In this document: one piece after another, positions 1 to 58,390 of the stretch | Layout of the letters: every line of letters starts with the position of its first letter | Position numbering within the stretch: the first letter of the stretch is position 1 | Source: Patescibacteria group bacterium | GTDB lineage: Bacteria > Patescibacteriota > WWE3 > JAUXAW01 > JAYEID01 | NCBI GenBank assembly: GCA_034659915.1 | Contig: JAYEID010000014.1 | Coordinates: 1-58,390 of the forward strand | DNA length: 58,390 nt | Direction of reading: 5' to 3' | Program-made: the position numbers and the translations under genes | Notes under the pieces: model-generated | The model's input: only the letters and a program-made list of their open reading frames with translations | The model's database searches: none | What the model was told of the DNA's origin: nothing

Positions 1-1018
1 AATAATCGCAAATGTAATTTGCATTTGCTCCAATAATTGAAATGCGATCAAAAAAATACAGCGAGGCATCGTATAAATTCAACATATAACGAAAGGCTGC
101 TTGGAAAGTACCAATTGTTAAATCTCGAACCAAAGTAAGAGCAACAAGACTTACTAAAATTGCACGAAAAACTAGCTGACCAACAAATGAGAAAGAGAAG
201 CCCTTTATATATTGATCAAACTCTTTCCGTAAAACACCTTCACTAAGCTCTTCAGCAACAGAATTTCTAGATTTATAAAGAAAATCAAAAGTTTTATTTA
301 CCTTAAGTTCGGGAAAATTGCGAAGCCTTGTAACCTGCCGGTAAAGATTTTTAATAAACTTATTTTTTTCTACTACGCCTTCCAGAAAACCGCGCTTCTT
401 CTTCTTTGTACCATATTTATAAACAACATCAGGAATAACTGGAACAATAGCACCCAGAGACAAAAGAGGATGAATTTCTACAATAAAAACCATTGCACTG
501 AAAACTTTAATCAAACTGTGAATAACTTGCCGAGAGCGAATGTATGTATCCCAAATTCTACTAGCAGCATAGGTATTTACATTAGAAAAGAGATCTTGAA
601 ATTCAGAACTTTCCACGTCACCCATATTCAAGCTCGATATCTTCCTAATTATACTGTTTGGAAAAACTTGATTGTTAAAAATTGTTTGGAGTCTTTTTTG
701 TAAGTATTGCTTGACAGACTTAAAGAAATTAACAAGCGTCCAAATCAAAAACAAAAAGAGAAAATACTTAAAAGACGAGGAAGCAAGATAGGTACGGAGG
801 GAAAACTCTGCCTGTGAGGTCACATAGGTCACAGTTTCATCCAAAAAACGCCCAAACACTTTAATCTCATACATAACCAGGAAAGCATCTGCAAAGAAAA
901 AGAGTGCTTCAAAAATTGCAGCCCTTGGCGCAGTATCATAAACTAATTTTAGAGCTTGAAAGGTATTCGCAATTTTCTTTTTTCGCTGGTGGGTAAGGAA
1001 AGGCAGATTATTTAGCAC
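1..1018 (-). CDS. ABC transporter, transmembrane domain (partial, C-terminal part beyond window)
   Basis: An open frame of 339 codons runs off the left edge. It starts at a GTG (1018-1016) just after an in-frame TAA. The N-terminal half has several hydrophobic helices broken by basic, amphipathic stretches such as RKKKIANTFQALKLVYDTAP and FLDETVTYVTSQ. This layout is typical of the membrane domain of an exporter-type ABC half-transporter that carries its ATPase domain at the C-terminus. No Walker motif is visible because that part would lie outside the window. No Shine-Dalgarno site is seen before the GTG. The family call rests on overall pattern only, and the substrate cannot be inferred. 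Confidence 0.6.
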   Translation of the reverse strand, partial: MLNNLPFLTHQRKKKIANTFQALKLVYDTAPRAAIFEALFFFADAFLVMYEIKVFGRFLDETVTYVTSQAEFSLRTYLASSSFKYFLFLFLIWTLVNFFKSVKQYLQKRLQTIFNNQVFPNSIIRKISSLNMGDVESSEFQDLFSNVNTYAASRIWDTYIRSRQVIHSLIKVFSAMVFIVEIHPLLSLGAIVPVIPDVVYKYGTKKKKRGFLEGVVEKNKFIKNLYRQVTRLRNFPELKVNKTFDFLYKSRNSVAEELSEGVLRKEFDQYIKGFSFSFVGQLVFRAILVSLVALTLVRDLTIGTFQAAFRYMLNLYDASLYFFDRISIIGANANYICDY

Positions 1019-1248
1019 AATTTTAGGTTACGGGAATTATGAAAGAAATACAAGAAGGAAAAGTAATTAGTAATGGGTAGAAAGAAATTGGAATAGCAAA
1101 TATGCTACGAATAAAGATGATTGCTACTTGTTGTTAATTGTTAATAATCTATAGTTGAAAAGAAAGATGGGAAGTCTCTCTTGAAAAAAGTAGATGGAAT
1201 ATCTCTGGTATTAAATTCCAAGTATTTTTAAATTCAAATTTCAAAATA

Positions 1249-1797
1249 TCAAATCCCAAGCTGGAATTCAGCTAGAGTAGTATATTCCGCGCCCTTAGGA
1301 AGTAGTGTACTCTTTTTCAAAACAATTGTTCCAACGCCCAGAGAAAATGGAGCTACTTCAAAATCATCAGGAATATGTACAGGACCAGTTTTTACCCTGG
1401 CTAATGTTATATGAGGGGGGTTAGGATCCGCATGTTTAACACCAGCTTCGCGCAAAGATTTGGAAACAGCTTTTTGCAATTTTCTAAACTCTGCAAAACC
1501 TTTTCCTGCGTTAAGGACAATTACGCGAGGTTTTCTAGAAGTTGGAAAGCACTCAACTTTTGAAAAACGGATAGTAAAGGGATCAACCCCACTTACCGCA
1601 GTGGCAACAGCATTCTCCAAACACGCGAGTCCTTCCCTTTCCAACTCTCCCACAAAGACAACAGTAAGGTGAAGAGCGTTTACCTGCAACCAGCGAATAT
1701 TTCCCCCACAAATAACAGCCTTACGAATCTTACTCTGAGTTTCAAGCAAAGTCTCCCTATTTTTTCGCAGAATATCAATAGCTAAGAAAACACGCAT
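1249..1797 (-). CDS. thpR: RNA 2',3'-cyclic phosphodiesterase (2'-5' RNA ligase family)
   Basis: About 182 aa. Two HxTx motifs, HLTVVFVG and HITLARVK, lie about 100 residues apart and mark the 2H phosphoesterase fold. The N-terminus MRVFLAIDI matches the family's usual start, so I place the start at ATG 1797. A TTG nine codons upstream would bring the gene nearer to recF but adds nothing conserved. The family hydrolyses 2',3'-cyclic phosphate RNA ends or ligates 2'-5' ends; the true in vivo substrate is uncertain. It lies 42 nt downstream of recF on the same strand and is probably cotranscribed with it. Confidence 0.85.
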   Translation of the reverse strand: MRVFLAIDILRKNRETLLETQSKIRKAVICGGNIRWLQVNALHLTVVFVGELEREGLACLENAVATAVSGVDPFTIRFSKVECFPTSRKPRVIVLNAGKGFAEFRKLQKAVSKSLREAGVKHADPNPPHITLARVKTGPVHIPDDFEVAPFSLGVGTIVLKKSTLLPKGAEYTTLAEFQLGI

Positions 1798-1839
1798 TAA
1801 TAAGTAACTAATACTAACTTTCAAGGGAGGTTTTTCCCA

Positions 1840-2970
1840 TCAACCTTCCAAACCAAGTTCTATTACCCTCGAACTATGCAATAAACCTGAGTTAAGCAGG
1901 TCTGGTTCTGCTGAAGTAACTAAAGATTGCTGACGAGGAAGCACCTGCAAAACTTTTTTCCGGTGTTTTTGGTCAAGCTCAGAAAAAATATCATCCAAAA
2001 GTAAAATTGGTTGCCTTTCTGTGTTTTGGGAAACTACAGCTAGCTCTGCTAAAAATAACGCTATCACAGCTTCTCTTTGCTCGCCGCGAGAACCGTAGAT
2101 AGACAAGTCTCGAAGTTTGCTACCATTCACCTCTGAAAAATTAGGACGGACAAACAGAAAATCATCCCGGTGTGGGCCCCACAAACTTGTGGCTCGGGAA
2201 ATTTCTTCAGCTAAACGGTCACCATAAACATCTTCTCGCAAGCGAGAAGGGTCGTACCTAAGTTGGATCTCCCAACCCAAGTTCTCCAACTCTCTGTTCA
2301 ATAAACCAATCAGATGTTCCCTTTTCTGAAACAGAACTTTTCCCAAAGAAAAAAGTTTTTTATCCCAAAAGTGAAGTCTCTTCTTCGGCACGTCAAATTC
2401 TTTTATCTGCCAAAGCACCTTATTTCGATTACGGACAATCTTGTCATACTCCTTTAGAGATCGGTAATACTTGTAATCTAATGAAGACAAAACCCTATCC
2501 AAATAATCACGACGAACACTAGGGCTGCCGAGAATTAAATTCAAACTCTCAGGGCAAAAAACAACTGTTCGCAGCTTATTTTGAAAATCTGATTTAGATT
2601 TTTCTATCTTGTCTACTTTAAAAACCTTACGAGTAGCCCCCTCACATTTTTCAAGAAAAACTTCAAACTTAGTAGCAACTGAATCAGCAGCCACTTCACT
2701 CGAAACTGAAAAATCCACCCCTACTTCAGGAGGCTTATACTCAAAATTAACCCAACCTTCAACCCGAGCCCATTGTTTCCCAAACAGTATAAGCTCCTCA
2801 CCCACAGTAGCCCGCAAGGGTTCGCCTTGAGACAATAAATAAATAGCCTCCAGAAGGTTAGTCTTACCTGCAGTATTAGGACCCACAATTACAGTAACAT
2901 CGGGATCAAAGGAAAAAGATTTTCCCCCATAGTTTCTAAATTGAGTAAGAACTACTTCTTGCAAAAACAT
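1840..2970 (-). CDS. recF: DNA replication/repair protein RecF
   Basis: 376 aa, the usual RecF length. Walker A is GPNTAGKT (residues 30-37), the ABC signature region is SRGEQREAVIALFLAEL, and Walker B is ILLLDDIFSELD. The N-terminal LTQFRNY is the typical RecF strand. RecF is an SMC-like ATPase that helps load RecA at single-strand gaps together with RecO and RecR. Unusually for bacteria, it is not next to dnaN or gyrB but between mutM and thpR, giving a DNA-repair-flavoured run (mutM, recF). It ends in TGA, one of the proofs that TGA is a stop here. Confidence 0.95.
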   Translation of the reverse strand: MFLQEVVLTQFRNYGGKSFSFDPDVTVIVGPNTAGKTNLLEAIYLLSQGEPLRATVGEELILFGKQWARVEGWVNFEYKPPEVGVDFSVSSEVAADSVATKFEVFLEKCEGATRKVFKVDKIEKSKSDFQNKLRTVVFCPESLNLILGSPSVRRDYLDRVLSSLDYKYYRSLKEYDKIVRNRNKVLWQIKEFDVPKKRLHFWDKKLFSLGKVLFQKREHLIGLLNRELENLGWEIQLRYDPSRLREDVYGDRLAEEISRATSLWGPHRDDFLFVRPNFSEVNGSKLRDLSIYGSRGEQREAVIALFLAELAVVSQNTERQPILLLDDIFSELDQKHRKKVLQVLPRQQSLVTSAEPDLLNSGLLHSSRVIELGLEG

Positions 2971-3019
2971 GTAATTAACAAAGCTAATAATACGGGTCTA
3001 TAGCAAGACAAGCACAAGT

Positions 3020-3835
3020 TTATCCTTGTTGACAATGAGGACAGAAAAACGTACTCCTGCCCCCCACCTTAATTCGTTTTATCTTACCACCGCAACGGGA
3101 GCACGTTTCCCCCGCCCTTCCGTAAACTTTAAAATAACGCTGATACTTCCCCTTCCTACCATAAGCATCTCGATACCACTGATCAGAAGCACCGCCAGTC
3201 TCCATTCCTTCTTTTAGTACTTGTTCCAAAGATTTATAAAGGTTTTCAATCTGGGAATCTGTCAGTTGTTTAGCCTTTTTCTCGGGATTTATTTTGGCAA
3301 GAAAAAGCGCATCATTTGCATAAATATTTCCCACTCCTGCTATCTTCTTTTGATCCATTAAAAGGTTCTTTACTGCTGCCCCACTGTTGGAAACAATTTT
3401 CTTAAACTTTTTTAAAGTCAAATCTTTAAAAGGTTCTGGTCCGTAGTCATTTAAAATCTCCTCTACAGTCTGGTTATTTGCTAACTTTATATAGCCAAAC
3501 TTCCGCGCACTTGCAAAACGCAATTCTTTACCTTTTGGTAATTTAAAAATGACTGAAACATATTTATCCTCTGGATCTGATTCGTCCCGAAAAAGCAATC
3601 TTCCTGACATCCGAAGATGGCACAAAAGATTTTTGGAGCCAGAAAGGCGGAAAATAAGCAGTTTTGCCCTTCTTCCAACTTTTTCAAACTTCTCCCCCAC
3701 CACAACATCCCGCACCTCTTCCGGATCTGGCTTAAGAAGGCGTTCATCCTTACAAATAATTTCCCTTACCTCTAGCCCAGGAAGCTCCCTATCCAGCTCT
3801 CTTCTTATTGTCTCTACCTCAGGTAACTCTGGCAT
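3020..3835 (-). CDS. mutM: Formamidopyrimidine-DNA glycosylase
   Basis: 271 aa. The start is fixed at ATG 3835 because the mature protein must begin PELPEVETIRREL: Pro after Met is the catalytic nucleophile and the following Glu is essential. A longer frame back to 3901 would hide that Pro and overlap the upstream gene. Further landmarks are HLRMSGRL, the helix-two-turn-helix segment GVGNIYANDALFLAKI and a C-terminal four-Cys zinc finger (CSRC...CPHC). The enzyme removes oxidised purines such as 8-oxoguanine and nicks the abasic site. It lies 28 nt after the glycosyltransferase gene and 49 nt before recF. Confidence 0.95.
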   Translation of the reverse strand: MPELPEVETIRRELDRELPGLEVREIICKDERLLKPDPEEVRDVVVGEKFEKVGRRAKLLIFRLSGSKNLLCHLRMSGRLLFRDESDPEDKYVSVIFKLPKGKELRFASARKFGYIKLANNQTVEEILNDYGPEPFKDLTLKKFKKIVSNSGAAVKNLLMDQKKIAGVGNIYANDALFLAKINPEKKAKQLTDSQIENLYKSLEQVLKEGMETGGASDQWYRDAYGRKGKYQRYFKVYGRAGETCSRCGGKIKRIKVGGRSTFFCPHCQQG

Positions 3836-3863
3836 TGTTCTTGCAGTAACAGCTAAAATAACC

Positions 3864-4991
3864 CTAACCGTGGCTTTCTTGCAAAATCTCCTTCTCAACA
3901 AAAGAACTAAAAGTACTTTTGAATTTTTCCTTCGAGAACTTTTTTGCCTGGCTCAGACAGTCACCCACCCGACAATAAAACGACTCTATCTTTTGTAGTG
4001 CCTCAATTAAAGAATCCACACTTGGCTCTTCAAAGAAGATCCCAGTTTTTCCAGGAATCACAGTTTCTCTAAACCCACCACTCTTCAAGGCTACTACTGG
4101 CTTTCCGTAAGCCATTGCCTCTACTGGAGTTAAGCCAAAATCTTCATCAACAGCTGCCACAATCAAAGCTCTACAACCACCATATAGTAAAGACAATTCC
4201 TCCTCTGCCACCCTTCCCAAAATTTCCACTGTCGGACCAGCAATCCTCCTTAGCTTCTTCAACTCGCTGCCAACTCCCGCCACTTTCAAAGGTTTTTTAA
4301 GCTGATTACAAGCCTGAACAACAAGTTCAACATTTTTATAGGTTTCCAACCGAGACACAACTAAAAAGAACTTGCCATTAAGGTCTTTCCACCGTGCTCG
4401 TAACTCATCATTACTAGGGAAGTCCTTAGGCAATTCTACAGGAGGGTAAATCACCTTGGCTCGTCTCCGCCAAAACTTCCTTACACGTTGGGCAACATTC
4501 TCTGAATTAGCAACAATGTAGTCAGGACGCTGCGCTGAACAGAAGTCCCAAACCCGAAGTCTATGGTCAAGAGGAGAAACTAAAAGCTGACCCAAAGCAG
4601 ACCTGCGAAGCCCAGTCTCAGTTCCATAACCATACAAAAATCTTGGAGGCGTATTACAGTAATTAACATGTGTCTGATTAGGTCTGGATAAAACACTTTT
4701 TGCAAAGTAGCCAGTAGATATAACCAAGTCAAAATTACTAAAATCCATTACTTCAAAGACATAAGGAACTAATGGTACACCTACTTTAGGAAAAGCGTTC
4801 CAAAACGGTAATTTTTGAAGAATAGATGTTCTAACATCTTTTTCTGCCAACGCTGAATCTGCTTCTAAAACAGATTTATCTGCTACTGAAGTATAAATAG
4901 GAGCATCTGACCAAATCTCTGCCAAGGCAGAAAGAACCCTTTCTGCCCCACCAAAACGATTTAAATAATCGTGAACTAAAGCGACATTCAT
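3864..4991 (-). CDS. Glycosyltransferase family 4 (GT-B fold)
   Basis: 375 aa. The N-terminus MNVALVHDYLNRFGGAERVL is typical of GT4 enzymes with a glycine-rich sugar-acceptor loop. The C-terminal half carries the donor-binding EX7E-type motif in the EDFGLTPVEAMAYGKPVVAL segment. Such retaining transferases use nucleotide sugars to build lipid-linked glycans or exopolysaccharide; donor and acceptor cannot be told from sequence. No membrane helix is obvious. It sits among DNA-repair genes rather than in the polysaccharide cluster at 44-52 kb, so its partners are unclear. It follows the exonuclease gene by 17 nt. Confidence 0.85.
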   Translation of the reverse strand: MNVALVHDYLNRFGGAERVLSALAEIWSDAPIYTSVADKSVLEADSALAEKDVRTSILQKLPFWNAFPKVGVPLVPYVFEVMDFSNFDLVISTGYFAKSVLSRPNQTHVNYCNTPPRFLYGYGTETGLRRSALGQLLVSPLDHRLRVWDFCSAQRPDYIVANSENVAQRVRKFWRRRAKVIYPPVELPKDFPSNDELRARWKDLNGKFFLVVSRLETYKNVELVVQACNQLKKPLKVAGVGSELKKLRRIAGPTVEILGRVAEEELSLLYGGCRALIVAAVDEDFGLTPVEAMAYGKPVVALKSGGFRETVIPGKTGIFFEEPSVDSLIEALQKIESFYCRVGDCLSQAKKFSKEKFKSTFSSFVEKEILQESHG

Positions 4992-5008
4992 AATATAAAG
5001 ACGAGATT

Positions 5009-5941
5009 CTACAGTAAGTCCATCTGCTTGCCCCCATTTTCTTCTGGAAGCATTTTGAGAAGAGACTTAAACTCCAATTTTGAAAAAACCTCCCGAGCTC
5101 TAGCCGGATCATAACCACCAAGTCTACACTTTTTTAGATCCAAAGTTATGGGGACATCTACAACAATAGTTGCAAGTTGCTTAGACAAAACAGCTTGTTC
5201 CGCAGATTCTGCTAAAAGCTTTCGTACTCGCTTAGACTTTACCATTTCTAAGTTTTGATAAATTTCTTCCATAGAATCAAATTCGGAAAGAAGTTTCCTT
5301 GCTGTCTTTGGCCCTATCCCTCTAACACCAGGAATATTATCACTGGGGTCACCACGCAAGGACTTATAATCATCTATCTTCTCGGGGGGAAACCCAAACT
5401 CTTCTTTGACTTTGTCCCTAGTCCAAAGTTTATCCTTCTTTGGCATATAGACCCTAGTACCATTCCCAACCAACTGCAACATATCCATATCATCAGTCAC
5501 GATAATGGTTTCTCTGATTCGCTTTGATTCGCTTTCTGATTCGCGTTCATTCGTGGAGTTCGCTTGCTCTGCAAGGCTCCCAATCACGTCATCAGCTTCG
5601 TATCCTGCTACCTCAAAAATTGGGATACCCAACGCCTCAACAACTTCATAAACTAGAGGAATCTGGTCAGCCAATTCTGGATCCATTTCCGGGCGATGCT
5701 CTTTATAAGGCGCAAATTCTTGGTGCCGAAACGTAGGTTCTGCTGTATCAAAAGAAACTGCTACAAAAGAAGGTTCAAATTTATTCAAAACAGAAAGGAT
5801 GATCCGAGTAAACCCATACGCAGCATTGGTCTGTCTACCGTTTGAAGTAATCAAACTTTTAGGAAATGCGTGATAAGCCCGGTGGAGAATAGAGTGTCCA
5901 TCCACAAGCAGCAATATTTTCCCAGTTTCTGCGCTATTCAT
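5009..5941 (-). CDS. Stand-alone 5'-3' exonuclease (flap nuclease, PolA N-terminal type)
   Basis: 310 aa, equal to the 5'-3' exonuclease domain of DNA polymerase I without the polymerase part. Metal-binding acidic motifs are visible: LLLVDGHSILHRAYH at the start, GYEADDVIGSLA and TDDMDMLQL in the middle, and GDPSDNIPGVRGIGPKTA (helix-hairpin-helix). It would remove RNA primers and flaps during lagging-strand synthesis. The start ATG overlaps the ftsH stop by 8 nt (ATGAATAG), so translation is probably coupled. A Ser/Glu/Arg-rich linker after residue 130 is encoded by short repeats (see the repeat entry). A separate polymerase gene is not in this window. Confidence 0.9.
   Translation of the reverse strand: MNSAETGKILLLVDGHSILHRAYHAFPKSLITSNGRQTNAAYGFTRIILSVLNKFEPSFVAVSFDTAEPTFRHQEFAPYKEHRPEMDPELADQIPLVYEVVEALGIPIFEVAGYEADDVIGSLAEQANSTNERESESESKRIRETIIVTDDMDMLQLVGNGTRVYMPKKDKLWTRDKVKEEFGFPPEKIDDYKSLRGDPSDNIPGVRGIGPKTARKLLSEFDSMEEIYQNLEMVKSKRVRKLLAESAEQAVLSKQLATIVVDVPITLDLKKCRLGGYDPARAREVFSKLEFKSLLKMLPEENGGKQMDLL
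5515..5560. repeat. In-frame short direct repeats inside the exonuclease gene
   Basis: On the coding (minus) strand the octamer GCGAATCA occurs three times within about 45 nt, with degenerate neighbours. It encodes the low-complexity stretch NERESESESKRIRE between the GYEADD and TDDMDML motifs. Homologous nucleases usually have a shorter loop here, so this looks like a repeat tolerated in a surface loop. Confidence 0.7.
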
Positions 5942-7826
5942 CTTTCTTCTCCCCTACTAGTTTTTCAAACTCATCACCACTTAAAGTTTCTTTTTCCATA
6001 AGCTCATCCACTACTCGCTGCAGCTCATTGCTATACTTTTTTACCAAATCTTCTGCCTTTTCATAGCAATCCTCAATAATTCTCTTTACCTCCTTATCTA
6101 CCTCTTTTCTCATCTCCTCCGAGTATTCTACCTTTCCCCCAACTGGAGATCTGTAAGGCCAGTTCCCTCCTTCTCCCAAATACTCCTCAAAGGACATAGG
6201 TCCCAACTTACTCATCCCAAACTTAGTTACCATTTCTCGAGCAAGCTGAGTGGCCTTTTCAATATCAGAAGAAGCCCCAATACTAAACTCAGAAAGATGT
6301 ACTTTTTCTGCAGCTCGCCCTCCCAATAAGGCAATAATTTGCGCTAGAAGGCGACTCCGTGTTTCGTTGTACCGATCAATCTTAGGAGGAATCATAGTAA
6401 ATCCAAGAGAAAGTCCCCGAGCTACTATTGAAACCCGGTGCACCGGATCCATCTTAGGCAAATGATGAGCTACCACAGCATGACCAGCCTCGTGAAACGC
6501 GGTAAGACGCCTCTCCTCTTCCGATTTCAACCTCTTTCGCTGCGGTCCTAATTTAACTTTAGTTGCAGCCTCTTCCAAATGCTCCGAACCTATCTTCTCT
6601 TTACCCCCACGCGCTGCTAGAATAGCAGCTTCATTAAGCATATTTTCAATATCTGCTCCAGAAAACCCTACTGTGCGCCTTGCTAACTCCTCTACATTTA
6701 CATCATTTGTAAAGGGCTTACCCCTCATATGAATTTTCAAGATGCCTTTTCTCCCTTCTATATCAGGAAGAGTTAATATAATTCTCCGATCAAACCGACC
6801 TGGACGGACCAAAGCAGGATCAAGCATTTCAGGCTTATTGGTAGCACCAAGAACAACTACCCCCGCATTAGGTTCAAAACCATCCATTTCGGTAAGAATT
6901 TGATTCAAGGTTTGCTCTTGTTCGCCCTGAGACATAAAAGACATACCTCTATGTCTACCAATAGTTTCAATCTCGTCAATAAAAATTAAGCTGGGGGAAT
7001 TTTGCTTTGCTGTTTGAAAAAGGTCTCGAACCCGCGCAGAACCAACACCTACCAACATTTCCATAAATTCGGAACCAGCCACAGAAAAGAAAGGAACCCC
7101 AGCTTCGGAAGCAACAGCTCTAGCCAGCAGTGTCTTTCCAGTTCCAGCTGGTCCTACTAACAAAACCCCTTTTGGAATGCGCGCACCTAACTTGCGGTAC
7201 TTATCCGGATTTTCCAAAAAGTCAACCACCTCCCGGAGCTCTTTCTTTGCCTCATCAACACCAGCAGCATCATCAAAACTCACCTGGGGTTGATCTTTAC
7301 CAAATAAGGTTGCTTTGCTTTTACCAATGGAAAACAATCCCCCCGAACTTCCCTTCCCTGCCTTACGAAAGAGAATAAAAAAGAAAACAAGCATTAGAAC
7401 AACTGGGAGAACGTTAATAATAAAATCTAGCCAAGAAAACTCTGTTGGGGGTTCAACATTAATCTCACCAGAAATTTTATCTGGTGAGATATCTTGCGTT
7501 TCCAAAATCTCAAGAAAACTGCGACCTGCCTCCTTCCGAGAAACTACTATATCCCCATTTTTCAGCTCCAGCTCCAAGGTATCACCAGATACAGTAACCT
7601 GCTTTACTCTTTCCTGCCTAATCAAGTCTAGCGCTTGAGTAAGAGACTTTTCCTCCTGCGGTTGCAAACCACCGGATGAAAATGAGAAAAACAAACCTAA
7701 CAGTACGAGTGCTAAAAACCCGTATAGGATAATGTTTTTTAGGTTTTTGTTACCCTTACTTTTATTTTTGAACAAAGGAGAGGAAATCTTTCTTTTCATA
7801 TCTCCTAATGATGTGTCTTTTTCCAT
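5934..7826 (-). CDS. ftsH: ATP-dependent zinc metalloprotease FtsH
   Basis: 630 aa. It has a basic N-terminus, one membrane helix (about 31-50), a small extracytoplasmic domain, a second helix (about 133-153), then the AAA+ module with Walker A GPAGTGKT (225-232) and Walker B LIFIDEIE. The zinc protease motif HEAGH (about 445) follows. FtsH is a membrane-bound hexamer that unfolds and degrades damaged or short-lived proteins. A promoter with a 17-bp spacer ends 11 nt before the ATG and there is no Shine-Dalgarno site, so the mRNA is probably nearly leaderless. The exonuclease gene overlaps its 3' end. Confidence 0.97.
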
Positions 7827-7837
7827 TTCAACTTTCT

Positions 7838-7866
7838 ATTTTAGCAAAAATAAGGCGGGGGAACAA
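7838..7866 (-). promoter_or_regulatory. Promoter of ftsH
   Basis: On the minus strand TTGTTC (7866-7861), a 17-bp spacer and TAAAAT (7843-7838). The -10 box ends 11 nt before the ftsH ATG, leaving a leader of only about 4-5 nt. Confidence 0.65.
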
Positions 7867-8135
7867 TGTAATGTTGAGGACAACACCCTGAGCATTTGGT
7901 TTATCCAGGTCAGAGTTACCACCCCATTATGAATACCTCACTAACACTCGTTTCCCCAACAAAAAACTTTTGGCAGTTTTACAAAATACCTTTGCCCCAC
8001 CTACGCTTCCGTCAGGGCACTCTCCACCGGGAGTTGGTCCGCCACCTCTGTATCTCGAGGATACACCCCGACGGGAATCGATCTACCGATTCTGTATGTC
8101 GGGTGGTGGGCACGCTTAGCGTGCCACGCCGAGCG
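7867..8135. repeat. Gene-free region with several short palindromes upstream of ftsH
   Basis: No convincing gene. The part from about 8000 to 8135 is dense in inverted repeats: TGTATC/GGATACA around 8045-8070, a CCCGAC...GTCGGG pair around 8075-8105, CACGC TTAG GCGTG around 8110-8125, and CCACGC CGA GCGTGG (8124-8138), which runs into the CCA end of the adjacent tRNA gene. The AT-rich part nearer ftsH holds its promoter. This resembles REP-like intergenic elements and not a coding sequence. Confidence 0.55.
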
Positions 8136-8212
8136 TGGTGGCAGGGGAGGGAATCGAACCCTCGACCTCCACTTTATGAGGGTGGCGCTCTAGCCATCTG
8201 AGCTACCCTGCC
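8136..8212 (-). tRNA. tRNA-Met (CAU), elongator type
   Basis: Cloverleaf on the minus strand: acceptor GGCAGGG/CCCTGCC, D-arm GCTC/GAGC, anticodon loop CTCATAA (CAU), T-arm GAGGG TTCGATT CCCTC, A73 and an encoded CCA (8138-8136). The anticodon stem has a C31-A39 mismatch. The strong G1-C72 pair and T8/A9 fit an elongator, not an initiator. A tRNA-Ile2 (lysidine type) cannot be fully excluded from anticodon alone, but a separate UAU isoleucine tRNA is present at 10433, which makes Met more likely. Confidence 0.85.
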
Positions 8213-8264
8213 CGGAATCGCTGCCCCGTTATCCAAAACTCGCTAGCGCTCGTTTTCAACAGGG

Positions 8265-8308
8265 CATCCCGACGGAAGTTGCCAAAGGCAACTTTGGATG
8301 TCGGGATG
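8265..8308. repeat. Palindromic element abutting the fMet tRNA 3' end
   Basis: Arms CATCCCGAC (8265-8273) and GTCGGGATG (8300-8308) enclose a second inverted pair, GAAGTTGCC / GGCAACTTT. The right arm overlaps the encoded CCA of the tRNA at 8307. On the tRNA strand the palindrome therefore starts inside the CCA triplet. It is probably a REP-like element, though a processing or termination hairpin is possible. Confidence 0.75.
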
Positions 8309-8384
8309 GTTGCGGGGAGAGGGAGTCGAACCCTCCGACCTCGAGGTTATGAGCCTCGCATGCAGACCGCTACACTACCCCGCA
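8307..8384 (-). tRNA. tRNA-fMet (CAU), initiator-like with odd features
   Basis: Anticodon loop CTCATAA with stem CGAGG/CCTCG, and a 3' end CCCCGCAACCA identical to that of many bacterial initiator tRNAs, with CCA encoded. The first acceptor pair is T1-A72 instead of the C1xA72 mismatch. The three G-C pairs of the initiator anticodon stem are here A-U, G-C, G-C. The T-stem can form six pairs (GGAGGG/CCCTCT), and 11/24 is T-A as in elongators. Initiator identity is therefore my best reading, not certain. It is first in a two-tRNA unit with its own promoter at 8395-8423. Confidence 0.75.
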
Positions 8385-8394
8385 CGTATCTGTA

Positions 8395-8423
8395 ATTTTA
8401 CCACTAACAAGGCTTTTTCGCAA
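8395..8423 (-). promoter_or_regulatory. Promoter of the two CAU tRNA genes
   Basis: Minus strand TTGCGA (8423-8418), 17-bp spacer, TAAAAT (8400-8395). The -10 box ends 10 nt before the mature 5' end of the tRNA at 8384. Confidence 0.6.
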
Positions 8424-8449
8424 TAGTCCGGCACTAATTCTCGTTATAA

Positions 8450-8472
8450 CAAAAGGATGGGGGGTCCTTTTG
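8450..8472 (-). terminator. Hairpin downstream of ftsB, possible terminator
   Basis: Arms CAAAAGGA (8450-8457) and TCCTTTTG (8465-8472) with a G-rich loop, about 100 nt after the ftsB stop. On the minus strand it is followed by a weak T-rich stretch. It could also act on the plus strand, where CATTTTT follows. Confidence 0.4.
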
Positions 8473-8569
8473 CATTTTTATTGCTGTCCTATATTCAATA
8501 TCCCTTATTCCCTATTCTCCTATTGGCATTAATTCACGATATTAAATTTACATCTATTCGCCACCTCAA

Positions 8570-8938
8570 TTACCACCCAAACACATGTAGCCATTCCCGC
8601 CAAAATTTCAAGCCTCCAGTCCCTCTTCTATCTTCAGGAACTTCTTCCTCTTGTTCCGAATCTGGATAAATAAAAACCCTTTCCCCCTCCTTTACCATAC
8701 CTAAGCTTCTTCTTGCCTGTTCCTCCACATACTCCAAGCTTTGCTTTTCCTCAATTTCTGAATACAATTGCCTATCTTGCTCTTCCAAAAAGGCAGTTTC
8801 CTTCTGCAAACTACGTACGCGCCGCAAACTTTCCAAATTATCCCAAATAGCCCGAACCAAAGAAACCATTAACCCCAACAACAGAAGAACTATAAGCAAA
8901 TCCTTCAGCATGGTTTTTGCATTCCTTTTCTTCCCCAT
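8570..8938 (-). CDS. ftsB: Septum formation initiator, FtsB/DivIC family
   Basis: 122 aa. A basic N-terminus is followed by one membrane helix (LLIVLLLLGLMVSLV, about 13-27). A coiled coil of heptad character follows (about 35-75), then the family's ARRSLGMVKEGERVFIY segment, and an acidic tail. FtsB-type proteins sit in the divisome and bridge early and late division proteins with FtsL and FtsQ. It is a single gene here, between a tRNA pair and a divergently oriented recombinase. DivIC versus FtsB cannot be separated by sequence alone. Confidence 0.85.
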   Translation of the reverse strand: MGKKRNAKTMLKDLLIVLLLLGLMVSLVRAIWDNLESLRRVRSLQKETAFLEEQDRQLYSEIEEKQSLEYVEEQARRSLGMVKEGERVFIYPDSEQEEEVPEDRRGTGGLKFWREWLHVFGW

Positions 8939-9101
8939 AGTGAGCTTAAATTATCACTGCCGGACCAAAGATACAAGCAAACCAGGACTCTACAAAAAAG
9001 CAACTCATAAACTTCAAATTTGCTACTACGCACTACTAATTGCTAGTTACTAGTTGCTAAATCACTAACTATTCACTCAACTACCCTCTAAAATAGATTT
9101 A

Positions 9102-9130
9102 TTGACATCTACCAGATACCTTGCTATAAT
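9102..9130 (+). promoter_or_regulatory. Consensus promoter of the tyrosine recombinase gene
   Basis: TTGACA (9102-9107), 17-bp spacer, TATAAT (9125-9130): both boxes match the sigma-70 consensus exactly. The start codon is only 9 nt after the -10 box, so the transcript would be leaderless or carry 2-4 nt before ATG. Confidence 0.9.
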
Positions 9131-9139
9131 TTTTGAGCA

Positions 9140-10015
9140 ATGGCTAAATTACGAGAAGCCCGAAAAGAGTTCATAAACTACCTGGAAGAAAAAAATAGAG
9201 CAGAAGCAACCGTCTTGGCTTACGGAACAGACATCCGCCAACTTATAGAGTACGCTGAAGAGGAAGAAGATAAGGAAAACCCAGATGAGTTAACTTACGA
9301 AGACCTTACAGGATATCTAGATGATTTTCGTGACCAAGACTACACAAAAAAATCAATTTCCCGAAAAATTAATTCTATCCGAACCTTTTTCCAATTTTTA
9401 AAAGAAAAAGGATACATAACCCAAGACCCATCTAACAAGTTAACCCACCCCAAAATTGAACCAAAGCCACCAAACATCCTTTCCGAAACTGAGTACCGCG
9501 CTCTGCGCGATGCTTGCCGCAACGACAAGCGTATGTACGCTATTGTAGAATTACTCCTTCAAACCGGAATTAGAATTGGGGAATTACGCAAAATACAGCT
9601 TCAAGATATAGAATTTTCGGAAGAAAATGGGAAAGGTGTTCTACATATCCGACCTTCCCATCGAAAGCCAGCACGAAACATTCCTCTTAACCAGCGGGCA
9701 CAGGACGCAATTAAAGAATACTTAAAGGTACGCCCAGAAGCAAACACAGATATCCTCTTTGTTACCCGCCCTGGAAATCCCTACCTAATAAGAAATATCA
9801 GAGCTGCCATGAAAAGATACTTCAAAAAAGCTGGTTTACCTGACGCTACTATTAATGACCTCCGACACACATTTATTGCCCACCAACTTAAACAAGGTGC
9901 AGATGTTTCATACATTTCAAAAATTGTTGGTCACAAGAGATTAACCTCTACTGAAAAGTACCTTCAATACATAGAAAGACCAGAGGAAGAGAATAATGAA
10001 CTAGAAGAGCTTTAA
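9140..10015 (+). CDS. Tyrosine recombinase/integrase (Xer-like)
   Basis: 291 aa, the usual XerC/XerD length. It has an N-terminal core-binding SAM-like domain (about 1-100) and a C-terminal catalytic domain. Catalytic residues visible are Arg145 (TGIRIGELR), a Lys near 176, Arg242 in DLRHTF, His265 in GHKR and the nucleophile Tyr274. The His of the usual HxxR box is Asn239 (INDLRH). It could be the chromosomal dimer-resolving recombinase, since CPR genomes often have one Xer, or an element-borne integrase, since it neighbours a GIY-YIG gene and tRNA-Ile. Its strong promoter suggests steady expression. Confidence 0.88.
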   Translation: MAKLREARKEFINYLEEKNRAEATVLAYGTDIRQLIEYAEEEEDKENPDELTYEDLTGYLDDFRDQDYTKKSISRKINSIRTFFQFLKEKGYITQDPSNKLTHPKIEPKPPNILSETEYRALRDACRNDKRMYAIVELLLQTGIRIGELRKIQLQDIEFSEENGKGVLHIRPSHRKPARNIPLNQRAQDAIKEYLKVRPEANTDILFVTRPGNPYLIRNIRAAMKRYFKKAGLPDATINDLRHTFIAHQLKQGADVSYISKIVGHKRLTSTEKYLQYIERPEEENNELEEL

Positions 10016-10026
10016 TTGTTGTCTTC

Positions 10027-10283
10027 TTATCCTTCCAAAAAATCTTTTAACATCTTTCGCAAAGTCCTCCTCCCGTAACCAGACTTCAAATACTTCTCGA
10101 ATCTTTCCGCATCTGATTTCAAAGGAAGTGCTATATAACAAATCAATTGGTAGGGTCTATGCTGATTTGTATAGCGGGATTTTCCATCGTTGTGCTCTTT
10201 TACCCGTTTAGCCAATTTAGCTGTAGATCCAATATACAGGGGGAATAATCTTTTAAACTTCTCAAAACGTAAACGTAATACAC
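10027..10283 (-). pseudogene. GIY-YIG nuclease domain protein, frameshifted
   Basis: Read from GTG 10283 the N-terminus is YYVYVLRSLKDYSP. The rest (LYIGSTAKLAKRVKEHNDGK...FEKYLKSGYG) lies in another frame. The two halves join if one C is added to the run of five C (plus strand G 10239-10243), giving a complete domain of about 86 aa with both the GIY-like YVYVL and the YIG motif. Either one base was lost or there is a sequencing error in the homopolymer. Single-domain GIY-YIG proteins resemble the UvrC nuclease or homing nucleases. It lies between the recombinase gene and tRNA-Ile. Confidence 0.8.
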
Positions 10284-10332
10284 CAGGTAACTACGAGGTA
10301 TTATACAAAACTAAAATTGGCAAGGCCACGTT

Positions 10333-10431
10333 AAATTCGAAGGGACGTGAAATCCCTTGCGGGATTAACGTCCCACTGTGAAAATCAACGAATCGTTTTC
10401 GGACTACGTCCTCACCTCTTCGAATTTTCAC
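10333..10431. repeat. Nested inverted repeats between GIY-YIG remnant and tRNA-Ile
   Basis: An outer pair AAATTCGAA/TTCGAATTT (10333-10341 and 10419-10427) encloses a nested hairpin GGGACGT/ACGTCCC (10342-10348, 10368-10374) with inner arms AATCCC/GGGATT. A further pair GTGAAAAT/ATTTTCAC spans 10378-10431. The block ends 2 nt from the tRNA-Ile CCA. Confidence 0.75.
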
Positions 10432-10432
10432 G

Positions 10433-10509
10433 TGGTGGGCCTGCCTGGATTCGAACCAGGGACATCCATCTTATAAGGATGGCGCTCTAAACCACTGAGC
10501 TACAGGCCC
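10433..10509 (-). tRNA. tRNA-Ile (UAU)
   Basis: Full cloverleaf on the minus strand: acceptor GGGCCTG/CAGGCCC, D-stem GCTC/GAGC, anticodon arm CCATC CTTATAA GATGG, T-arm CCTGG TTCGAAT CCAGG, A73 and encoded CCA (10435-10433). The anticodon UAU reads AUA directly. Most bacteria instead use a CAU tRNA modified to lysidine. A palindrome CCACGCTCAGCGTGG lies 11 nt from its 5' end (10521-10535). Confidence 0.93.
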
Positions 10510-10520
10510 TCAATGAGCCA

Positions 10521-10535
10521 CCACGCTCAGCGTGG
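10521..10535. repeat. Palindrome near the 5' end of tRNA-Ile
   Basis: CCACGCTCAGCGTGG, arms CCACGC/GCGTGG. It differs by only one or two central bases from the palindromes at the CCA ends of tRNA-Met (8124-8138) and tmRNA (41033-41047). Confidence 0.75.
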
Positions 10536-10623
10536 TTGGTCGAATTGAGCCCCGTACCTGAAAGGATGTACCCCACGTGGTACAAAACCCCTATGTGGTT
10601 CGGGGCGGTATTGGTTAATCTGT

Positions 10624-10911
10624 TCAAGGTGTGTCCTTTCTTTTCTCCCTTAACTCCTTCAACTTCCACATAAAAAGCTTGGCTTTGCTTTTTTCACCTT
10701 CCAAGTCCTCACAATCTAAACTCTTTACAAAAGCCAATGCATCTTCCAGTCTTGCACGAGGCTCCTCCTTTGCCAACTTCATATACAAAGAACGGTGCTC
10801 CAAATCGTCTAGTTCAGACGCTAACCGGTACCCAAAATCTTGAAACTCGTACTTAATGTGTTTGGATGGCTCAAGATCCTCTTTTTTTAGGATATCACCA
10901 ACTTTTTCCAC
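10624..10911 (-). CDS. Hypothetical protein, 95 aa
   Basis: A charged, probably all-helical small protein with no signal peptide or membrane helix (Glu/Lys/Leu-rich, e.g. EFQDFGYRLASELDDLEHRSLY). I do not recognise a family. It is isolated: 114 nt after the tRNA-Ile gene and 115 nt from the permease gene, all on the same strand. Codon use looks like that of its neighbours. The pattern, with no low-complexity shadowing on the other strand, makes it a likely real gene, but there is no functional clue. Confidence 0.6.
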   Translation of the reverse strand: MEKVGDILKKEDLEPSKHIKYEFQDFGYRLASELDDLEHRSLYMKLAKEEPRARLEDALAFVKSLDCEDLEGEKSKAKLFMWKLKELREKRKDTP

Positions 10912-11026
10912 ACTGCTATTATAACATAATAAACCAAGTAACTTCAGCTATTCTAACTCTATTCATATTACCTAACCCTTTGTTGAAAATTACTAGAACA
11001 GTATCAGCGCCCAAGTATATTGTTTA

Positions 11027-12070
11027 TCAAGAGTTTAAACAGTAATAAATGAGGAGAACAAAAACCCAACTGAACCCTATTCCTACACTCCCAACAAAAC
11101 TGAGAATTGAAATAAAGCCCAATCTTAACACAAGTGCCAAAACCAGAGGCGGAACAACTGCTAAAAGCCATGAAATACTAAGAGGCACCTCAAAATCACG
11201 GTAAAAGACCTCCCTCAGCGAATAGCTAAGCAGCAGAAAAGAACTACCCAAAGCTAGAACGCCAATTAAGGGGGCCATTACTAAAGAAGGACCTCCCACA
11301 GCAGCTGCCAAGCCGGCCAAGGCAGCAGGAGTAACCCCTTTTTTCGAGATAACAACCACAGCAGCTGTAAACAAAAAATAAAGAACAGTTACAACAACTG
11401 ATGCCAAGTTTACAACTATAGACAACTGCTCCGGACGTTCTCTTAAAATTTCTTCAGCTTCAGGAACAGCTGAAGTGCCACCAAATGCAAAAATAATAAC
11501 CCCGAGCAAGGAACCAAATTCTCCTATACTCAAAGAATTACTTTCCAGTAAAGCCTTTAAAGCTCCAACTGGGGGTTGAAAGCTAGCCATAGAAAAAAGA
11601 AAAAAAGAAACAATTAATCCAACAAGACAAAGAGAAATCACAAGTTGGCCCCAAGAAGCTACACGCAATCCAAAAAAGAGAAGTAATGCAAGCACCAACC
11701 AAAAGAGGAATACAGCTAAACCCCGGGTTACAGGAAAAATTGAAGTAAGAAACTCACCACCCTGCACTAAATAAGCAGTAAGAGCCCCGTAGAGTCCCAA
11801 TATTAAAAAAACAAAAGAAAAATATTCTCCCCACTTTCCCGTATAAATAGCAGCATAACCAGGTAACTGATGATCCCCGTGGGTGCTATTTATAACGGAA
11901 ACGTACAACTGATTTACAACAGTACTTAAAATACTTATTAGAAGAAGCAAAGAGGAAAAAACAAAAAAACCCAAATTGTAAGCAACATAAGGTAACGCAA
12001 AGATACCAGCACCAATAATAGTACCAACAAGAGCGCTTACTGCCCGGAGCTTAGCTGCCTTATTTTTCAT
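11027..12070 (-). CDS. Amino acid permease (APC superfamily, aromatic amino acid/HAAAP-like)
   Basis: About 347 aa with roughly ten hydrophobic helices. The first helix carries the glycine-rich GTIIGAGIFALPYVA, the substrate-binding kink of this superfamily and close to the tyrosine/tryptophan-permease signature. The start at ATG 12070 is chosen because GAGGAG lies 7-8 nt upstream and the upstream stop is at 12072; a longer frame to 12115 would overlap that gene by over 40 nt. It is the last gene of the iorA-iorB-ybaK operon, so import of aromatic or related amino acids for fermentation is a reasonable inference. Substrate is unproven. Confidence 0.85.
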   Translation of the reverse strand: MKNKAAKLRAVSALVGTIIGAGIFALPYVAYNLGFFVFSSLLLLISILSTVVNQLYVSVINSTHGDHQLPGYAAIYTGKWGEYFSFVFLILGLYGALTAYLVQGGEFLTSIFPVTRGLAVFLFWLVLALLLFFGLRVASWGQLVISLCLVGLIVSFFLFSMASFQPPVGALKALLESNSLSIGEFGSLLGVIIFAFGGTSAVPEAEEILRERPEQLSIVVNLASVVVTVLYFLFTAAVVVISKKGVTPAALAGLAAAVGGPSLVMAPLIGVLALGSSFLLLSYSLREVFYRDFEVPLSISWLLAVVPPLVLALVLRLGFISILSFVGSVGIGFSWVFVLLIYYCLNS

Positions 12071-12071
12071 C

Positions 12072-12290
12072 TTAAAGCTCCTCTTTCCTAAAAGCTTGAT
12101 CTTGCTTTCGGTCAAACTTTCTCAAAAGATTCCATAGCTCGACTACATGCTCCTTTTTTTTATCTCGAAGCTTAGCTAACACTTCTCGAACCTCGTCATT
12201 TTCAGAAGCATCGACAAAATCCTGGTATCGATTTATAATCCCCAACTCCTGTCCTATACTTTCGCGTAAAAATCGGACATCAATATTCAT
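12072..12290 (-). CDS. Small ferritin-like (two-helix) protein
   Basis: 72 aa from ATG 12290, which sits 9 nt after a strong AGGAGGTG. Two amphipathic helices carry ExxxxxxY (ELGIINRY) and an ExxxxxE/EHxxEL pattern (KKKEHVVELW). This resembles half of a ferritin/rubrerythrin four-helix bundle and would need to dimerise to make a di-iron site. The spacing E...Y...E..H is similar to that of encapsulin-associated mini-ferritins, but no encapsulin gene is in view. In the ior operon it may handle iron or oxygen stress near oxygen-sensitive iron-sulfur enzymes; that is inference. Confidence 0.6.
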   Translation of the reverse strand: MNIDVRFLRESIGQELGIINRYQDFVDASENDEVREVLAKLRDKKKEHVVELWNLLRKFDRKQDQAFRKEEL

Positions 12291-12323
12291 TGATAGCATC
12301 ACCTCCTCCCACCTTTAAAGTTC

Positions 12324-12494
12324 CTATTCCTCCATCCGTACATACACAGAAAACCCAACCAAAACTGCTGAAATTAGTAACCACTGGGTAGAAGCCAACC
12401 AGATATCCTGAAAGAAAGAACCAATAGTAGCAAAAATAACTCCAAGGATAGAAAGACCTATTAATAATCGAGAGAAAAATCTAATTTCACTCAC
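12324..12494 (-). CDS. Small membrane protein, 56 aa
   Basis: Starts at GTG 12494, preceded by AAAGGAGGTGAAAGCTT, a near-perfect Shine-Dalgarno site. The product has two hydrophobic helices (FFSRLLIGLSILGVIFATIGSFF and WLLISAVLVGFSVYV, split by a short polar loop) and ends in RMEE. No family is recognised. It sits 30 nt after the YbaK-type gene and 33 nt before the ferritin-like gene, so it belongs to the same operon. The strong ribosome-binding site is the main proof that this small frame is real. Confidence 0.75.
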   Translation of the reverse strand: MSEIRFFSRLLIGLSILGVIFATIGSFFQDIWLASTQWLLISAVLVGFSVYVRMEE

Positions 12495-12524
12495 AAGCTT
12501 TCACCTCCTTTCGAACCCAAACAA

Positions 12525-12992
12525 TTAATCCGAGAAAACACTTTTGTTTATGTCATCCACAATATTTTTCAGCTCTTCCAAACCAATTTTGAAGTTAACA
12601 TTACTAGCACCTGCTGCTGCCCACAAAGGTTCGTGCTTATCAAATCCTTCTAAAATAACCGTTCCTAACGGGCGTAGATGACCAAAAGGTGGAATTCCTC
12701 CAATAGAATGGCCAGTTGCTTCTTTTGCTTCTTCTGCCTTAGCCATTCGAACACTTTTCTTATTCAATATCTCCTTTAACTCTTTAAAATCAACTCTTTT
12801 ATCCCCCGGACAAAGAACAATCACAAACTTATTATCTGCTTTAACAACCAAGGACTTAACAATATTTGAAACCGGCACCCCGTGTGCTTTAGCTGCTTGG
12901 GCTGCAGTCTTGGTAGAACTTTCTGACACAGAAAGTTCAAAATTCAACCCTTTTTGTTCCAAAAAATCCTCAAATAAATCTACAGACATCAT
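12525..12992 (-). CDS. YbaK/EbsC-family aminoacyl-tRNA deacylase
   Basis: 155 aa, full length for a free-standing YbaK/ProX editing domain. Landmarks are KTAAQAAKAHGVPVSNIVKSLVV near the start, the catalytic-type Lys in IVKSL, and GHSIGGIPPFGH, the conserved GxxxGGxxPxGH loop. Such proteins clear mischarged tRNAs (for example Cys- or Ala-tRNA-Pro). Its ATG follows the iorB TAA directly with no gap, so it is cotranslated with the fermentation operon. Which mischarged tRNA it edits cannot be decided here. Confidence 0.9.
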   Translation of the reverse strand: MMSVDLFEDFLEQKGLNFELSVSESSTKTAAQAAKAHGVPVSNIVKSLVVKADNKFVIVLCPGDKRVDFKELKEILNKKSVRMAKAEEAKEATGHSIGGIPPFGHLRPLGTVILEGFDKHEPLWAAAGASNVNFKIGLEELKNIVDDINKSVFSD

Positions 12993-13607
12993 TTAGTCCT
13001 GAACCGCAACCTCAAAGACTTTGCGGTTCAGATCCAAATATTTTCCCCTTAACTTATTCTCAATTACCTGCCAAACCGATTCTCTTTTTAAAGGCAAGAG
13101 AGACATTCCTAACGCCCTTGCCAACATATAAATATTTACTGAAAAAATATCACCAGTAAGAGCTCTAACTTTCTTATCAGCGTCAACCACCTCCATACCC
13201 TTAAGCTGCTCCGTCAAACTCTCTTCTGCCTGGATCAGATCCACACTAGATTTATTTCTTCCCTGGGCAGGGCTAAAAAACTTGCTGTTTGCAAGAAGAA
13301 ATGTTTGGTTACTCCCATATTCTAATGCTACGCGAGCTGCCTCACCAAACTCCAAAGCTATAATTAAGTCTGCTCCCCCTTTTGAAACTAGGGGGGAATA
13401 AACACTTTTCCCCAGCCGAACATGAGTAGCTAAAGAACCTCCCCGTTGTGCAAGACCGTGAAGCTCAGCTTGGCGTACTTCATACCCCTCCGCTACAACA
13501 GCATAAGCTAAAATCTCAGCCAAAGTCAAAACACCCTGACCACCATAACCAGCAACGATTATGTTGAAAGCACTATTTACTTGTACTTCTTTGTCATCAT
13601 GTTGCAT
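12993..13607 (-). CDS. iorB: Indolepyruvate:ferredoxin oxidoreductase, beta subunit
   Basis: 204 aa. The N-terminal VAGYGGQGVLTLAEILAYA is the hallmark of the gamma/beta-type subunit of 2-oxoacid:acceptor oxidoreductases, followed by HGLAQRGGSLATHVRLG. With IorA it decarboxylates aryl pyruvates from transaminated aromatic amino acids to aryl-acetyl-CoA, with reduction of ferredoxin. It lies 85 nt downstream of iorA and touches the YbaK-type gene. Length is normal. Confidence 0.92.
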   Translation of the reverse strand: MQHDDKEVQVNSAFNIIVAGYGGQGVLTLAEILAYAVVAEGYEVRQAELHGLAQRGGSLATHVRLGKSVYSPLVSKGGADLIIALEFGEAARVALEYGSNQTFLLANSKFFSPAQGRNKSSVDLIQAEESLTEQLKGMEVVDADKKVRALTGDIFSVNIYMLARALGMSLLPLKRESVWQVIENKLRGKYLDLNRKVFEVAVQD

Positions 13608-13692
13608 GGTTCAATATTAAACGCGCGAACAATATCGTTGCCGAAAATTACAAATTACAAACATTTGGAGCTTGCAATTTATTATTTGGTGC

Positions 13693-15540
13693 TTACTTTG
13701 CTGGTTTAACTGAGTTTGGAGCTATCTGTTTACAATACGCGCAGCCCCAACAAAGCTCGGGATCAATATATAGCTTACCTTTATCCTCCCTTATTGCTGG
13801 GCAGTCAAGTTTTTTGAGCTTTTGGTTATCTTCCTGACTCACAATCTTAAACTTAGGAGTATCTTTGCCTGCCCTAGCCATCTCCCTTACTACGGCAAGC
13901 CTACATTTTCCTTTAGCAACCAACACAGACACTCCTGGCGTTGCGTAAAGCTCTTTTATCTTTTCCTTTGTGTCTTCAAAATTATAAACGTTTGCAACCT
14001 CCACCCTCTCAGCACCAACTGCCCTAGCTACATCCTCAATAAGAACTTCTTTACATTTCTCACCGCCTGCTCTTTCTCCAGTACCGGGGTGTGGTTGCTG
14101 TCCTGTCATAGCTGTTAACCGGTTATCCATTACTATTACCAAAGCATTGCTATTATTAAAAACCATGTTAGTTAGTGCTGGTATTCCAGCATGGAAAAAA
14201 GTTGAATCCCCAATAAAAACAAGGGGTTTTTCTTCACTCACTTTAGAAATACCATGCGAGATTCCCACACCTGCGCCCATTGCCACAATAAAATCTTGGT
14301 TCTTGTAAGGTTCTAGAGCTCCCAGCATATAACACCCAATATCACCACCACAAACTTTATCCTCGCCTAAAGCTTGTTTCACAGCCCAAAAAGTAGCCCG
14401 GTGAGGACAACCAGCACAAAAGGTGGGGGGTTTTGAAGCTGCATCAGCCAAAGTTTTAATTTCCGGGAACTTGTCCAGCAGCTCCCTAGTACTTTCTGCT
14501 AGAGATGCCCCCGCAAGTTTTACAACCGCTTCTTTAATCATCTCTGGTTTATACTCCCCTACTTCCGGAAGCCAATCTTTACCGTGTATTTCCAACCCAG
14601 AGTTGGAATCCTTTGCAATTCTTTTAACTTCGGATTCAATAATCGGATCCAGCTCTTCTAATACAAATACTTTCTCTTTTCCCTTCATAAACTCCGTGAT
14701 CATCTCTTCAGGAAAGGGATAGCTCATACCAACCTTAAAGGCAGGTATCTCCACCTTTAAAATACTTAAAGCTTCTTGCAAATATTCCCAAGAAACACCA
14801 CTGGCGACTACACCAACCTTACTACTGTTCCCAAAAGTTTTGTTTAAACCCTCCTGATTGGAAACCTCTTCCCGAATCTTACTAATTTTAGAAAGCAACT
14901 TCTTCTTCAACTCTAAAGTGCGAGCACTCCCAACCTCAAATCCTCCTTCCGGTTTTTCAAACCTTCCTTGAGACTCAAAACTACCTAAAGGTTTCAACTC
15001 TACCAAACTTCTAGTATGAGATACTCTTGTTGTCAGACGAACAACCACTGGAACCTCATAATCCCAAGCAATTTCAAAAGCTCTTTTTGTCATATCCTTC
15101 GCTTCCTGAGAATTTGCCGGTTCCAAAGTGGGAAGCTTCCCCATCCATGAATACCAGCGTGTGTCTTGTTCTGTCTGAACAGAGCTCCAACAACCGGGGT
15201 CATCTGCTACAACAACTACCAAGGGGCATCCAAAATAGGCAAGTGGGAGAAGTGTGTCAGAAGCTACATTTACTCCATAATGTTTCATCCCAACCATAGC
15301 CTTAACACCGGAAAAGGCTGCTCCTGCCGCAGCCTCCAAAGCCACTTTCTCATTAGTACTATATTCAAAATAAAATCCTAATTTTTGGAAAACTCTTGAA
15401 AAAGTATCGCCAATTTCAGAAGCGGGGGTGCCAGGATATGTAGAAGCAAAACCAAGCCCAGACTCTAATGCACCGCGAACCACAGCCTCATTACCTAAAA
15501 GCAATTCTTTATTTTTTTGGGATAGTACAGGTGTGGGCAT
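13693..15540 (-). CDS. iorA: Indolepyruvate:ferredoxin oxidoreductase, alpha subunit
   Basis: 615 aa. The order is the pyrimidine-binding domain (SGLGFASTYPGTPASEIGD at about 28), a central domain, and a thiamine-diphosphate domain with FCAGCPHRATFWAV and GDIGCYML, then the metal-binding GDS/N region (IGDSTFFHAG...MDNRLTAMTG). The C-terminal ferredoxin module is degenerate. In place of two 4-Cys clusters only DCPAI and CWGCAYCKQIAP remain, so the first cluster is lost and the last Cys-Pro of the second is Ala-Pro. Electron exit to ferredoxin may therefore differ. It is the first gene of the operon with iorB and the permease. Confidence 0.93.
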   Translation of the reverse strand: MPTPVLSQKNKELLLGNEAVVRGALESGLGFASTYPGTPASEIGDTFSRVFQKLGFYFEYSTNEKVALEAAAGAAFSGVKAMVGMKHYGVNVASDTLLPLAYFGCPLVVVVADDPGCWSSVQTEQDTRWYSWMGKLPTLEPANSQEAKDMTKRAFEIAWDYEVPVVVRLTTRVSHTRSLVELKPLGSFESQGRFEKPEGGFEVGSARTLELKKKLLSKISKIREEVSNQEGLNKTFGNSSKVGVVASGVSWEYLQEALSILKVEIPAFKVGMSYPFPEEMITEFMKGKEKVFVLEELDPIIESEVKRIAKDSNSGLEIHGKDWLPEVGEYKPEMIKEAVVKLAGASLAESTRELLDKFPEIKTLADAASKPPTFCAGCPHRATFWAVKQALGEDKVCGGDIGCYMLGALEPYKNQDFIVAMGAGVGISHGISKVSEEKPLVFIGDSTFFHAGIPALTNMVFNNSNALVIVMDNRLTAMTGQQPHPGTGERAGGEKCKEVLIEDVARAVGAERVEVANVYNFEDTKEKIKELYATPGVSVLVAKGKCRLAVVREMARAGKDTPKFKIVSQEDNQKLKKLDCPAIREDKGKLYIDPELCWGCAYCKQIAPNSVKPAK

Positions 15541-15660
15541 CTATTCTCTAAAAGTATAACATGAACACCCCCACAAACAATGCTCTCTAGGCACGGGCAT
15601 CTAGACCACCCTTACAATACTTTACCCGCAGGTAATTTTTTTGTTAAAATCAAGTGCATA

Positions 15661-16203
15661 ATGGATAACCAAAACAATTTGTTTCATAAACTTTCTCCTG
15701 GACCAAACCCACCAAAAGAGATTCATTGTTTAGTAGAAATATCAAGGGGTGGCAGTAATAAATACGAATACGACGAGAGTATTGGAGTTTTTAAATTGGA
15801 CCGCGCTTTATATGGATCCGTATTCTACCCTACTGAATACGGATTTATCCCCCAAACATGGGGAAAAGATAACGACCCTTTAGATGTAATGGTCCTCTCC
15901 ACTTTCACAACTTTTCCCGGTTGTCTCTTAAACGCTTGCCCAATTGGACTTTTAGATTTAATTGACTCAGGAGAAAAGGATAGTAAGGTTATTAGTGTAG
16001 CTTCTTCCGATCCCCGCTTTAAAGACACAAAAAAACTGGAAGATCTCAGTTCTCATTTTAGAAAGGAAATAACCAACTTTTGGCAAAATTATGCTGAGCT
16101 ACAGGCAGAAAAGAATATTAAAATTGAAGGATGGAAAAGTATCGAAGATGCTTACCAGGCAATCGAAGCTGCTATCAAAGATTACAAAAATAAATTCCAG
16201 TAA
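15661..16203 (+). CDS. ppa: Inorganic pyrophosphatase, family I
   Basis: 180 aa from ATG 15661; the longer frame from 15580 lacks conservation. Family motifs: EISRGGSNKYEYD, FYPTEYGFIPQTWG, and the metal-binding DNDPLDVMVL. It hydrolyses pyrophosphate released by biosynthesis and drives those reactions forward. A TAAAAT box at 15645-15650 ends 10 nt before the ATG, with a weak TTTACC at 15621, so the mRNA is probably leaderless. It stands alone on the plus strand between minus-strand genes and ends 3 nt from the thioredoxin stop (convergent). Confidence 0.95.
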   Translation: MDNQNNLFHKLSPGPNPPKEIHCLVEISRGGSNKYEYDESIGVFKLDRALYGSVFYPTEYGFIPQTWGKDNDPLDVMVLSTFTTFPGCLLNACPIGLLDLIDSGEKDSKVISVASSDPRFKDTKKLEDLSSHFRKEITNFWQNYAELQAEKNIKIEGWKSIEDAYQAIEAAIKDYKNKFQ

Positions 16204-16206
16204 AAA

Positions 16207-16527
16207 CTACTTCACCAGTTCATCAATAAGTGCTTTTATATTACTCCGAGAGTGTACACCCACTAATTGATCCACTTGCTCTCCATCTTCAAAGAAAAGC
16301 AAGGTAGGGATACTCATTATTCCGTAAGCCTCAGCAGCCTGAGGATTCTCGTCAACATTTAACTTTCCCACTTTTAACTGGTCACCACACTCCTCACCTA
16401 ACTCTTCCACTACTGGGCTCATAATTTGACAGGGACCACACCAGGGCGCCCAAAAGTCAACAAGAACTAAGCCCTCAGCATCCAAAACTTCTTCTTCAAA
16501 ATTTTCATCATTAAGTATTACAACCAC
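16207..16527 (-). CDS. trxA: Thioredoxin
   Basis: 106 aa from GTG 16527. The fold is canonical: VLVDFWAPWCGPCQIMSPVVEEL with the WCGPC active site and the cis-proline IPTLLFF. It reduces protein disulfides. A TTG at 16539 lies inside the -10 box and cannot be the start if that promoter is used. The GTG gives MVVILNDENFEEEVL, a normal thioredoxin N-terminus, with a leader of about 4 nt. Possible clients here are the thiol-disulfide proteins at 17.7 and 20.3 kb. Confidence 0.95.
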   Translation of the reverse strand: MVVILNDENFEEEVLDAEGLVLVDFWAPWCGPCQIMSPVVEELGEECGDQLKVGKLNVDENPQAAEAYGIMSIPTLLFFEDGEQVDQLVGVHSRSNIKALIDELVK

Positions 16528-16537
16528 TGCTTTACCC

Positions 16538-16565
16538 AATATACAAGCCTAAACTTATTTGTCAA
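16538..16565 (-). promoter_or_regulatory. Promoter of trxA
   Basis: Minus strand TTGACA (16565-16560), 16-bp spacer, TATATT (16543-16538). The GTG start lies 10 nt after the -10 box. The promoter decides against the upstream TTG as start. Confidence 0.7.
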
Positions 16566-16574
16566 GTACCTTTT

Positions 16575-17687
16575 TTAAGATTGCGAAGAAAAAGGTCGGG
16601 GAAATGCTTTTACAGCAAAAAAAGTAGTCACAGGCACAGCAAAAATTAGCCCAATACTGCCTACTAGAGTACGTACAATTTCTTCTGCCAAGAATTGGTT
16701 ATTTATTACCAGAGACAAATCCTGAGAAGTATTGACAAAAAGTAAAAGAAGGGGAAGAGAAGCTCCTGCGTATACAAGTATTAGAGTATTTACCATAGAA
16801 GCAATATGATCCCGACCCACGTAAAGCGCATTGAAAAACAACTCATTACTTGGGAGCCGGGGATTTGCCTCCCGCAATTTTTGAACCACAGCAGCCTGCG
16901 CAACAGTAATATCGTCCAACACCCCTAAAACACCGACAATTATCCCAGCCAAAACCAATCCCTGAAAATTTATTTTTCCAGGAACCATAGTCTGAAGATA
17001 AGCTGCTTCCTCCGAAGAGTATCCTGTAAGATGCGCTATGTTTGAAAATAAAGATGCAAGCCCAATCGTAACTATCAAAGAAAGAACTGTGCTAGCTGCC
17101 GCAACTAAACTCTTCTTATTCATCCCGTGCGACAAAAAGAAGGTTAATGGAATTATAGCTAGAGACGCTCCTGCAACTACCAACACAGGATTAGCTCCTC
17201 CTAGAATAAGAGGACTAATCCCTTTAAAAATAACAAGGAAGGACATTGCCATACCTATAAGAGAGGTCAAACCACGCCAGCGAGCCACTAGGAGGGTAAC
17301 TATTACAAAAATAACAAACAAGGAAAGCAAAGCATTGCGCCGCACAAAACCTTGAATATAAAATTCCGAGTCACCCGAAAGATTTGTTGTTTGGGCAACC
17401 AGAACACGATCACCTTCTTTGTACTCCGAGTCACCAATCCGTTGAGTAGAACCACCACCCAATACTTCTACCTCTTCTCCCGCCCGGTCCCCACTCTCTA
17501 ACTTAACTACAAATATCTGGGCTTCCGGATCACCTTGGTTCTCTTCTTGATCCAAAACATTTACTACCCGACCCTCCAAAACAGTTTCTTGCGGTAGCTC
17601 ATCTGCTGCTAATACAAAGGATGGTAATACAAGAGAAAAAATAAAAATTATAGTTATAAACCGGAGTAATATATTGCTTTCAAACAT
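16575..17687 (-). CDS. YibE/F-family membrane protein
   Basis: 370 aa. An N-terminal signal anchor is followed by an extracytoplasmic beta-rich domain (about 30-110) and then seven or eight membrane helices. The segment VGVLGVLDDITVAQAAVV and the later YVGRDHIASMVNTLILVYAGASLPLLLL are the recognisable YibE/F core. The family's role is not established; a transport function is often guessed. It lies 35-50 nt from trxA and from the upstream deacetylase-like gene, all on the same strand, but trxA has its own promoter. Confidence 0.85.
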   Translation of the reverse strand: MFESNILLRFITIIFIFSLVLPSFVLAADELPQETVLEGRVVNVLDQEENQGDPEAQIFVVKLESGDRAGEEVEVLGGGSTQRIGDSEYKEGDRVLVAQTTNLSGDSEFYIQGFVRRNALLSLFVIFVIVTLLVARWRGLTSLIGMAMSFLVIFKGISPLILGGANPVLVVAGASLAIIPLTFFLSHGMNKKSLVAAASTVLSLIVTIGLASLFSNIAHLTGYSSEEAAYLQTMVPGKINFQGLVLAGIIVGVLGVLDDITVAQAAVVQKLREANPRLPSNELFFNALYVGRDHIASMVNTLILVYAGASLPLLLLFVNTSQDLSLVINNQFLAEEIVRTLVGSIGLIFAVPVTTFFAVKAFPRPFSSQS

Positions 17688-17743
17688 AACCTAATTATAC
17701 ACCTAAATAAATCTTAAATATTTTTAATTGTAAAAGGGACTTG

Positions 17744-19126
17744 TTAAGGGGAAATCTCGTTCAAAATTTCATTTTCAATTTCTGCATTAAAGCCGGAAAA
17801 AGCACGGTCGTTAACAAAAATAATAGGATAGTACCCAAAGGAGGGAGAAACACCTTCGCTCTGTTTGTACAAATTCTTCCACTTATTTAATTCTTCCCAA
17901 AAATCAGATTCAGAAGTAAGGTGTTCTTCCACAGAAACATCCAACTGCTCAAAAAATTCTACTGCATCCTTGCACATAGGTCCCTGATTATTGTGAAACA
18001 TTATGACCCGTTCCTCTGTTCTTACTTCGGAACCACCGCGAGGCTTTTCTTCTACCCCACCATCCGAAAGCTCTTCCACTGCACAAGGGTTGCTTACCTT
18101 TTCCTCATCCTCATATGGTATTAAGGGACGAGTCTTTTCCGGTGTATAAGGAGCATTTTTGTTAATAGGAATCTGCCAAAGAGGTAATACCCAGTCTGGG
18201 TTTGCCATAATCTGATCTAGAGTAACCCAGTTAATATTAGCTTCAGCCCAGAAACTCTTCCACATATCTAGCCAAGGCTTTAAATACCCCCCAATATTAG
18301 TATGTGTTACAGGTGTAATCCGATGATAGGGACCATAACGCTCCTTTTCCTTTTCTTCCAAAGGAAGTAAAGCCCTTTCTAACTCCGCACGCATATTTTC
18401 AGGTGTCCCTGCCCGCTCAAAATAAGAGTAATCGCACAATGACCCGTACTTAAATTGGACAGAGGGGATGTTGGAGACAGAAAGGATCTTTACATTATAG
18501 CCTTCTGGTTGAAAAACCGTAGCCTTAGTATCAGTCACGCCTCGTGCTGTAATGTATGGAATACCTAAATCTTCCGCCGCCTTCACAGTATTCATATCCG
18601 AAGCAAAATACCGCGAGTTAACTATCCGTACTGGTTCACCAGTACATGCTTCAATTCTGTCAACCATGCCTTTAATTCTTGCCTTCTGTTCCTCATAAGA
18701 GACATCCCAAAAGGGTTCTTCAACATTACAACCCACAATCTCCACATTGTGCTTAATTATCTCTCTTATTTCAGAACAATGCTCTTCAACAAATTCAGGA
18801 GTAACCATTAAAAGACCTGTAACACCGTGCTTTTCCATTTCATTAACAAAATTAACCAAACCCACCGTGTCTTTGTATTCAATCAAAAACATTATTCCCT
18901 CCGGACTCAGAACTTCCTGACTTTCACTCAACTCCAAACTCGGAGAAGCATCCCCCTGCATACCTCCATCATCAGCAGTACTGCTCTCGCACGCAACATA
19001 AATAATAGAAAATATCGAAAGCACAAAAATAAGGATGGATAAAGATACTATAATTAAGAAGTTGTAATTGCGGTGTGTAGCATCCAACATTAGATTGGTA
19101 AGCAACTGCCTAAATTGCACAAACAA
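17744..19126 (-). CDS. Membrane-anchored polysaccharide deacetylase-like protein with C-terminal glutaredoxin-like domain
   Basis: 460 aa. An N-terminal membrane helix (FLIIVSLSILIFVLSIFSII) is followed by a Ser/Glu-rich linker. Next is a NodB-like barrel with VGLVNFVNEMEKHGVTGLLMV and DLGIPYITARG, in which the usual HxxxH metal pair is not evident, so activity is doubtful. The last about 90 residues (VIMFHNNQGPMCKDAVEFFEQLDV...YYPIIFVNDRAFSGF) look like a thioredoxin/glutaredoxin fold with a single Cys instead of CxxC. The combination suggests a cell-surface protein. The frame starts near 19126; no clear Shine-Dalgarno site. Confidence 0.6.
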   Translation of the reverse strand: MFVQFRQLLTNLMLDATHRNYNFLIIVSLSILIFVLSIFSIIYVACESSTADDGGMQGDASPSLELSESQEVLSPEGIMFLIEYKDTVGLVNFVNEMEKHGVTGLLMVTPEFVEEHCSEIREIIKHNVEIVGCNVEEPFWDVSYEEQKARIKGMVDRIEACTGEPVRIVNSRYFASDMNTVKAAEDLGIPYITARGVTDTKATVFQPEGYNVKILSVSNIPSVQFKYGSLCDYSYFERAGTPENMRAELERALLPLEEKEKERYGPYHRITPVTHTNIGGYLKPWLDMWKSFWAEANINWVTLDQIMANPDWVLPLWQIPINKNAPYTPEKTRPLIPYEDEEKVSNPCAVEELSDGGVEEKPRGGSEVRTEERVIMFHNNQGPMCKDAVEFFEQLDVSVEEHLTSESDFWEELNKWKNLYKQSEGVSPSFGYYPIIFVNDRAFSGFNAEIENEILNEISP

Positions 19127-19352
19127 TTAAGAATTATTACCCGTTTAAAATTTACTACTTGGGTTATCCTCTGTCAAGAATCTGACCCGTTTTCCGCGAA
19201 CCGCCCGCCCACTGACGAGCTGCACACCGCTATATAATATAACTTTCGCCCCTTTTCGAACGGAGGTGTTTCTTAACACCGTAGTGAGAACTCAAAATAG
19301 GGCGGCGGGCACCTTTTTAGCGATGCGGAACGTCCCTTACGATAGATTTAGG

Positions 19353-20252
19353 TTATAAACATTTCGACAGCTTTTCAAAAATTCCTCTTAGCTCCCCCAC
19401 CGTATCCAAACCTGTTTCCAAAACGGGGGTGATGTTAGAAATGGCTTTAAAAACGCCCTTATCGTAAGAAATTTTACCTAATATTTTACCTTCAAAGTCA
19501 GATTCAATCCGCGAACTAAGATCACTGTTAATATCCCACTTATTAACAACCACCCCGAAAGGTACACCAAAGTGATTAATAACTTCCAATACCCGTTTTA
19601 AATCGCTGAGTCCCGAGGGTGTTGGTTCTGTAACCAAAACAGCAAAATTTGCATCTTTAATAGCAGCAATTACTGGACACCCCGTACCTGCAGGAACATC
19701 AATTAACAACATTTCGTAATCATATTCCTCCGCCCTAGCCTTTATCTCATCCACAATTTTACCTGAACCCGTCTCCCCCGGTTTAAGCTGTGCAGAAACT
19801 AATGGGAATCCGTAATTCGTCTTTCCTTTAATGCGAATTTCCGCATTTTCCACTGGTTCCATTTGGATTGTCCCTTCCGGACAAACTTCCGCGCAAGCAC
19901 CGCAACCCTCGCAAAAATATTTGTTTAACCGAGAGACAAGTCCCGTCCTCTCGGAAAGGACGGGACTTTCAGTTTGTGTATTTTCAAAAGAGAGAGCACC
20001 AAACTGACAAATATCAACGCATTTACCACAACCTGTGCATTTATCAGAATCAATTACTGGACGGCTATTAGTAGAAAGAGGCTCTACCAAATCCCAATCC
20101 TCCCCCTCCCCCAACCAAAGATGTAAATTAGGGGCGTCCACATCAGCATCAACAGCAACTACTTCTTCAATACGAGAAAAAAGAATCGCCAAGGAGGAGG
20201 CAACCATACTTTTTCCTACCCCACCTTTTCCAGATGCAATAGCAATTTCCAT
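19353..20252 (-). CDS. MinD/Mrp-type P-loop ATPase with inserted 2[4Fe-4S] ferredoxin domain (copy 1)
   Basis: 299 aa. A deviant Walker A SGKGGVGKS (about 7-15) is followed by the inserted ferredoxin with CTGCGKCVDIC (about 73) and CEGCGACAEVCP (about 118), then Walker B-like LLIDVPAGTGCP and the VTEPTPSGLSDLKRVL segment. This belongs to the MinD-superfamily proteins with ferredoxin insert (COG1149). Their role is thought to be iron-sulfur or metal-cofactor handling, but is unproven. A hairpin-encoded insert sits between the two cluster motifs (next entry). It belongs to the 19.3-25.8 kb module with NifX-like and DUF134 proteins. Confidence 0.9.
   Translation of the reverse strand: MEIAIASGKGGVGKSMVASSLAILFSRIEEVVAVDADVDAPNLHLWLGEGEDWDLVEPLSTNSRPVIDSDKCTGCGKCVDICQFGALSFENTQTESPVLSERTGLVSRLNKYFCEGCGACAEVCPEGTIQMEPVENAEIRIKGKTNYGFPLVSAQLKPGETGSGKIVDEIKARAEEYDYEMLLIDVPAGTGCPVIAAIKDANFAVLVTEPTPSGLSDLKRVLEVINHFGVPFGVVVNKWDINSDLSSRIESDFEGKILGKISYDKGVFKAISNITPVLETGLDTVGELRGIFEKLSKCL
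19938..19968. repeat. Perfect inverted repeat inside the ATPase gene
   Basis: Arms AAGTCCCGTCC (19938-19948) and GGACGGGACTT (19958-19968), 11 bp each with a 9-nt loop. It stays in frame and encodes part of TESPVLSERTGLVSR, between the two iron-sulfur motifs. Confidence 0.85.
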
Positions 20253-20308
20253 TAGAATTACAAAACAGAAAAATTAAAAAAACCAACTTCGCAAAATAAA
20301 TCTAACAG

Positions 20309-21766
20309 TTATATCCAACCAAAGACCATTGCTAGCCCCAAAGCAAAAATTAAAATACCAGCAACCAAATGTAGGTAACGGATATTTCTATCTTTCCAGC
20401 CAGAAACATCCTCAACAGTAGCAAAGCCTTTATAGCAAACAAGCGTAATCAAAATCATTGGAAGAACGAAAATAAAATTGTAAAGAAGCATCCAAGGCAA
20501 GGCTTGTACAAAATCTAGAGTTGAAAGAATCCCCCCACAAATAATATAAGGGCCTACAGTACAGGGGAGCAGAAAAACAGTTACAAAAGCCCCAACCCCA
20601 AAAGCACCAGCAGGTGAGGTTAGCCTATCAACAAGTTCTTTTACCTTGGATCTTAGACCCAACGGCATCTCTGTACCAAAACTGCCCGGGGAATAATCAA
20701 CAAAATCTTTAATCTGTAAAATACCAAGAAAAATAGCTACTCCGCCCAATATCTTGTAAAGCAAAAGCCGAATGTTAGTTAAAGCACTTACCAATTTGAA
20801 AAAACGGATAATAATCAGCCCATAAAAAAGATACATTACAAACACAGATGTAGTAAACGCCAGCCCAGCCCAAAGAACAGCTTTTCGATTTTTTGGATTG
20901 CGCGTAAGTATGGTAACAAGGACCAGCGTTAAAACTGCTAAAGCGCAAGGGTTAACTGCATCTGCAGCTCCCAATGAGGCTATTTTTGCTAATGTTAACG
21001 AACCGCCAGGATCTTGGTCCTCTACAAATTCACCCTGGACCTCGCCTGCAAAACTCTTAACCATGTCTTCGGTCGAATCACCAAAACTGATACTACCAAA
21101 ATCTTTCCGGTCCCACTGAAAAACCCAACCGTCAACTTGAACAGCCTTACCAAACTGTACCGAAGCACCTGAAAGCGCGATAGGCGTAGGAATTACCTCT
21201 TTATAATTATAGGCATCTAGCACAACATTAATATCACCAGATAGCAACTCTAGAGGGACCCTATCAGAAGAGGATTTTTCAAAGCTTTTCCTAATCAGCA
21301 CCCTATCTTTAGACCAAATTTTAACTAACCCAGGAAGATCTGAAGATTTAAGATTCGCTATCTCCTTCCTATCACCATTAAATAGGGGAACTTTTTCTTC
21401 AGCCTGTAGCCTTAACTGAGAGGACTCAATATTTGTAATGTTTCTATCGCCCAAAAAAACTGAACCGTCACCAAAAAGCAACGCAGGCACACCTGGACGA
21501 AACCCATAAAAATCAGCATATTTACTAAAGACAGGAGCGTTAGCTGTTCCCTGCTGATAAATCTCGTATTCAAAAACAATTAGTTGGGGATTTTCTTCCA
21601 GAAAAGAGCCTAAAACAACAGGGTCGGACTTTGCACAATGCGTACAGCCTACACCAGTAAAATAGAGGGCACCGGTAGCTTTCTCCTGTGCAAAAGCAGC
21701 CTGCCCCAAAAAAACAATTGCTAATGCCAATAAAAGGAACCCTTGTAGTAATTCTTTGTAGCTCAT
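20309..21766 (-). CDS. Exported thioredoxin-fold domain fused to CcdA/DsbD-like membrane domain
   Basis: 485 aa. A signal peptide ending near AFA is followed by a thioredoxin-like domain with the CxxC motif GVGCTHCAKSDP (about 40) and GFRPGVPALLF. A second soluble region follows, then six or more helices of the CcdA/DsbD type starting with DAVNPCALAVLTLVLV (the conserved NPC) and a second Cys in VFLLPCTVGPY. Such proteins carry reducing power from cytoplasmic thioredoxin across the membrane. It sits between the first ATPase and the CDF-NifX fusion, so electron delivery for metal or cluster chemistry is plausible but inferred. Confidence 0.88.
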   Translation of the reverse strand: MSYKELLQGFLLLALAIVFLGQAAFAQEKATGALYFTGVGCTHCAKSDPVVLGSFLEENPQLIVFEYEIYQQGTANAPVFSKYADFYGFRPGVPALLFGDGSVFLGDRNITNIESSQLRLQAEEKVPLFNGDRKEIANLKSSDLPGLVKIWSKDRVLIRKSFEKSSSDRVPLELLSGDINVVLDAYNYKEVIPTPIALSGASVQFGKAVQVDGWVFQWDRKDFGSISFGDSTEDMVKSFAGEVQGEFVEDQDPGGSLTLAKIASLGAADAVNPCALAVLTLVLVTILTRNPKNRKAVLWAGLAFTTSVFVMYLFYGLIIIRFFKLVSALTNIRLLLYKILGGVAIFLGILQIKDFVDYSPGSFGTEMPLGLRSKVKELVDRLTSPAGAFGVGAFVTVFLLPCTVGPYIICGGILSTLDFVQALPWMLLYNFIFVLPMILITLVCYKGFATVEDVSGWKDRNIRYLHLVAGILIFALGLAMVFGWI

Positions 21767-21806
21767 TTGTAAATAGTTAACTTCTCCTAAATTAAAATCT
21801 TAATTT

Positions 21807-22979
21807 CTAAAACTCCAAGTCCCGTACTATTATACCTAACTTCTTAAGCGCATCCAGGGCATTATCACCAATTTCCTTGGTTCTAACTTCATCTGCGCCT
21901 ACTGCTCGTGCAAATTGCACACCATGACCACGCCCAATTTTGAAATAGGGATTCTCCACTACAACTCTTTGTATCTCCTTCCCATTTTTATAATCAGTCA
22001 CCAAATACTCAGGAGCACCAAAATCTTCGTAAATCTCTCCTTCCCGGTAAGGTGTAAGAACTCGACGCCCTTGCTTGTCTGGACCAATCTTGTCCAAAGG
22101 CTCATCACACTTTCCTCTAAACATCCTTATCCTACGACCTTCTCCTTTGATTTGAATCGTCACATATTCTAAGCGCGAGACCTTATCAATCAAAGTTCTC
22201 TGCAAATCATGAATTAAATCATCTACCCGACCCATCTTTACATTCTCGGGAATCTTAATTTCCAGCTCTGCCGAAGTCCGAGAACCAATTTTTCTTGTTT
22301 TTAAATCCACCACCTCTACCTGCTCTTCCGCACAAATTTTTCGAATCTCCTTTTCTGCCTCTAAATCTGCTACATCCAAAAGGTTCTCTCCAACTTCTTT
22401 ACCCAACTCAAATGTTTCATAAAGAATATAAATACCCACACCAAGTGCTGTAAGACTATCCGCAATTGGAAAATACCGTGCCAAGCCTATTCCAAGAAAA
22501 GCAGCCCCAGAAGAAAATACGTCTACACGAGAATGCTTGCCATCTGCAATAAGCGCTAAGGACTCTTGCTCCTGTCCAACACGAATCTTAAGCCGCGCCA
22601 TCACCTCATTTACAACAACAGAAGCTGCCATTACAACTAAAGAGAGAAGTCCACTAATAGGCTCATATTCTCCTGCCAATAAAGAATTTACCGCTTCCCT
22701 AACAATTTCAACACCAGCCAATCCAATAAAAATAACCACGATTAAACTAGCCAACACCTCTGCCTGACCCCAACCGTATGGATGACGCTTGGTTGGCTTT
22801 TTCTCAGCCACTCGTATTCCCAAATAAGTTATTCCTGAAGAAACAAAATCAATACTAGAGTGTAAGCCCTCCGCAACCAACGCGGAACTCCCCGCTGCCA
22901 AACCCGTAACTGCCTTGGCTATGCCCATGACACCGTTTACAGCTGTACTAATTATAGAAACTGACTGTTTGCTTAACAT
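21807..22979 (-). CDS. Cation diffusion facilitator fused to a NifX/dinitrogenase-cofactor-like domain
   Basis: 390 aa. The N-terminal half is a CDF metal exporter with six helices, GLHSSIDFVSSG and DGKHSRVDVFSSGAAFLG carrying the HxxxD pairs of the transport site. A cytoplasmic domain (IRKICAEEQVEVVDLKTRKIG) follows. The last about 110 residues (VVENPYFKIGRGHGVQFARAVGADEVRTKEIG) match the NifX/NafY-like fold of dinitrogenase iron-molybdenum cofactor proteins. The fusion ties divalent-metal export to a cofactor- or metal-binding domain. Separate NifX-like proteins occur 1-2 kb away. Confidence 0.87.
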   Translation of the reverse strand: MLSKQSVSIISTAVNGVMGIAKAVTGLAAGSSALVAEGLHSSIDFVSSGITYLGIRVAEKKPTKRHPYGWGQAEVLASLIVVIFIGLAGVEIVREAVNSLLAGEYEPISGLLSLVVMAASVVVNEVMARLKIRVGQEQESLALIADGKHSRVDVFSSGAAFLGIGLARYFPIADSLTALGVGIYILYETFELGKEVGENLLDVADLEAEKEIRKICAEEQVEVVDLKTRKIGSRTSAELEIKIPENVKMGRVDDLIHDLQRTLIDKVSRLEYVTIQIKGEGRRIRMFRGKCDEPLDKIGPDKQGRRVLTPYREGEIYEDFGAPEYLVTDYKNGKEIQRVVVENPYFKIGRGHGVQFARAVGADEVRTKEIGDNALDALKKLGIIVRDLEF

Positions 22980-23021
22980 TGTTTATCGTGAGCGACCCTT
23001 CGTCACTCGCAGGCCCGCTCC

Positions 23022-23939
23022 TCAGAATGATTGCATAAAATTTCCTAACTGTCCTTTAGAATACATTTCAACTAACTTTCTTGAATAAGGAATTTCGTAT
23101 TCAACTCGGGCATCGAATTCTTCTGCAATACAATCGATAAGTTTGCGATTACCTAGATCAGCTTGGTTTAAAACTATTTTTGCAGGTACCTCTAATTTTT
23201 CCAAAAGTTCCAAAATGAGTTTCAAATCGTGAGCACCCAGTGGGGTAGGCTCAGTAACTGCATAAGCCTTATCCACTTCCCAAAGGGCTCTAATTACGGA
23301 ACAGTGTAAGCCTGGCGCTGTATCTAATAGTAAATAATCTGCTCCTACTTTCTTCGCAAACTCCTCTGCATATTTCCTAACTTCAGCAACAACAGGCCCT
23401 GTTTCTTCTACTATTCCTACTGATCTTCCTGTAACTAACCAGTAAATTTGTTTTTCCAAACCAGCCGATTCCTCAACCTCCGAGGCTTCTGCAGATCCAA
23501 CCTCGGAGGTTTTCCTCGACTGGTCTACAAAAACCTCTCCGGTTACCTTTTCTTCAACTTCAATTGCACCTACCGGACAAATGCTCCAACACAAACCACA
23601 GCCTGCACAAAGCTCCAACATAAAAACAGGGTAGCCTTTTTTTTCCTCTCCAGAATCTGACTTAGTTTGGGGCTGAAAAATCGCGTTGTCGGGGCACTTT
23701 TGAACGCATAACCCACATTTAGTGCACTTTTCCTTATCCAACTTAGGAAATTTTGCATAAACTCTTTTCTTCACATCTCCCAACTGCAACCCCAACAAGA
23801 GGTAATCGTTCGGACACTCAACATCCAAATCTGCAAGAACAACTTTCTTGCCAGCACTCCTTAATTTATTAGCTAACAAAATAGCAAAGGTGGATTTTCC
23901 AACCCCACCCTTGCCGCCTGTTATTGCAACAACTTCCAT
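23022..23939 (-). CDS. MinD/Mrp-type P-loop ATPase with inserted 2[4Fe-4S] ferredoxin domain (copy 2)
   Basis: 305 aa. Walker A GGKGGVGKST, ferredoxin motifs CTKCGLCVQKCP and CAGCGLCWSICP, then YLLLDTAPGLHCS and VTEPTPLGAHDLKLIL. It is a paralog of copy 1, and such ATPases commonly occur as adjacent pairs that may act as a heterodimer. After the second cluster motif there is an extra Ser/Glu-rich stretch encoded by an inverted repeat (next entry). It starts 3 nt after the NifX-like gene and is cotranscribed with it. Function is inferred from family and context only. Confidence 0.9.
   Translation of the reverse strand: MEVVAITGGKGGVGKSTFAILLANKLRSAGKKVVLADLDVECPNDYLLLGLQLGDVKKRVYAKFPKLDKEKCTKCGLCVQKCPDNAIFQPQTKSDSGEEKKGYPVFMLELCAGCGLCWSICPVGAIEVEEKVTGEVFVDQSRKTSEVGSAEASEVEESAGLEKQIYWLVTGRSVGIVEETGPVVAEVRKYAEEFAKKVGADYLLLDTAPGLHCSVIRALWEVDKAYAVTEPTPLGAHDLKLILELLEKLEVPAKIVLNQADLGNRKLIDCIAEEFDARVEYEIPYSRKLVEMYSKGQLGNFMQSF
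23475..23511. repeat. Perfect inverted repeat inside the second ATPase gene
   Basis: Arms AACCTCCGAGG (23475-23485) and CCTCGGAGGTT (23501-23511), 11 bp each with a 15-nt loop. In frame, it encodes the TSEVGSAEASEVEE stretch after the second ferredoxin motif. Sequence and position differ from the repeat in copy 1, so the two inserts arose independently. Confidence 0.85.
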
Positions 23940-23941
23940 AT

Positions 23942-24265
23942 TTAGAACCTAGAAAGAACGCTGTCTTTAAACCTCCTTATATTATCACGTATAAGCCCTT
24001 CTTCCGCTTTAAAAACGCTAATACTTAGTTCCTCGAACAATTTTGCTGCTTTATGCCCTAATCCAAAACAAACTACATCTGTCACCTCATGCTGATACAA
24101 AAATCTTGGTGGCAAAATTTCCTTCCCCGCTACTTCTGGGTTTGCGTATATTTCGTTACTACCACTTTCCATATCGTAAACCAAAAAGTTTTGAGCCCGC
24201 CCAAAGTGTTCCGCAATTTCCGCGTCAATATTATCACCATTAGTAGAAAACGCTACCCTAGTCAC
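23942..24265 (-). CDS. Dinitrogenase iron-molybdenum cofactor (NifX/NifB-type) family protein
   Basis: 107 aa. The fold signature is MTRVAFSTNGDNIDAEIAEHFGRAQNFLVYD, then a Pro/Phe-rich middle and VVCFGLGHKAAKLFEELSISVF. These small proteins bind iron-sulfur or other metal clusters. No nitrogenase structural genes are in view, so the role is more likely general metal or cluster carriage. The start ATG overlaps the stop of the upstream gene by 4 nt (ATGA). It ends 2 nt before the ATPase start. Confidence 0.9.
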   Translation of the reverse strand: MTRVAFSTNGDNIDAEIAEHFGRAQNFLVYDMESGSNEIYANPEVAGKEILPPRFLYQHEVTDVVCFGLGHKAAKLFEELSISVFKAEEGLIRDNIRRFKDSVLSRF

Positions 24266-24708
24266 ATATTCCCCCTCCTTCTACCAATATGTCCTTTTCC
24301 GCCCTTAGCAGCCGGACCCTGTCCCGAACCACTACCTGGGGGACCAGACCCACGACCCCCACGAGAAGAAGCAGGTTCCACTAACGTTAACTCCCGCGCA
24401 TTAAAAGCCTCTAAAGCCTTCTCTCCAGTTTTACCCGCAGCACCTGCATACGCTTTTATTCCAAACCTGTCAAGAGCAAAAAGAGCATTTGGACCAACAT
24501 TCCCAGTAATAACAATATCGCAACCTGCTTCTGAAACAATCTGAGCAGCACCCACACCTGCTCCCCGAGATGCTCGATTGCTTGGATTCTCAACAACCTT
24601 TACATCTTCACCTTCTGTGTCAACAATTAAGAAATAAGGACAACGACCAAACCGAGGGCTAACTGGCGCTTCTAAATTTTCACCTGTCGATGTAATACAT
24701 ATATTCAA
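24262..24708 (-). CDS. Dinitrogenase iron-molybdenum cofactor family protein with Gly-rich tail
   Basis: 148 aa. The core (MNICITSTGENLEAPVSPRFGRCPYFLIVD, AAQIVSEAGCDIVITGNVGPNALFAL) is NifX-like. The tail (about 115-148) is rich in Gly, Ser and Arg and resembles the Gly-rich tails often fused to these proteins. A Shine-Dalgarno AGGTGAT lies just before the ATG. It is the first of a tight three-gene run with the shorter NifX-like protein and ATPase copy 2. The gap before it (24709-24952) holds hairpins but no gene. Confidence 0.88.
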   Translation of the reverse strand: MNICITSTGENLEAPVSPRFGRCPYFLIVDTEGEDVKVVENPSNRASRGAGVGAAQIVSEAGCDIVITGNVGPNALFALDRFGIKAYAGAAGKTGEKALEAFNARELTLVEPASSRGGRGSGPPGSGSGQGPAAKGGKGHIGRRRGNM

Positions 24709-24826
24709 TGTAAATCACCTCCAAACTAACCCAAAAATCCTAAATTCGAAATCCTAAATACTAAACAAAGCTTAAAATTTCTAATTACACTAAGTGAACT
24801 AATTAACCTAATCAAACCACAATGAC

Positions 24827-24917
24827 CCAATTTCTAGTTCTAAAGCTTTAAAAAAATAGTTTCGGTAACTAGAGAAATTGGCTATTGATCAGAATAACCT
24901 GTCTGCCGACAAGGCAG
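24827..24917. repeat. Two hairpins in the gap between DUF134 and NifX-like genes
   Basis: An imperfect inverted repeat CCAATTTCTAGTT / AACTAGAGAAATTGG (24827-24839, 24867-24881) is followed by CTGCC GACAA GGCAG (24903-24907, 24913-24917). Either could attenuate transcription on the minus strand between the DUF134 gene and the NifX-like genes. No coding frame is seen. Confidence 0.6.
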
Positions 24918-24952
24918 GTTAGGAATAATTAGACTAATTAGGTCAATTTATC

Positions 24953-25435
24953 CTAATTCTTCCTTACCATCTTTGTCCCACACTTTGGACACTCAACTTT
25001 AGGACAAGGAACTCCTGCTTTATGGGCAACAGTATGACCGCAACTAGGACACTCACAAGTTCCCCCCGGACCAGCAGCATAAGGACCACCCATTCGCCCA
25101 CGACCACCACCTCTACCTCCCCGCCCTGAGCCTTGTCGAAGGGTAACCATCTTGTAATCACCCCCCTTCACACTAATAGCTTTTCCCTCTACAAGAGCTT
25201 CGGCAATTTTCCTTCTACCTTCCGCAAGCACACGATGTAAGGTACTTTGGGAAATGCCCATTTGCTCCGCTGCTTCAGTTTGGTTCGTTCTTTTTAAATC
25301 AGCTAGACGCAGCGCCTCCAACTCTTCTAAACTCAAATCAACCTCTTCCAGCTCCGACAAAGGCACACCCCGAGGTTTAAAATAAGTAACATCGGGATTA
25401 AACCTAATTTTCCTTACTTTTTTTGGTCTTGGCAT
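24953..25435 (-). CDS. DUF134-family DNA-binding protein with C-terminal Cys-rich domain
   Basis: 160 aa. The N-terminal MPRPKKVRKI and the helix-turn-helix TEAAEQMGISQSTLHRVLAE (about 53-72) define the DUF134 family, which looks like a sigma-4-type HTH. A Gly/Arg-rich linker follows, then a zinc- or cluster-binding tail with CECPSCGHTV and CPKVECPKCG. Family members are nearly always next to NifX-like and MinD-ferredoxin genes. It is the best candidate regulator of this module. The linker is partly encoded by a common palindromic repeat at 25124-25143. Confidence 0.88.
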   Translation of the reverse strand: MPRPKKVRKIRFNPDVTYFKPRGVPLSELEEVDLSLEELEALRLADLKRTNQTEAAEQMGISQSTLHRVLAEGRRKIAEALVEGKAISVKGGDYKMVTLRQGSGRGGRGGGRGRMGGPYAAGPGGTCECPSCGHTVAHKAGVPCPKVECPKCGTKMVRKN

Positions 25436-25472
25436 ATCAAAAGATCCCTATGACAAACTAATAATACCTACG

Positions 25473-25510
25473 CCCGCCAAGCCTTAAAAAATTTTTAAGG
25501 CTGAGGCGGG
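25473..25510. repeat. Strong hairpin between DUF5320 and DUF134 genes
   Basis: Arms CCCGCC/GGCGGG outside and AGCCTTAAAAA/TTTTTAAGGCT inside form an almost unbroken stem. On the plus strand TTCTTTTT follows; on the minus strand, where the genes run, no T-run follows. It may therefore set mRNA stability or partial readthrough between the two genes. Confidence 0.75.
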
Positions 25511-25516
25511 TTCTTT

Positions 25517-25804
25517 TTACTCCTTGTCTTGCAATTCGCTTTCGTATTCCTTAAGAGCCTTTAACTCCTCTTCCAAAAATCTCCTATACTCTCGAAGGTC
25601 TTCTAAACTTTCTTTCTTAGAATAAGCACGGCCTCGTCCAAAAAAACCTCCCAAACGCCCCATACCGTACCCCAACCCGCGCCGTAGCCCAAACCGCCTA
25701 AAACCAAAACCCCGCCGAAATCCTAAACCCCCACCGCATGGTCCCAAGCCTCTTCCAGTTAATGGGCCTTCTCCGCGAGGTCCTGTTCCATCAAATCCTG
25801 GCAT
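25517..25804 (-). CDS. DUF5320-family protein
   Basis: 95 aa from ATG 25804, preceded by AGGAGGTG at 8-9 nt; the frame open to 25849 lacks a good start. The N-terminus MPGFDGTGPRGEGPLTGRGLG is the family's signature. A Gly/Arg/Phe-rich middle and an acidic coiled-coil tail (LEDLREYRRFLEEELKALKEYE) follow. DUF5320 proteins are regular partners of NifX-like and MinD-ferredoxin genes, with unknown function. It is the first gene after the promoter at 25953-25981, with a leader of about 140 nt. Confidence 0.88.
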   Translation of the reverse strand: MPGFDGTGPRGEGPLTGRGLGPCGGGLGFRRGFGFRRFGLRRGLGYGMGRLGGFFGRGRAYSKKESLEDLREYRRFLEEELKALKEYESELQDKE

Positions 25805-25952
25805 ATTTTTTTTCACCTCCTTATTAGAGCTTCTTAATGAGTAACACAAATTTAGAAGCTCTTATACCCCTCGAAGCCTTGGCGAAGTGGGGTTATGTCT
25901 CCACAAAGCGCCCAAAGCAACACGAGGAAATAACCAATAAATAACTACCAAT

Positions 25953-25981
25953 ATTATATTGAATAATTATTCACTTGTCAA
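25953..25981 (-). promoter_or_regulatory. Promoter with palindromic operator before the DUF5320-DUF134 operon
   Basis: Minus strand TTGACA (25981-25976), 17-bp spacer and TATAAT (25958-25953), a perfect sigma-70 match. The spacer contains the perfect 14-bp palindrome TGAATAATTATTCA (25960-25973). Its TGAA-N6-TTCA shape resembles ArsR/SmtB-type metal-sensor sites and it is also Fur-like in composition. A repressor binding there would block the promoter. Which protein binds is unknown; DUF134 is a candidate. Confidence 0.8.
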
Positions 25982-26040
25982 TTTGTTCCATAAGGTTTAA
26001 AAGAGGATTCTGCCAGGAAATCTCCGCTTGCCTACCCTTG

Positions 26041-26883
26041 TTAATCAAAACTTACAGTGTAGCCTCCAACACCATTAGCTACACGAAGGTAAAAGTAAGG
26101 AGAGTCAAAACTTTCACCAAAAGTAAAACTTTCATATGCTGTAGAACCAAGGTCATCTACATACCAAATTTCCTGCTGATCAGAATCTAAGATTTGAACA
26201 GCCATATCTTTAGAATCTTGTTCTGTAGCAAAGGTTAGTTCTTCCCCTGCTTCCGGAACTACTCGGTACCAGTCATCTTCATCAAAATCCCCTACCACCC
26301 CCCGAAAAAGATTCTTCTCAACCGCAACTGCAGTAGCTGCGTCTGTTCCAGCATCTCCCCCAGATTCCCCGTCATTCTGACTTTCAAAACTAATTTCCAA
26401 TTCGTAAACACCAGGGCCAAAAGAAACTTGTAAATAATAGGTTCCTCCGGACTCACTACTCATTAACTTAGCAGCTTCTAAAGGTTCTCCCGGAAATATA
26501 CCATCCTCAAACCAAATTTCTTCTTGTTCAGGATCCAAAAGTTGCAAAGCCATAGGCTGTGAACCCGCACTCGGGGTTAAAGAGAACCGCAGTAAATTTC
26601 CGTCGGGAACAGTAAACTTAAAACTATCTTTATCCCCATCACCTAAACTACCCTTTACAGTTCCGGAACTAATCTGGGTAGCATCAACGGGTTTGTCGTT
26701 AGGTTCCAATTCCTCCATATCTCGAGTGGATTCTGTGGTGGTAGGTTCCTGCTCTTCAAAATGCTGCGAAGGCTCGCGCAAGAAATACCAATAAACTAGA
26801 AAGGATGCGCTTAACAGAAGAAAGATAGCTACAAGTAAGCTAATAATTGGAGATCGCTTTTTCCCAGAAGTGGGAGAAGTCAT
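26041..26883 (-). CDS. Membrane-anchored protein with two PPC-like beta-sandwich domains
   Basis: 280 aa. One N-terminal membrane helix (PIISLLVAIFLLLSASFLVYWYF) is followed by an acidic linker. Two similar extracytoplasmic domains come next, each with a GxxxDxDxF/WY pattern: GSLGDGDKDSFKF and GVVGDFDEDDWYRV, then FYLRVANGVGGYTV. This is the layout of pre-peptidase C-terminal (PPC) domains, which often sit on secreted proteins as binding or folding modules. No catalytic domain is present. It lies just upstream of the DUF5320 promoter region on the same strand but is a separate unit. Confidence 0.65.
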   Translation of the reverse strand: MTSPTSGKKRSPIISLLVAIFLLLSASFLVYWYFLREPSQHFEEQEPTTTESTRDMEELEPNDKPVDATQISSGTVKGSLGDGDKDSFKFTVPDGNLLRFSLTPSAGSQPMALQLLDPEQEEIWFEDGIFPGEPLEAAKLMSSESGGTYYLQVSFGPGVYELEISFESQNDGESGGDAGTDAATAVAVEKNLFRGVVGDFDEDDWYRVVPEAGEELTFATEQDSKDMAVQILDSDQQEIWYVDDLGSTAYESFTFGESFDSPYFYLRVANGVGGYTVSFD

Positions 26884-27001
26884 AATTCGCTGTCCCCATA
26901 GTAACTGAGAAACAGCTTGGATGTCAAGCTAACAGCAAACCAAACAAAATGATTCTTAATTGAAAAAGTGAGCCAGCTCCAGTATTATCTAATTAATAAA
27001 T

Positions 27002-27241
27002 ATGGAAAAAGAAGCAGTAATTGGAGTGTGCGGTTTAGCATGCTCCGAATGTCCAAAATTCAAAGCAGACGAATGCTTCGGCTGTAGCCCAAAAATACCT
27101 GCAGATATTTGTCCTTTGCCCTCGTGCGCTAAAGAACGGGGAATTAATCTTTGTTTTAAGTGTAAAGAATTTCCGTGCAAAAAGAATTACAAAAAAGGAC
27201 CAATAGTTTCTGAGCTTTTGGACTACTGGAAAGGAGATTAG
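27002..27241 (+). CDS. DUF3795-family Cys-rich protein
   Basis: 79 aa with ten Cys in pairs: CGLACSECPKF, CFGCSPK, CPLPSCAK and CFKCKEFPC. This pattern is typical of DUF3795, a small protein presumed to bind zinc or an iron-sulfur cluster. No membrane helix. The stop is followed after 2 nt by the GTG of the cupin gene, so the two form an operon. The function is unknown. Confidence 0.88.
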   Translation: MEKEAVIGVCGLACSECPKFKADECFGCSPKIPADICPLPSCAKERGINLCFKCKEFPCKKNYKKGPIVSELLDYWKGD

Positions 27242-27243
27242 CT

Positions 27244-27585
27244 GTGAAAGTCTTGCACAAGAATCAGTCTGAAAAGCACGAAAACAGTACAACATGCATT
27301 GCTTACGAATATCCATTAGGTGACAAAGATATCAACGGAGCTGTTATTGAGCTGTCTGGCCGGTACCCAGACGAGGGACGTGTTATAAACCACAAGTGCA
27401 AGGAGTTGGCGTATATCATAAAGGGTTCGGGGCGCGTTGTGGTAGAAAGTGATGAAGTAAAACTTCGACCCGGATCCTTGATTCTCTTTGAACCTGGCGA
27501 GAGATACTTCTGGGAAGGAAATCTAGTAATGTTTGTCCCCTGCACACCGGCATGGTACCCAGAACAACACGAAGAAGTTTCTTAA
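27244..27585 (+). CDS. Cupin-domain protein
   Basis: 113 aa starting at GTG 27244. Cupin motif 1-like segment VINHKCKELAYIIKGSGRVVVE and motif 2-like LRPGSLILFEPGERYFWEG give a single small beta-barrel. The first motif has one His followed by Glu (H...E), enough for a metal site but fewer ligands than usual. Such one-domain cupins bind small molecules or metals. Cotranscribed with DUF3795 and ended by the hairpin at 27604-27653. Confidence 0.85.
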   Translation: MKVLHKNQSEKHENSTTCIAYEYPLGDKDINGAVIELSGRYPDEGRVINHKCKELAYIIKGSGRVVVESDEVKLRPGSLILFEPGERYFWEGNLVMFVPCTPAWYPEQHEEVS

Positions 27586-27603
27586 TTCCCCTTAAAGCGT
27601 AAC

Positions 27604-27653
27604 GAGGCAGGTTCCCTCAGTAGCCATAAGCCAACCTGAGGGGCTGCCTCTTT
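27604..27653. terminator. Bidirectional terminator between convergent genes
   Basis: Stem GAGGCAG (27604-27610) with CTGCCTC (27644-27650) and inner CCCTCAG with CTGAGGG, followed on the plus strand by TTTAT. It lies between the cupin gene (plus) and the exported-protein gene (minus), whose ends face each other. Confidence 0.8.
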
Positions 27654-27657
27654 ATAA

Positions 27658-28251
27658 TCACATTCCTTCCGGCATTAAATCCTCAGCCTGGTTTTGCAAA
27701 TCTTCCAAATTACCCTGCATCATCTCTTGCATATCCATAAACTCAACATTGCTTGGGGGGTTAAATTTGCCCGCAGAAACTGTTGCTGGGCGACAATTAT
27801 ATTGCACATCAGTTGGAGGCTTTACAGCACCGACCTCGGAAGTACTACCGTCACCAGTATCGCTTTCCCCTTCCGCATACATCGCTTCGCTAGTGTCGTA
27901 ACACATCTTAATTCCTTTTGCCTGGCCTTCGCTCCAACTCCACATACAATCATCCTTTGCAATAACTTTGGCTACTTGGCCTTCAGCATTAACTTCCGTA
28001 TAAGTCTGGTCTCCCTTTACCCAAGAAGTTCCCGAATTTCCTTCCGCCTCCCAAGTGCACTTAAGAGACATTCCTAGCCCCACCATTTTTTGAAGAGTTC
28101 CTGTATAAGTCTTACTTTCCTGTGCCCTTTCACTTTGGGAACTAGGACCTCTAACAGTAACAGGCTGCCCGCCCGAACGTCCCAGAAAATACCAAGCGCC
28201 AACACCAGCCACTACTAAAACAGGCACTAAAATTAATAATATTTTCTTCAC
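27658..28251 (-). CDS. Exported hypothetical protein with N-terminal anchor
   Basis: 197 aa. One N-terminal hydrophobic helix (ILLILVPVLVVAGVGAWYFL) with Lys before it, then a soluble domain with four or more Cys (LKCTWEAEG, KDDCMWSW, KMCYDTS, YNCRP) that could form disulfides outside the cell. The tail is rich in Met, Gln and Glu. I do not recognise a named family; similar anchored domains are common in CPR genomes. It ends just beyond the shared terminator. Confidence 0.65.
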   Translation of the reverse strand: MKKILLILVPVLVVAGVGAWYFLGRSGGQPVTVRGPSSQSERAQESKTYTGTLQKMVGLGMSLKCTWEAEGNSGTSWVKGDQTYTEVNAEGQVAKVIAKDDCMWSWSEGQAKGIKMCYDTSEAMYAEGESDTGDGSTSEVGAVKPPTDVQYNCRPATVSAGKFNPPSNVEFMDMQEMMQGNLEDLQNQAEDLMPEGM

Positions 28252-28360
28252 TTTTGTTCACCCCCTTCCACACGAATTGAATATAATTTCTAACATAGAA
28301 ACCAACATGTCAAATTTAAAAGGAAAATGGACATGGTGAGTCTCTACCAACCAATTCCCA

Positions 28361-28675
28361 CTAAACAAACAGCAAGAGGGCAAGGAGGAATATCAAGAAA
28401 AAGAAAACCCATGCAGCTGAATAAGCAACTAAACGAAGTGCGCTTTTTGGCTCCCCCTTCTCCCAAAACAACTTAATAGGGTAACCTAAAACAATAAGCG
28501 CACAAATTAAAGCGGAAAGAACAAAAAGAAGTAAAACAAGGAGAGGTCCTAAATAATTTGGAGCTACCCCAAAAACCTCGTTACCTTTCCAGAAGAAAAG
28601 CGCAACTAGTCCACAATAAAAGAAAACACCCAGAGCTTGTAAAAACCCAATGAACGGTAAAGAAGGTTTTTTCAT
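28361..28675 (-). CDS. Small membrane protein, 104 aa
   Basis: Three hydrophobic helices (FIGFLQALGVFFYCGLVALFF, LVLLLFVLSALICALIVLGY, and a C-terminal AWVFFFLIFLLALLLFV) with short loops. No family is recognised. It lies alone on the minus strand. The 178-nt gap from 28676 to 28854 on its 5' side contains no gene. Confidence 0.6.
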   Translation of the reverse strand: MKKPSLPFIGFLQALGVFFYCGLVALFFWKGNEVFGVAPNYLGPLLVLLLFVLSALICALIVLGYPIKLFWEKGEPKSALRLVAYSAAWVFFFLIFLLALLLFV

Positions 28676-28854
28676 AACTTACTCACGAACTTCAGACAAC
28701 CCTAACCGCAGAATAACTTAATTCTACTGGAACTTCAGGAGAAAAGCAACTGAAAAGGAATAAGACAAAGCCCTTCACCTTACCAAAGGAGGCTTCAATA
28801 TCTCCACACTTGCTTAGCAAACAAGTCCTACGCAATGTGATAAGCTAACCAATA

Positions 28855-29472
28855 ATGAATATCTTTTCCTTCTTCATTAAAAAGAACATCATCTTTGTTC
28901 ATGTTCCAAGAACTGGTGGTTCATCGATCGAAAGACATATTTGTTGGAAAAACAACTTCCCTGTTGTTGGACACGACACTAGAAAACCAAATTATAAATA
29001 CCTTAAAGACCGGCCAAGACTTTATAATAAAGACAACTTTATCTTTACATTTGTAAGAAATCCGTGGGATAGATTAGTTTCTGCTTTCTTTTATTTAAAT
29101 GAGGGCGGAGGCAATCCAAAAGATGAGAAGGACAGAAAAAAATATCTTGCAAAATACGAAGGAAATTTTAAAAAATTTGTAAAAGATGCATTTGCAAACA
29201 AAAAAATCCTTGAGCAGATCCATTTCAAACCCCAATACAAATGGATTTGTAACAATAATAAAGAGCTATTAATAGATTTTGTCGGGAAATTCGAGAATTT
29301 TAATAAGGACTTAGATAAATTGTCAAAAAAATTAGAAATAGAGCTTGACTATCCTCCCGTTTCAAATAAATCAGATCATAAGTTTTACCGCGACTACTAC
29401 GACGAGGAAACAAAAAGAATAATTAAAAATGCTTATAAAAAGGACGTAGCATTATTTAACTATAATTTTTAG
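28855..29472 (+). CDS. Sulfotransferase family protein
   Basis: 205 aa. The 5'-phosphosulfate loop PRTGGSSIERH (about 18) and the 3'-phosphate motif FVRNPWDRLVSAFFY (about 66) mark a PAPS-dependent sulfotransferase of the carbohydrate type. It probably sulfates a surface glycan, but no PAPS synthesis genes are in the window. The gene is AT-rich and full of Lys, Asn and Ile codons compared with its neighbours, a hint of recent transfer. It stands alone on the plus strand among minus-strand genes. Confidence 0.88.
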   Translation: MNIFSFFIKKNIIFVHVPRTGGSSIERHICWKNNFPVVGHDTRKPNYKYLKDRPRLYNKDNFIFTFVRNPWDRLVSAFFYLNEGGGNPKDEKDRKKYLAKYEGNFKKFVKDAFANKKILEQIHFKPQYKWICNNNKELLIDFVGKFENFNKDLDKLSKKLEIELDYPPVSNKSDHKFYRDYYDEETKRIIKNAYKKDVALFNYNF

Positions 29473-29556
29473 AGGTGGCTAAATAAAGAAGGTAGGTTCA
29501 TATAGTAAATGGGGTTTGGGTGTTCTCAGCAAAATTTAGTTAAACCGTGTTCAAGG

Positions 29557-30561
29557 TCAAGCTACGGAGGAGCTCTTGTTTAGGAGATTTTTCACAACAA
29601 CAAAAAGAAGAAAAAGGGCAGAACCCGCAATAAATATAAGAGTAATGTTTGACGTATAACCCAAAAATGAACTTACAGTAACGGAAACTAAATCATCACG
29701 AACAGGATTCAAAGCAGCAGGTTCCGTCTTTGGCAAGGCCGGAAGGACTTGCAAAATATTAGAGCTCACCCAAGTTTGCACAGTAAAACTAACTACTGAC
29801 CCAACCAAAAGAATAATACTTAAATTCTTCAAATAACCTAGCGACCTTTCTTTGTTCAAAAGCAAAAGAACAATAAACAATAAAGCAGTAATTGCCATTA
29901 GCCCCCACATTACAATCCGAAAGACCTGATAACCTCTTTGAATCCCCGCGAACTTATCCTCCGCTTCCGGGGGCAAATTTTCTGACAAATCAATCCGGTC
30001 GGGAACATTTGCTGTCATTCCCGAAATCTGCTGGTGGAACTCTGGCGGTAATCCGCCTTGTTTCAAATGCGGTGGAATGCATTCTAAACTCCCAACATTA
30101 CTTTCCGACATTTTCATTAGCTGTTCCCTACTACAAACCGGTAGCTCTTGGAGCTTCGCCTCGAAAGCCCGAACAAAGTTCTGGCTCAGGCCCTCTTTAA
30201 CAAGCGCTAGATTTATATTAACCGCAAGGTTCGCATCCTTACCCTTTAAGTAAGCAAAGATATTATCCAAATTCTTCTCTACTTCCCCTTCCAACCAGCT
30301 GGCGGGAATAGATTGTGCAATAACCTCCCCTAGAGCATCTTTGGGCAAGGGAATCTGTTCTGCCATTGGAGAGTCACCACTTTCTAAAAGCAAGCTGGGA
30401 ATAACCTCCTTACCAATACTCTGATAGAAATTAATCTCCTTTAAATTCTTGGTGTGGAAAGAAGACTGGAGGAGAGTGTTTTCAACCGAAAAAGTTAAAA
30501 TGCTTAAACCAAGGGCAACAAGAAAGAAAAAATTAAGAACAAAGGACAAAAACTTCCCCAT
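29557..30561 (-). CDS. Hypothetical membrane protein, 334 aa
   Basis: An N-terminal helix (FFFLVALGLSILTFSVE) is followed by a large extracytoplasmic domain of about 185 residues with two Cys that may pair (PVCSREQL, SLECIPPH). Three C-terminal helices follow (MWGLMAITALLFIVLLLL, LSIILLVGSVVSFTV, ITLIFIAGSALFLLFVVV). I do not recognise the family. The layout of an exported loop closed by C-terminal helices is common in CPR membrane proteins. It has no close neighbour on its strand. Confidence 0.65.
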   Translation of the reverse strand: MGKFLSFVLNFFFLVALGLSILTFSVENTLLQSSFHTKNLKEINFYQSIGKEVIPSLLLESGDSPMAEQIPLPKDALGEVIAQSIPASWLEGEVEKNLDNIFAYLKGKDANLAVNINLALVKEGLSQNFVRAFEAKLQELPVCSREQLMKMSESNVGSLECIPPHLKQGGLPPEFHQQISGMTANVPDRIDLSENLPPEAEDKFAGIQRGYQVFRIVMWGLMAITALLFIVLLLLNKERSLGYLKNLSIILLVGSVVSFTVQTWVSSNILQVLPALPKTEPAALNPVRDDLVSVTVSSFLGYTSNITLIFIAGSALFLLFVVVKNLLNKSSSVA

Positions 30562-30684
30562 TAATCAGTATTATAGTAGCTCAACAACACAGAACTATCA
30601 AGGTTAGATGCGAAGGAGGTTAGTGCCTGGTGTTCGGAGGTGTGTGGTGAAAAATAACAGTACAGTAATAATATACAAAATCGA

Positions 30685-30723
30685 GCGGGGGTATCACTCA
30701 TTATGAATAATGAATACCCCCGC
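30685..30723 (-). terminator. Hairpin terminator at the left end of the island
   Basis: Arms GCGGGGGTAT (30685-30694) and ATACCCCCGC (30714-30723) with an inner TCATTAT/ATAATGA pair. On the minus strand it is followed by TCGATTTTGT and lies 51 nt after the stop of the 30774 gene. The T-run is short, so efficiency is uncertain. Confidence 0.65.
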
Positions 30724-30773
30724 AGTGGGACGCAGAACACTCAATTAGCTATTATATTGGAGCCATCAATAGT

Positions 30774-31253
30774 TCAGGATAGTTTTCGCCGAATCCATGC
30801 GAAAACCTCTGTAGGAACACGATCGGAAGCGCCACCAATATGAGTCTCCAAAAGACCCGAGGCAAGCTGCAAGTCCATACGTTGTCCGTGTCCCAAACCT
30901 ATCTTCTCATCCCCATCAAAGAATATATAAATAGGGTTGAACGCACTGGTCTGTGGATCAGGCACAATCCGTAACGAATAGGTATGCTCGTTGACTATAA
31001 CTTCGATCTCACTAGGATATGCCTTAGAAGCAAACATCCCCTCTCCAACACCGGTATTTGCGTGAAAAACTACCAGTGCATCGTCCAGAACAATTTCCGT
31101 TCTTGTTGCCCTGCTTCCAGGATCTCCATAAACCTTTACAAGGCCATCTGCAAAAGTCTCCAAAACTTCTTCAACCTGCCGAGACGTGGGCGCAATAGCG
31201 TTTAAGGCTTCTAGATCCTTCCGAGCCTTGTCCACAGCAGTACCGTTATTCAC
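30774..31253 (-). CDS. Hypothetical protein of the 30.6-33.5 kb island (159 aa)
   Basis: The start is set at GTG 31253 because AAGGAG lies 7 nt upstream, as for every gene in this island; upstream in-frame ATGs lack such a site. The product is soluble and mixed alpha/beta, with an N-terminal helical part (VDKARKDLEALNAIAPTSRQVEEVL) and a beta-rich C-terminal part (TEIVLDDALVVFHANTG, EVIVNEHTYSLRIVPD). No family is recognised. It has its own promoter at 31329-31357, which shares an extended motif with the promoter of the 33378 gene. Confidence 0.65.
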   Translation of the reverse strand: MNNGTAVDKARKDLEALNAIAPTSRQVEEVLETFADGLVKVYGDPGSRATRTEIVLDDALVVFHANTGVGEGMFASKAYPSEIEVIVNEHTYSLRIVPDPQTSAFNPIYIFFDGDEKIGLGHGQRMDLQLASGLLETHIGGASDRVPTEVFAWIRRKLS

Positions 31254-31328
31254 AACACTACTCCTTCCGGGCATTGTACCCATATACAGCACATCACCAG
31301 TTATTACTGCTTATTGAGTTACACCGAA

Positions 31329-31370
31329 ATTATAACAAATTTGGGGGCAACCCACAATTTTATAGGGTAA
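31329..31370 (-). promoter_or_regulatory. Island promoter A (duplicated regulatory element)
   Basis: Minus strand TTGTGG (31357-31352), 17-bp spacer, TATAAT (31334-31329). The sequence just upstream, ACCCTATAAAATTG, and the spacer end AAATTTGT are nearly identical to those of island promoter B at 33453-33495. The two therefore share both promoter and upstream element. Confidence 0.7.
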
Positions 31371-31452
31371 CGGGAGCTGGAGCAAAAAACACGAGCGAGC
31401 ATATCATCGCCATGGGACGAAAAACATACTCGCTCTACAAATATGAGCCGAT

Positions 31453-31977
31453 CTAATGCGGACAGCGTCCGTGTCGACAGACCAGAAGCGTTGGTTCTTC
31501 CTCTACACCACGAGTAGGATAAGATTCAAACAGGTGAAGACGATGCGCCAGGTTAGGAGTCAGCCGCTCTTTCAACTCCTCCAAACCCCCGTTCTCCAGA
31601 ACCTGATATTCTTCCAGTGTGAAAACCACATAAAAGAGATTGTTCACATAGGCAGCAGCCTCCATCTTCTCAATAAGTTCCGCAGTCCATTCACCGGGGA
31701 AAGCTTGAACCCCTTGACCAGGACCAATCACTAAAGACGCCTCCCACACCGCACAAGGCTTTCCCCTCACTGAGGGAGGGGCCGCTAATTCCAATACATC
31801 GTGAACAACAAGGTACGAGCGTTCACCGGCATACATAAGAAGGAGTATATCCCCTTCTGGAAGTCTAACTACGCTGTAAGCCTCATCCACTACACCCTCC
31901 CCAGAGAGCGCGTAGACCACATAGCTTCTGGTAGGATACTCGAAGAAAACTTTTCCCAGCTCATCCTTCGCGTGCAT
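31453..31977 (-). CDS. Hypothetical protein of the island (174 aa)
   Basis: ATG 31977 is preceded by AAGGAG at 7 nt. The product is soluble, beta-rich at the start (YPTRSYVVYALSGEGVVDEA, DILLLMYAGERSYLVVHDVL) and helical in the second half (GEWTAELIEKMEAAAYVNNL). It ends in a Cys/His tail (CRHGRCPH) that could bind a metal. I do not recognise a family. It follows the broken paralog at 32028-32258 by 50 nt on the same strand. Confidence 0.65.
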   Translation of the reverse strand: MHAKDELGKVFFEYPTRSYVVYALSGEGVVDEAYSVVRLPEGDILLLMYAGERSYLVVHDVLELAAPPSVRGKPCAVWEASLVIGPGQGVQAFPGEWTAELIEKMEAAAYVNNLFYVVFTLEEYQVLENGGLEELKERLTPNLAHRLHLFESYPTRGVEEEPTLLVCRHGRCPH

Positions 31978-32027
31978 TTGGTTTCTCCTTACTCAAGATA
32001 GAAAGTTGCCACAACACCAGAAATGTT

Positions 32028-32258
32028 CTAAACAGTCCACCACACTCGTAACTTGTTCCCGGTTGGGTGTTCGACCAACACATATTCCGTCTCGGGTACG
32101 CCACGATCAGAAGGTGCACTATGCACCTCGCATCCTTCGAAAACGTAGCCTCACACAAACACGGTGGCTGTGCCATCTTTATTCCTCTCAACATCCCCGC
32201 CTTGTGCTTGCACCCAACGCGGTATATCAACATAACGAACGGCTACTTCCGGTTCCAT
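32028..32258 (-). pseudogene. Paralog of the 33070 gene, interrupted by TGA
   Basis: From ATG 32258, which has AAAGGAG 6 nt upstream, the frame reads MEPEVAVRYVDIPRWV, DVERNKDGTATVFV, then TGA (32153-32151), then GYVFEGCEV and VEHPTGNKLRV, ending at TAG. It aligns along its whole length with the product of 33070-33378 (DVKRNEDGTADIFVWGFLFRNCEV, HPTGN): the TGA falls exactly where that protein has Trp. One base change (TGG to TGA) explains it. Either a recent nonsense mutation or readthrough. No other lesion is visible. Confidence 0.8.
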
Positions 32259-32286
32259 AGAGACTCCTTTAACAAGACTGGTCTAA

Positions 32287-32694
32287 CTAAGTCACGGGTT
32301 TTGGCGGTAAGCGTTTGGATGGGCCCCAACTTGCCGCAAAAAGAACATCCCTACGTTCTTCCGCACTCAATATAATCTGGGTGCGTTCTGAAAACACATC
32401 CCTCTGAGCTTCCCTCAAGACCTGCAGAACAACCCCCATCAGATCAACAACTTGATTTCTGTTCAAGTCGAAAGTACGGGAAGGATAGATGTGTACTGTA
32501 ACAACTATAGCTGCCTCGGCAGAATAGATAAAAGGTTCCCTCCATTCAAAAGCAACCTCCCCTAAATCAATCCCCAAAGTATTAGAAACCACATTTCGGA
32601 TCTTCAATCCTAGTCCTTCTTTCAGCGATGTTGAGACATCAACTACCTCCGGAGCAGAAACTAGTGAAACACAAACTCTTAATGAAGCGTGCAT
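32287..32694 (-). CDS. Hypothetical protein of the island (135 aa)
   Basis: ATG 32694 is preceded by AAAGGAG at 9 nt; a TTG three codons upstream lies too close to that site. The product begins MHASLRVCVSLVSAPEVVDV, with an alternating beta-alpha pattern and a central long helix (RNQVVDLMGVVLQVLREAQRDVF). It ends in a basic Pro-rich tail. The overall size and beta-alpha-beta look recall small tautomerase or ACT-like folds, but no catalytic signature supports that. It has its own promoter at 32773-32801. Confidence 0.65.
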   Translation of the reverse strand: MHASLRVCVSLVSAPEVVDVSTSLKEGLGLKIRNVVSNTLGIDLGEVAFEWREPFIYSAEAAIVVTVHIYPSRTFDLNRNQVVDLMGVVLQVLREAQRDVFSERTQIILSAEERRDVLFAASWGPSKRLPPKPVT

Positions 32695-32772
32695 TTTTCC
32701 CAACTCCTTTCTCTAGACGTAGAAAGTTGCCCAACTGGGCAGCGTAGGAAATGAAACAAACTTGCAGTAACA

Positions 32773-32801
32773 ACTATAGCAAATGGCAAGGTAGTTAGCA
32801 A
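32773..32801 (-). promoter_or_regulatory. Promoter of the 32694 gene
   Basis: Minus strand TTGCTA (32801-32796), 17-bp spacer, TATAGT (32778-32773), giving a leader of about 70 nt. Short inverted pieces GCCCAACTG/CAGTTGGGC flank this region (about 32728 and 32821). Confidence 0.55.
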
Positions 32802-32930
32802 CTTTATAAGATATTTTAGCAGTTGGGCAGGTTACTAGCCAAACAATAAGAAGGAGGGAAAGAAGAGCAACTCCATGTGGTGACTAGTGTTCGAAACTAT
32901 TTTGAGAAGCTTAAATTAGCAGTAGCTGAA

Positions 32931-32989
32931 CAAAAAAGAGAACGGGGGTTCAAGTCTACATACGAAAGTAGACAAGATTTCCCCCGTTC
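32931..32989 (-). terminator. Rho-independent terminator of the 33070 gene
   Basis: Arms GAACGGGGG (32940-32948) and CCCCCGTTC (32981-32989) with an inner GTCTAC/GTAGAC hairpin. On the minus strand TCTTTTTTG follows directly (32939-32931). Confidence 0.88.
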
Positions 32990-33069
32990 GGGTTAAGTTT
33001 GTGCGCAATCGCGTGTTACGAGAACCAAAGGTATTTTCCTACTAGGCCATGGTTTCTGCTACAGTGGGC

Positions 33070-33378
33070 TCAGGAATGTGCCCGTAATTCAGGGACTCCC
33101 TCTCTTCTCCGCTTGAAGTAGTCTTCGCCGGATAGCTGGTGCGTATCAAGACACACTTTAAGCACATTACCTGTTGGGTGCGTAACGATCGCGTACCAAC
33201 GTTCTCCACCAGTGAACAGGGTCCTCACAAGTTCTTGACGCACTTCACAGTTCCGGAAAAGAAAACCCCACACAAAAATATCCGCAGTGCCATCCTCATT
33301 TCTTTTAACATCGTTCTCGTGTGCTTCGATAAGTCGCGGGCTTTCCTCCGTATAACGAACTTCCTCAACCGGTTCCAC
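33070..33378 (-). CDS. Hypothetical protein of the island (102 aa), intact copy of a duplicated family
   Basis: The start is GTG 33378, with AAAGGAG 6 nt upstream. The product VEPVEEVRYTEESPRL, DVKRNEDGTADIFVWGFLF and IVTHPTGNVLKV is a small beta-rich soluble protein. The paralog at 32028-32258 shares DVxRNxDGTAxxFV, CEV and HPTGN, so these are the conserved core. No known family is recognised. It has promoter B (33453-33481) and its own terminator, making it a single-gene unit. Confidence 0.7.
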   Translation of the reverse strand: MEPVEEVRYTEESPRLIEAHENDVKRNEDGTADIFVWGFLFRNCEVRQELVRTLFTGGERWYAIVTHPTGNVLKVCLDTHQLSGEDYFKRRREGVPELRAHS

Positions 33379-33452
33379 TTTTCGCTCCTTTCTTAAATAA
33401 CGAATCGATAAGCTCCAACCAATACGGGCTAAAAACACATATCTCTGGGGTA

Positions 33453-33495
33453 ACAATAACAAATTTCGGGGTAATTTACAATTTTATGGGGTAGC
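33453..33495 (-). promoter_or_regulatory. Island promoter B (duplicated regulatory element)
   Basis: Minus strand TTGTAA (33481-33476), 17-bp spacer, TATTGT (33458-33453). It shares ACCCnATAAAATTGT and AAATTTGTTAT with island promoter A. The upstream half also pairs with the end of the GIY-YIG gene (GGGGTAGC/GCTACCCC, 33487-33494 and 33522-33529). Confidence 0.65.
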
Positions 33496-33497
33496 GA

Positions 33498-33734
33498 TTA
33501 GATTAGATGTTTGTTTCTAAAAGCTACCCCTGAACCTGTTTTGAGATAGGCTTCAAATGATTCTGCTTTTTCTTTCGATTCAAAAGCTGTATAGGAAACT
33601 AACCGGCAAGGTAAAAAATTCTTAGTAGAGGGGTTCTTGCCAGATTGATGCTCTTCCAATCTTCTATCAAGATCATATGTTGAACCGGTATAGTAATCTC
33701 CGTTGGAAAGGTTGAGGATATAAACGTAGTGCAC
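33498..33734 (-). CDS. GIY-YIG nuclease domain protein, intact
   Basis: 78 aa starting at GTG 33734. The GIY-type strand is HYVYILNLSNGDYYTGST, the helix DLDRRLEEHQSGKN supplies the conserved Arg and His, and the end is KAESFEAYLKTGSGVAF with the catalytic-type Glu. Single-domain proteins of this kind are related to UvrC and to homing nucleases. Their cellular role is not established. Downstream lie island promoter B; upstream are palindromes and a 15-bp copy of the tRNA-Asn 3' end. A TACAAT box lies 6 nt before the GTG. Confidence 0.88.
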   Translation of the reverse strand: MHYVYILNLSNGDYYTGSTYDLDRRLEEHQSGKNPSTKNFLPCRLVSYTAFESKEKAESFEAYLKTGSGVAFRNKHLI

Positions 33735-33763
33735 AAACCTATTGTATCAGATGCCCTACTTCG

Positions 33764-33842
33764 TCCTCCTTCGCTAAAGCTTCGGACGACTACGTACGGC
33801 ACTCATAATTCCTAAACTCGCAGACTCGTTAAGGAATTATGG
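33764..33842. repeat. Palindromic repeats upstream of the intact GIY-YIG gene
   Basis: The REP-like GTCCTCCTTCGCTAAAGC/GCTTCGGACGAC block (about 33766-33790) is followed by CATAATTCC/GGAATTATG arms (about 33804-33840). Related REP cores (TCCGCC..CGCTAAGGCTTCGGCGGA) occur near tRNA-Ser at 39633-39659 and near tRNA-Asn. Confidence 0.65.
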
Positions 33843-34324
33843 TGGCTCCGGGGGTGGTATACTTCGGTCAGAAGCTACGTACTACCTGAATCACCCCCTA
33901 CGACCGGAAGAGAAGTCCTTCTCCAAGGCTACGGAAACTAATCGTTTGTATGCAAAAGCTTTCCCTGACCCAGTCTTTAAATATTTTTCGAAGTTTCTTG
34001 CTTCTTTTTCCGTTTGAAAAGCACCATACCAAACTAAATCCCATGGCCTATGTGGTCTAGTAGATTCTACCTTCCCATCATTATGCAACTTGATCCTGCT
34101 TTTCAAATTATCAGTCGAACCGTAATAAAAAATAGGGGACTTTTAACTTAGAAGTATATAGCAATAAAACATTGGAAGGATGCAAAACCGTACTACATCA
34201 GAACTTCGTAATGGCATACCAGTTCGTAACGCCCTGTCGCTCAAAGCTTTGGAAGCGTAGTGGACCTTCTCAAAAAGATGGCATGCCAGTCCGTAGCCTT
34301 GGCGAAGGATGGCTCCGGGGGTGG
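33843..34324. mobile_element. Candidate small element inserted at the tRNA-Asn 3' end
   Basis: The 15-bp sequence TGGCTCCGGGGGTGG occurs at 33843-33857 and at 34310-34324, where it is the CCA, discriminator, acceptor and first T-stem bases of tRNA-Asn. Between the copies lie a GIY-YIG gene (broken) and palindromes. Direct repeats made of a tRNA 3' end are the usual footprint of site-specific insertion. The unit of about 470 bp carries no recombinase, so it would depend on another enzyme, or it is a duplication by recombination. Inference from repeat structure only. Confidence 0.5.
33891..34172 (-). pseudogene. GIY-YIG nuclease domain protein interrupted by in-frame TAA
   Basis: From ATG 34172 the frame reads MFYCYILLS, then TAA (34145-34143), then KSPIFYYGSTDNLKSRIKLHNDGK and FEKYLKTGSGKAF in the same frame. 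The two parts make one full GIY-YIG domain. The lesion is in the linker between the GIY-like strand and YYG, the same place as the frameshift in the copy at 10027-10283. Alternatively translation restarts at an internal TTG, but that would lose the first catalytic strand. Confidence 0.8.
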
Positions 34325-34618
34325 GATTCGAACCCACAACCTAGGGCTTACACTTAACCTCCTGCTTTCACAAGAGAGTGGACTATCTCATTATCATATT
34401 TCGATATGTAATCGAAACGTAGATACTGGGCACTTGAAGGTGTAATCACCTAGTCTCTGAACCTTCTCTGTTTAAGAAAACAGAGCTTGGCTGCGGATTA
34501 CCATAATCCCTATAAGGATCTTAGGCTTCCCGACAATTCACCCAGTTGGCATCTTGAAGTTTCCTTCAAGAGCTGCGCTTCTGCACAGGCCCGCGCGCTA
34601 CCATTGCGCCACCCCGGA
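34310..34618 (-). tRNA. tRNA-Asn (GUU) interrupted by a group I intron
   Basis: Exon 1 (34618-34585) begins TCCGGGGTGGCGC and ends in the anticodon loop at CTGT. Exon 2 (34350-34310) begins TAAGCCC and ends CCCCGGAG plus encoded CCA. Joined, the loop is CTGTTAA (anticodon GUU), stem GGGC/GCCC, T-arm GTGGG TTCGAAT CCCAC and acceptor TCCGGGG/CCCCGGA with G73, a good tRNA-Asn of 75 nt. The intron sits between positions 35 and 36 of the anticodon. tRNA-Asn must be spliced for the cell to read AAC/AAU unless another copy exists elsewhere. Confidence 0.92.
34351..34584 (-). ncRNA. Group I intron (234 nt) in tRNA-Asn
   Basis: P1 is CUGU|GC paired with GCGCAG, placing a U-G wobble at the 5' splice site. 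P2 is CTTGAAG-GAAA-CTTCAAG. Core elements are visible in order: P-like AATTGTCGGGAAGCC, Q AATCCGCAGCCAAG, R GTTCAGAGACTAGG, S GAGATAGTCC (P7 GACTA/TAGTC) and a terminal G. No ORF fits inside. It is ORF-less like the cyanobacterial tRNA introns, but the host tRNA and position differ. Confidence 0.92.
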
Positions 34619-34659
34619 ACGTACCTATATTTTACTTTAAATTAAGGCTAGAATCAACT

Positions 34660-35742
34660 TTAAGAAGAACTACGCAAAAAGCCTTTAAGCTTTTTTGCCC
34701 TAGAAGGGTGTCGGAGACGGCGTAGAGCTTTAGCTTCAATTTGGCGGATTCGTTCTCTGGTTACGTCAAATTCCTTTCCTACTTCTTCTAATGTTCGGGG
34801 TTTACCGTCTTCTAACCCAAACCGAAACTCCAAAACTTTCCGTTCTCTGGGATCCAATGTAGAAAGGACCTCCCGAATCTTATCTTTGAGTAAAGACTGA
34901 GAAGTAACATCTTCAGGAGAAATAACTGTTTCATCTGGCAAGAAATCCTTTAAGCGTGAGTCCCCCTCCTCACCAACTGGAGCTTCAATCGATGCCGGAC
35001 GACGACGGATTCGCTCAATCTGCCGCGCCTTTTCAATATCAACATCTTCCATTTCTGCCGCAACCTCTTCTGGTTCTGGCTCACGATCTAACTCCTGCTC
35101 AAGTTTCCTAGCTACTTTCTTATATTTATTTATAGTCTCAATCATGTGCACCGGGATTCTAATTGTCCTTGCTTGGTCTGCAATTGCTCTAGTCACTCCC
35201 TGACGAATCCACCAAGTAGCGTATGTAGAAAATTTGTAACCCTTTCTCCAATCAAACTTTTCAACAGCACGCATAAGTCCAATATTTCCTTCTTGGATAA
35301 GATCCAAAAAGGAAAGGCCCCTTCCCGTATATTTTTTTGCAATAGAAACAACCAAACGGAGATTTGCCTGAGTAAGATGCTTACGAGCTTCCTCATCTCC
35401 TTTTTCTACTCGCTTTGACAACTCAACTTCTTCTTCAGCAGTAAGAAGGGGAATTCGTCCTATTTCCCGTAAATACATCTTCACAGGATCAGAGTAACTT
35501 TCATTTTTGACATCATCTAGAGAAAGCTCCTCCTCGATTTCCTCTCGGGTTTTCTCATCTTCAGGCTCTTCGAGGACATCAATTCCCTCCTGAACAAAGA
35601 TTGTATACACGTCGTCTAAAAGCTCAATATCGTCCTCTGCCTCAGGAAATACAGCTAATACTTCTTCCTGAGTAACATAACCTTTTTCCTTACCTTCCTT
35701 TATTAATTCTTTTGCTCCAGTTTTTTCTCTTAAATCTTTCAT
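34660..35742 (-). CDS. rpoD: RNA polymerase primary sigma factor
   Basis: 360 aa. A short region 1.1-like domain (about 10-60: [26 protein letters not shown]) comes first. Region 1.2/2 follows with [21 protein letters not shown] and [14 protein letters not shown] (2.3/2.4), then region 3, and region 4 with [30 protein letters not shown]. Region 4 recognises -35 TTGACA, in line with the promoters found in this window. Its ATG overlaps the dnaG stop by 4 nt, so sigma and primase are cotranslated, the order known from the classical macromolecular-synthesis operon (minus rpsU). Confidence 0.97.
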
Positions 35743-37517
35743 TGTAATTTGCGTGAGTATTTACTTAGCTTTTCTTGTAGTTTTTCTATTTTGTCGTATT
35801 CTCCCGCCTCCTCCGCAACAGCAATTTCCTTACCCAGCTTCTTTATCTTTCTCCGAATCTTCTCTTGCTTCAGTTTATGCAAACCTACCTCTAATTCATC
35901 ATCCAAATCTTCCAGTGCGAAATTAAAATCTTGCAAAACTAAATCTTCCAGCAATTCCAAAAGCTCTGAATCCTGCTCAATTTTAGCACGGAACCCCTTT
36001 AAAATAAAGTCCTCGTTGTCACGATGGTAACTTTTCAACCTTTCAAAAAAAGTGCGGAGACGAGGATGAGAAAAATCCTCCCGTCCCAAGCGATGGGTAA
36101 ATGCTTCTGCACGATCCTTAGGGGCTCGTAAAATAAGAGCCAACATGTAAAATTCTTTTGATGGATACTCTCTTTGTTCAAAATATGGCTCTAAATCCGA
36201 CTCCGACCTGTTTTTGTAGTCCTCGGACCGCGCAGAGGGGGCTTTGGCTAATGCCTGCTCTACAACCTCTAATCCCATCTCCAATTCAGAAGCTAGCTTT
36301 TGCACATAAGCAGCCCTTTGAATATCATCGAAAATATCTTTCAAAACAGGAAGCACCTCTGCTGCCACCTTTTTCTTACCTTCTGGTGTTTTTTGATCGT
36401 ACTTTTGTAGTGCTTTCTGGATGTAAAAATCGTAAACCGCAACTGGCTGCTCAACTAATCGTGACCACTCAGAAGGCGCTTGACGCGCACAATCATCTGG
36501 ATCTTTGTATTTTGGGGGAAGGACAACCACCGAAACATCCAACCCCTCTTTCTCTGCCAACTCAATACCCCGGCGAGTAGCTGCGTTACCTGCTAGATCT
36601 GTATCAAAACAAATGGAAATACTGTCCGCATATCTCTTAAACAAACCGATCTGACCCGGAGTAAGAGCAGTACCTTGCGAAGCTACAATATTTTTGGTAC
36701 CGCGAGAGTAAGGCATTAAAAGATCAATAGGTCCCTCTACAACCAAAGCTTTGCCTGATTCACGAATAAATTTTTTACTTTGAAATAAACCATACAGATA
36801 CCTACTTTTACTAAAAACTAGGCTTTCAGGAGTATTCATATATTTTGGACCTGTTTCCTCTTTAAGTGCCCGACCAGAAAAACCCACTACGTCCCCGCGG
36901 TAGTTATGGAGGGGAAACATAAGTCTACCACGAAACCTATCATAAAACTTACGGCCAGTATCCTTACGAATAACTAAACCACTTTCCACAATTTCTGAAA
37001 GAGTAAATCCTTTACTCAAGAGAAACCTACCTAGACTTTCCCAGGACTGCGGGGCGTATCCTAACTTAAAGTCCTCAATAATCTCATTTGGCAACTCTCT
37101 TTCCCCTCTTACATAATTTAGAGCTGCGGTTCCAACATCATGCTCTGTAAGGAGGTAATGAAAAAATTCTTGCGCTAACTGGTTAATCCGCAAAATCTTT
37201 TCTTTGCGACCCTCTTTCGGCGAGGGTTTGTAATCTTTAAGCTCTACACCTGCTTGGTCTGCTAAAGTTTTCAAAGCTTCACCAAAATCAACACCTTCCA
37301 TCTCCATTAAAAAATTGTAAACATCCCCAGCCTTGCCACAGCCAAAGCACTTGTACATTTGTAACTCGGGGGAAACCATAAAAGAAGGAGTTTTCTCCTC
37401 GTGAAAAGGACAAAGCGTTTTATAGTTCTTACCAGCTTTTTCTAAATTCAAATAGCGGGACACAAAATCAACTATATCTATCTTTTCTTTAATTTCTTGA
37501 ACTTGGTCTGTAGCCAT
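35739..37517 (-). CDS. dnaG: DNA primase
   Basis: 592 aa. The N-terminal CHC2 zinc ribbon ([11 protein letters not shown]...[15 protein letters not shown], about 38-70) is followed by the TOPRIM core with [13 protein letters not shown] and the DTDLAG metal motif. A C-terminal helicase-binding region ends in a long Lys/Glu coiled coil. It makes RNA primers for replication. I choose ATG 37517 over the adjacent GTG: a TACAAT box ends 9 nt before it and no Shine-Dalgarno site is present, so the mRNA is probably leaderless. First gene of dnaG-rpoD. Confidence 0.96.
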
Positions 37518-37577
37518 CACAATAATATTGTATCAAAATCTGGTTTTTCTCAAACAAATCAAAGTTTACTCAAAAGC

Positions 37578-37668
37578 TGGCGGAGGGGGTGGGATTCGAA
37601 CCCACGTGTGCTTTTAAACACGCTTGCTTTCCAAGCAAGTGCGATGGGCCAGACTACGCGACCCCTCC
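37578..37668 (-). tRNA. tRNA-Ser (GGA)
   Basis: Acceptor GGAGGGG/CCCCTCC, anticodon arm CTTGC TTGGAAA GCAAG, long variable arm GTGTTTAAAAGCAC typical of serine, T-arm GTGGG TTCGAAT CCCAC, G73 and encoded CCA (37580-37578). Confidence 0.95.
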
Positions 37669-37740
37669 ATAACACAACTTAATAATACCATAAAACCATA
37701 CCAACTACGTGTTCACAGCAAAAAATCACGCGAAAAGTTA

Positions 37741-37816
37741 TGGTGCGCTTGAGAGGGTTCGAACCTCTGACCTGCTGCTCCGGAGGCAACCGCTCTATCC
37801 ACTGAGCTACAAGCGC
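37741..37816 (-). tRNA. tRNA-Arg (CCG)
   Basis: Acceptor GCGCTTG/CAAGCGC, D-stem GCTC/GAGC, anticodon arm GTTGC CTCCGGA GCAGC, T-arm AGAGG TTCGAAC CCTCT, A73 and encoded CCA. It reads CGG. Confidence 0.94.
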
Positions 37817-37906
37817 CAAACAAACGCAATTTTTTACGAGGTTTCAAAGTTTTAGAAGTTAAGCACCCTTAACTAACAGGTTAATTTTATCAGTTGAATA
37901 ATTAGA

Positions 37907-38467
37907 TTACTCGTTGTAAATGTAAGGCTTACTATTAAAGAGTCTTAAAAGGTAATATCCCTGAGGTCTGTATTCCAAAACACTAAGACTTGCTGTATAA
38001 GTTTGAAGGCGAACTGCAGTTTCCAAACTCATTTTTAGTGTTAAAGCTAAAGTAGCCCGAATCATATTTCCGTGACAGACTAGCGCAACAGAGGAACCAG
38101 CATAATTCTCCCGAACATCTTCTAACACACCTTCTACACCTTCCTGAGCCTCCACCAGTATCTTCGCCATTTCCAAGCGGGTTTCATCCTCAGAAAGGTC
38201 TAAGGGATCTGTCCACAAAGGAATCTCGCGCAGACGTGAGTCTACCCTCACGGAAGAATCACCAGCCAAAACAGCGGCTGTATCGCGCGCTCTTTGATAG
38301 GGACTACTATAGTAAGCAACTATTGGGTAGTTGCTTAAAAATTGGGCAAGGTCTTGAACTTCTTTTCTACCATGCTCACAAAGACCATCTTCTGGCTTTT
38401 GCGCACGGGGGTCAACTCCAGTATCCCCGTGGCGAATCAAAAGTATTGTTGTTGAACCACTAGTCAT
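37907..38467 (-). CDS. Histidine phosphatase family protein (phosphoglycerate mutase-like)
   Basis: 186 aa. The catalytic RHG motif is in ILLIRHGDTG (about 9-18), with the partner Arg in YSSPYQRARDTA and the second catalytic His in LVCHGNMIRA. This is the branch-2-like fold of small phosphatases, including cofactor-dependent mutases and nucleotide or phosphoprotein phosphatases. A dedicated glycolytic mutase is unlikely given the small size. It is alone between tRNA genes on the same strand. Confidence 0.9.
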   Translation of the reverse strand: MTSGSTTILLIRHGDTGVDPRAQKPEDGLCEHGRKEVQDLAQFLSNYPIVAYYSSPYQRARDTAAVLAGDSSVRVDSRLREIPLWTDPLDLSEDETRLEMAKILVEAQEGVEGVLEDVRENYAGSSVALVCHGNMIRATLALTLKMSLETAVRLQTYTASLSVLEYRPQGYYLLRLFNSKPYIYNE

Positions 38468-38541
38468 CTATAAAAAAACTCCCCAATAAACAACTCTAAA
38501 CATTAGTTAGCATCCAGCAAAATTAAGCTTATAAGCGCTGA

Positions 38542-38631
38542 TGGCGGTGGGGGCGAGATTCGAACTCGCGTGGGGATAAATCCCCCCTCGGTTTTCGAGA
38601 CCGGGCCATTTAACCACTCTGGCACCCCACC
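38542..38631 (-). tRNA. tRNA-Ser (CGA)
   Basis: Acceptor GGTGGGG/CCCCACC, anticodon loop CTCGAAA, long variable arm GGGGATTTATCCCC, T-arm GCGAG TTCGAAT CTCGC, G73 and encoded CCA. It reads UCG. Its 5' end is 4 nt from the CCA end of the next tRNA gene, so both are in one transcript. Confidence 0.95.
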
Positions 38632-38635
38632 TAAA

Positions 38636-38711
38636 TGGTGTCCCCGGTGAGACTCGAACTCACAACCTTTGGCTCCGCAAGCCAACGCTCTATCCATTGA
38701 GCTACGGGGAC
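38636..38711 (-). tRNA. tRNA-Arg (GCG)
   Basis: Acceptor GTCCCCG/CGGGGAC, anticodon arm TTGGC TTGCGGA GCCAA, T-arm GTGAG TTCGAGT CTCAC, A73 and encoded CCA. The wobble base is G, so it reads CGC and CGU without inosine. Most bacteria use ACG here. Confidence 0.94.
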
Positions 38712-38753
38712 ATCAAAATAAATCCAAACCACCCATTAACTACAAAAAACCAA

Positions 38754-39296
38754 TCAACTCAAACCAGTCTTATCAGAAAGCCAATGAGCAGAACGCTCCA
38801 TCCAGTCAGTTGGGGGCTCAGTGACAAACTTCAAGTGCTTAGCTAATACATTTTTTATGCGGTGCTCATCTGTCTCCCCCAAAAGCATTATTAACTGCCC
38901 AGGAAAACCTCTTTTCAAAGTAACAACAAGGACACGTTCCCCTCCTAGATCCCTAAACCAAAATTCATCTAAATCTTTCCACGGGTACAAGGTTCCAGAA
39001 AAAGAAACCCCGTCTACTGTAATTTTATGGTGCAAGGTCTGGGGTTCTTTTGTGGAAAGCAAATAACTTACAAATGTAATCGCAAATACAACTCCAAGTA
39101 AGATAAATTCGCGCAGGAAAAGAGCTACAAAGCTAACTAAAACCACAATCACAGCTACAGTAGTAAACCAACTTTTATCGCGCTGTTTAAACGGTCTTTC
39201 TGAGGCTTCCCAATCTAATAGTACATCATCCTCACCCTTTTCATGGGCAGAGAAACTTTCATAATTTTCACTTTTTTCTATGCTTTGTTCTTCCAT
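38754..39296 (-). CDS. Hypothetical membrane protein with C-terminal soluble domain (180 aa)
   Basis: An acidic N-terminus (about 1-38) is followed by two closely spaced helices (WFTTVAVIVVLVSFVALFL and ILLGVVFAITFVSYLL) and then a beta-rich cytoplasmic domain (HHKITVDGVSFSGTLYPWKDLDEFWFRD, VLVVTLKRGFPGQLIML). The architecture resembles small PH-like or DUF5673-like proteins of CPR genomes, but the match is by pattern only. It lies between two tRNA genes on the same strand. Confidence 0.65.
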   Translation of the reverse strand: MEEQSIEKSENYESFSAHEKGEDDVLLDWEASERPFKQRDKSWFTTVAVIVVLVSFVALFLREFILLGVVFAITFVSYLLSTKEPQTLHHKITVDGVSFSGTLYPWKDLDEFWFRDLGGERVLVVTLKRGFPGQLIMLLGETDEHRIKNVLAKHLKFVTEPPTDWMERSAHWLSDKTGLS

Positions 39297-39401
39297 CTAT
39301 TAAACTAATCACCTCCTTCTGTTCAAATACCTTATCCCCACAAATCAGGCGCTGCAAAGTTCTAGCCCATCCTAGCAAATCGGGATTGGGACAAGACATC
39401 G

Positions 39402-39493
39402 TGGCGGAAGGGGTGGGATTCGAACCCACGGTCCCGATAAATCGAGACACTGGTTTTCAAGACCAGCGCTTTCAACCACTCAGCCACCCTTCC
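39402..39493 (-). tRNA. tRNA-Ser (UGA)
   Basis: Acceptor GGAAGGG/CCCTTCC, anticodon arm CTGGT CTTGAAA ACCAG, long variable arm, T-arm GTGGG TTCGAAT CCCAC, G73 and encoded CCA. It reads UCA. Part of its 5' half is duplicated 120-240 bp away (39614-39738). Confidence 0.95.
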
Positions 39494-39613
39494 ACTAACC
39501 ACTAAATCAAATTCCTGGTTTTTCCCGTAAACGCAGCCAAAAAGGCTACTACGGGATTAATTCGGCCACCGCATCAGGCTCGCCCAAGCTCACCTTCTGC
39601 GGGCCTCATTGAA

Positions 39614-39738
39614 CAAGACCAGCGCTTTCAACTCCGCCTACGCTAAGGCTTCGGCGGACTAATTCGACTTTCGATTCTTCCACCAGATTGGAATAATCGA
39701 GTCTCATTGAGCACTCAGCCACCCTTCCACTAACCACT
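39614..39738. repeat. Split duplicate of the tRNA-Ser(UGA) 5' half with a palindromic insert
   Basis: CAAGACCAGCGCTTTCAAC (39614-39632) copies the anticodon-to-D-arm part of the tRNA (from 39459). After 79 nt, 39712-39738 copies 39477-39503, the tRNA 5' end plus 10 nt of its upstream flank. The insert starts with a REP-like palindrome TCCGCC...GGCGGA (39633-39659) and is followed by TAATTCG...CTCATTGAG. A related TAATTCGG...CTCATTGAA unit lies at about 39554-39612. The fragment cannot form a tRNA. Confidence 0.8.
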
Positions 39739-39767
39739 CTAATGGTACCAAGAATTGTTTAAAATTA

Positions 39768-40493
39768 CTAGTTACCACCATGCGCTATAACTAGTACCCA
39801 CACACTTCGAGCTCCCTTTTTCTTAAGCATTTTAGAAGCTTCAGAAAGGGTAGCACCTGTAGAACAAACATCATCAACCAGAACAATGTTTTTACCTTCT
39901 AAAGCACTTGAACAGGAAAAAGCACCTCGGACATTTTTCTTTCTTTCTTGCTGGTTTAGCTTAGTTTGGCTTTGCGTATAGTGAGCACGCTTCAATCCCA
40001 AGAACGACACGCTCAAATCCAACTGCTGCGCTAAATATTTTGCGAAAATCTCAGACTGATTAAAGCCCCGCTCCCAAAGCCGCAAAGGGTGCAAAGGTAT
40101 GGGAACTAGTACAGTATCAGGCAAAAAAGAAATGGAACTATATGCCAACCACAAAGAAACTAAATCTGCAAATCTTGAAAACAACGCCCACTCACCCCAA
40201 TATTTTGCCCGACAAATTGCAAGCCGCAAGGGACCTTGGTACTGAAACGGAACCAAAAGTCGATCCACACTGTAACGAGTTGCACAACCAGGATGAGTGA
40301 AGCCTCCAATAGCAGGTCTTCCGCAAACTAAACAGTACTGAAACGGAGCGTAAGATAACTTATCTTCGCATTTGGGACATAACCAAGACCCAAACCGCCT
40401 GCAGCCCACACACTTTCGGGGAAAAAGAAAAGAAACTAAAACTTTCCCCAACTTATCCACAATTGCTCTTGTTGCTGTATTAATGGGTATCAT
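39768..40493 (-). CDS. comF: ComF family phosphoribosyltransferase-like protein
   Basis: 241 aa. The N-terminal double zinc finger is CVGCRRFGSWLCPKC...CLVCGRP, and the C-terminal phosphoribosyltransferase motif is NIVLVDDVCSTGATLSEAS. ComF supports DNA uptake and single-strand DNA handling during natural transformation in other bacteria, but homologs occur widely without proven competence. No other competence gene lies nearby. The ATG is 11 nt after a TATAAC box, so a very short leader is likely. The region between it and tmRNA holds the divergent tmRNA promoter. Confidence 0.9.
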   Translation of the reverse strand: MIPINTATRAIVDKLGKVLVSFLFPRKCVGCRRFGSWLCPKCEDKLSYAPFQYCLVCGRPAIGGFTHPGCATRYSVDRLLVPFQYQGPLRLAICRAKYWGEWALFSRFADLVSLWLAYSSISFLPDTVLVPIPLHPLRLWERGFNQSEIFAKYLAQQLDLSVSFLGLKRAHYTQSQTKLNQQERKKNVRGAFSCSSALEGKNIVLVDDVCSTGATLSEASKMLKKKGARSVWVLVIAHGGN

Positions 40494-40543
40494 ATTTACA
40501 AAGTGTTATAGTATTAATAATTTTGGTCTTGTAGTCTTATTAG

Positions 40544-40572
40544 TTGCTTTGGTTTTCTGTTTATGCTATAAT
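40544..40572 (+). promoter_or_regulatory. Promoter of tmRNA
   Basis: TTGCTT (40544-40549), 17-bp spacer, TATAAT (40567-40572), preceded by TGC for an extended -10. It leaves about 40 nt of 5' precursor before the mature tmRNA end. Confidence 0.75.
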
Positions 40573-40618
40573 TCCCCTGATTGAAGAAGTCTTTTCTTCG
40601 TGCACTCTAACAACTCGT

Positions 40619-41035
40619 GGGGATGACTTGGTTTCGATTGAAAACAAGTTCTAGATCTTCAAGCCGAGCAAACCTCGTTAATCTTTAAGTCTCCCAATCT
40701 ATTGGGAGCAGGCAAAATAAATGCCAACTTATTCTCTAAAGTAGAGGAATCAATTAACCGATTTGCGTCGGCACTTGTTTCCCCTACTCCTCAGTACGCC
40801 TTAGCGTAACCTGAGGTGTCCGCTTGGCTTTCTCCCGATGAAGCCTTGCCGGGCATCATCCAGTCGGGATGCGGTATAAAAATCTGGTTTTGTTTTGTAC
40901 CAAAGAACTTATAAACCACACTCAGGCATGTGTTTGTTAGCTTTTACCACCTGAGTATTATTAAAGCTAACTATGCTTGTAAACTGATCTAGAGTAGTTT
41001 TCGAGACGGGGGTTCGACTCCCCCCATCTCCACCA
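40619..41035 (+). ncRNA. ssrA: Transfer-messenger RNA (tmRNA)
   Basis: 417 nt. The 5' end GGGGATGACTTGGTTTCGA pairs as GGGGATG with CATCTCC at the 3' end. The T-arm is GGGGG TTCGACT CCCCC and the end ACCA is encoded. The tag frame starts at GCA 40708 and reads AGKINANLFSK, EESINRFASALVS and PTPQYALA up to TAA (40807-40809), about 33 residues, unusually long, ending in the protease-recognised YALA. Pseudoknot-forming stems flank the tag. smpB lies convergently 240 nt away. It rescues stalled ribosomes. Confidence 0.96.
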
Positions 41036-41068
41036 CGCTTAGCGTGGTGTAGGCCCGCTTAGCGGGCC
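41033..41068. repeat. Two palindromes at the tmRNA CCA end
   Basis: CCACGCTTAGCGTGG (41033-41047) begins exactly with the tmRNA CCA. GGCCCGCTTAGCGGGCC (41052-41068) follows 4 nt later. Both share the CGCTTAGCG core with each other and with the elements near 8110-8138 and 10521-10535. Confidence 0.85.
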
Positions 41069-41232
41069 CACCATGGAAAGCTTTAAGGATCGGGAATTTG
41101 GAAGCCTTAGTCGAATAGGACAAGAGATCTCCCCTTTCAGTACCTAACTCACCGGTACAGATATAACCACAAGTTAAGCCGGACAAACATGGTAACCCTT
41201 TTTTAATTTATCAAGTTACGACGCAACAAAGA

Positions 41233-41258
41233 AATCCCGTCGTTTGACGGGATTTTGT
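41233..41258 (+). terminator. Terminator after tmRNA
   Basis: Stem AATCCCGTC (41233-41241), loop GTTT, GACGGGATT (41246-41254), followed by TTGTGTTT. It lies between convergent ssrA and smpB and may serve both strands. Confidence 0.75.
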
Positions 41259-41275
41259 GTTTCCTCAACCCACAT

Positions 41276-41731
41276 TTATTTTTTCAATTCATCCTTCATA
41301 GCCCTTTCCGCATCTCTTTGCATTGCCTGTTCTTTTAGCTCTTCTCGCCGATCCCGTCGTGTCTTTCCTTTACAAATCCCTAACTCTAACTTAGCTAAGC
41401 CGCTCTTCAAATACATCTTTAGAGGAACGATAGTAAAACCCTTTCGGGCATCAATACCCACCAAGCGCGCTATTTGGCTTCTTCTCAAGAGGAGCTTTCT
41501 CTTCCTTTGGGGGTCAAATGCGTCTCGAGGTGCCTTAGGATAAGGATCAATTCTCATTCCCAAAACATATGCTTCCTCACCAATAATTTTCACGTAACTA
41601 GAACCAAGGCTAACCCGCCCCATTCTAATACTTTTTATCTCAGGACCTTTTAACTCAATACCAGCTTCTAAGGTTTCCAAAACTCTGAAGCGGTGGTATG
41701 CCCTTTTATTAGTTGTAACAATTTTCACCAT
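41276..41731 (-). CDS. smpB: SsrA-binding protein
   Basis: 151 aa, the normal length. It begins VKIVTTNKRAYHRFRVLETLEAGIELKGPEIKSIR, the beta-barrel signature of SmpB, includes RKRKLLLRRSQIARL, and ends in a basic tail (KTRRDRREELKEQAMQRDAER) that enters the ribosomal decoding channel. It binds tmRNA and brings it to stalled ribosomes. ssrA lies convergently next door. AGGA lies 8 nt before the ATG. Confidence 0.97.
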   Translation of the reverse strand: MVKIVTTNKRAYHRFRVLETLEAGIELKGPEIKSIRMGRVSLGSSYVKIIGEEAYVLGMRIDPYPKAPRDAFDPQRKRKLLLRRSQIARLVGIDARKGFTIVPLKMYLKSGLAKLELGICKGKTRRDRREELKEQAMQRDAERAMKDELKK

Positions 41732-41754
41732 GGTTAGTTCCTACGCACAACCTA

Positions 41755-42873
41755 TTATTCAAGCAAACCCATAAATAATTTGTTCTCTGTTACAAAGTAC
41801 AGATACTTCTCATCACTACTAAGTGCAAGATCCCGCGCGTTCCTAAGTTTATCTGTTCTAAACTGGGCATCTAACACTCCGTATTTATCAAATTTAAGCA
41901 CCCGAACATTTTTTGGATCCAACAAGTATAAAAAATTAGAATTTTGCCATCCAGCCATAGCCGCGATTTGCTCCAGTGGTAGATCCAACTGGGTACGCAC
42001 ATAAAAATCTTGCTCCACTCCCCTCCTAAATTTATAAAAGCTTTCCGACCAAATATAAATATCGCCATCAATTAGCATAAGGGAATGACCCCCAACTTCT
42101 ATCTCTTCTCCTAACCAAGGTACATAATCGTACCCGAACACGCTAGGGTAAAATTTAAAAACTTGATTCTGGGCTGAGGAAAGTACATAAACCCAATCAG
42201 AAAATAGGGAAACATCTGTTACTTGCCACCCACTATCTAAAGATTGAACTTCCCCTAGCTCCAAACTAGGTTGCAATCTTGCAAACCCTTGCGTCCCCCA
42301 AACTAACATGCCTTCTTCACTTGCGGAAAGTCCTTCCAAATTTCCCGGAAAAGAAAGGGATATCGTTTCTACCACCGGTTGGGAAGCGGTCAAATTAGAA
42401 AAATGCCAAAGCTTAGAACTTTTCTTATCCAGTAGAAGCAGAGATTCACTCCCAGGCACAAAAACTACAGACACTAGGTCCGTCTTTTCTCCTATACTTG
42501 AGAAGTCAAAAACTTTTCTTACTGTTAATTCTTGAATTTTAAGAATCTGATTCTCAATCTCCAGAAAATTTTCTCGCACATCGTTAGCCCGCCGCTCTGG
42601 AATACCCAATCTCTCTGCCCGCAACAGTTCCTCACGACCCAAATTAAGGCGCTCCCGAGCTTCCTCATCATCCAGCCCTACTAAATCTTGCGCAATTTTC
42701 AAACTTTCCTCTGCCTTCTGCATTGCAACTAAAGCTTGCTCTCGCCTAACAACGTTGCGCTGCTTAATCAAAGTAAAAATTACGGAACCAAGGAAGATTA
42801 AAGAAAGGAGCACCAGCAGAATAGTTGTAGATCTTGTAGATACATTTTTAGAAGATTTTTTTTGGTACTCCAT
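41755..42873 (-). CDS. Membrane-anchored protein with coiled coil and beta-propeller-like domain
   Basis: 372 aa. One N-terminal helix (TTILLVLLSLIFLGSVIFTLI) is followed by a coiled coil (about 50-115, EQALVAMQKAEESLKIAQDL) and then a repetitive extracytoplasmic region. That region has repeated 40-residue blades (VVFVPGSESLLLLDKKSSKLWHF, DVSLFSDWVYVLSSAQNQVFKF, NARDLALSSDEKYLYFVTENKL), like an NHL- or WD-type propeller. It probably acts as a surface scaffold; no enzyme motif is seen. It starts 6 nt before the small membrane protein gene's stop and is likely cotranscribed with the two genes upstream. Confidence 0.65.
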   Translation of the reverse strand: MEYQKKSSKNVSTRSTTILLVLLSLIFLGSVIFTLIKQRNVVRREQALVAMQKAEESLKIAQDLVGLDDEEARERLNLGREELLRAERLGIPERRANDVRENFLEIENQILKIQELTVRKVFDFSSIGEKTDLVSVVFVPGSESLLLLDKKSSKLWHFSNLTASQPVVETISLSFPGNLEGLSASEEGMLVWGTQGFARLQPSLELGEVQSLDSGWQVTDVSLFSDWVYVLSSAQNQVFKFYPSVFGYDYVPWLGEEIEVGGHSLMLIDGDIYIWSESFYKFRRGVEQDFYVRTQLDLPLEQIAAMAGWQNSNFLYLLDPKNVRVLKFDKYGVLDAQFRTDKLRNARDLALSSDEKYLYFVTENKLFMGLLE

Positions 42874-42879
42874 TAAATA

Positions 42880-43110
42880 TCAAAAAATTAAAGCTATTGT
42901 AGCAGCAAAAGCTAAAAAAGCAAAAATAAAATTTATAAATCCAACAGCATATACCCAACCAGAAACGCTAGTCTTTATGTTCATTACAAGAAGATGTATT
43001 TGCCGAACTGCTAGCAATGAAAATACTACATAAAAGAGCACCAAAACTCCCAAAATGTATTCTACTAAGGTAACAAGATTAAATTGCAAAGGAATAACTT
43101 CTTCAATCAT
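42880..43110 (-). CDS. Small two-helix membrane protein (76 aa)
   Basis: The start is ATG 43110, which overlaps the stop of the upstream PH gene by 8 nt (ATGATTGA), the sign of translational coupling. Two helices (LVTLVEYILGVLVLFYVVFSLLAV and YAVGFINFIFAFLAFAATIALIF) are joined by a short polar loop RQIHLLVMNIKTSVSGW. Proteins of this shape are common in CPR genomes (DUF5657-like), with unknown function. Confidence 0.7.
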   Translation of the reverse strand: MIEEVIPLQFNLVTLVEYILGVLVLFYVVFSLLAVRQIHLLVMNIKTSVSGWVYAVGFINFIFAFLAFAATIALIF

Positions 43111-43678
43111 ACAATTGGGCAAGATCTGTAATCAAATCATGGACTTGTGCCGGTCGCGGAACAGCAATAAAATCAAACTCACGCGCTTCTGCAGCTGTCT
43201 GTACATATATGTCACCATAATTAAAAAGTGTATGGGCAGCACCGCTTACACTATAGGTAACATCTTGAATCTGAGATAACTCAGTCTCCGAAACACGAAA
43301 GAAAAGGAGACCAAAATAATCCAGATCCACTATTTTCCGGTCAGTAACCAAATAAATATTGAAAAACCACGAAAGAAAGGATAATAAGGCGTAACCACAA
43401 CAAAAAAGATACCAAAGAATACTGAGTAATATCCTTACCCTAACTGGGATAAAAACGTTTTCAAACAAGGTATTTTCAAGAATTAAGACAAGCGCAAAAG
43501 GGAACAAGATTAGGAAAAGCAGAACCAACAACCAGGGTAGGTTTGTTATGGGATGTCTTCTTAGAAGAAGTAAAACCTCCTCCCCAGGCTCCTGAGCGGC
43601 AAAGTTAACATCACCTGGGTTTTCTGTATAAGCAGAAAGGGCTGAGTTCCTCTTTTGCTGAGAAATCCTATCCTTCAT
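43103..43678 (-). CDS. Membrane protein with bacterial PH domain
   Basis: 191 aa. An N-terminal cytoplasmic part (AAQEPGEEVLLLLRRHPITN) is followed by two helices (LPWLLVLLFLILFPFALVLIL and ILLSILWYLFCCGYALLSFLSWFFNIYLV) and a C-terminal bacterial PH-like beta domain (TDRKIVDLDYFGLLFFRVSETELSQIQDVTY). It is first in a run with the two-helix and propeller-like proteins. TATAAT (43693-43688) ends 9 nt before the ATG, giving a leaderless transcript. Confidence 0.8.
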   Translation of the reverse strand: MKDRISQQKRNSALSAYTENPGDVNFAAQEPGEEVLLLLRRHPITNLPWLLVLLFLILFPFALVLILENTLFENVFIPVRVRILLSILWYLFCCGYALLSFLSWFFNIYLVTDRKIVDLDYFGLLFFRVSETELSQIQDVTYSVSGAAHTLFNYGDIYVQTAAEAREFDFIAVPRPAQVHDLITDLAQLYD

Positions 43679-43707
43679 TTGGCTACTATTATAGCACGAA
43701 AGGGTTT

Positions 43708-44271
43708 TTAGAGCTCCTGATAAAGGTTTTCAGCTTCTGGGTATGGGTCTTTTAGCTTTAAGGCTTGTTCAATTGCTAACTTTGCCTTACTCCTCTCGCC
43801 AGCTAAACTGTAAGAAAGTGCGCTTAGATACCACAAATTAGGGTCAGTGGGACACAGGTTTAAGGCCTGCGTAACATATTTTTCTAACTCCTCCTGGTAC
43901 CTAGAGTCAATCTGCGCCAAGATGTAATAAGTTGAGATAACAGACTTCAAAGTAACCAGATTTTGCGGGTTTAGCTGAACAGCCCTATCTGCTTCTTGCG
44001 AAGCATACATGCTAAAATCATCAGCATTTGCTCCCACCTTAGCTAAAACTGCATGTCCTCTTGCTAAATCCTTATAGTAGCGGGGCTCCCAAGGCCACAA
44101 ATTTGTAGCTTGTTCCAAAACCCACACACTTTGGGCCATGTACCCTCTTTGCGCTAGGACACGACCCCGCGCATACTTTAAATCTGCCAAAAACCTTACT
44201 GCTATAGCACCCAACAAATTAATAGTTAATACAGTTGTTATCATTAACAGGAAGCCTTGTTTCTTTTTCAT
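43708..44271 (-). CDS. TPR-repeat protein with N-terminal membrane anchor
   Basis: 187 aa from ATG 44271, one nt after the O-antigen ligase stop. A helix (GFLLMITTVLTINLLGAIAV) is followed by about three tetratricopeptide repeats (ARGRVLAQRGYMAQSVWVLEQATNLWPW, ADRAVQLNPQNLVTLK, LWYLSALSYSLAGERSKAKLAIEQALKL). In many bacteria such TPRs are fused to the C-terminus of O-antigen ligase; here they are separate but coupled. It probably binds a partner of the ligase. Confidence 0.85.
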   Translation of the reverse strand: MKKKQGFLLMITTVLTINLLGAIAVRFLADLKYARGRVLAQRGYMAQSVWVLEQATNLWPWEPRYYKDLARGHAVLAKVGANADDFSMYASQEADRAVQLNPQNLVTLKSVISTYYILAQIDSRYQEELEKYVTQALNLCPTDPNLWYLSALSYSLAGERSKAKLAIEQALKLKDPYPEAENLYQEL

Positions 44272-44272
44272 A

Positions 44273-45637
44273 TCAGTAAGCACACGCAGCACATAAAAAA
44301 GCTGGGTAAAGCCAAAAAAGCAGTGCAGTGGGAACCACGGAAAATCCAAAAAGGTTGGTGACAAGCAAACTAAGCCAACCACAAAACGCAGCACGCTTTA
44401 GATACTGGATCCTTCTTTCCCCAAGGGCACCTAACCCTACAATAGCACTGTCTTTGCCCAACCCCCACCAAACAAAAACTCCAACATACGCTAAGTAAGA
44501 AAGAAGGCCAAAGGCACCTTGCTCAGTAAGAACATCCAGGTACTCATTGTGCGCTCGGTTATAAAGAAACTCCCATTCAGATGTTTTATTTAATTCTGAA
44601 GGCCTATGAGGCAAAAAGGCATAAGCAAAGGTTTCCGGACCAGTTCCCACCAAAAATACCTTGGGAGAGCTTTTCCACACATCGAGAGCTCCGCGCCAAA
44701 CAATTTTTCGTATTTGGGCAGTATCACCTCCTCCAGCAATATTAAGTTCCGAAGCATACACCTCATAATTTCCAACTAAATGCCTCCAAGCTCCCTCTAT
44801 TCTTTCTAAGTAAGGACCTGAATAACAAGTAATTATAAAACCATAAGCTAGTGCCAAAATAAAAACAGTCCCTTTTGGGTAAAAGCTCCGCGCTTGAATA
44901 GGAAAAACAATAAAAAAGAATCCCACAACTACAACAAAGCCCAAAAGCCCTGACAACGAGTAAGTAAACCAAAAAGCGGTAAATGTAATAACTGACAACA
45001 CGAAAAACACTATTTTTAAAAATCCCTTTCTTTCCGCAAAGTAAAAAGCCCAAGACAAGGGAATAACCATTAATAACCAAGCAGCCAACCAATTTGGCTG
45101 ACCCAAGAAAGAAAAAACGCGGGAAGCAGAATCCTGAACCCAATACTGGTTGTCAATTCCAAAATGTTGAAGAACAGCATAAATACTAACAATAAAACTT
45201 GAAAATACTAACGCAAAGCAAAACTTCACAAACACCTCTGGCTTAGCTCCAAATTCAAAAATATACACCAAGAAGAGAGCAAGGTAAGCTCCAACACTAA
45301 AAAGTCCTCCGTGAAACCGGGAATAATAGCCAAAAATAGAAGTATAGATGTGCATAGAGAAAACTACCGAGAAGAAAAACCAAACTAAATGAACAAAAAG
45401 TAGAGTTATCCACGGTACTTTTTTGAAAACATGTTGTAGAGAAGGAAAAGAAGTAAAAAGAGATCTAATAGTAAAGCAGGCAACAATAAGCACTGCTAAA
45501 GCATAAACAAAAATCATCTTTGGAAACTCAAAAAGCTCATATGTCCAAGGGCATATTAGTAGGGGTGTTATAAAAAATAACAGTATATACAAAACGTAAA
45601 TAGTCTTGTCGCATATTGACACTATCTGATTTTCCAT
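44273..45637 (-). CDS. O-antigen ligase/polymerase family membrane protein
   Basis: 454 aa with about eleven membrane helices and a large periplasmic-side loop near residues 285-350 with the family's FLVGTGPETFAYAF and RAHNEYLDVLTEQGAFGLLSYL (Wzy_C). It polymerises or ligates lipid-linked sugar chains at the outside of the membrane. TTACAT-17-TATTCT with the -10 box 9 nt before the ATG suggests a leaderless start. Operon with the TPR gene. Other polysaccharide genes follow at 46.7-52.4 kb. Confidence 0.88.
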   Translation of the reverse strand: MENQIVSICDKTIYVLYILLFFITPLLICPWTYELFEFPKMIFVYALAVLIVACFTIRSLFTSFPSLQHVFKKVPWITLLFVHLVWFFFSVVFSMHIYTSIFGYYSRFHGGLFSVGAYLALFLVYIFEFGAKPEVFVKFCFALVFSSFIVSIYAVLQHFGIDNQYWVQDSASRVFSFLGQPNWLAAWLLMVIPLSWAFYFAERKGFLKIVFFVLSVITFTAFWFTYSLSGLLGFVVVVGFFFIVFPIQARSFYPKGTVFILALAYGFIITCYSGPYLERIEGAWRHLVGNYEVYASELNIAGGGDTAQIRKIVWRGALDVWKSSPKVFLVGTGPETFAYAFLPHRPSELNKTSEWEFLYNRAHNEYLDVLTEQGAFGLLSYLAYVGVFVWWGLGKDSAIVGLGALGERRIQYLKRAAFCGWLSLLVTNLFGFSVVPTALLFWLYPAFLCAACAY

Positions 45638-45699
45638 AGTATGCTTAGAATAACACTACTTGCTGCAAAATGTAATTTAAGGGAAGTACTTATAAAGGC

Positions 45700-46203
45700 A
45701 TGATTTCCAAAACCCTGCTCAAATTAATTGATGAAGCTATCCTTCCCGCAGTTGTTGTTATAGCCGGGAAGGTCTTGGGAGTAGCTATTCTCTCTATACA
45801 CATCAATGTGCCGTTTACTCTAGATTTGGGTACTCTAGCAGAACATCACGCTGCCACAATAAATAAATACTCCAACCTTTTTTCCTACAGTGCAGTAACG
45901 CTAGGTATGGTTTTTATCCTAATCCGCTCTTACCTTTTCCATACAACACATATAAGTCCGAAAATAACGCTCCGTTTGTATGACCTAAACCTTACATCAC
46001 TAATTGAAACCACCTACGAGCTGTTTCACCAAGCAGTTGTTTGGCTTTCATATCAATGGCTTCTAACTATTTTGTTTTTATTACAATCATATTGGAACCT
46101 TGTTTCTTGGGAATATTCGCTTGCCATTTTATTTGTGACTCTAATATTTACTAGCATATTCATTATTGATGTCGACCGCGAAATAAAAATTGCTAAATCA
46201 TGA
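45700..46203 (+). CDS. Hypothetical membrane protein, 167 aa
   Basis: Four or so hydrophobic helices (AILPAVVVIAGKVLGVAILSI, AVTLGMVFILIRSYLF, WLLTILFLLQSYWNLV, LAILFVTLIFTSIFIIDV). No family is recognised. Its TGA overlaps the ATG of the next gene by 4 nt, so the pair is coupled. It is divergent from the O-antigen ligase gene, with 62 nt between starts. Confidence 0.65.
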   Translation: MISKTLLKLIDEAILPAVVVIAGKVLGVAILSIHINVPFTLDLGTLAEHHAATINKYSNLFSYSAVTLGMVFILIRSYLFHTTHISPKITLRLYDLNLTSLIETTYELFHQAVVWLSYQWLLTILFLLQSYWNLVSWEYSLAILFVTLIFTSIFIIDVDREIKIAKS

Positions 46204-46679
46204 ACCGAATAACCAAATTCCTCACAAATACAGCCTTAGCAAGCATGTTAGTAATCTTAATCTTAGGCCCTATTGGAGTAGTAGGTTACATAAGTGGGAT
46301 GGACCCCACTCTTGAAGTAGGAACTTTTCTCGGAGCTAGAATTAATTCCAAAGGAGAAGTTCTTCAGAAAATTAAAGAAGGCATCAGCAAAAAAATTGCA
46401 GTTAAAACTTTCTGGGGACAACAAGCTACTTACAAACGTGCTATCAGCCTTAAAAACAATACCAATGCCTCCCAAACATACCAAATTGAAATAATGAATA
46501 TTGAAGGAAAACGTTCCGAAGATCAAGATATAGTTGCCTACTTCAGTCCCAATCAACAACCAGAAATAACTTTGGACCCCAAACAATCGTGCTGGATAGA
46601 CATCATAATTACAGCACCAAGCCTACCAAACCTAGAAAGCTCCCTAACTCAAATAACACTAACTATCTGGACACTCTAA
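46200..46679 (+). CDS. Exported hypothetical protein, 159 aa
   Basis: One N-terminal helix (FLTNTALASMLVILILGPIGVVGYI) is followed by an extracytoplasmic beta-sandwich-like domain (YKRAISLKNNTNASQTYQIEIMNIEG, LDPKQSCWIDIIITAP) resembling an immunoglobulin-like or COG1470-type domain. Coupled to the preceding membrane protein by an ATGA overlap; together they may form a two-part surface complex. No known family is claimed. It ends convergently against the UbiA-type gene with stops touching. Confidence 0.65.
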   Translation: MNRITKFLTNTALASMLVILILGPIGVVGYISGMDPTLEVGTFLGARINSKGEVLQKIKEGISKKIAVKTFWGQQATYKRAISLKNNTNASQTYQIEIMNIEGKRSEDQDIVAYFSPNQQPEITLDPKQSCWIDIIITAPSLPNLESSLTQITLTIWTL

Positions 46680-47617
46680 AACAAGTCATTACCTCCCAAA
46701 ACATATACAATAACCCAAACTGCTAACGCCCAACATAAAACTGATAAGAGTAAGGGTACGTCCGAAAGCAAGACTTCTGCCGGAGATTCTCCCTCTTTCT
46801 TTTCATAAATTACGTACAAATACCGTGTTACACCATAAATTACAACAGGTACAGTCAGCAACATCCACTTGGGCTTGGCCAAAATGGAAGGTAATAACTC
46901 TTGGAAAGCACTAGCAGTAGGTGATGTTTGAAAAGCAAAAAGCGAGTAAGACAAGATTGTAAATGCAGAAAAAGTGGAAATAGCGGAATCTAGCAAAGTA
47001 TCAGGGTAATCCCTCAACGCTGCTCTAGCATCAAAGGTTTGCCCTTGTACTTCCAACAAGGTCCTTTCAGATCTCCTCTTCCCAAAAGCCATAAGAAGAG
47101 ACAACCCAATAGTAGTTAGAACCAACCACGAAGATATTGAGACAGGAACTACCAAAGCACCTGCAAAAACTCGAAAGATAAAACCTAGCGCGATGGTAAG
47201 TGCATCAATAATTATAACGTCCCGCAAAAAACTACTATAAGCAAGCTGTAAAACCACGTAAGCAAAGACGACAAGAAAGAAATAGTGCGATAATTTAAAA
47301 GATAAGGGAAAAGCAATAGCTAAGAAAATTACACAACTGATTAGAGCTATAATTGGAGAAAGCTTCCCACTAGCAATAGGGCGGTGCTTCTTTACAGGAT
47401 GCAGTCGATCCTTTTCTCTATCCATTACATCATTAAAAATATACATTGCCGACGACACTATACAAAACACAACAAAACCGGCTGTTACTCGCAAAAAAGT
47501 TTGTGGATCAAACAAATTACCAGCAAGAAATGCAGCACCAAAAAGAATAACATTTTTGAGCCACTGACTTGGCCGAGCTGATATTAAAATAAAACGTATG
47601 GTTTTTATTAAGGTCAT
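46676..47617 (-). CDS. UbiA-family prenyltransferase (decaprenyl-phosphate phosphoribosyltransferase-like)
   Basis: 313 aa from ATG 47617 (a TTG lies five codons upstream). About nine helices. The first Asp-rich motif is NDVMDREKDRLHPVKKHRPIASG, followed by YSSFLRDVIIIDALTIALGF. This long form with HPxKxxRPIASG is typical of the branch that adds phosphoribose to polyprenyl phosphate (as in decaprenylphosphoryl-arabinose synthesis), but other acceptors are possible. It sits next to MraY/WecA-type and GT39 genes, supporting a role in lipid-linked sugar supply. Confidence 0.88.
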   Translation of the reverse strand: MTLIKTIRFILISARPSQWLKNVILFGAAFLAGNLFDPQTFLRVTAGFVVFCIVSSAMYIFNDVMDREKDRLHPVKKHRPIASGKLSPIIALISCVIFLAIAFPLSFKLSHYFFLVVFAYVVLQLAYSSFLRDVIIIDALTIALGFIFRVFAGALVVPVSISSWLVLTTIGLSLLMAFGKRRSERTLLEVQGQTFDARAALRDYPDTLLDSAISTFSAFTILSYSLFAFQTSPTASAFQELLPSILAKPKWMLLTVPVVIYGVTRYLYVIYEKKEGESPAEVLLSDVPLLLSVLCWALAVWVIVYVLGGNDLF

Positions 47618-47687
47618 TGGCACACTTTTCAAACTTTGGACTGTCTATTTGAATTTTAACACTACCTAAGCTAGTATACCACTTGCC

Positions 47688-48140
47688 ATGATGTCTACAG
47701 TACACACTTTTGTTGGAATTGCTATGGGACTAAAGGTCACACCATGGCCGCTAGCCTTAGCACTCTCCTTTCTTTCTCACTTTGCTCTGGACCTGATACC
47801 CCATTGGGACTTTTTTAGTTTCAAAGACGAAATTACTAAAAGGGATAAGATAAACGCAGGACTAGATGTTTTTACAGGTTTTGTTCTTGGTAGTATTTTC
47901 ATAATAAACGCGTTACCAGACCTAAAACAAGCCTTGGTTCTCGCAGGAACTTGCGCTTTAGCAAATCTACCCGATGCTCTTGAAGCACCTTACGTTTTCT
48001 GGGGCAACGAAAATTGGGTTACAATAACAACCATGAAGATTCAACACATTTTCCATGGCAGGGCTCACCTCCCCTGGGGAGTTATAACGCAACTTGGTAT
48101 ATTAGCACTAGCAATTATCCTGCTTATCTTTCCAAAATAA
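47688..48140 (+). CDS. Membrane-bound metal-dependent hydrolase-like protein
   Basis: 150 aa. It begins MSTVHTFVGIAMGL and carries FLSHFALDLIPHWDFF, a His/Asp-rich metal motif inside membrane segments, with further helices after (DVFTGFVLGSIFIINAL, ITQLGILALAIILLI). The pattern is that of DUF457/YdjM-like predicted hydrolases. The substrate is unknown. Two ATGs occur in tandem; TATACC ends 7 nt before the first. Its 3' end overlaps the convergent MraY-like gene by 33 nt. Confidence 0.75.
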   Translation: MMSTVHTFVGIAMGLKVTPWPLALALSFLSHFALDLIPHWDFFSFKDEITKRDKINAGLDVFTGFVLGSIFIINALPDLKQALVLAGTCALANLPDALEAPYVFWGNENWVTITTMKIQHIFHGRAHLPWGVITQLGILALAIILLIFPK

Positions 48141-49595
48141 GAATTTTGAAAATCCAGACCGCCCCCAGTTGACAACAGTTAAGACAAAGGCAACTAAACC
48201 TCCAGCCATTAACAGTGTTAAAAAGCGACCCTTTTGTACAGTATGCAAAGCCAATAAACCACAAATAAAGGTAAGAGCCCAATAAAATAAAGCTACTTGT
48301 TTTTGGCTTAATCCTATTTTCAACAAATGGTGATGAAAATGGGCAGAGTCCCCCCACACTGGCGAAGTTCCTTTCAAGACTCTTCTAAAAATAGCAACTA
48401 CAGCATCTAGAGTAGGTACCAGCAAAACCAGCACAGATGTAGCAACTTTTGCTGTAGATAAAATAGACAAAGCTGCAATAATAAGCCCACAAGAAGTTGC
48501 ACCAAACCCCCAAAGAATTTTAGAAGGGTGCCAACTAACTGGCAACAAACCTAAGGCAGCACCCCCAGCAACAGCAAACAAAACAGCAGTTCGTACCTGC
48601 ATAAGGTCTCCGTTAGCAACACGTAAAGATATTAGACTTAAGAAAATGCAAGTTAAAAATACAATTCCCGAAAACTGTCCATCTACACCATTTGACCAGG
48701 AAAGCATATTCATGACCCAAACAATCCAAAGAATGGCAACCAAACTAGCTAAAATAAAAATACTATGCTGTCCAAAAAAATTAACTGTAACCTGCAAAGC
48801 ATCCAAGCGCACCACACCACCTAATGGATTACGAAAAAAAGGCACGCTTACGCCAAAGGATACTACTACCAAAGCTGCTAAAATTTCAGAAAGCAGCCTC
48901 ACATAAGGATTAATTTCACGGAATTTTCCAGAAGCCCCCCGATCATCAATAACACCAATAACTGCCATCAAAATAGCTCCTAGCCAAATACCAAGTAACT
49001 TGGTATCTACAGGCACCACTAGGAAAGAAATAGCAATAAATGCGAGTAGAAATGCCAAAGAACCAGCGCGAGGCAAAGACCTCTTGTGCAAGATTGCAGG
49101 ATGCCTATGCTGAGTAGGATCATCGACAGCACCCAAAGTATTTGCAAAGATTTTCACAGCAGGAGTTAATAAATACGAAACTGCAAAAGAAGCTGAACCT
49201 GCCAAGAACAAGCGCCCTCCAACAGTGATTTGGTAAGAAGATGCAACATTCACAACAATACGAGCCAAGGAGACGAGGAAAGCAACTTGGGTAGCTGTTG
49301 CCAACAACACCACAGCAAGAACCAAATCTAACTCACGGTTATTCCAAAGAACATTGATAAAAACTAAGTTTAGCAAAAGGACACTAGTGGCTATTATGGG
49401 AAAAAGATACAAAAGTGATACAGAAACAAGTTGCGAGCTACCCCAAGGTTGGCTATAAAAAAACGGTATCTGCTCTGGCATCACACTGGAAAAGTTTACA
49501 ACCAATCCCCACAGTAACCACACAAGTAATAAATTAACAACCAACCATACTTTTCCTTTTCGGGTTTTTAAAAATTTGGAGGTTAAAAAATTCAT
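48108..49595 (-). CDS. MraY/WecA-family phosphosugar transferase with extra N-terminal membrane module
   Basis: 495 aa. The C-terminal about 340 residues are the family: DDPTQHRHPAILHKRSLPRAG, the catalytic VIGVIDDRGASGK, NMLSWSNGVDGQFSG and the cytoplasmic HFHHHLLKIG loop. They make polyprenyl-diphosphate-linked HexNAc, the first step of glycan synthesis. The N-terminal about 130 residues (VMPEQIPFFYSQPWGSSQLV plus four helices) look like a DUF1648-like small membrane protein fused in front. The ATG of the next gene downstream overlaps with coupling to GT39 upstream (4 nt). Confidence 0.85.
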   Translation of the reverse strand: MNFLTSKFLKTRKGKVWLVVNLLLVWLLWGLVVNFSSVMPEQIPFFYSQPWGSSQLVSVSLLYLFPIIATSVLLLNLVFINVLWNNRELDLVLAVVLLATATQVAFLVSLARIVVNVASSYQITVGGRLFLAGSASFAVSYLLTPAVKIFANTLGAVDDPTQHRHPAILHKRSLPRAGSLAFLLAFIAISFLVVPVDTKLLGIWLGAILMAVIGVIDDRGASGKFREINPYVRLLSEILAALVVVSFGVSVPFFRNPLGGVVRLDALQVTVNFFGQHSIFILASLVAILWIVWVMNMLSWSNGVDGQFSGIVFLTCIFLSLISLRVANGDLMQVRTAVLFAVAGGAALGLLPVSWHPSKILWGFGATSCGLIIAALSILSTAKVATSVLVLLVPTLDAVVAIFRRVLKGTSPVWGDSAHFHHHLLKIGLSQKQVALFYWALTFICGLLALHTVQKGRFLTLLMAGGLVAFVLTVVNWGRSGFSKFLFWKDKQDNC

Positions 49596-50899
49596 AGCTG
49601 TAAATCTTTACAAACATCAGCAGTACAAACAAAAACATTTTCCCTTTCTATATAAAAGTACTCACCTTGGGGGAGGTTATCAAGAACTTCCTTACTTTCA
49701 AGAAGAGCCTCTCCAGCATAAGTAACTACACCAGAAGAAAGTACATAGATACTAGGAACAGAGTCGAAAATACGGTTTGCGTAATATTTAACCTGATAAA
49801 AATCCAAAATTGTTCCGCACACCAAAGGTTCACCACTACTCACAGCAGCAATACGCTCAATGTGGTTTCTTATATCTAACTTATGCGGATTTTTAAAAAT
49901 TTGTGCATTTAAGTACAAAAAGGAACTCAAAGTACACGCGAAAAACAACAAAGATAAGCGAGCCGGCACCATTTTACCTATCAATACCGCCATGAAGATA
50001 CTAATGGGCACTACAACAAAGATAAGGTACCGTAATACAAAAAGTGGCACTGCAACCCACGAAACTAGCAATGTTAAAAAGACAGGAGCCACTATAAAAA
50101 GGACTATAGCTACAGACACACGCGCTTCCTCAATCTTCAAAATAAAAAACCGATAAAAAACAACTAAGACTGCCAAATAAAAAATTAGACCAATTGCAAA
50201 CCTAGAATTGAAGCTAGTAACAGCACCGTCTAGCAAAATCTCACCAAAAAATGTAAACACGTGCTTCCAACTTGGACTCTCAATCCAAAAGTTAGAATAG
50301 ATGTTACCTACCTGCCCAACCACTGCAACCAACCATGGAATGTAACCAACAAAAATAGCAAATAAAGACAGTAGCAGCGGCTTTACGTGTTCTTTTGCAT
50401 TTTTACAAAGAATAAGAAATGCAAATAACTCAGATATCAAAGCAACAACCATGAAATTATGAGTATATAAGCCCAAGACAGTTACTAAACTAAAAAGAAC
50501 CCAACTGTTAGAAATTAGAAAATAAAAACTCAAGCACACTAGAAATGCTAACAGCGTATACATACGAGCTTCAAAAGCGTAATAAAATAAAAAGGGGTTA
50601 CACAAGGCAAGAATAGCTGCAAAACCACTAATTCGTTTTGAATACAATCTACTAGTTACCAAAAACACTCCTATACCAGTAAGAACAAGAAAAAGTGTGG
50701 AGAGGGATCTTACTCCAATTTCACCACTCCCAAAAAGATTTATCCAACCAGATAAAACCACATAGTATAGAGGAGGGTTAAAATCATTAATAGTAACCTC
50801 AAGTAATTGGGAAAAAGGAAGCCCACTAAGAATTACTGAAAAAGCCTCATCCCGCCAAAGACTCTGCGTCATGATGTTAGGAGCGATTTTTAAAAACAT
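49592..50899 (-). CDS. Glycosyltransferase family 39-like (ArnT/PMT type)
   Basis: 435 aa. The catalytic-type acidic motif is SLWRDEAFSV (about 13-22), followed by FNPPLYYVVLSGWINLFG and about nine helices, then a soluble C-terminal domain (IRNHIERIAAVSSGEPLVCG). Such enzymes move a sugar from a polyprenyl phosphate to an outer acceptor. The usual first membrane helix before the WRDEA motif is missing, and an in-frame TAG just upstream prevents a longer start. It overlaps the MraY-like gene by 4 nt. Confidence 0.85.
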   Translation of the reverse strand: MFLKIAPNIMTQSLWRDEAFSVILSGLPFSQLLEVTINDFNPPLYYVVLSGWINLFGSGEIGVRSLSTLFLVLTGIGVFLVTSRLYSKRISGFAAILALCNPFLFYYAFEARMYTLLAFLVCLSFYFLISNSWVLFSLVTVLGLYTHNFMVVALISELFAFLILCKNAKEHVKPLLLSLFAIFVGYIPWLVAVVGQVGNIYSNFWIESPSWKHVFTFFGEILLDGAVTSFNSRFAIGLIFYLAVLVVFYRFFILKIEEARVSVAIVLFIVAPVFLTLLVSWVAVPLFVLRYLIFVVVPISIFMAVLIGKMVPARLSLLFFACTLSSFLYLNAQIFKNPHKLDIRNHIERIAAVSSGEPLVCGTILDFYQVKYYANRIFDSVPSIYVLSSGVVTYAGEALLESKEVLDNLPQGEYFYIERENVFVCTADVCKDLQL

Positions 50900-50914
50900 A
50901 GTAAACTAAAAAAC

Positions 50915-52423
50915 TTAAATTTTTTCCGTAACCCAGTATTCTAAACGCTTACCTAACATCAGGCGAGTGTGAGAATCTAATCCGGGAAGAGTAGTCATAA
51001 ATAATGTAGCAATAGGCATAAGAAACCACTGCAAATAATGTGCTGGCAACTGCCACCAACGGATGCTTTCTGGACGCGGGGGGCGCAACGCGCTATCCAA
51101 AAGAATTACAGCACCCAACCCCAAAAGGGAAAATGCTAGCAATGTTTGAGAAACACCCATCAAATTTTGCCCCAGTGTAGTCTGAGCAAACACTGGATTT
51201 AAAAGAGGTGGCAAGTTTGCACCCAAAGTAATTAAAAACCAATTTGTAGACCAGAGCACGTGGCTCTCAATAAGCTTAAAAATCCTTAAGGACCTTTCAG
51301 CAAGGGGTATTTCAGGGTGTTTTAAGAATTGAACCATAGCATAAGGAATATCAGAAGCACCCCAGGCATGCCGCTTGCACTGTTTATAGCGGTTTACAAG
51401 AGATTTAAAATATGTATTCCCTTCTGGAGCATCTACGCTAGTTGGAAGGAAAATAGGTTTTACTTCCACTTGTCCTTGAAAGTTAAAAAAGCATTGGAGA
51501 AAAATATGCCAATCCTCGGGAATAATGTCCGTATCCCAATAACCTACTTCATGAATCATTTTAAAACTAGTTGAATAACAAGAATAATTAAAAAATAATT
51601 GCGTTGGCTCCTGCAAATCAGATACATGAATAATATTACCCAAAATACCAATTATCCGAATGAAAGCCGGGACTTCCCAAATATTGTTGTACCAAAAGAT
51701 GGGTGACTGCCAAAACCTGCAGTAACGGTCTGAGTCTTTTGCAAACTCATATGTAAGTGCCTCAAAATACTTAGGATGAAATTGTCCATCCGCGTCGCAA
51801 GAGGTAAGAGTAACATTACTCAAATCTATACCCTCATCAGCAAGCTTTTCACGGGCTCTCTGTGCTGCCCAGGCCATGTTAGACGCCTTTCCCACTACTT
51901 CCCCCACCAAATTATCAGGATGGAAAGTTGTCCATAAGTTACCAAATTTATCTTTATACCTGCTTTCCAAAATCTGGGCGGTTTTCCGGGAATCCGCAAC
52001 CCGTTCTTCCATAGCTAACACAACAAAAATTTTAGAATTATCCAAAGTCTGATTCGCTAAAGCATCCAAATTTGCAGCCAACACATTTACAGGCTCCCCT
52101 GCATTTGGAATTATAACTACGTGTCGAATAGCATCCCAATCCAGAACTTCATTTGGTTGTTCCTTATAGTAAAGACCTTGCCAATCACAATCTTCTGACT
52201 TTTTTATACAGCTATAACCACTTATCCCGTAAACCACAAGTTTTAGTGACCGGTACAGCCAGTAGACATTAAAACCAATAATAAAATAAGAAACCCATCG
52301 GGGTATTATAAGAGAACCTAAAACTGGGAATAAGATAACAGCCCAAATAACAAAACCGGGTACAATTTCAAAAGTACGTTTAATACTTTCCTCATGTTTT
52401 TCTGCAAACTTACGTACCATCAT
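50915..52423 (-). CDS. Membrane-bound glycosyltransferase family 2
   Basis: 502 aa. Two N-terminal helices are followed by a GT-A domain with HVVIIPNAGEPVNVLAANLDALANQ and the metal-binding TSCDADGQFHPKY. The acceptor site EDWHIFL and QCKRHAWGASD (a QxxRW-like region) follow, then three or four C-terminal helices. The layout resembles processive synthases of the cellulose/hyaluronan type but could make short glycans. First gene of the GT2-GT39-MraY run on the minus strand. Confidence 0.88.
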   Translation of the reverse strand: MMVRKFAEKHEESIKRTFEIVPGFVIWAVILFPVLGSLIIPRWVSYFIIGFNVYWLYRSLKLVVYGISGYSCIKKSEDCDWQGLYYKEQPNEVLDWDAIRHVVIIPNAGEPVNVLAANLDALANQTLDNSKIFVVLAMEERVADSRKTAQILESRYKDKFGNLWTTFHPDNLVGEVVGKASNMAWAAQRAREKLADEGIDLSNVTLTSCDADGQFHPKYFEALTYEFAKDSDRYCRFWQSPIFWYNNIWEVPAFIRIIGILGNIIHVSDLQEPTQLFFNYSCYSTSFKMIHEVGYWDTDIIPEDWHIFLQCFFNFQGQVEVKPIFLPTSVDAPEGNTYFKSLVNRYKQCKRHAWGASDIPYAMVQFLKHPEIPLAERSLRIFKLIESHVLWSTNWFLITLGANLPPLLNPVFAQTTLGQNLMGVSQTLLAFSLLGLGAVILLDSALRPPRPESIRWWQLPAHYLQWFLMPIATLFMTTLPGLDSHTRLMLGKRLEYWVTEKI

Positions 52424-52472
52424 AACAAGGTTATTGTACGACGAACCCTAACAAGATTCAAATTAAAGCTGC

Positions 52473-53882
52473 TTAAATCCTAGGAAAAATAGGTTCTGCT
52501 GCTTTAATGCCAGGTCCCTGGAATTGCTCTTCAATCTTTCTAGCAGCTATGGGAATAAAAGGTCGAACTAACAAAGCTATTTCCCTAATTTCAGAAACTA
52601 AGTGGGAAAGAATATCTTCTAGGTCGCTTTGCTGCTCTTTCTCTCCTAAATAATTCCAAGGTTTCTTCTTAGTAATATAGGCATTAGCAGCACTTATCCT
52701 TTGCCAAACCAACTCCAAATACAAATTATATCTAAAACTGCCCATTGCTTGTGCAAGATCCGGAGTCAGAACATCTTGCAAGGACTTCTGGCCCGGCTTT
52801 ATTTCCACTCCTGCCTTGTCGCAAAGCGTAGCTACACGAGAAACCAAATTCCCCAAGCCATGAGCCAAATTAGAATTATAAACACTTTCTAAATGATCTA
52901 AAGAAAGATTTCCATCCTCGGGCAAACTCATACTGCGGCATAAGTAATAGCGAATTGCATCAGATCCAAACTCCTCTGCAAGCTGACTTGGGCGAATTAC
53001 ATTACCCAATGATTTGCTTATCTTTCGCCCTTCTAAACTTAAGAACCCATGAGCATATACAATCTTAGGTAACACATACCCAGCAGACTTTAGCATTGCA
53101 GGCCACAAGACAGCGTGCCAAAAAAGGTTATCCTTACCCAAAAAGTGAACATCAGCAGGCCAAAACCCCTCTGGAGCCCCCGAAAAGTAATTGATCAAAG
53201 CATCAAACCATACGTATATGGTATGTGCGTTATCTCCAGGAACGGGAATACCCCATTCAACAGAAGGACGGGAGATGGGAATATCTTCCAGCCCCTGATT
53301 TAAAAATGCTACTATTTCTTTTCGTCGCGTTCCCGGCTGAACAAACTCTGGATTTTTATCAATATAACTCTTAAGGAAATCCTCGTACTTTGAAAGTCTA
53401 AAAAAATAATTCTCTTCTGTAAGCTCTTGCAAATCCAATTCAGGATGATAAGGACAAGCCCCTTCAACCAGGTCTTTTTCAGTAATAAAGCGCTCGCAAC
53501 CTGGACAGTAAATTCCAGTATACTTATCTAAATAAATATCACCCTGGTTATCTATCTTTTTCCAAAAATCAACTACAGTTTGTATATGATCTTTGTCCGT
53601 AGTCCGAATATAACGATCAAAAGATATGTTTATACTTGCTAATTGCTCCTGATCCTGACGACTAATTTTATCTGCCCATTGTTCAAAACTAACATTATGT
53701 TCCCGAGCTGACTTCTCTGCCTTCCCACCGTGTTCATCCACACCAGTAAGAAAAAAAACCTCATCCCCTAAAGCCCTGTGATAGCGCGCTAGAACATCAG
53801 CAGCAACTTTTTGGTAAGCATGCCCAATATGCAAAACATCATCTATATAATCTATTGCTGTAGTTACGTAAAACTTGCTCAA
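52473..53882 (-). CDS. metG: Methionyl-tRNA synthetase
   Basis: 469 aa from TTG 53882 (TTG 53891 is also open). HIGH motif HIGHAYQK, zinc-knuckle CPGCERFITEKDLVEGACPYHP, and KMSKS variant KISKSLG are present, with the anticodon-binding helical domain behind. It lacks the C-terminal tRNA-binding (EMAP-like) domain of longer MetRS. No ATG exists near the conserved start, so a TTG start is needed. An extended -10 (TGCTAATAT) ends about 9 nt before it, so it is possibly leaderless. Confidence 0.96.
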   Translation of the reverse strand: MSKFYVTTAIDYIDDVLHIGHAYQKVAADVLARYHRALGDEVFFLTGVDEHGGKAEKSAREHNVSFEQWADKISRQDQEQLASINISFDRYIRTTDKDHIQTVVDFWKKIDNQGDIYLDKYTGIYCPGCERFITEKDLVEGACPYHPELDLQELTEENYFFRLSKYEDFLKSYIDKNPEFVQPGTRRKEIVAFLNQGLEDIPISRPSVEWGIPVPGDNAHTIYVWFDALINYFSGAPEGFWPADVHFLGKDNLFWHAVLWPAMLKSAGYVLPKIVYAHGFLSLEGRKISKSLGNVIRPSQLAEEFGSDAIRYYLCRSMSLPEDGNLSLDHLESVYNSNLAHGLGNLVSRVATLCDKAGVEIKPGQKSLQDVLTPDLAQAMGSFRYNLYLELVWQRISAANAYITKKKPWNYLGEKEQQSDLEDILSHLVSEIREIALLVRPFIPIAARKIEEQFQGPGIKAAEPIFPRI

Positions 53883-53996
53883 AGTATACAAATATTAGCA
53901 CAAAAGTGACAAATATCCACCAAAAAACCTGCTATAATAATTCAAGAACCATTTCAGTACAAAACATAAAGATTAGTGAGGAGGGAGGTTTTTCAC

Positions 53997-54305
53997 ATGC
54001 AGTACCAAGAATTAAGGAAAAAGCAGCTACGCCAGATTAGAGAAAAGCTAGAAAGAGACCTAAATACCCTTGATATAACCCTTAAATACAAACCACCTAC
54101 TGAATCTGAACCAGCACACATTACTATAATAGTTAGGGAGAAAGGACAAAACAAAGAAACAACGGTTGAATTCAGCTTTGAACTACTTAAAAGGTTAGGC
54201 TTGAAAGAGCACCCACTGGAACGCAAGTTTGAACCAGAATCCTTTACCTGGGAATCTGTAATCCAATTAATACAAACTATGCACAATCTGCAAAAGCAAC
54301 CCTAG
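53997..54305 (+). CDS. Hypothetical protein, 102 aa
   Basis: The start is ATG 53997, with GGAGGGAGG 8 nt upstream; the frame opens earlier at a GTG that overlaps that site. The product is soluble: a basic N-terminal helix (QELRKKQLRQIREKLERDL) is followed by a beta-rich part (ITLKYKPPT, HITIIVREKGQNKETTVEFS) and a C-terminal helix. No family is recognised. A weak hairpin CCCTAGT/ACTAGGG (54300-54306, 54328-54334) follows the gene. Confidence 0.65.
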   Translation: MQYQELRKKQLRQIREKLERDLNTLDITLKYKPPTESEPAHITIIVREKGQNKETTVEFSFELLKRLGLKEHPLERKFEPESFTWESVIQLIQTMHNLQKQP

Positions 54306-54407
54306 TACTGGTAAAGCTCAAGCCCCCACTAGGGTTGCACATCTATTCATGCTACTATTAAAAGTAATGTTAATTTCTTCACGCTAAAAGAACTTCTACC
54401 ACTACCT

Positions 54408-55151
54408 ATGAAAGATCAAAAAGTTAGTTGTATTATTCCTGTCTACAACGAAGAAAAAACAGTTGCAAAGGTAGTAGACCTAGCTCTAAAAACACCTCAA
54501 ATTGGGGAGCTTATTGTTGTCAACGATGGCTCTACCGATAATAGCATCCAAAACCTTACTCAATTTAAAGACCAAATTAAAATTATCAATCTTGAAAAAA
54601 ACCATGGCAAAGGCTACGCTATAGCACAAGGAATAAGGAAAGCTAAACTTCCCTACATACTCTTACTAGATGCAGATCTAATTAATTTAAAACCTTTTCA
54701 CATTTCTTCAATCATAAACCCTGTTTTGGAGCAAGATGTAAAAATGTCTGTGGGTGACGTTCTTTCTAATGGTGTACCTCTATACTCATTCCTCTGGCAA
54801 TTCAGCGGTCAACGCTGCCTCCCCAAAAAAGAAATTAAACCTCTCCTAAAAAAGATTGAGCAAACAAATTACGCTATGGAAATTATTTTAAACGAAGCAT
54901 TTCGCGATAGCACTGTGGTAGTGCCTCTACCAAGTACTAAACAGTTGCGGGTTAAAAAACACGAAAAGGACCGAAACGCTTTTTTAGGATCTACTGGATT
55001 TATCTCTGGAATTTTGGAAATTTCCCAAAGTATAGTTGCACACAAGAGCAAGGAATATCAACAAAAGTTCAATGAAGACTTAGTCAAAAGTATAGCTACT
55101 TATCTAAATATAAATGCCCAAAAGCTAAAAGATTTTATCCAAAAATTTTAA
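54408..55151 (+). CDS. Glycosyltransferase family 2 (polyprenyl-phosphate sugar transferase type)
   Basis: 247 aa. GT-A signature VSCIIPVYNEEKTVAKVVDLAL, VVNDGSTDNS and LLLDADLINLKP with the DxD metal site are present. The C-terminal half differs from textbook dolichyl-phosphate mannose synthases. A close paralog lies just downstream (55398-56127), sharing DGxSTDxT/S and LDGDLINL. The product could be a soluble nucleotide-sugar transferase for lipid carriers. It is separated from that paralog by the T-box-like leader. Confidence 0.85.
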   Translation: MKDQKVSCIIPVYNEEKTVAKVVDLALKTPQIGELIVVNDGSTDNSIQNLTQFKDQIKIINLEKNHGKGYAIAQGIRKAKLPYILLLDADLINLKPFHISSIINPVLEQDVKMSVGDVLSNGVPLYSFLWQFSGQRCLPKKEIKPLLKKIEQTNYAMEIILNEAFRDSTVVVPLPSTKQLRVKKHEKDRNAFLGSTGFISGILEISQSIVAHKSKEYQQKFNEDLVKSIATYLNINAQKLKDFIQKF

Positions 55152-55175
55152 GAAAAACTGCTCCTGCAAAAAATA

Positions 55176-55397
55176 TTGCAACAAACCCAGCTAAATGCTA
55201 TCCTTAAAGGGATATACTGCAAAAACGTTGAGCCTTAGCAGTCACTATGGCTATCCTTATAAGGATACGTTGAGGAAAGAACCCCAAAGGGACAGTAAAA
55301 TCCTCCGGATATATGGTCCGTAAACCATAAAAATGAGCGTAGTAAGGTTGGTACCGTCCTTGTAATTCAGGGCCCTTGCATAAAGCAAGGGTTTTTT
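55176..55397 (+). promoter_or_regulatory. T-box-like leader before GT2-valS, with promoter
   Basis: Promoter TTGCAA (55176-55181), 17-bp spacer, TATCCT (55199-55204). The leader of about 187 nt has hairpins TATGGT/ACCATA (about 55306-55328) and, before the terminator, AAGG-UUGGUACC-GUCC (55344-55359). The antiterminator would pair GUCC with GGGC (55370-55373) and AAGG with CCTT (55374-55377), exposing a UGGU bulge (55349-55352) that matches an uncharged A73-CCA end. The competing terminator uses the same CCCTTGC. Valyl-tRNA (A73) and downstream valS fit. A clear specifier stem was not resolved by eye. Confidence 0.6.
55373..55397 (+). terminator. Terminator of the T-box-like leader
   Basis: Stem CCCTTGC (55373-55379), loop ATAAA, GCAAGGG (55385-55391), then six T (55392-55397). 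The T-run touches the ATG of the next gene at 55398. GCAAGGG could also serve as that gene's Shine-Dalgarno, so the hairpin may control both transcription and translation. Confidence 0.9.
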
Positions 55398-56127
55398 ATG
55401 TTACAACACCAATTGACTGTATCTGTTATCATACCTGCATATAATGAAGAAGCCACCATCACAACTGTAGTGGGTACTGCTTTAAAAAGTGACTTAGTAG
55501 CAGAAGTACTAGTAATTAATGACAGCTCAACAGATAAAACAAGTGAAGTGCTACCCAAAAACAGGAAGAAGGTGCGTCTGCTGACCAACAATCAGAATAG
55601 TGGCAAGGGCTACAGCCTTTACCGCGGTTTTAAAAATGCAAAAAGCCCAGTTGTAGTTTGCCTAGATGGAGATCTAATAAACCTAACAAAAGACCACATC
55701 CAAAAACTAGTACAACCAATCTTAAAAAAAAAAAGAGGCTGATCTAACTCTTGGGAAAATGCATTTTAACAGGTGGGATAATATTTACCAAAAAATAGCA
55801 CCACAATTGATTGAAAAATATAAAAATAACTACACACTACTCATAAGTGGGCAAAGAGCTGCCCAGCGTAAGGAACTACTAAAAATAAAAGACTTGAAAA
55901 CCTTAAGGTACGGAGCTGACTTAAAAATAACAGACCATTTTCTTTCACGTAACAAAAAGGTTAAAAGCGTAAACCTAGAGAACTTATACCATGTAAATAA
56001 AACCGAAAAATGGGGGCTGCAGGGTGTTAGTAAGGACCTTAATATGTGGAAAGATATTATTGAAACTGCGTTGGATACAAACACTGAAAAACTCCTAACG
56101 CAAGGTTATAAGAAAATAAAGTCATAA
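55398..56127 (+). pseudogene. Glycosyltransferase family 2, frameshifted at a run of 11 A
   Basis: The first frame (55398-55742) gives VSVIIPAYNEEATI, VINDSSTDKTSEV and CLDGDLINLTKDHIQ, ending PILKKKRG and TGA. The second frame (about 55732-56127) continues EADLTLGKMHFNRWDNIYQKI to the end, so together they make a full GT2 of about 242 aa, parallel to the gene at 54408. The break is at the A-run 55724-55734. Ten instead of eleven A would restore the frame. Polymerase slippage on such runs is common, so function may persist; a sequencing indel is also possible. Confidence 0.75.
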
Positions 56128-56141
56128 AAAAATAGAAAAAA

Positions 56142-58217
56142 ATGAAAAAGAGATATCAACCAGAAAAAACTGAAAATAAAATTTACCAAATGTGGGAAGA
56201 AGGCGGTTACTTCAAACCAGAAATTGATAAGAGCAAAGAGCCGTTTGTTATTACATTGCCACCTCCAAACGTGACTGGGGGGCTACACGCAGGGCACGCT
56301 TTGTATATATTAGAAGATATTATGATTCGCTATCATCGGATGAAGGGTGACGCTACCCTCTGGGTTCCTGGCTTTGACCATGCCTCCATCGCAGTGGAAT
56401 ATCTTGTTACCCAACAACTAGCAAAAGAAGGTAAAACAAAGCAAGATATTGGACGAGAAGAATTTCTAAAGCGCGCACATAACTTTGCAAACCAGTCAAA
56501 AAAATATATCCGAAACCAATTAAAAAGACTAGGGTTTTCCTTGGACTGGTCGCGGGAAGCTTATACCATGGATAAGGAGCGCTCACGCGCTGTAGAAGAG
56601 GCCTTCCATCGCCTTTATAAAAAGGGTCTAATTTATAAAGGCAACTACATTATCAATTGGTGCCCTAATTGTCAAACAGCTCTTTCTGATCTTGAAAATG
56701 AGCATAAACAAGAGAAAGGAACTCTTTATTATATAAAATATGGACCCATAACCATTGCCACTACCCGTCCAGAAACCATGTTCGCAGATGTTGCAGTTGC
56801 TGTTCACCCTCAAGACAACCGTTACCAAGACATGGTTGGTGAACAAGTACCGCTCCCTCTAACAACTAGAAAATTACCCGTAATCACAGATACACTGGTA
56901 GATCCAGAATTTGGTACAGGAGCTTTAAAAATAACACCAGCCCACGATGAAACAGATTTTAATATTGGCAAAAAGCACAATCTAGAAACTCTAAAAGTCA
57001 TAGATAAAGAAGGATTATTAACAGACTTAGCAGAAAAATTCGCTGGATTAACTGTGGCAGAAGGACGCAAGCAAGTTGTAGAGGCTTTAAAAGAAAAGGA
57101 ATTATTAATAAAAGAAGAACCTGTCCAACATAATATAGGACATTGCCAGCGATGCGGAACTCGCACAGAACCCTTAATTTCTAAGCAATGGTTTGTAAAG
57201 ATAAAACCTCTTGCTGAGAAAGCTTTAAAAGCTGTACGGGAAGGAAAAGTACAAATTGTTCCGGAAATGTATAAAAAGGTTTTTTTTCACTGGATGGAAA
57301 ATATTCATGATTGGTGTATTTCCCGTCAACTTTGGTGGGGGCACAAAATACCACTGGAAGGAGAAACAGACATACTCGACACTTGGTTTTCCTCGGCTTT
57401 ATGGCCAATGTCTGTTTTTGGGTGGCCAGAAAGCACAAAAGATTTACAATACTTTTACCCCAACACAGTTAGAGAAACTGGACATGACATACTATTTTTC
57501 TGGGTAGCTCGTGAAATTATGATGTGTATGGAAATGAGCAATGAAGTACCTTTTGAAACAGTATACTTGCATGGCTTAGTGCGCGACAACCAAGGAAGAA
57601 AGTTTAGTAAAACTAAAGGGATAGGCTTTGATCCTTTAGAAATGGTTGAAACATATGGAACAGATGCCTTAAGAATGGCTCTAATCATAGGAAATGCGCC
57701 GGGAACAGATTTGAAAATAAATGAAGATAAAGTGCGAAGCTACCGCAATTTTGCAAATAAAATTTGGAATATTGGAAGGTTTATATACAGCAACCTAGAA
57801 AAAAACAACTGGCTAGAGTGGCAAGATATTCCTAAATTAGATATAGCACATACTAAGTTAACAAACAAAGATAAAAAAATTATAAAAGAATGGCATAACA
57901 CCCTTGAATACGTTACAAAAAATATTGACCACCAGAACCATAATTACAGATTTGATTTGGCAGGAAAAGAATTGTACCAATTTATATGGCACGAATTTGC
58001 TGACAAGTATATTGAATATTCTAAAGAAGACTTATACAGTAACTCAGAAAAAAAGAAAAAAGGTAAACTTACAATCCTCCGATATATATATTACAATACA
58101 CTAAAAGCTTTACACCCTTTCATGCCTTTTGTAACAGAAGAAATTTGGCAACGCTTACCACACCAAAAATACAAACCTCTAATTGTAACTACCTGGCCAA
58201 ACCCAATTAAAAGTTGA
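56142..58217 (+). CDS. valS: Valyl-tRNA synthetase, shortened form
   Basis: 691 aa, about 180 fewer than a typical ValRS. HIGH-type motif GGLHAGHALYILEDIM (about 47), the editing domain (IATTRPETMFADVAVAVHP, FGTGALKITPAHDETDF), RQLWWGHKIP and KMSKS variant KFSKTKG are present. After WGHKIP the usual Cys-rich insertion (about 60 residues) is missing: LEGETDILDTWFSSALWP follows at once. The C-terminal coiled coil is also absent. It is 14 nt after the frameshifted GT2 gene and probably under the T-box-like leader. It ends in TGA. Confidence 0.96.
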   Translation: MKKRYQPEKTENKIYQMWEEGGYFKPEIDKSKEPFVITLPPPNVTGGLHAGHALYILEDIMIRYHRMKGDATLWVPGFDHASIAVEYLVTQQLAKEGKTKQDIGREEFLKRAHNFANQSKKYIRNQLKRLGFSLDWSREAYTMDKERSRAVEEAFHRLYKKGLIYKGNYIINWCPNCQTALSDLENEHKQEKGTLYYIKYGPITIATTRPETMFADVAVAVHPQDNRYQDMVGEQVPLPLTTRKLPVITDTLVDPEFGTGALKITPAHDETDFNIGKKHNLETLKVIDKEGLLTDLAEKFAGLTVAEGRKQVVEALKEKELLIKEEPVQHNIGHCQRCGTRTEPLISKQWFVKIKPLAEKALKAVREGKVQIVPEMYKKVFFHWMENIHDWCISRQLWWGHKIPLEGETDILDTWFSSALWPMSVFGWPESTKDLQYFYPNTVRETGHDILFFWVAREIMMCMEMSNEVPFETVYLHGLVRDNQGRKFSKTKGIGFDPLEMVETYGTDALRMALIIGNAPGTDLKINEDKVRSYRNFANKIWNIGRFIYSNLEKNNWLEWQDIPKLDIAHTKLTNKDKKIIKEWHNTLEYVTKNIDHQNHNYRFDLAGKELYQFIWHEFADKYIEYSKEDLYSNSEKKKKGKLTILRYIYYNTLKALHPFMPFVTEEIWQRLPHQKYKPLIVTTWPNPIKS

Positions 58218-58236
58218 GTAATTAACCAAGTTCAAC

Positions 58237-58390
58237 TTAGGGCACAGGATCGTAACCACCTTTATTCCACGGATGGCATCTAATTATTCGCTTAAAACCT
58301 AACCAAAGTCCCTTTAGGATTCCATACTTTTCAACAGCCTGATAAGTATATTCTGAACAACTAGGCTCGAATTTACAAACTCGATCAGTT
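58237..58390 (-). CDS. yidD: Membrane protein insertion efficiency factor (partial, 5' end beyond window)
   Basis: 51 residues visible: [20 protein letters not shown] and [20 protein letters not shown], the conserved YidD core with its three Cys and the CHPW motif. YidD helps YidC place proteins into the membrane and is usually next to rnpA, yidC and rpmH, which would lie beyond the right edge. It converges on valS with a 19-nt gap. Confidence 0.93.

Follow-up and report, generated by a model that had tools for sequence, protein, structure and literature searches.

A predicted group I intron in the anticodon of tRNA-Asn(GUU) of a Patescibacteria bacterium, probably a homing intron that has lost its endonuclease gene

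On the minus strand of the window (the whole 58,390-nucleotide stretch of Patescibacteria DNA that we analysed, which is contig C14 of an 806-kb genome in 26 contigs that is 95% complete), the gene for tRNA-Asn(GUU) runs from 34618 to 34310 and is interrupted by a group I intron between U35 and U36. Judging from its sequence, this intron very probably splices itself out of the tRNA-Asn transcript, reached the gene by DNA homing, lost an HNH gene that it once carried, and has been kept because it splices. The 5′ exon (34585–34618, minus strand) comprises nucleotides 1 to 34 of the tRNA, i.e., canonical positions 1 to 35, and ends in ..CCTGT, whereas the 3′ exon (34310–34350, minus strand) reads TAAGCCCT..GAGCCA, with the CCA encoded; in BLAST with the spliced tRNA, the two matched at 100% over 34 nt and 41 nt, respectively, and both are part of the tRNA that ARAGORN finds in the spliced sequence. 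The intron itself (34351–34584, minus strand; 234 nt) starts with GCAGAAG, ends with GTTAAGTG (..AAGTG), and was delimited by a match to Rfam RF00028 of 89 bits together with alignment and covariation. Upon removal of 34351–34584 in silico, a 75-nt tRNA was obtained that ARAGORN named tRNA-Asn(gtt), with 27-43 drawn unpaired in its cloverleaf. On the unspliced window, ARAGORN missed the gene at default settings and, with introns allowed, detected it but named it tRNA-Thr. The insertion lies within the anticodon loop, as in known bacterial tRNA introns. The original prediction of a 234-nt group I intron after position 35 in the anticodon of tRNA-Asn(GUU) thus held to the exact coordinates.

The fold of the intron is that of a group I ribozyme. 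An Infernal search with RF00028, suggested along with the original prediction as a check, returned 89.0 bits (gathering score 50; E = 1.9e-21) over the full length (1–253) for a match spanning 34596–34359, and the folding z-score of the pre-tRNA was −4.5, with 0 of 100 shuffled sequences equally stable. In P1 (34573–34588; all elements on the minus strand), the exon end CUGU and the first intron bases GC pair with GCGCAG (34578–34573) across an AGAA loop, with a U-G pair at the splice site and the internal guide sequence GCAG at 34576–34573. We evaluated covariation over an alignment of 42 tRNA-Asn introns that lack long ORFs. The CUGU/GCAG splice-site pairs did not vary in any of the 42, while compensatory changes occurred at 8/8 pairs of P2 (34552–34571; GAAA loop), and double changes at 4/6 pairs of P3 (5′ strand ACUGGG, 34541–34546; 3′ strand CCCAGU, 34425–34430) and at 7/7 pairs of P9 (34359–34376; GAAA loop). 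The P4-P5-P6 domain (34461–34536), which includes the P and Q elements, and the R element GUUCAGAGACUA with the 5′ strand of P7 (34451–34462, the strand itself at 34451–34455) were placed by the Rfam alignment and by covariation, and P8 (34393–34424) by covariation. The S element AAUGAGAUAGUCC with the 3′ strand of P7 (34380–34392, the strand itself at 34381–34385) is the pseudoknot partner of R, and P7 was paired in 100% of cells. Over the 42 introns, 88.1% of the cells of the group I structure were paired and 46/61 pairs showed double changes, giving a covariation score of 0.493, compared with 0.148 after shuffling and at most 0.097 with the pairing partners slid. The RF00028 match and the 42 homologues accordingly identify a group I intron by its conserved P3–P8 core, its P, Q, R, and S elements, and its P7 pseudoknot; the U-G splice pair of P1, the GAAA loop of P2, and the P/Q/R/S elements that had been read from the window are all present. 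The last intron nucleotide is a G, which is kept in the homologues, although the survey pattern itself required it. By eye, we found no convincing P10 between the guide region and the 3′ exon of the window intron.

From this architecture, a conventional splicing route can be proposed. The transcript would fold round the P3-P7 pseudoknot core, with the exon end CUGU paired to the guide GCAG in P1, and a bound guanosine would attack after U35. The freed 5′ exon would then attack after the terminal G, joining the exons as CUGUUAA and restoring the GUU anticodon. Removal by a protein tRNA-splicing endonuclease of the archaeal type would act at the same place, as an anticodon loop location is common to both kinds of intron. 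We give that reading almost no credence, given that a full group I core covaries and such an enzyme is unneeded; archaeal-type introns, moreover, usually lie at 37/38 and require a bulge-helix-bulge.

The intron is not peculiar to the window. In a survey of 380 genomes of the candidate phyla radiation, group I introns were detected in 152 (E ≤ 1e-8). Hosts were assigned for the best 90 intron places only, by splicing in silico and with P1 pairing required, as the readings CT/..TGTAA [Thr(TGT)] and CTGT/..TAA (Asn), with the slash marking the splice site, otherwise tie. Among these 90 places, the most frequent tRNA host was tRNA-Asn(GUU), split at 35/36, with the majority of the classified tRNA introns; tRNA-Met(CAU), tRNA-Phe(GAA), and one tRNA-Asp(GUC) came next, and the remaining introns lay in rRNA-like sequence or had no placement. 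The introns in tRNA-Phe(GAA), in tRNA-Asp(GUC), and at two different positions of tRNA-Met(CAU) were observed in related genomes, at loci L043, L051, L055, L060, L066, L067, L072, L079, L081, L100, L118, L120, and L121. Among the GTDB representatives, at least 115 stretches carried the split tRNA-Asn signature. Of the matches listed, 80 loci were tested for complete acceptor and anticodon stems; 67 passed, their introns measuring 186 to 632 nt. Most of the split loci came from the candidate phyla radiation, but RF00028 also confirmed records from cyanobacteria, Stahlbacteria, Deltaproteobacteria, and Bacteroidetes. On a Pacearchaeota contig (L150), tRNA-Asn(GUU) is split by a 423-nt insert that scored below the Rfam gathering score, and we do not claim this insert as group I; the contig appears archaeal (TYW3, KRR1-type KH protein), and the start of the insert resembles an HNH ORF.

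Such recurrence bears on the concern that the split gene arose as a chimera during assembly, which a draft genome fragmented into 26 contigs might invite. This has a negligible chance of being correct: The same site and architecture recur in the 67 of 80 independent contigs among the matches listed, one of them the complete genome CP006914, and the junction bases are exact. The same tRNA-Asn site is also occupied by a minority clade whose core differs (GGGATAAC..GCCGTAGAGACTAGATAC), which suggests that introns arrived there more than once. The expectation that an Asn host would be unusual therefore stands only in part. We found no paper describing one, yet tRNA-Asn is the commonest tRNA host seen among the best-scoring introns of the phylum, and the split signature occurs in 41/380 genomes; the tRNA-Asn group I intron is unreported in the literature searched but not rare.

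The split gene appears to be the only tRNA-Asn gene of its genome. None of the 48 other RF00005 matches in the 95%-complete assembly was recognized as a second tRNA-Asn, two tRNA-like matches on contig C1 having unclear anticodons, and BLAST with the spliced tRNA revealed no further full copy across the genome. The intron-free second copy that might have spoken against the original prediction was thus not encountered. On contig C1 (17708–18163), three low-scoring tRNA-like matches lie in series, which ARAGORN resolves into two genes with anticodons that are not cleanly readable. Because the window copy is the sole tRNA-Asn found, its splicing would have to be efficient, although a second gene could be absent from the assembly, the genome being 95% complete. 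That possibility underlies a contrary account in which the intron is dead and unspliced, and the unassembled 5% of the genome supplies an intact tRNA-Asn that reads Asn codons. The incompleteness of the 26-contig genome and two relatives that carry both split and intact copies lend it some weight, but the core elements and splice-site pairs are all intact, and split and intact genes largely exclude each other across the phylum. The split signature (RTGTAA..T-arm) was found in 41/380 genomes and the matching intact signature in 130/380, both patterns being strict and missing some genomes of each kind. The intact signature was present in 2/41 genomes with a split gene, i.e., absent from 39 of them, versus 128/339 of the others (Fisher p = 6e-6), and only G088 and G217 showed both. 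We therefore regard a dead intron as very unlikely. In the draft genome G217, the split and intact genes (contigs C11 and C15) share the same 3′ half, perhaps as filled and empty alleles of two strains.

The long relatives of the window intron reveal what it may have lost. All 20 of the introns of 519–632 nt encode one type of HNH protein of ~110 aa, whose ORF occupies the P1 loop, and in 17/20 of them the guide GCAG is read within this ORF, in a T-Q-L-P motif. The single such protein that we scanned reached 20 bits for PF01844, slightly below the 21.4-bit cut-off. By contrast, six-frame reading of the window intron disclosed no endonuclease ORF, and its P1 loop has only 4 nt (AGAA). Because of this missing ORF and short loop, the window intron is best read, on sequence grounds, as a degenerate homing intron without its endonuclease. 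A search of the source genome, run without a positive control, found no homologue of the HNH type. In a quick intron tree with weak support, ORF-bearing and ORF-less copies were intermingled, with ~16 changes in ORF presence; in the lineage of the window, the change would have been a loss.

Filled and empty sites occur side by side. In genus g7, which belongs to the class of the window but is not its genus, G155 has an empty tRNA-Asn while G092, G147, and G325 have filled ones, and the exon sequence at the junction is identical between the two alleles. In G001, from the order of the window, an intronless tRNA-Asn adjoins rpoD, which is also a neighbor in the window. The spread of the intron would be explained by the presence, often, of a DNA-cutting gene inside the intron: The HNH enzyme of the same-site introns should cut empty tRNA-Asn anticodon loops and so allow the intron to arrive by DNA homing. 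The window copy would then have lost the HNH gene, leaving the AGAA loop of P1, and have been retained because splicing continues. What the sequences show is the anatomy of the intron, its conservation and covariation, the single tRNA-Asn of the assembly, the HNH ORFs in relatives, and an empty site in a congener of intron carriers; splicing in vivo, cleavage by HNH, and ORF loss in the lineage of the window we infer.

A different candidate for the homing enzyme lies next to the tRNA. A decayed GIY-YIG gene with one in-frame stop (33960–34172, minus strand; PF01541, E = 4.8e-17) is located outside the intron, 138 bp 3′ of tRNA-Asn, and is followed by a copy of the 3′-terminal 18 nt of the tRNA (33843–33860, minus strand; 94% identity, with an exact 15-nt core) and by a second small GIY-YIG gene (33537–33731, minus strand; PF01541, E = 1.6e-13). 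Since GIY-YIG enzymes are known as homing endonucleases and the gene is so near and on the same strand, it might be, or have been, the enzyme of the intron. We find this quite unlikely, given that the introns of relatives contain HNH instead, that the tRNA 3′-end copy flanks the GIY-YIG gene of the window outside the tRNA gene, and that GIY-YIG genes accompany tRNAs widely. In the class of the window, 27/51 small GIY-YIG genes lie no more than 400 bp from a tRNA, many of these tRNAs being intronless and all 27/27 on the same strand as the gene, versus 0/10 for UvrC controls; the intronless tRNA-Asn of G001 is one of the tRNAs with such a neighbor. In the source genome, 12 PF01541 matches exceeded the cut-off, and 7 of these share their strand with a tRNA that lies within ~600 bp.

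Several of these loci contain duplicated tRNA halves. On the far side of the GIY-YIG ORF lies an old 5′ half of the same tRNA, cut short within the anticodon loop (Gln 5-35, Cys 1-36 and 15-36, Phe 1-38, Asn 17-35), and at the tRNA-Gln locus the stop codon of the ORF abuts nucleotide 1 of the intact tRNA. The order in the window, intact tRNA-Asn, broken GIY-YIG gene, and last-18-nt copy, represents the 3′ type of this pattern. To judge from these arrangements, small GIY-YIG genes with half-tRNAs apparently constitute a separate, intronless homing element of anticodon loops that rebuilds the tRNA it splits, and the GIY-YIG genes of the window are probably neither the homing enzyme of the intron nor leftovers of it. 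The suggestion that they were relics of intron homing therefore finds no support. Further GIY-YIG/tRNA loci, always with both genes on one strand, were observed in the source genome (contig C22, 30761–31230; an intact GIY-YIG gene lies beside tRNA-Gln(CTG) on this contig) and at L260, L298, L300, L304, L331, and L334. Elsewhere in the window (39402–39738), tRNA-Ser(TGA) is preceded by two fragments that duplicate its 5′ half, pieces 1-17 and 18-36, the first ~235 bp away (39712–39738 region), with no GIY-YIG gene left between; these are a possible decayed copy of a GIY-YIG-type insertion. The window also contains a tmRNA (40619–41035) with the tag peptide ANLFSKVEESINRFASALVSPTPQYALA.

Viral contigs carry the split gene as well. 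In IMG/VR, 14 contigs matched the split tRNA-Asn signature and 5 held a full split tRNA-Asn (L337, L340, L341, L343, and L347), of which L337, L340, and L347 passed RF00028. In L337, L340, L341, and L343, the split gene stands among other tRNA genes, and genes for phage tail, baseplate, or endolysin proteins are present on L337 and L343. Such uncultivated virus contigs are possible vectors of the intron. Against named phages, BLAST with the window intron gave no good match, only partial ones over 13–31% of the query, one adjoining a cyanophage psbA gene that is split and one labelled tRNA. Taken together, two unrelated homing systems may both target the tRNA anticodon loops of the candidate phyla radiation: HNH group I introns, which are spliced out, and intronless GIY-YIG elements, which break a tRNA gene in this loop and restore it with a replacement half while the old half is left behind. 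The tRNA-Asn locus of the window would bear marks of each system, and phages whose tRNA arrays carry tRNA-Asn introns may move them. We rate this wider picture as tentative, at slightly under an even chance.

These observations add an essential, usually single-copy tRNA to the common homes of group I introns, and they imply that such genomes can seem to lack tRNA-Asn when searched with ordinary tRNA finders. Given sites both filled and empty, and introns that have or lack the HNH gene, the gain, decay, and loss cycle of a homing intron becomes directly testable in one small gene, and the uncultivated phage contigs bear on how introns travel. In the open-access literature, as far as its texts were available, we found no description of a bacterial tRNA-Asn group I intron, and a paper elsewhere may exist; the window intron is a known kind of intron at a host site undescribed in the literature searched. 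The tRNA hosts named or cited in the available parts of a review (PMC3984707) and of the tRNAscan-SE 2.0 paper (PMC8450103) are others than Asn. That 2014 review places all phage introns observed to date within protein-coding genes. Some tRNAs in completed metagenome genomes had group I introns (PMC8172020), with isotype, position, and mechanism not given in the available portion of that text.

Compared with known systems, the window intron resembles the bacterial group I introns of tRNA-Leu(UAA), Arg(CCU), Ile(CAU), and fMet, which, per PMC8450103 and PMC3984707 with its references, are likewise small, sporadic, inserted into an anticodon loop whose tRNA is essential, and in some cases equipped with endonucleases; it differs in its host, tRNA-Asn(GUU), split at U35/U36. 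The tRNA-fMet intron of cyanobacteria likewise encodes an endonuclease (Bonocora and Shub 2001, cited in PMC3984707) aimed at the anticodon region of a tRNA, whereas the enzymes of the tRNA-Asn introns are of a ~110-aa HNH type. The frequent rRNA group I introns of the candidate phyla radiation (PMC11270868) share the phylum and also contain homing endonucleases, but their hosts are rRNAs, LAGLIDADG enzymes are prominent, and tRNA is absent from the main text. For the GIY-YIG neighbors (33537–34172), the closest parallel is phage SegB, a homing endonuclease whose gene lies beside tRNAs and which cuts inside tRNA genes; SegB, however, is phage-borne and amplifies tRNA loci, and the available part of its description (PMC13096335) does not describe the regeneration of a half-tRNA.
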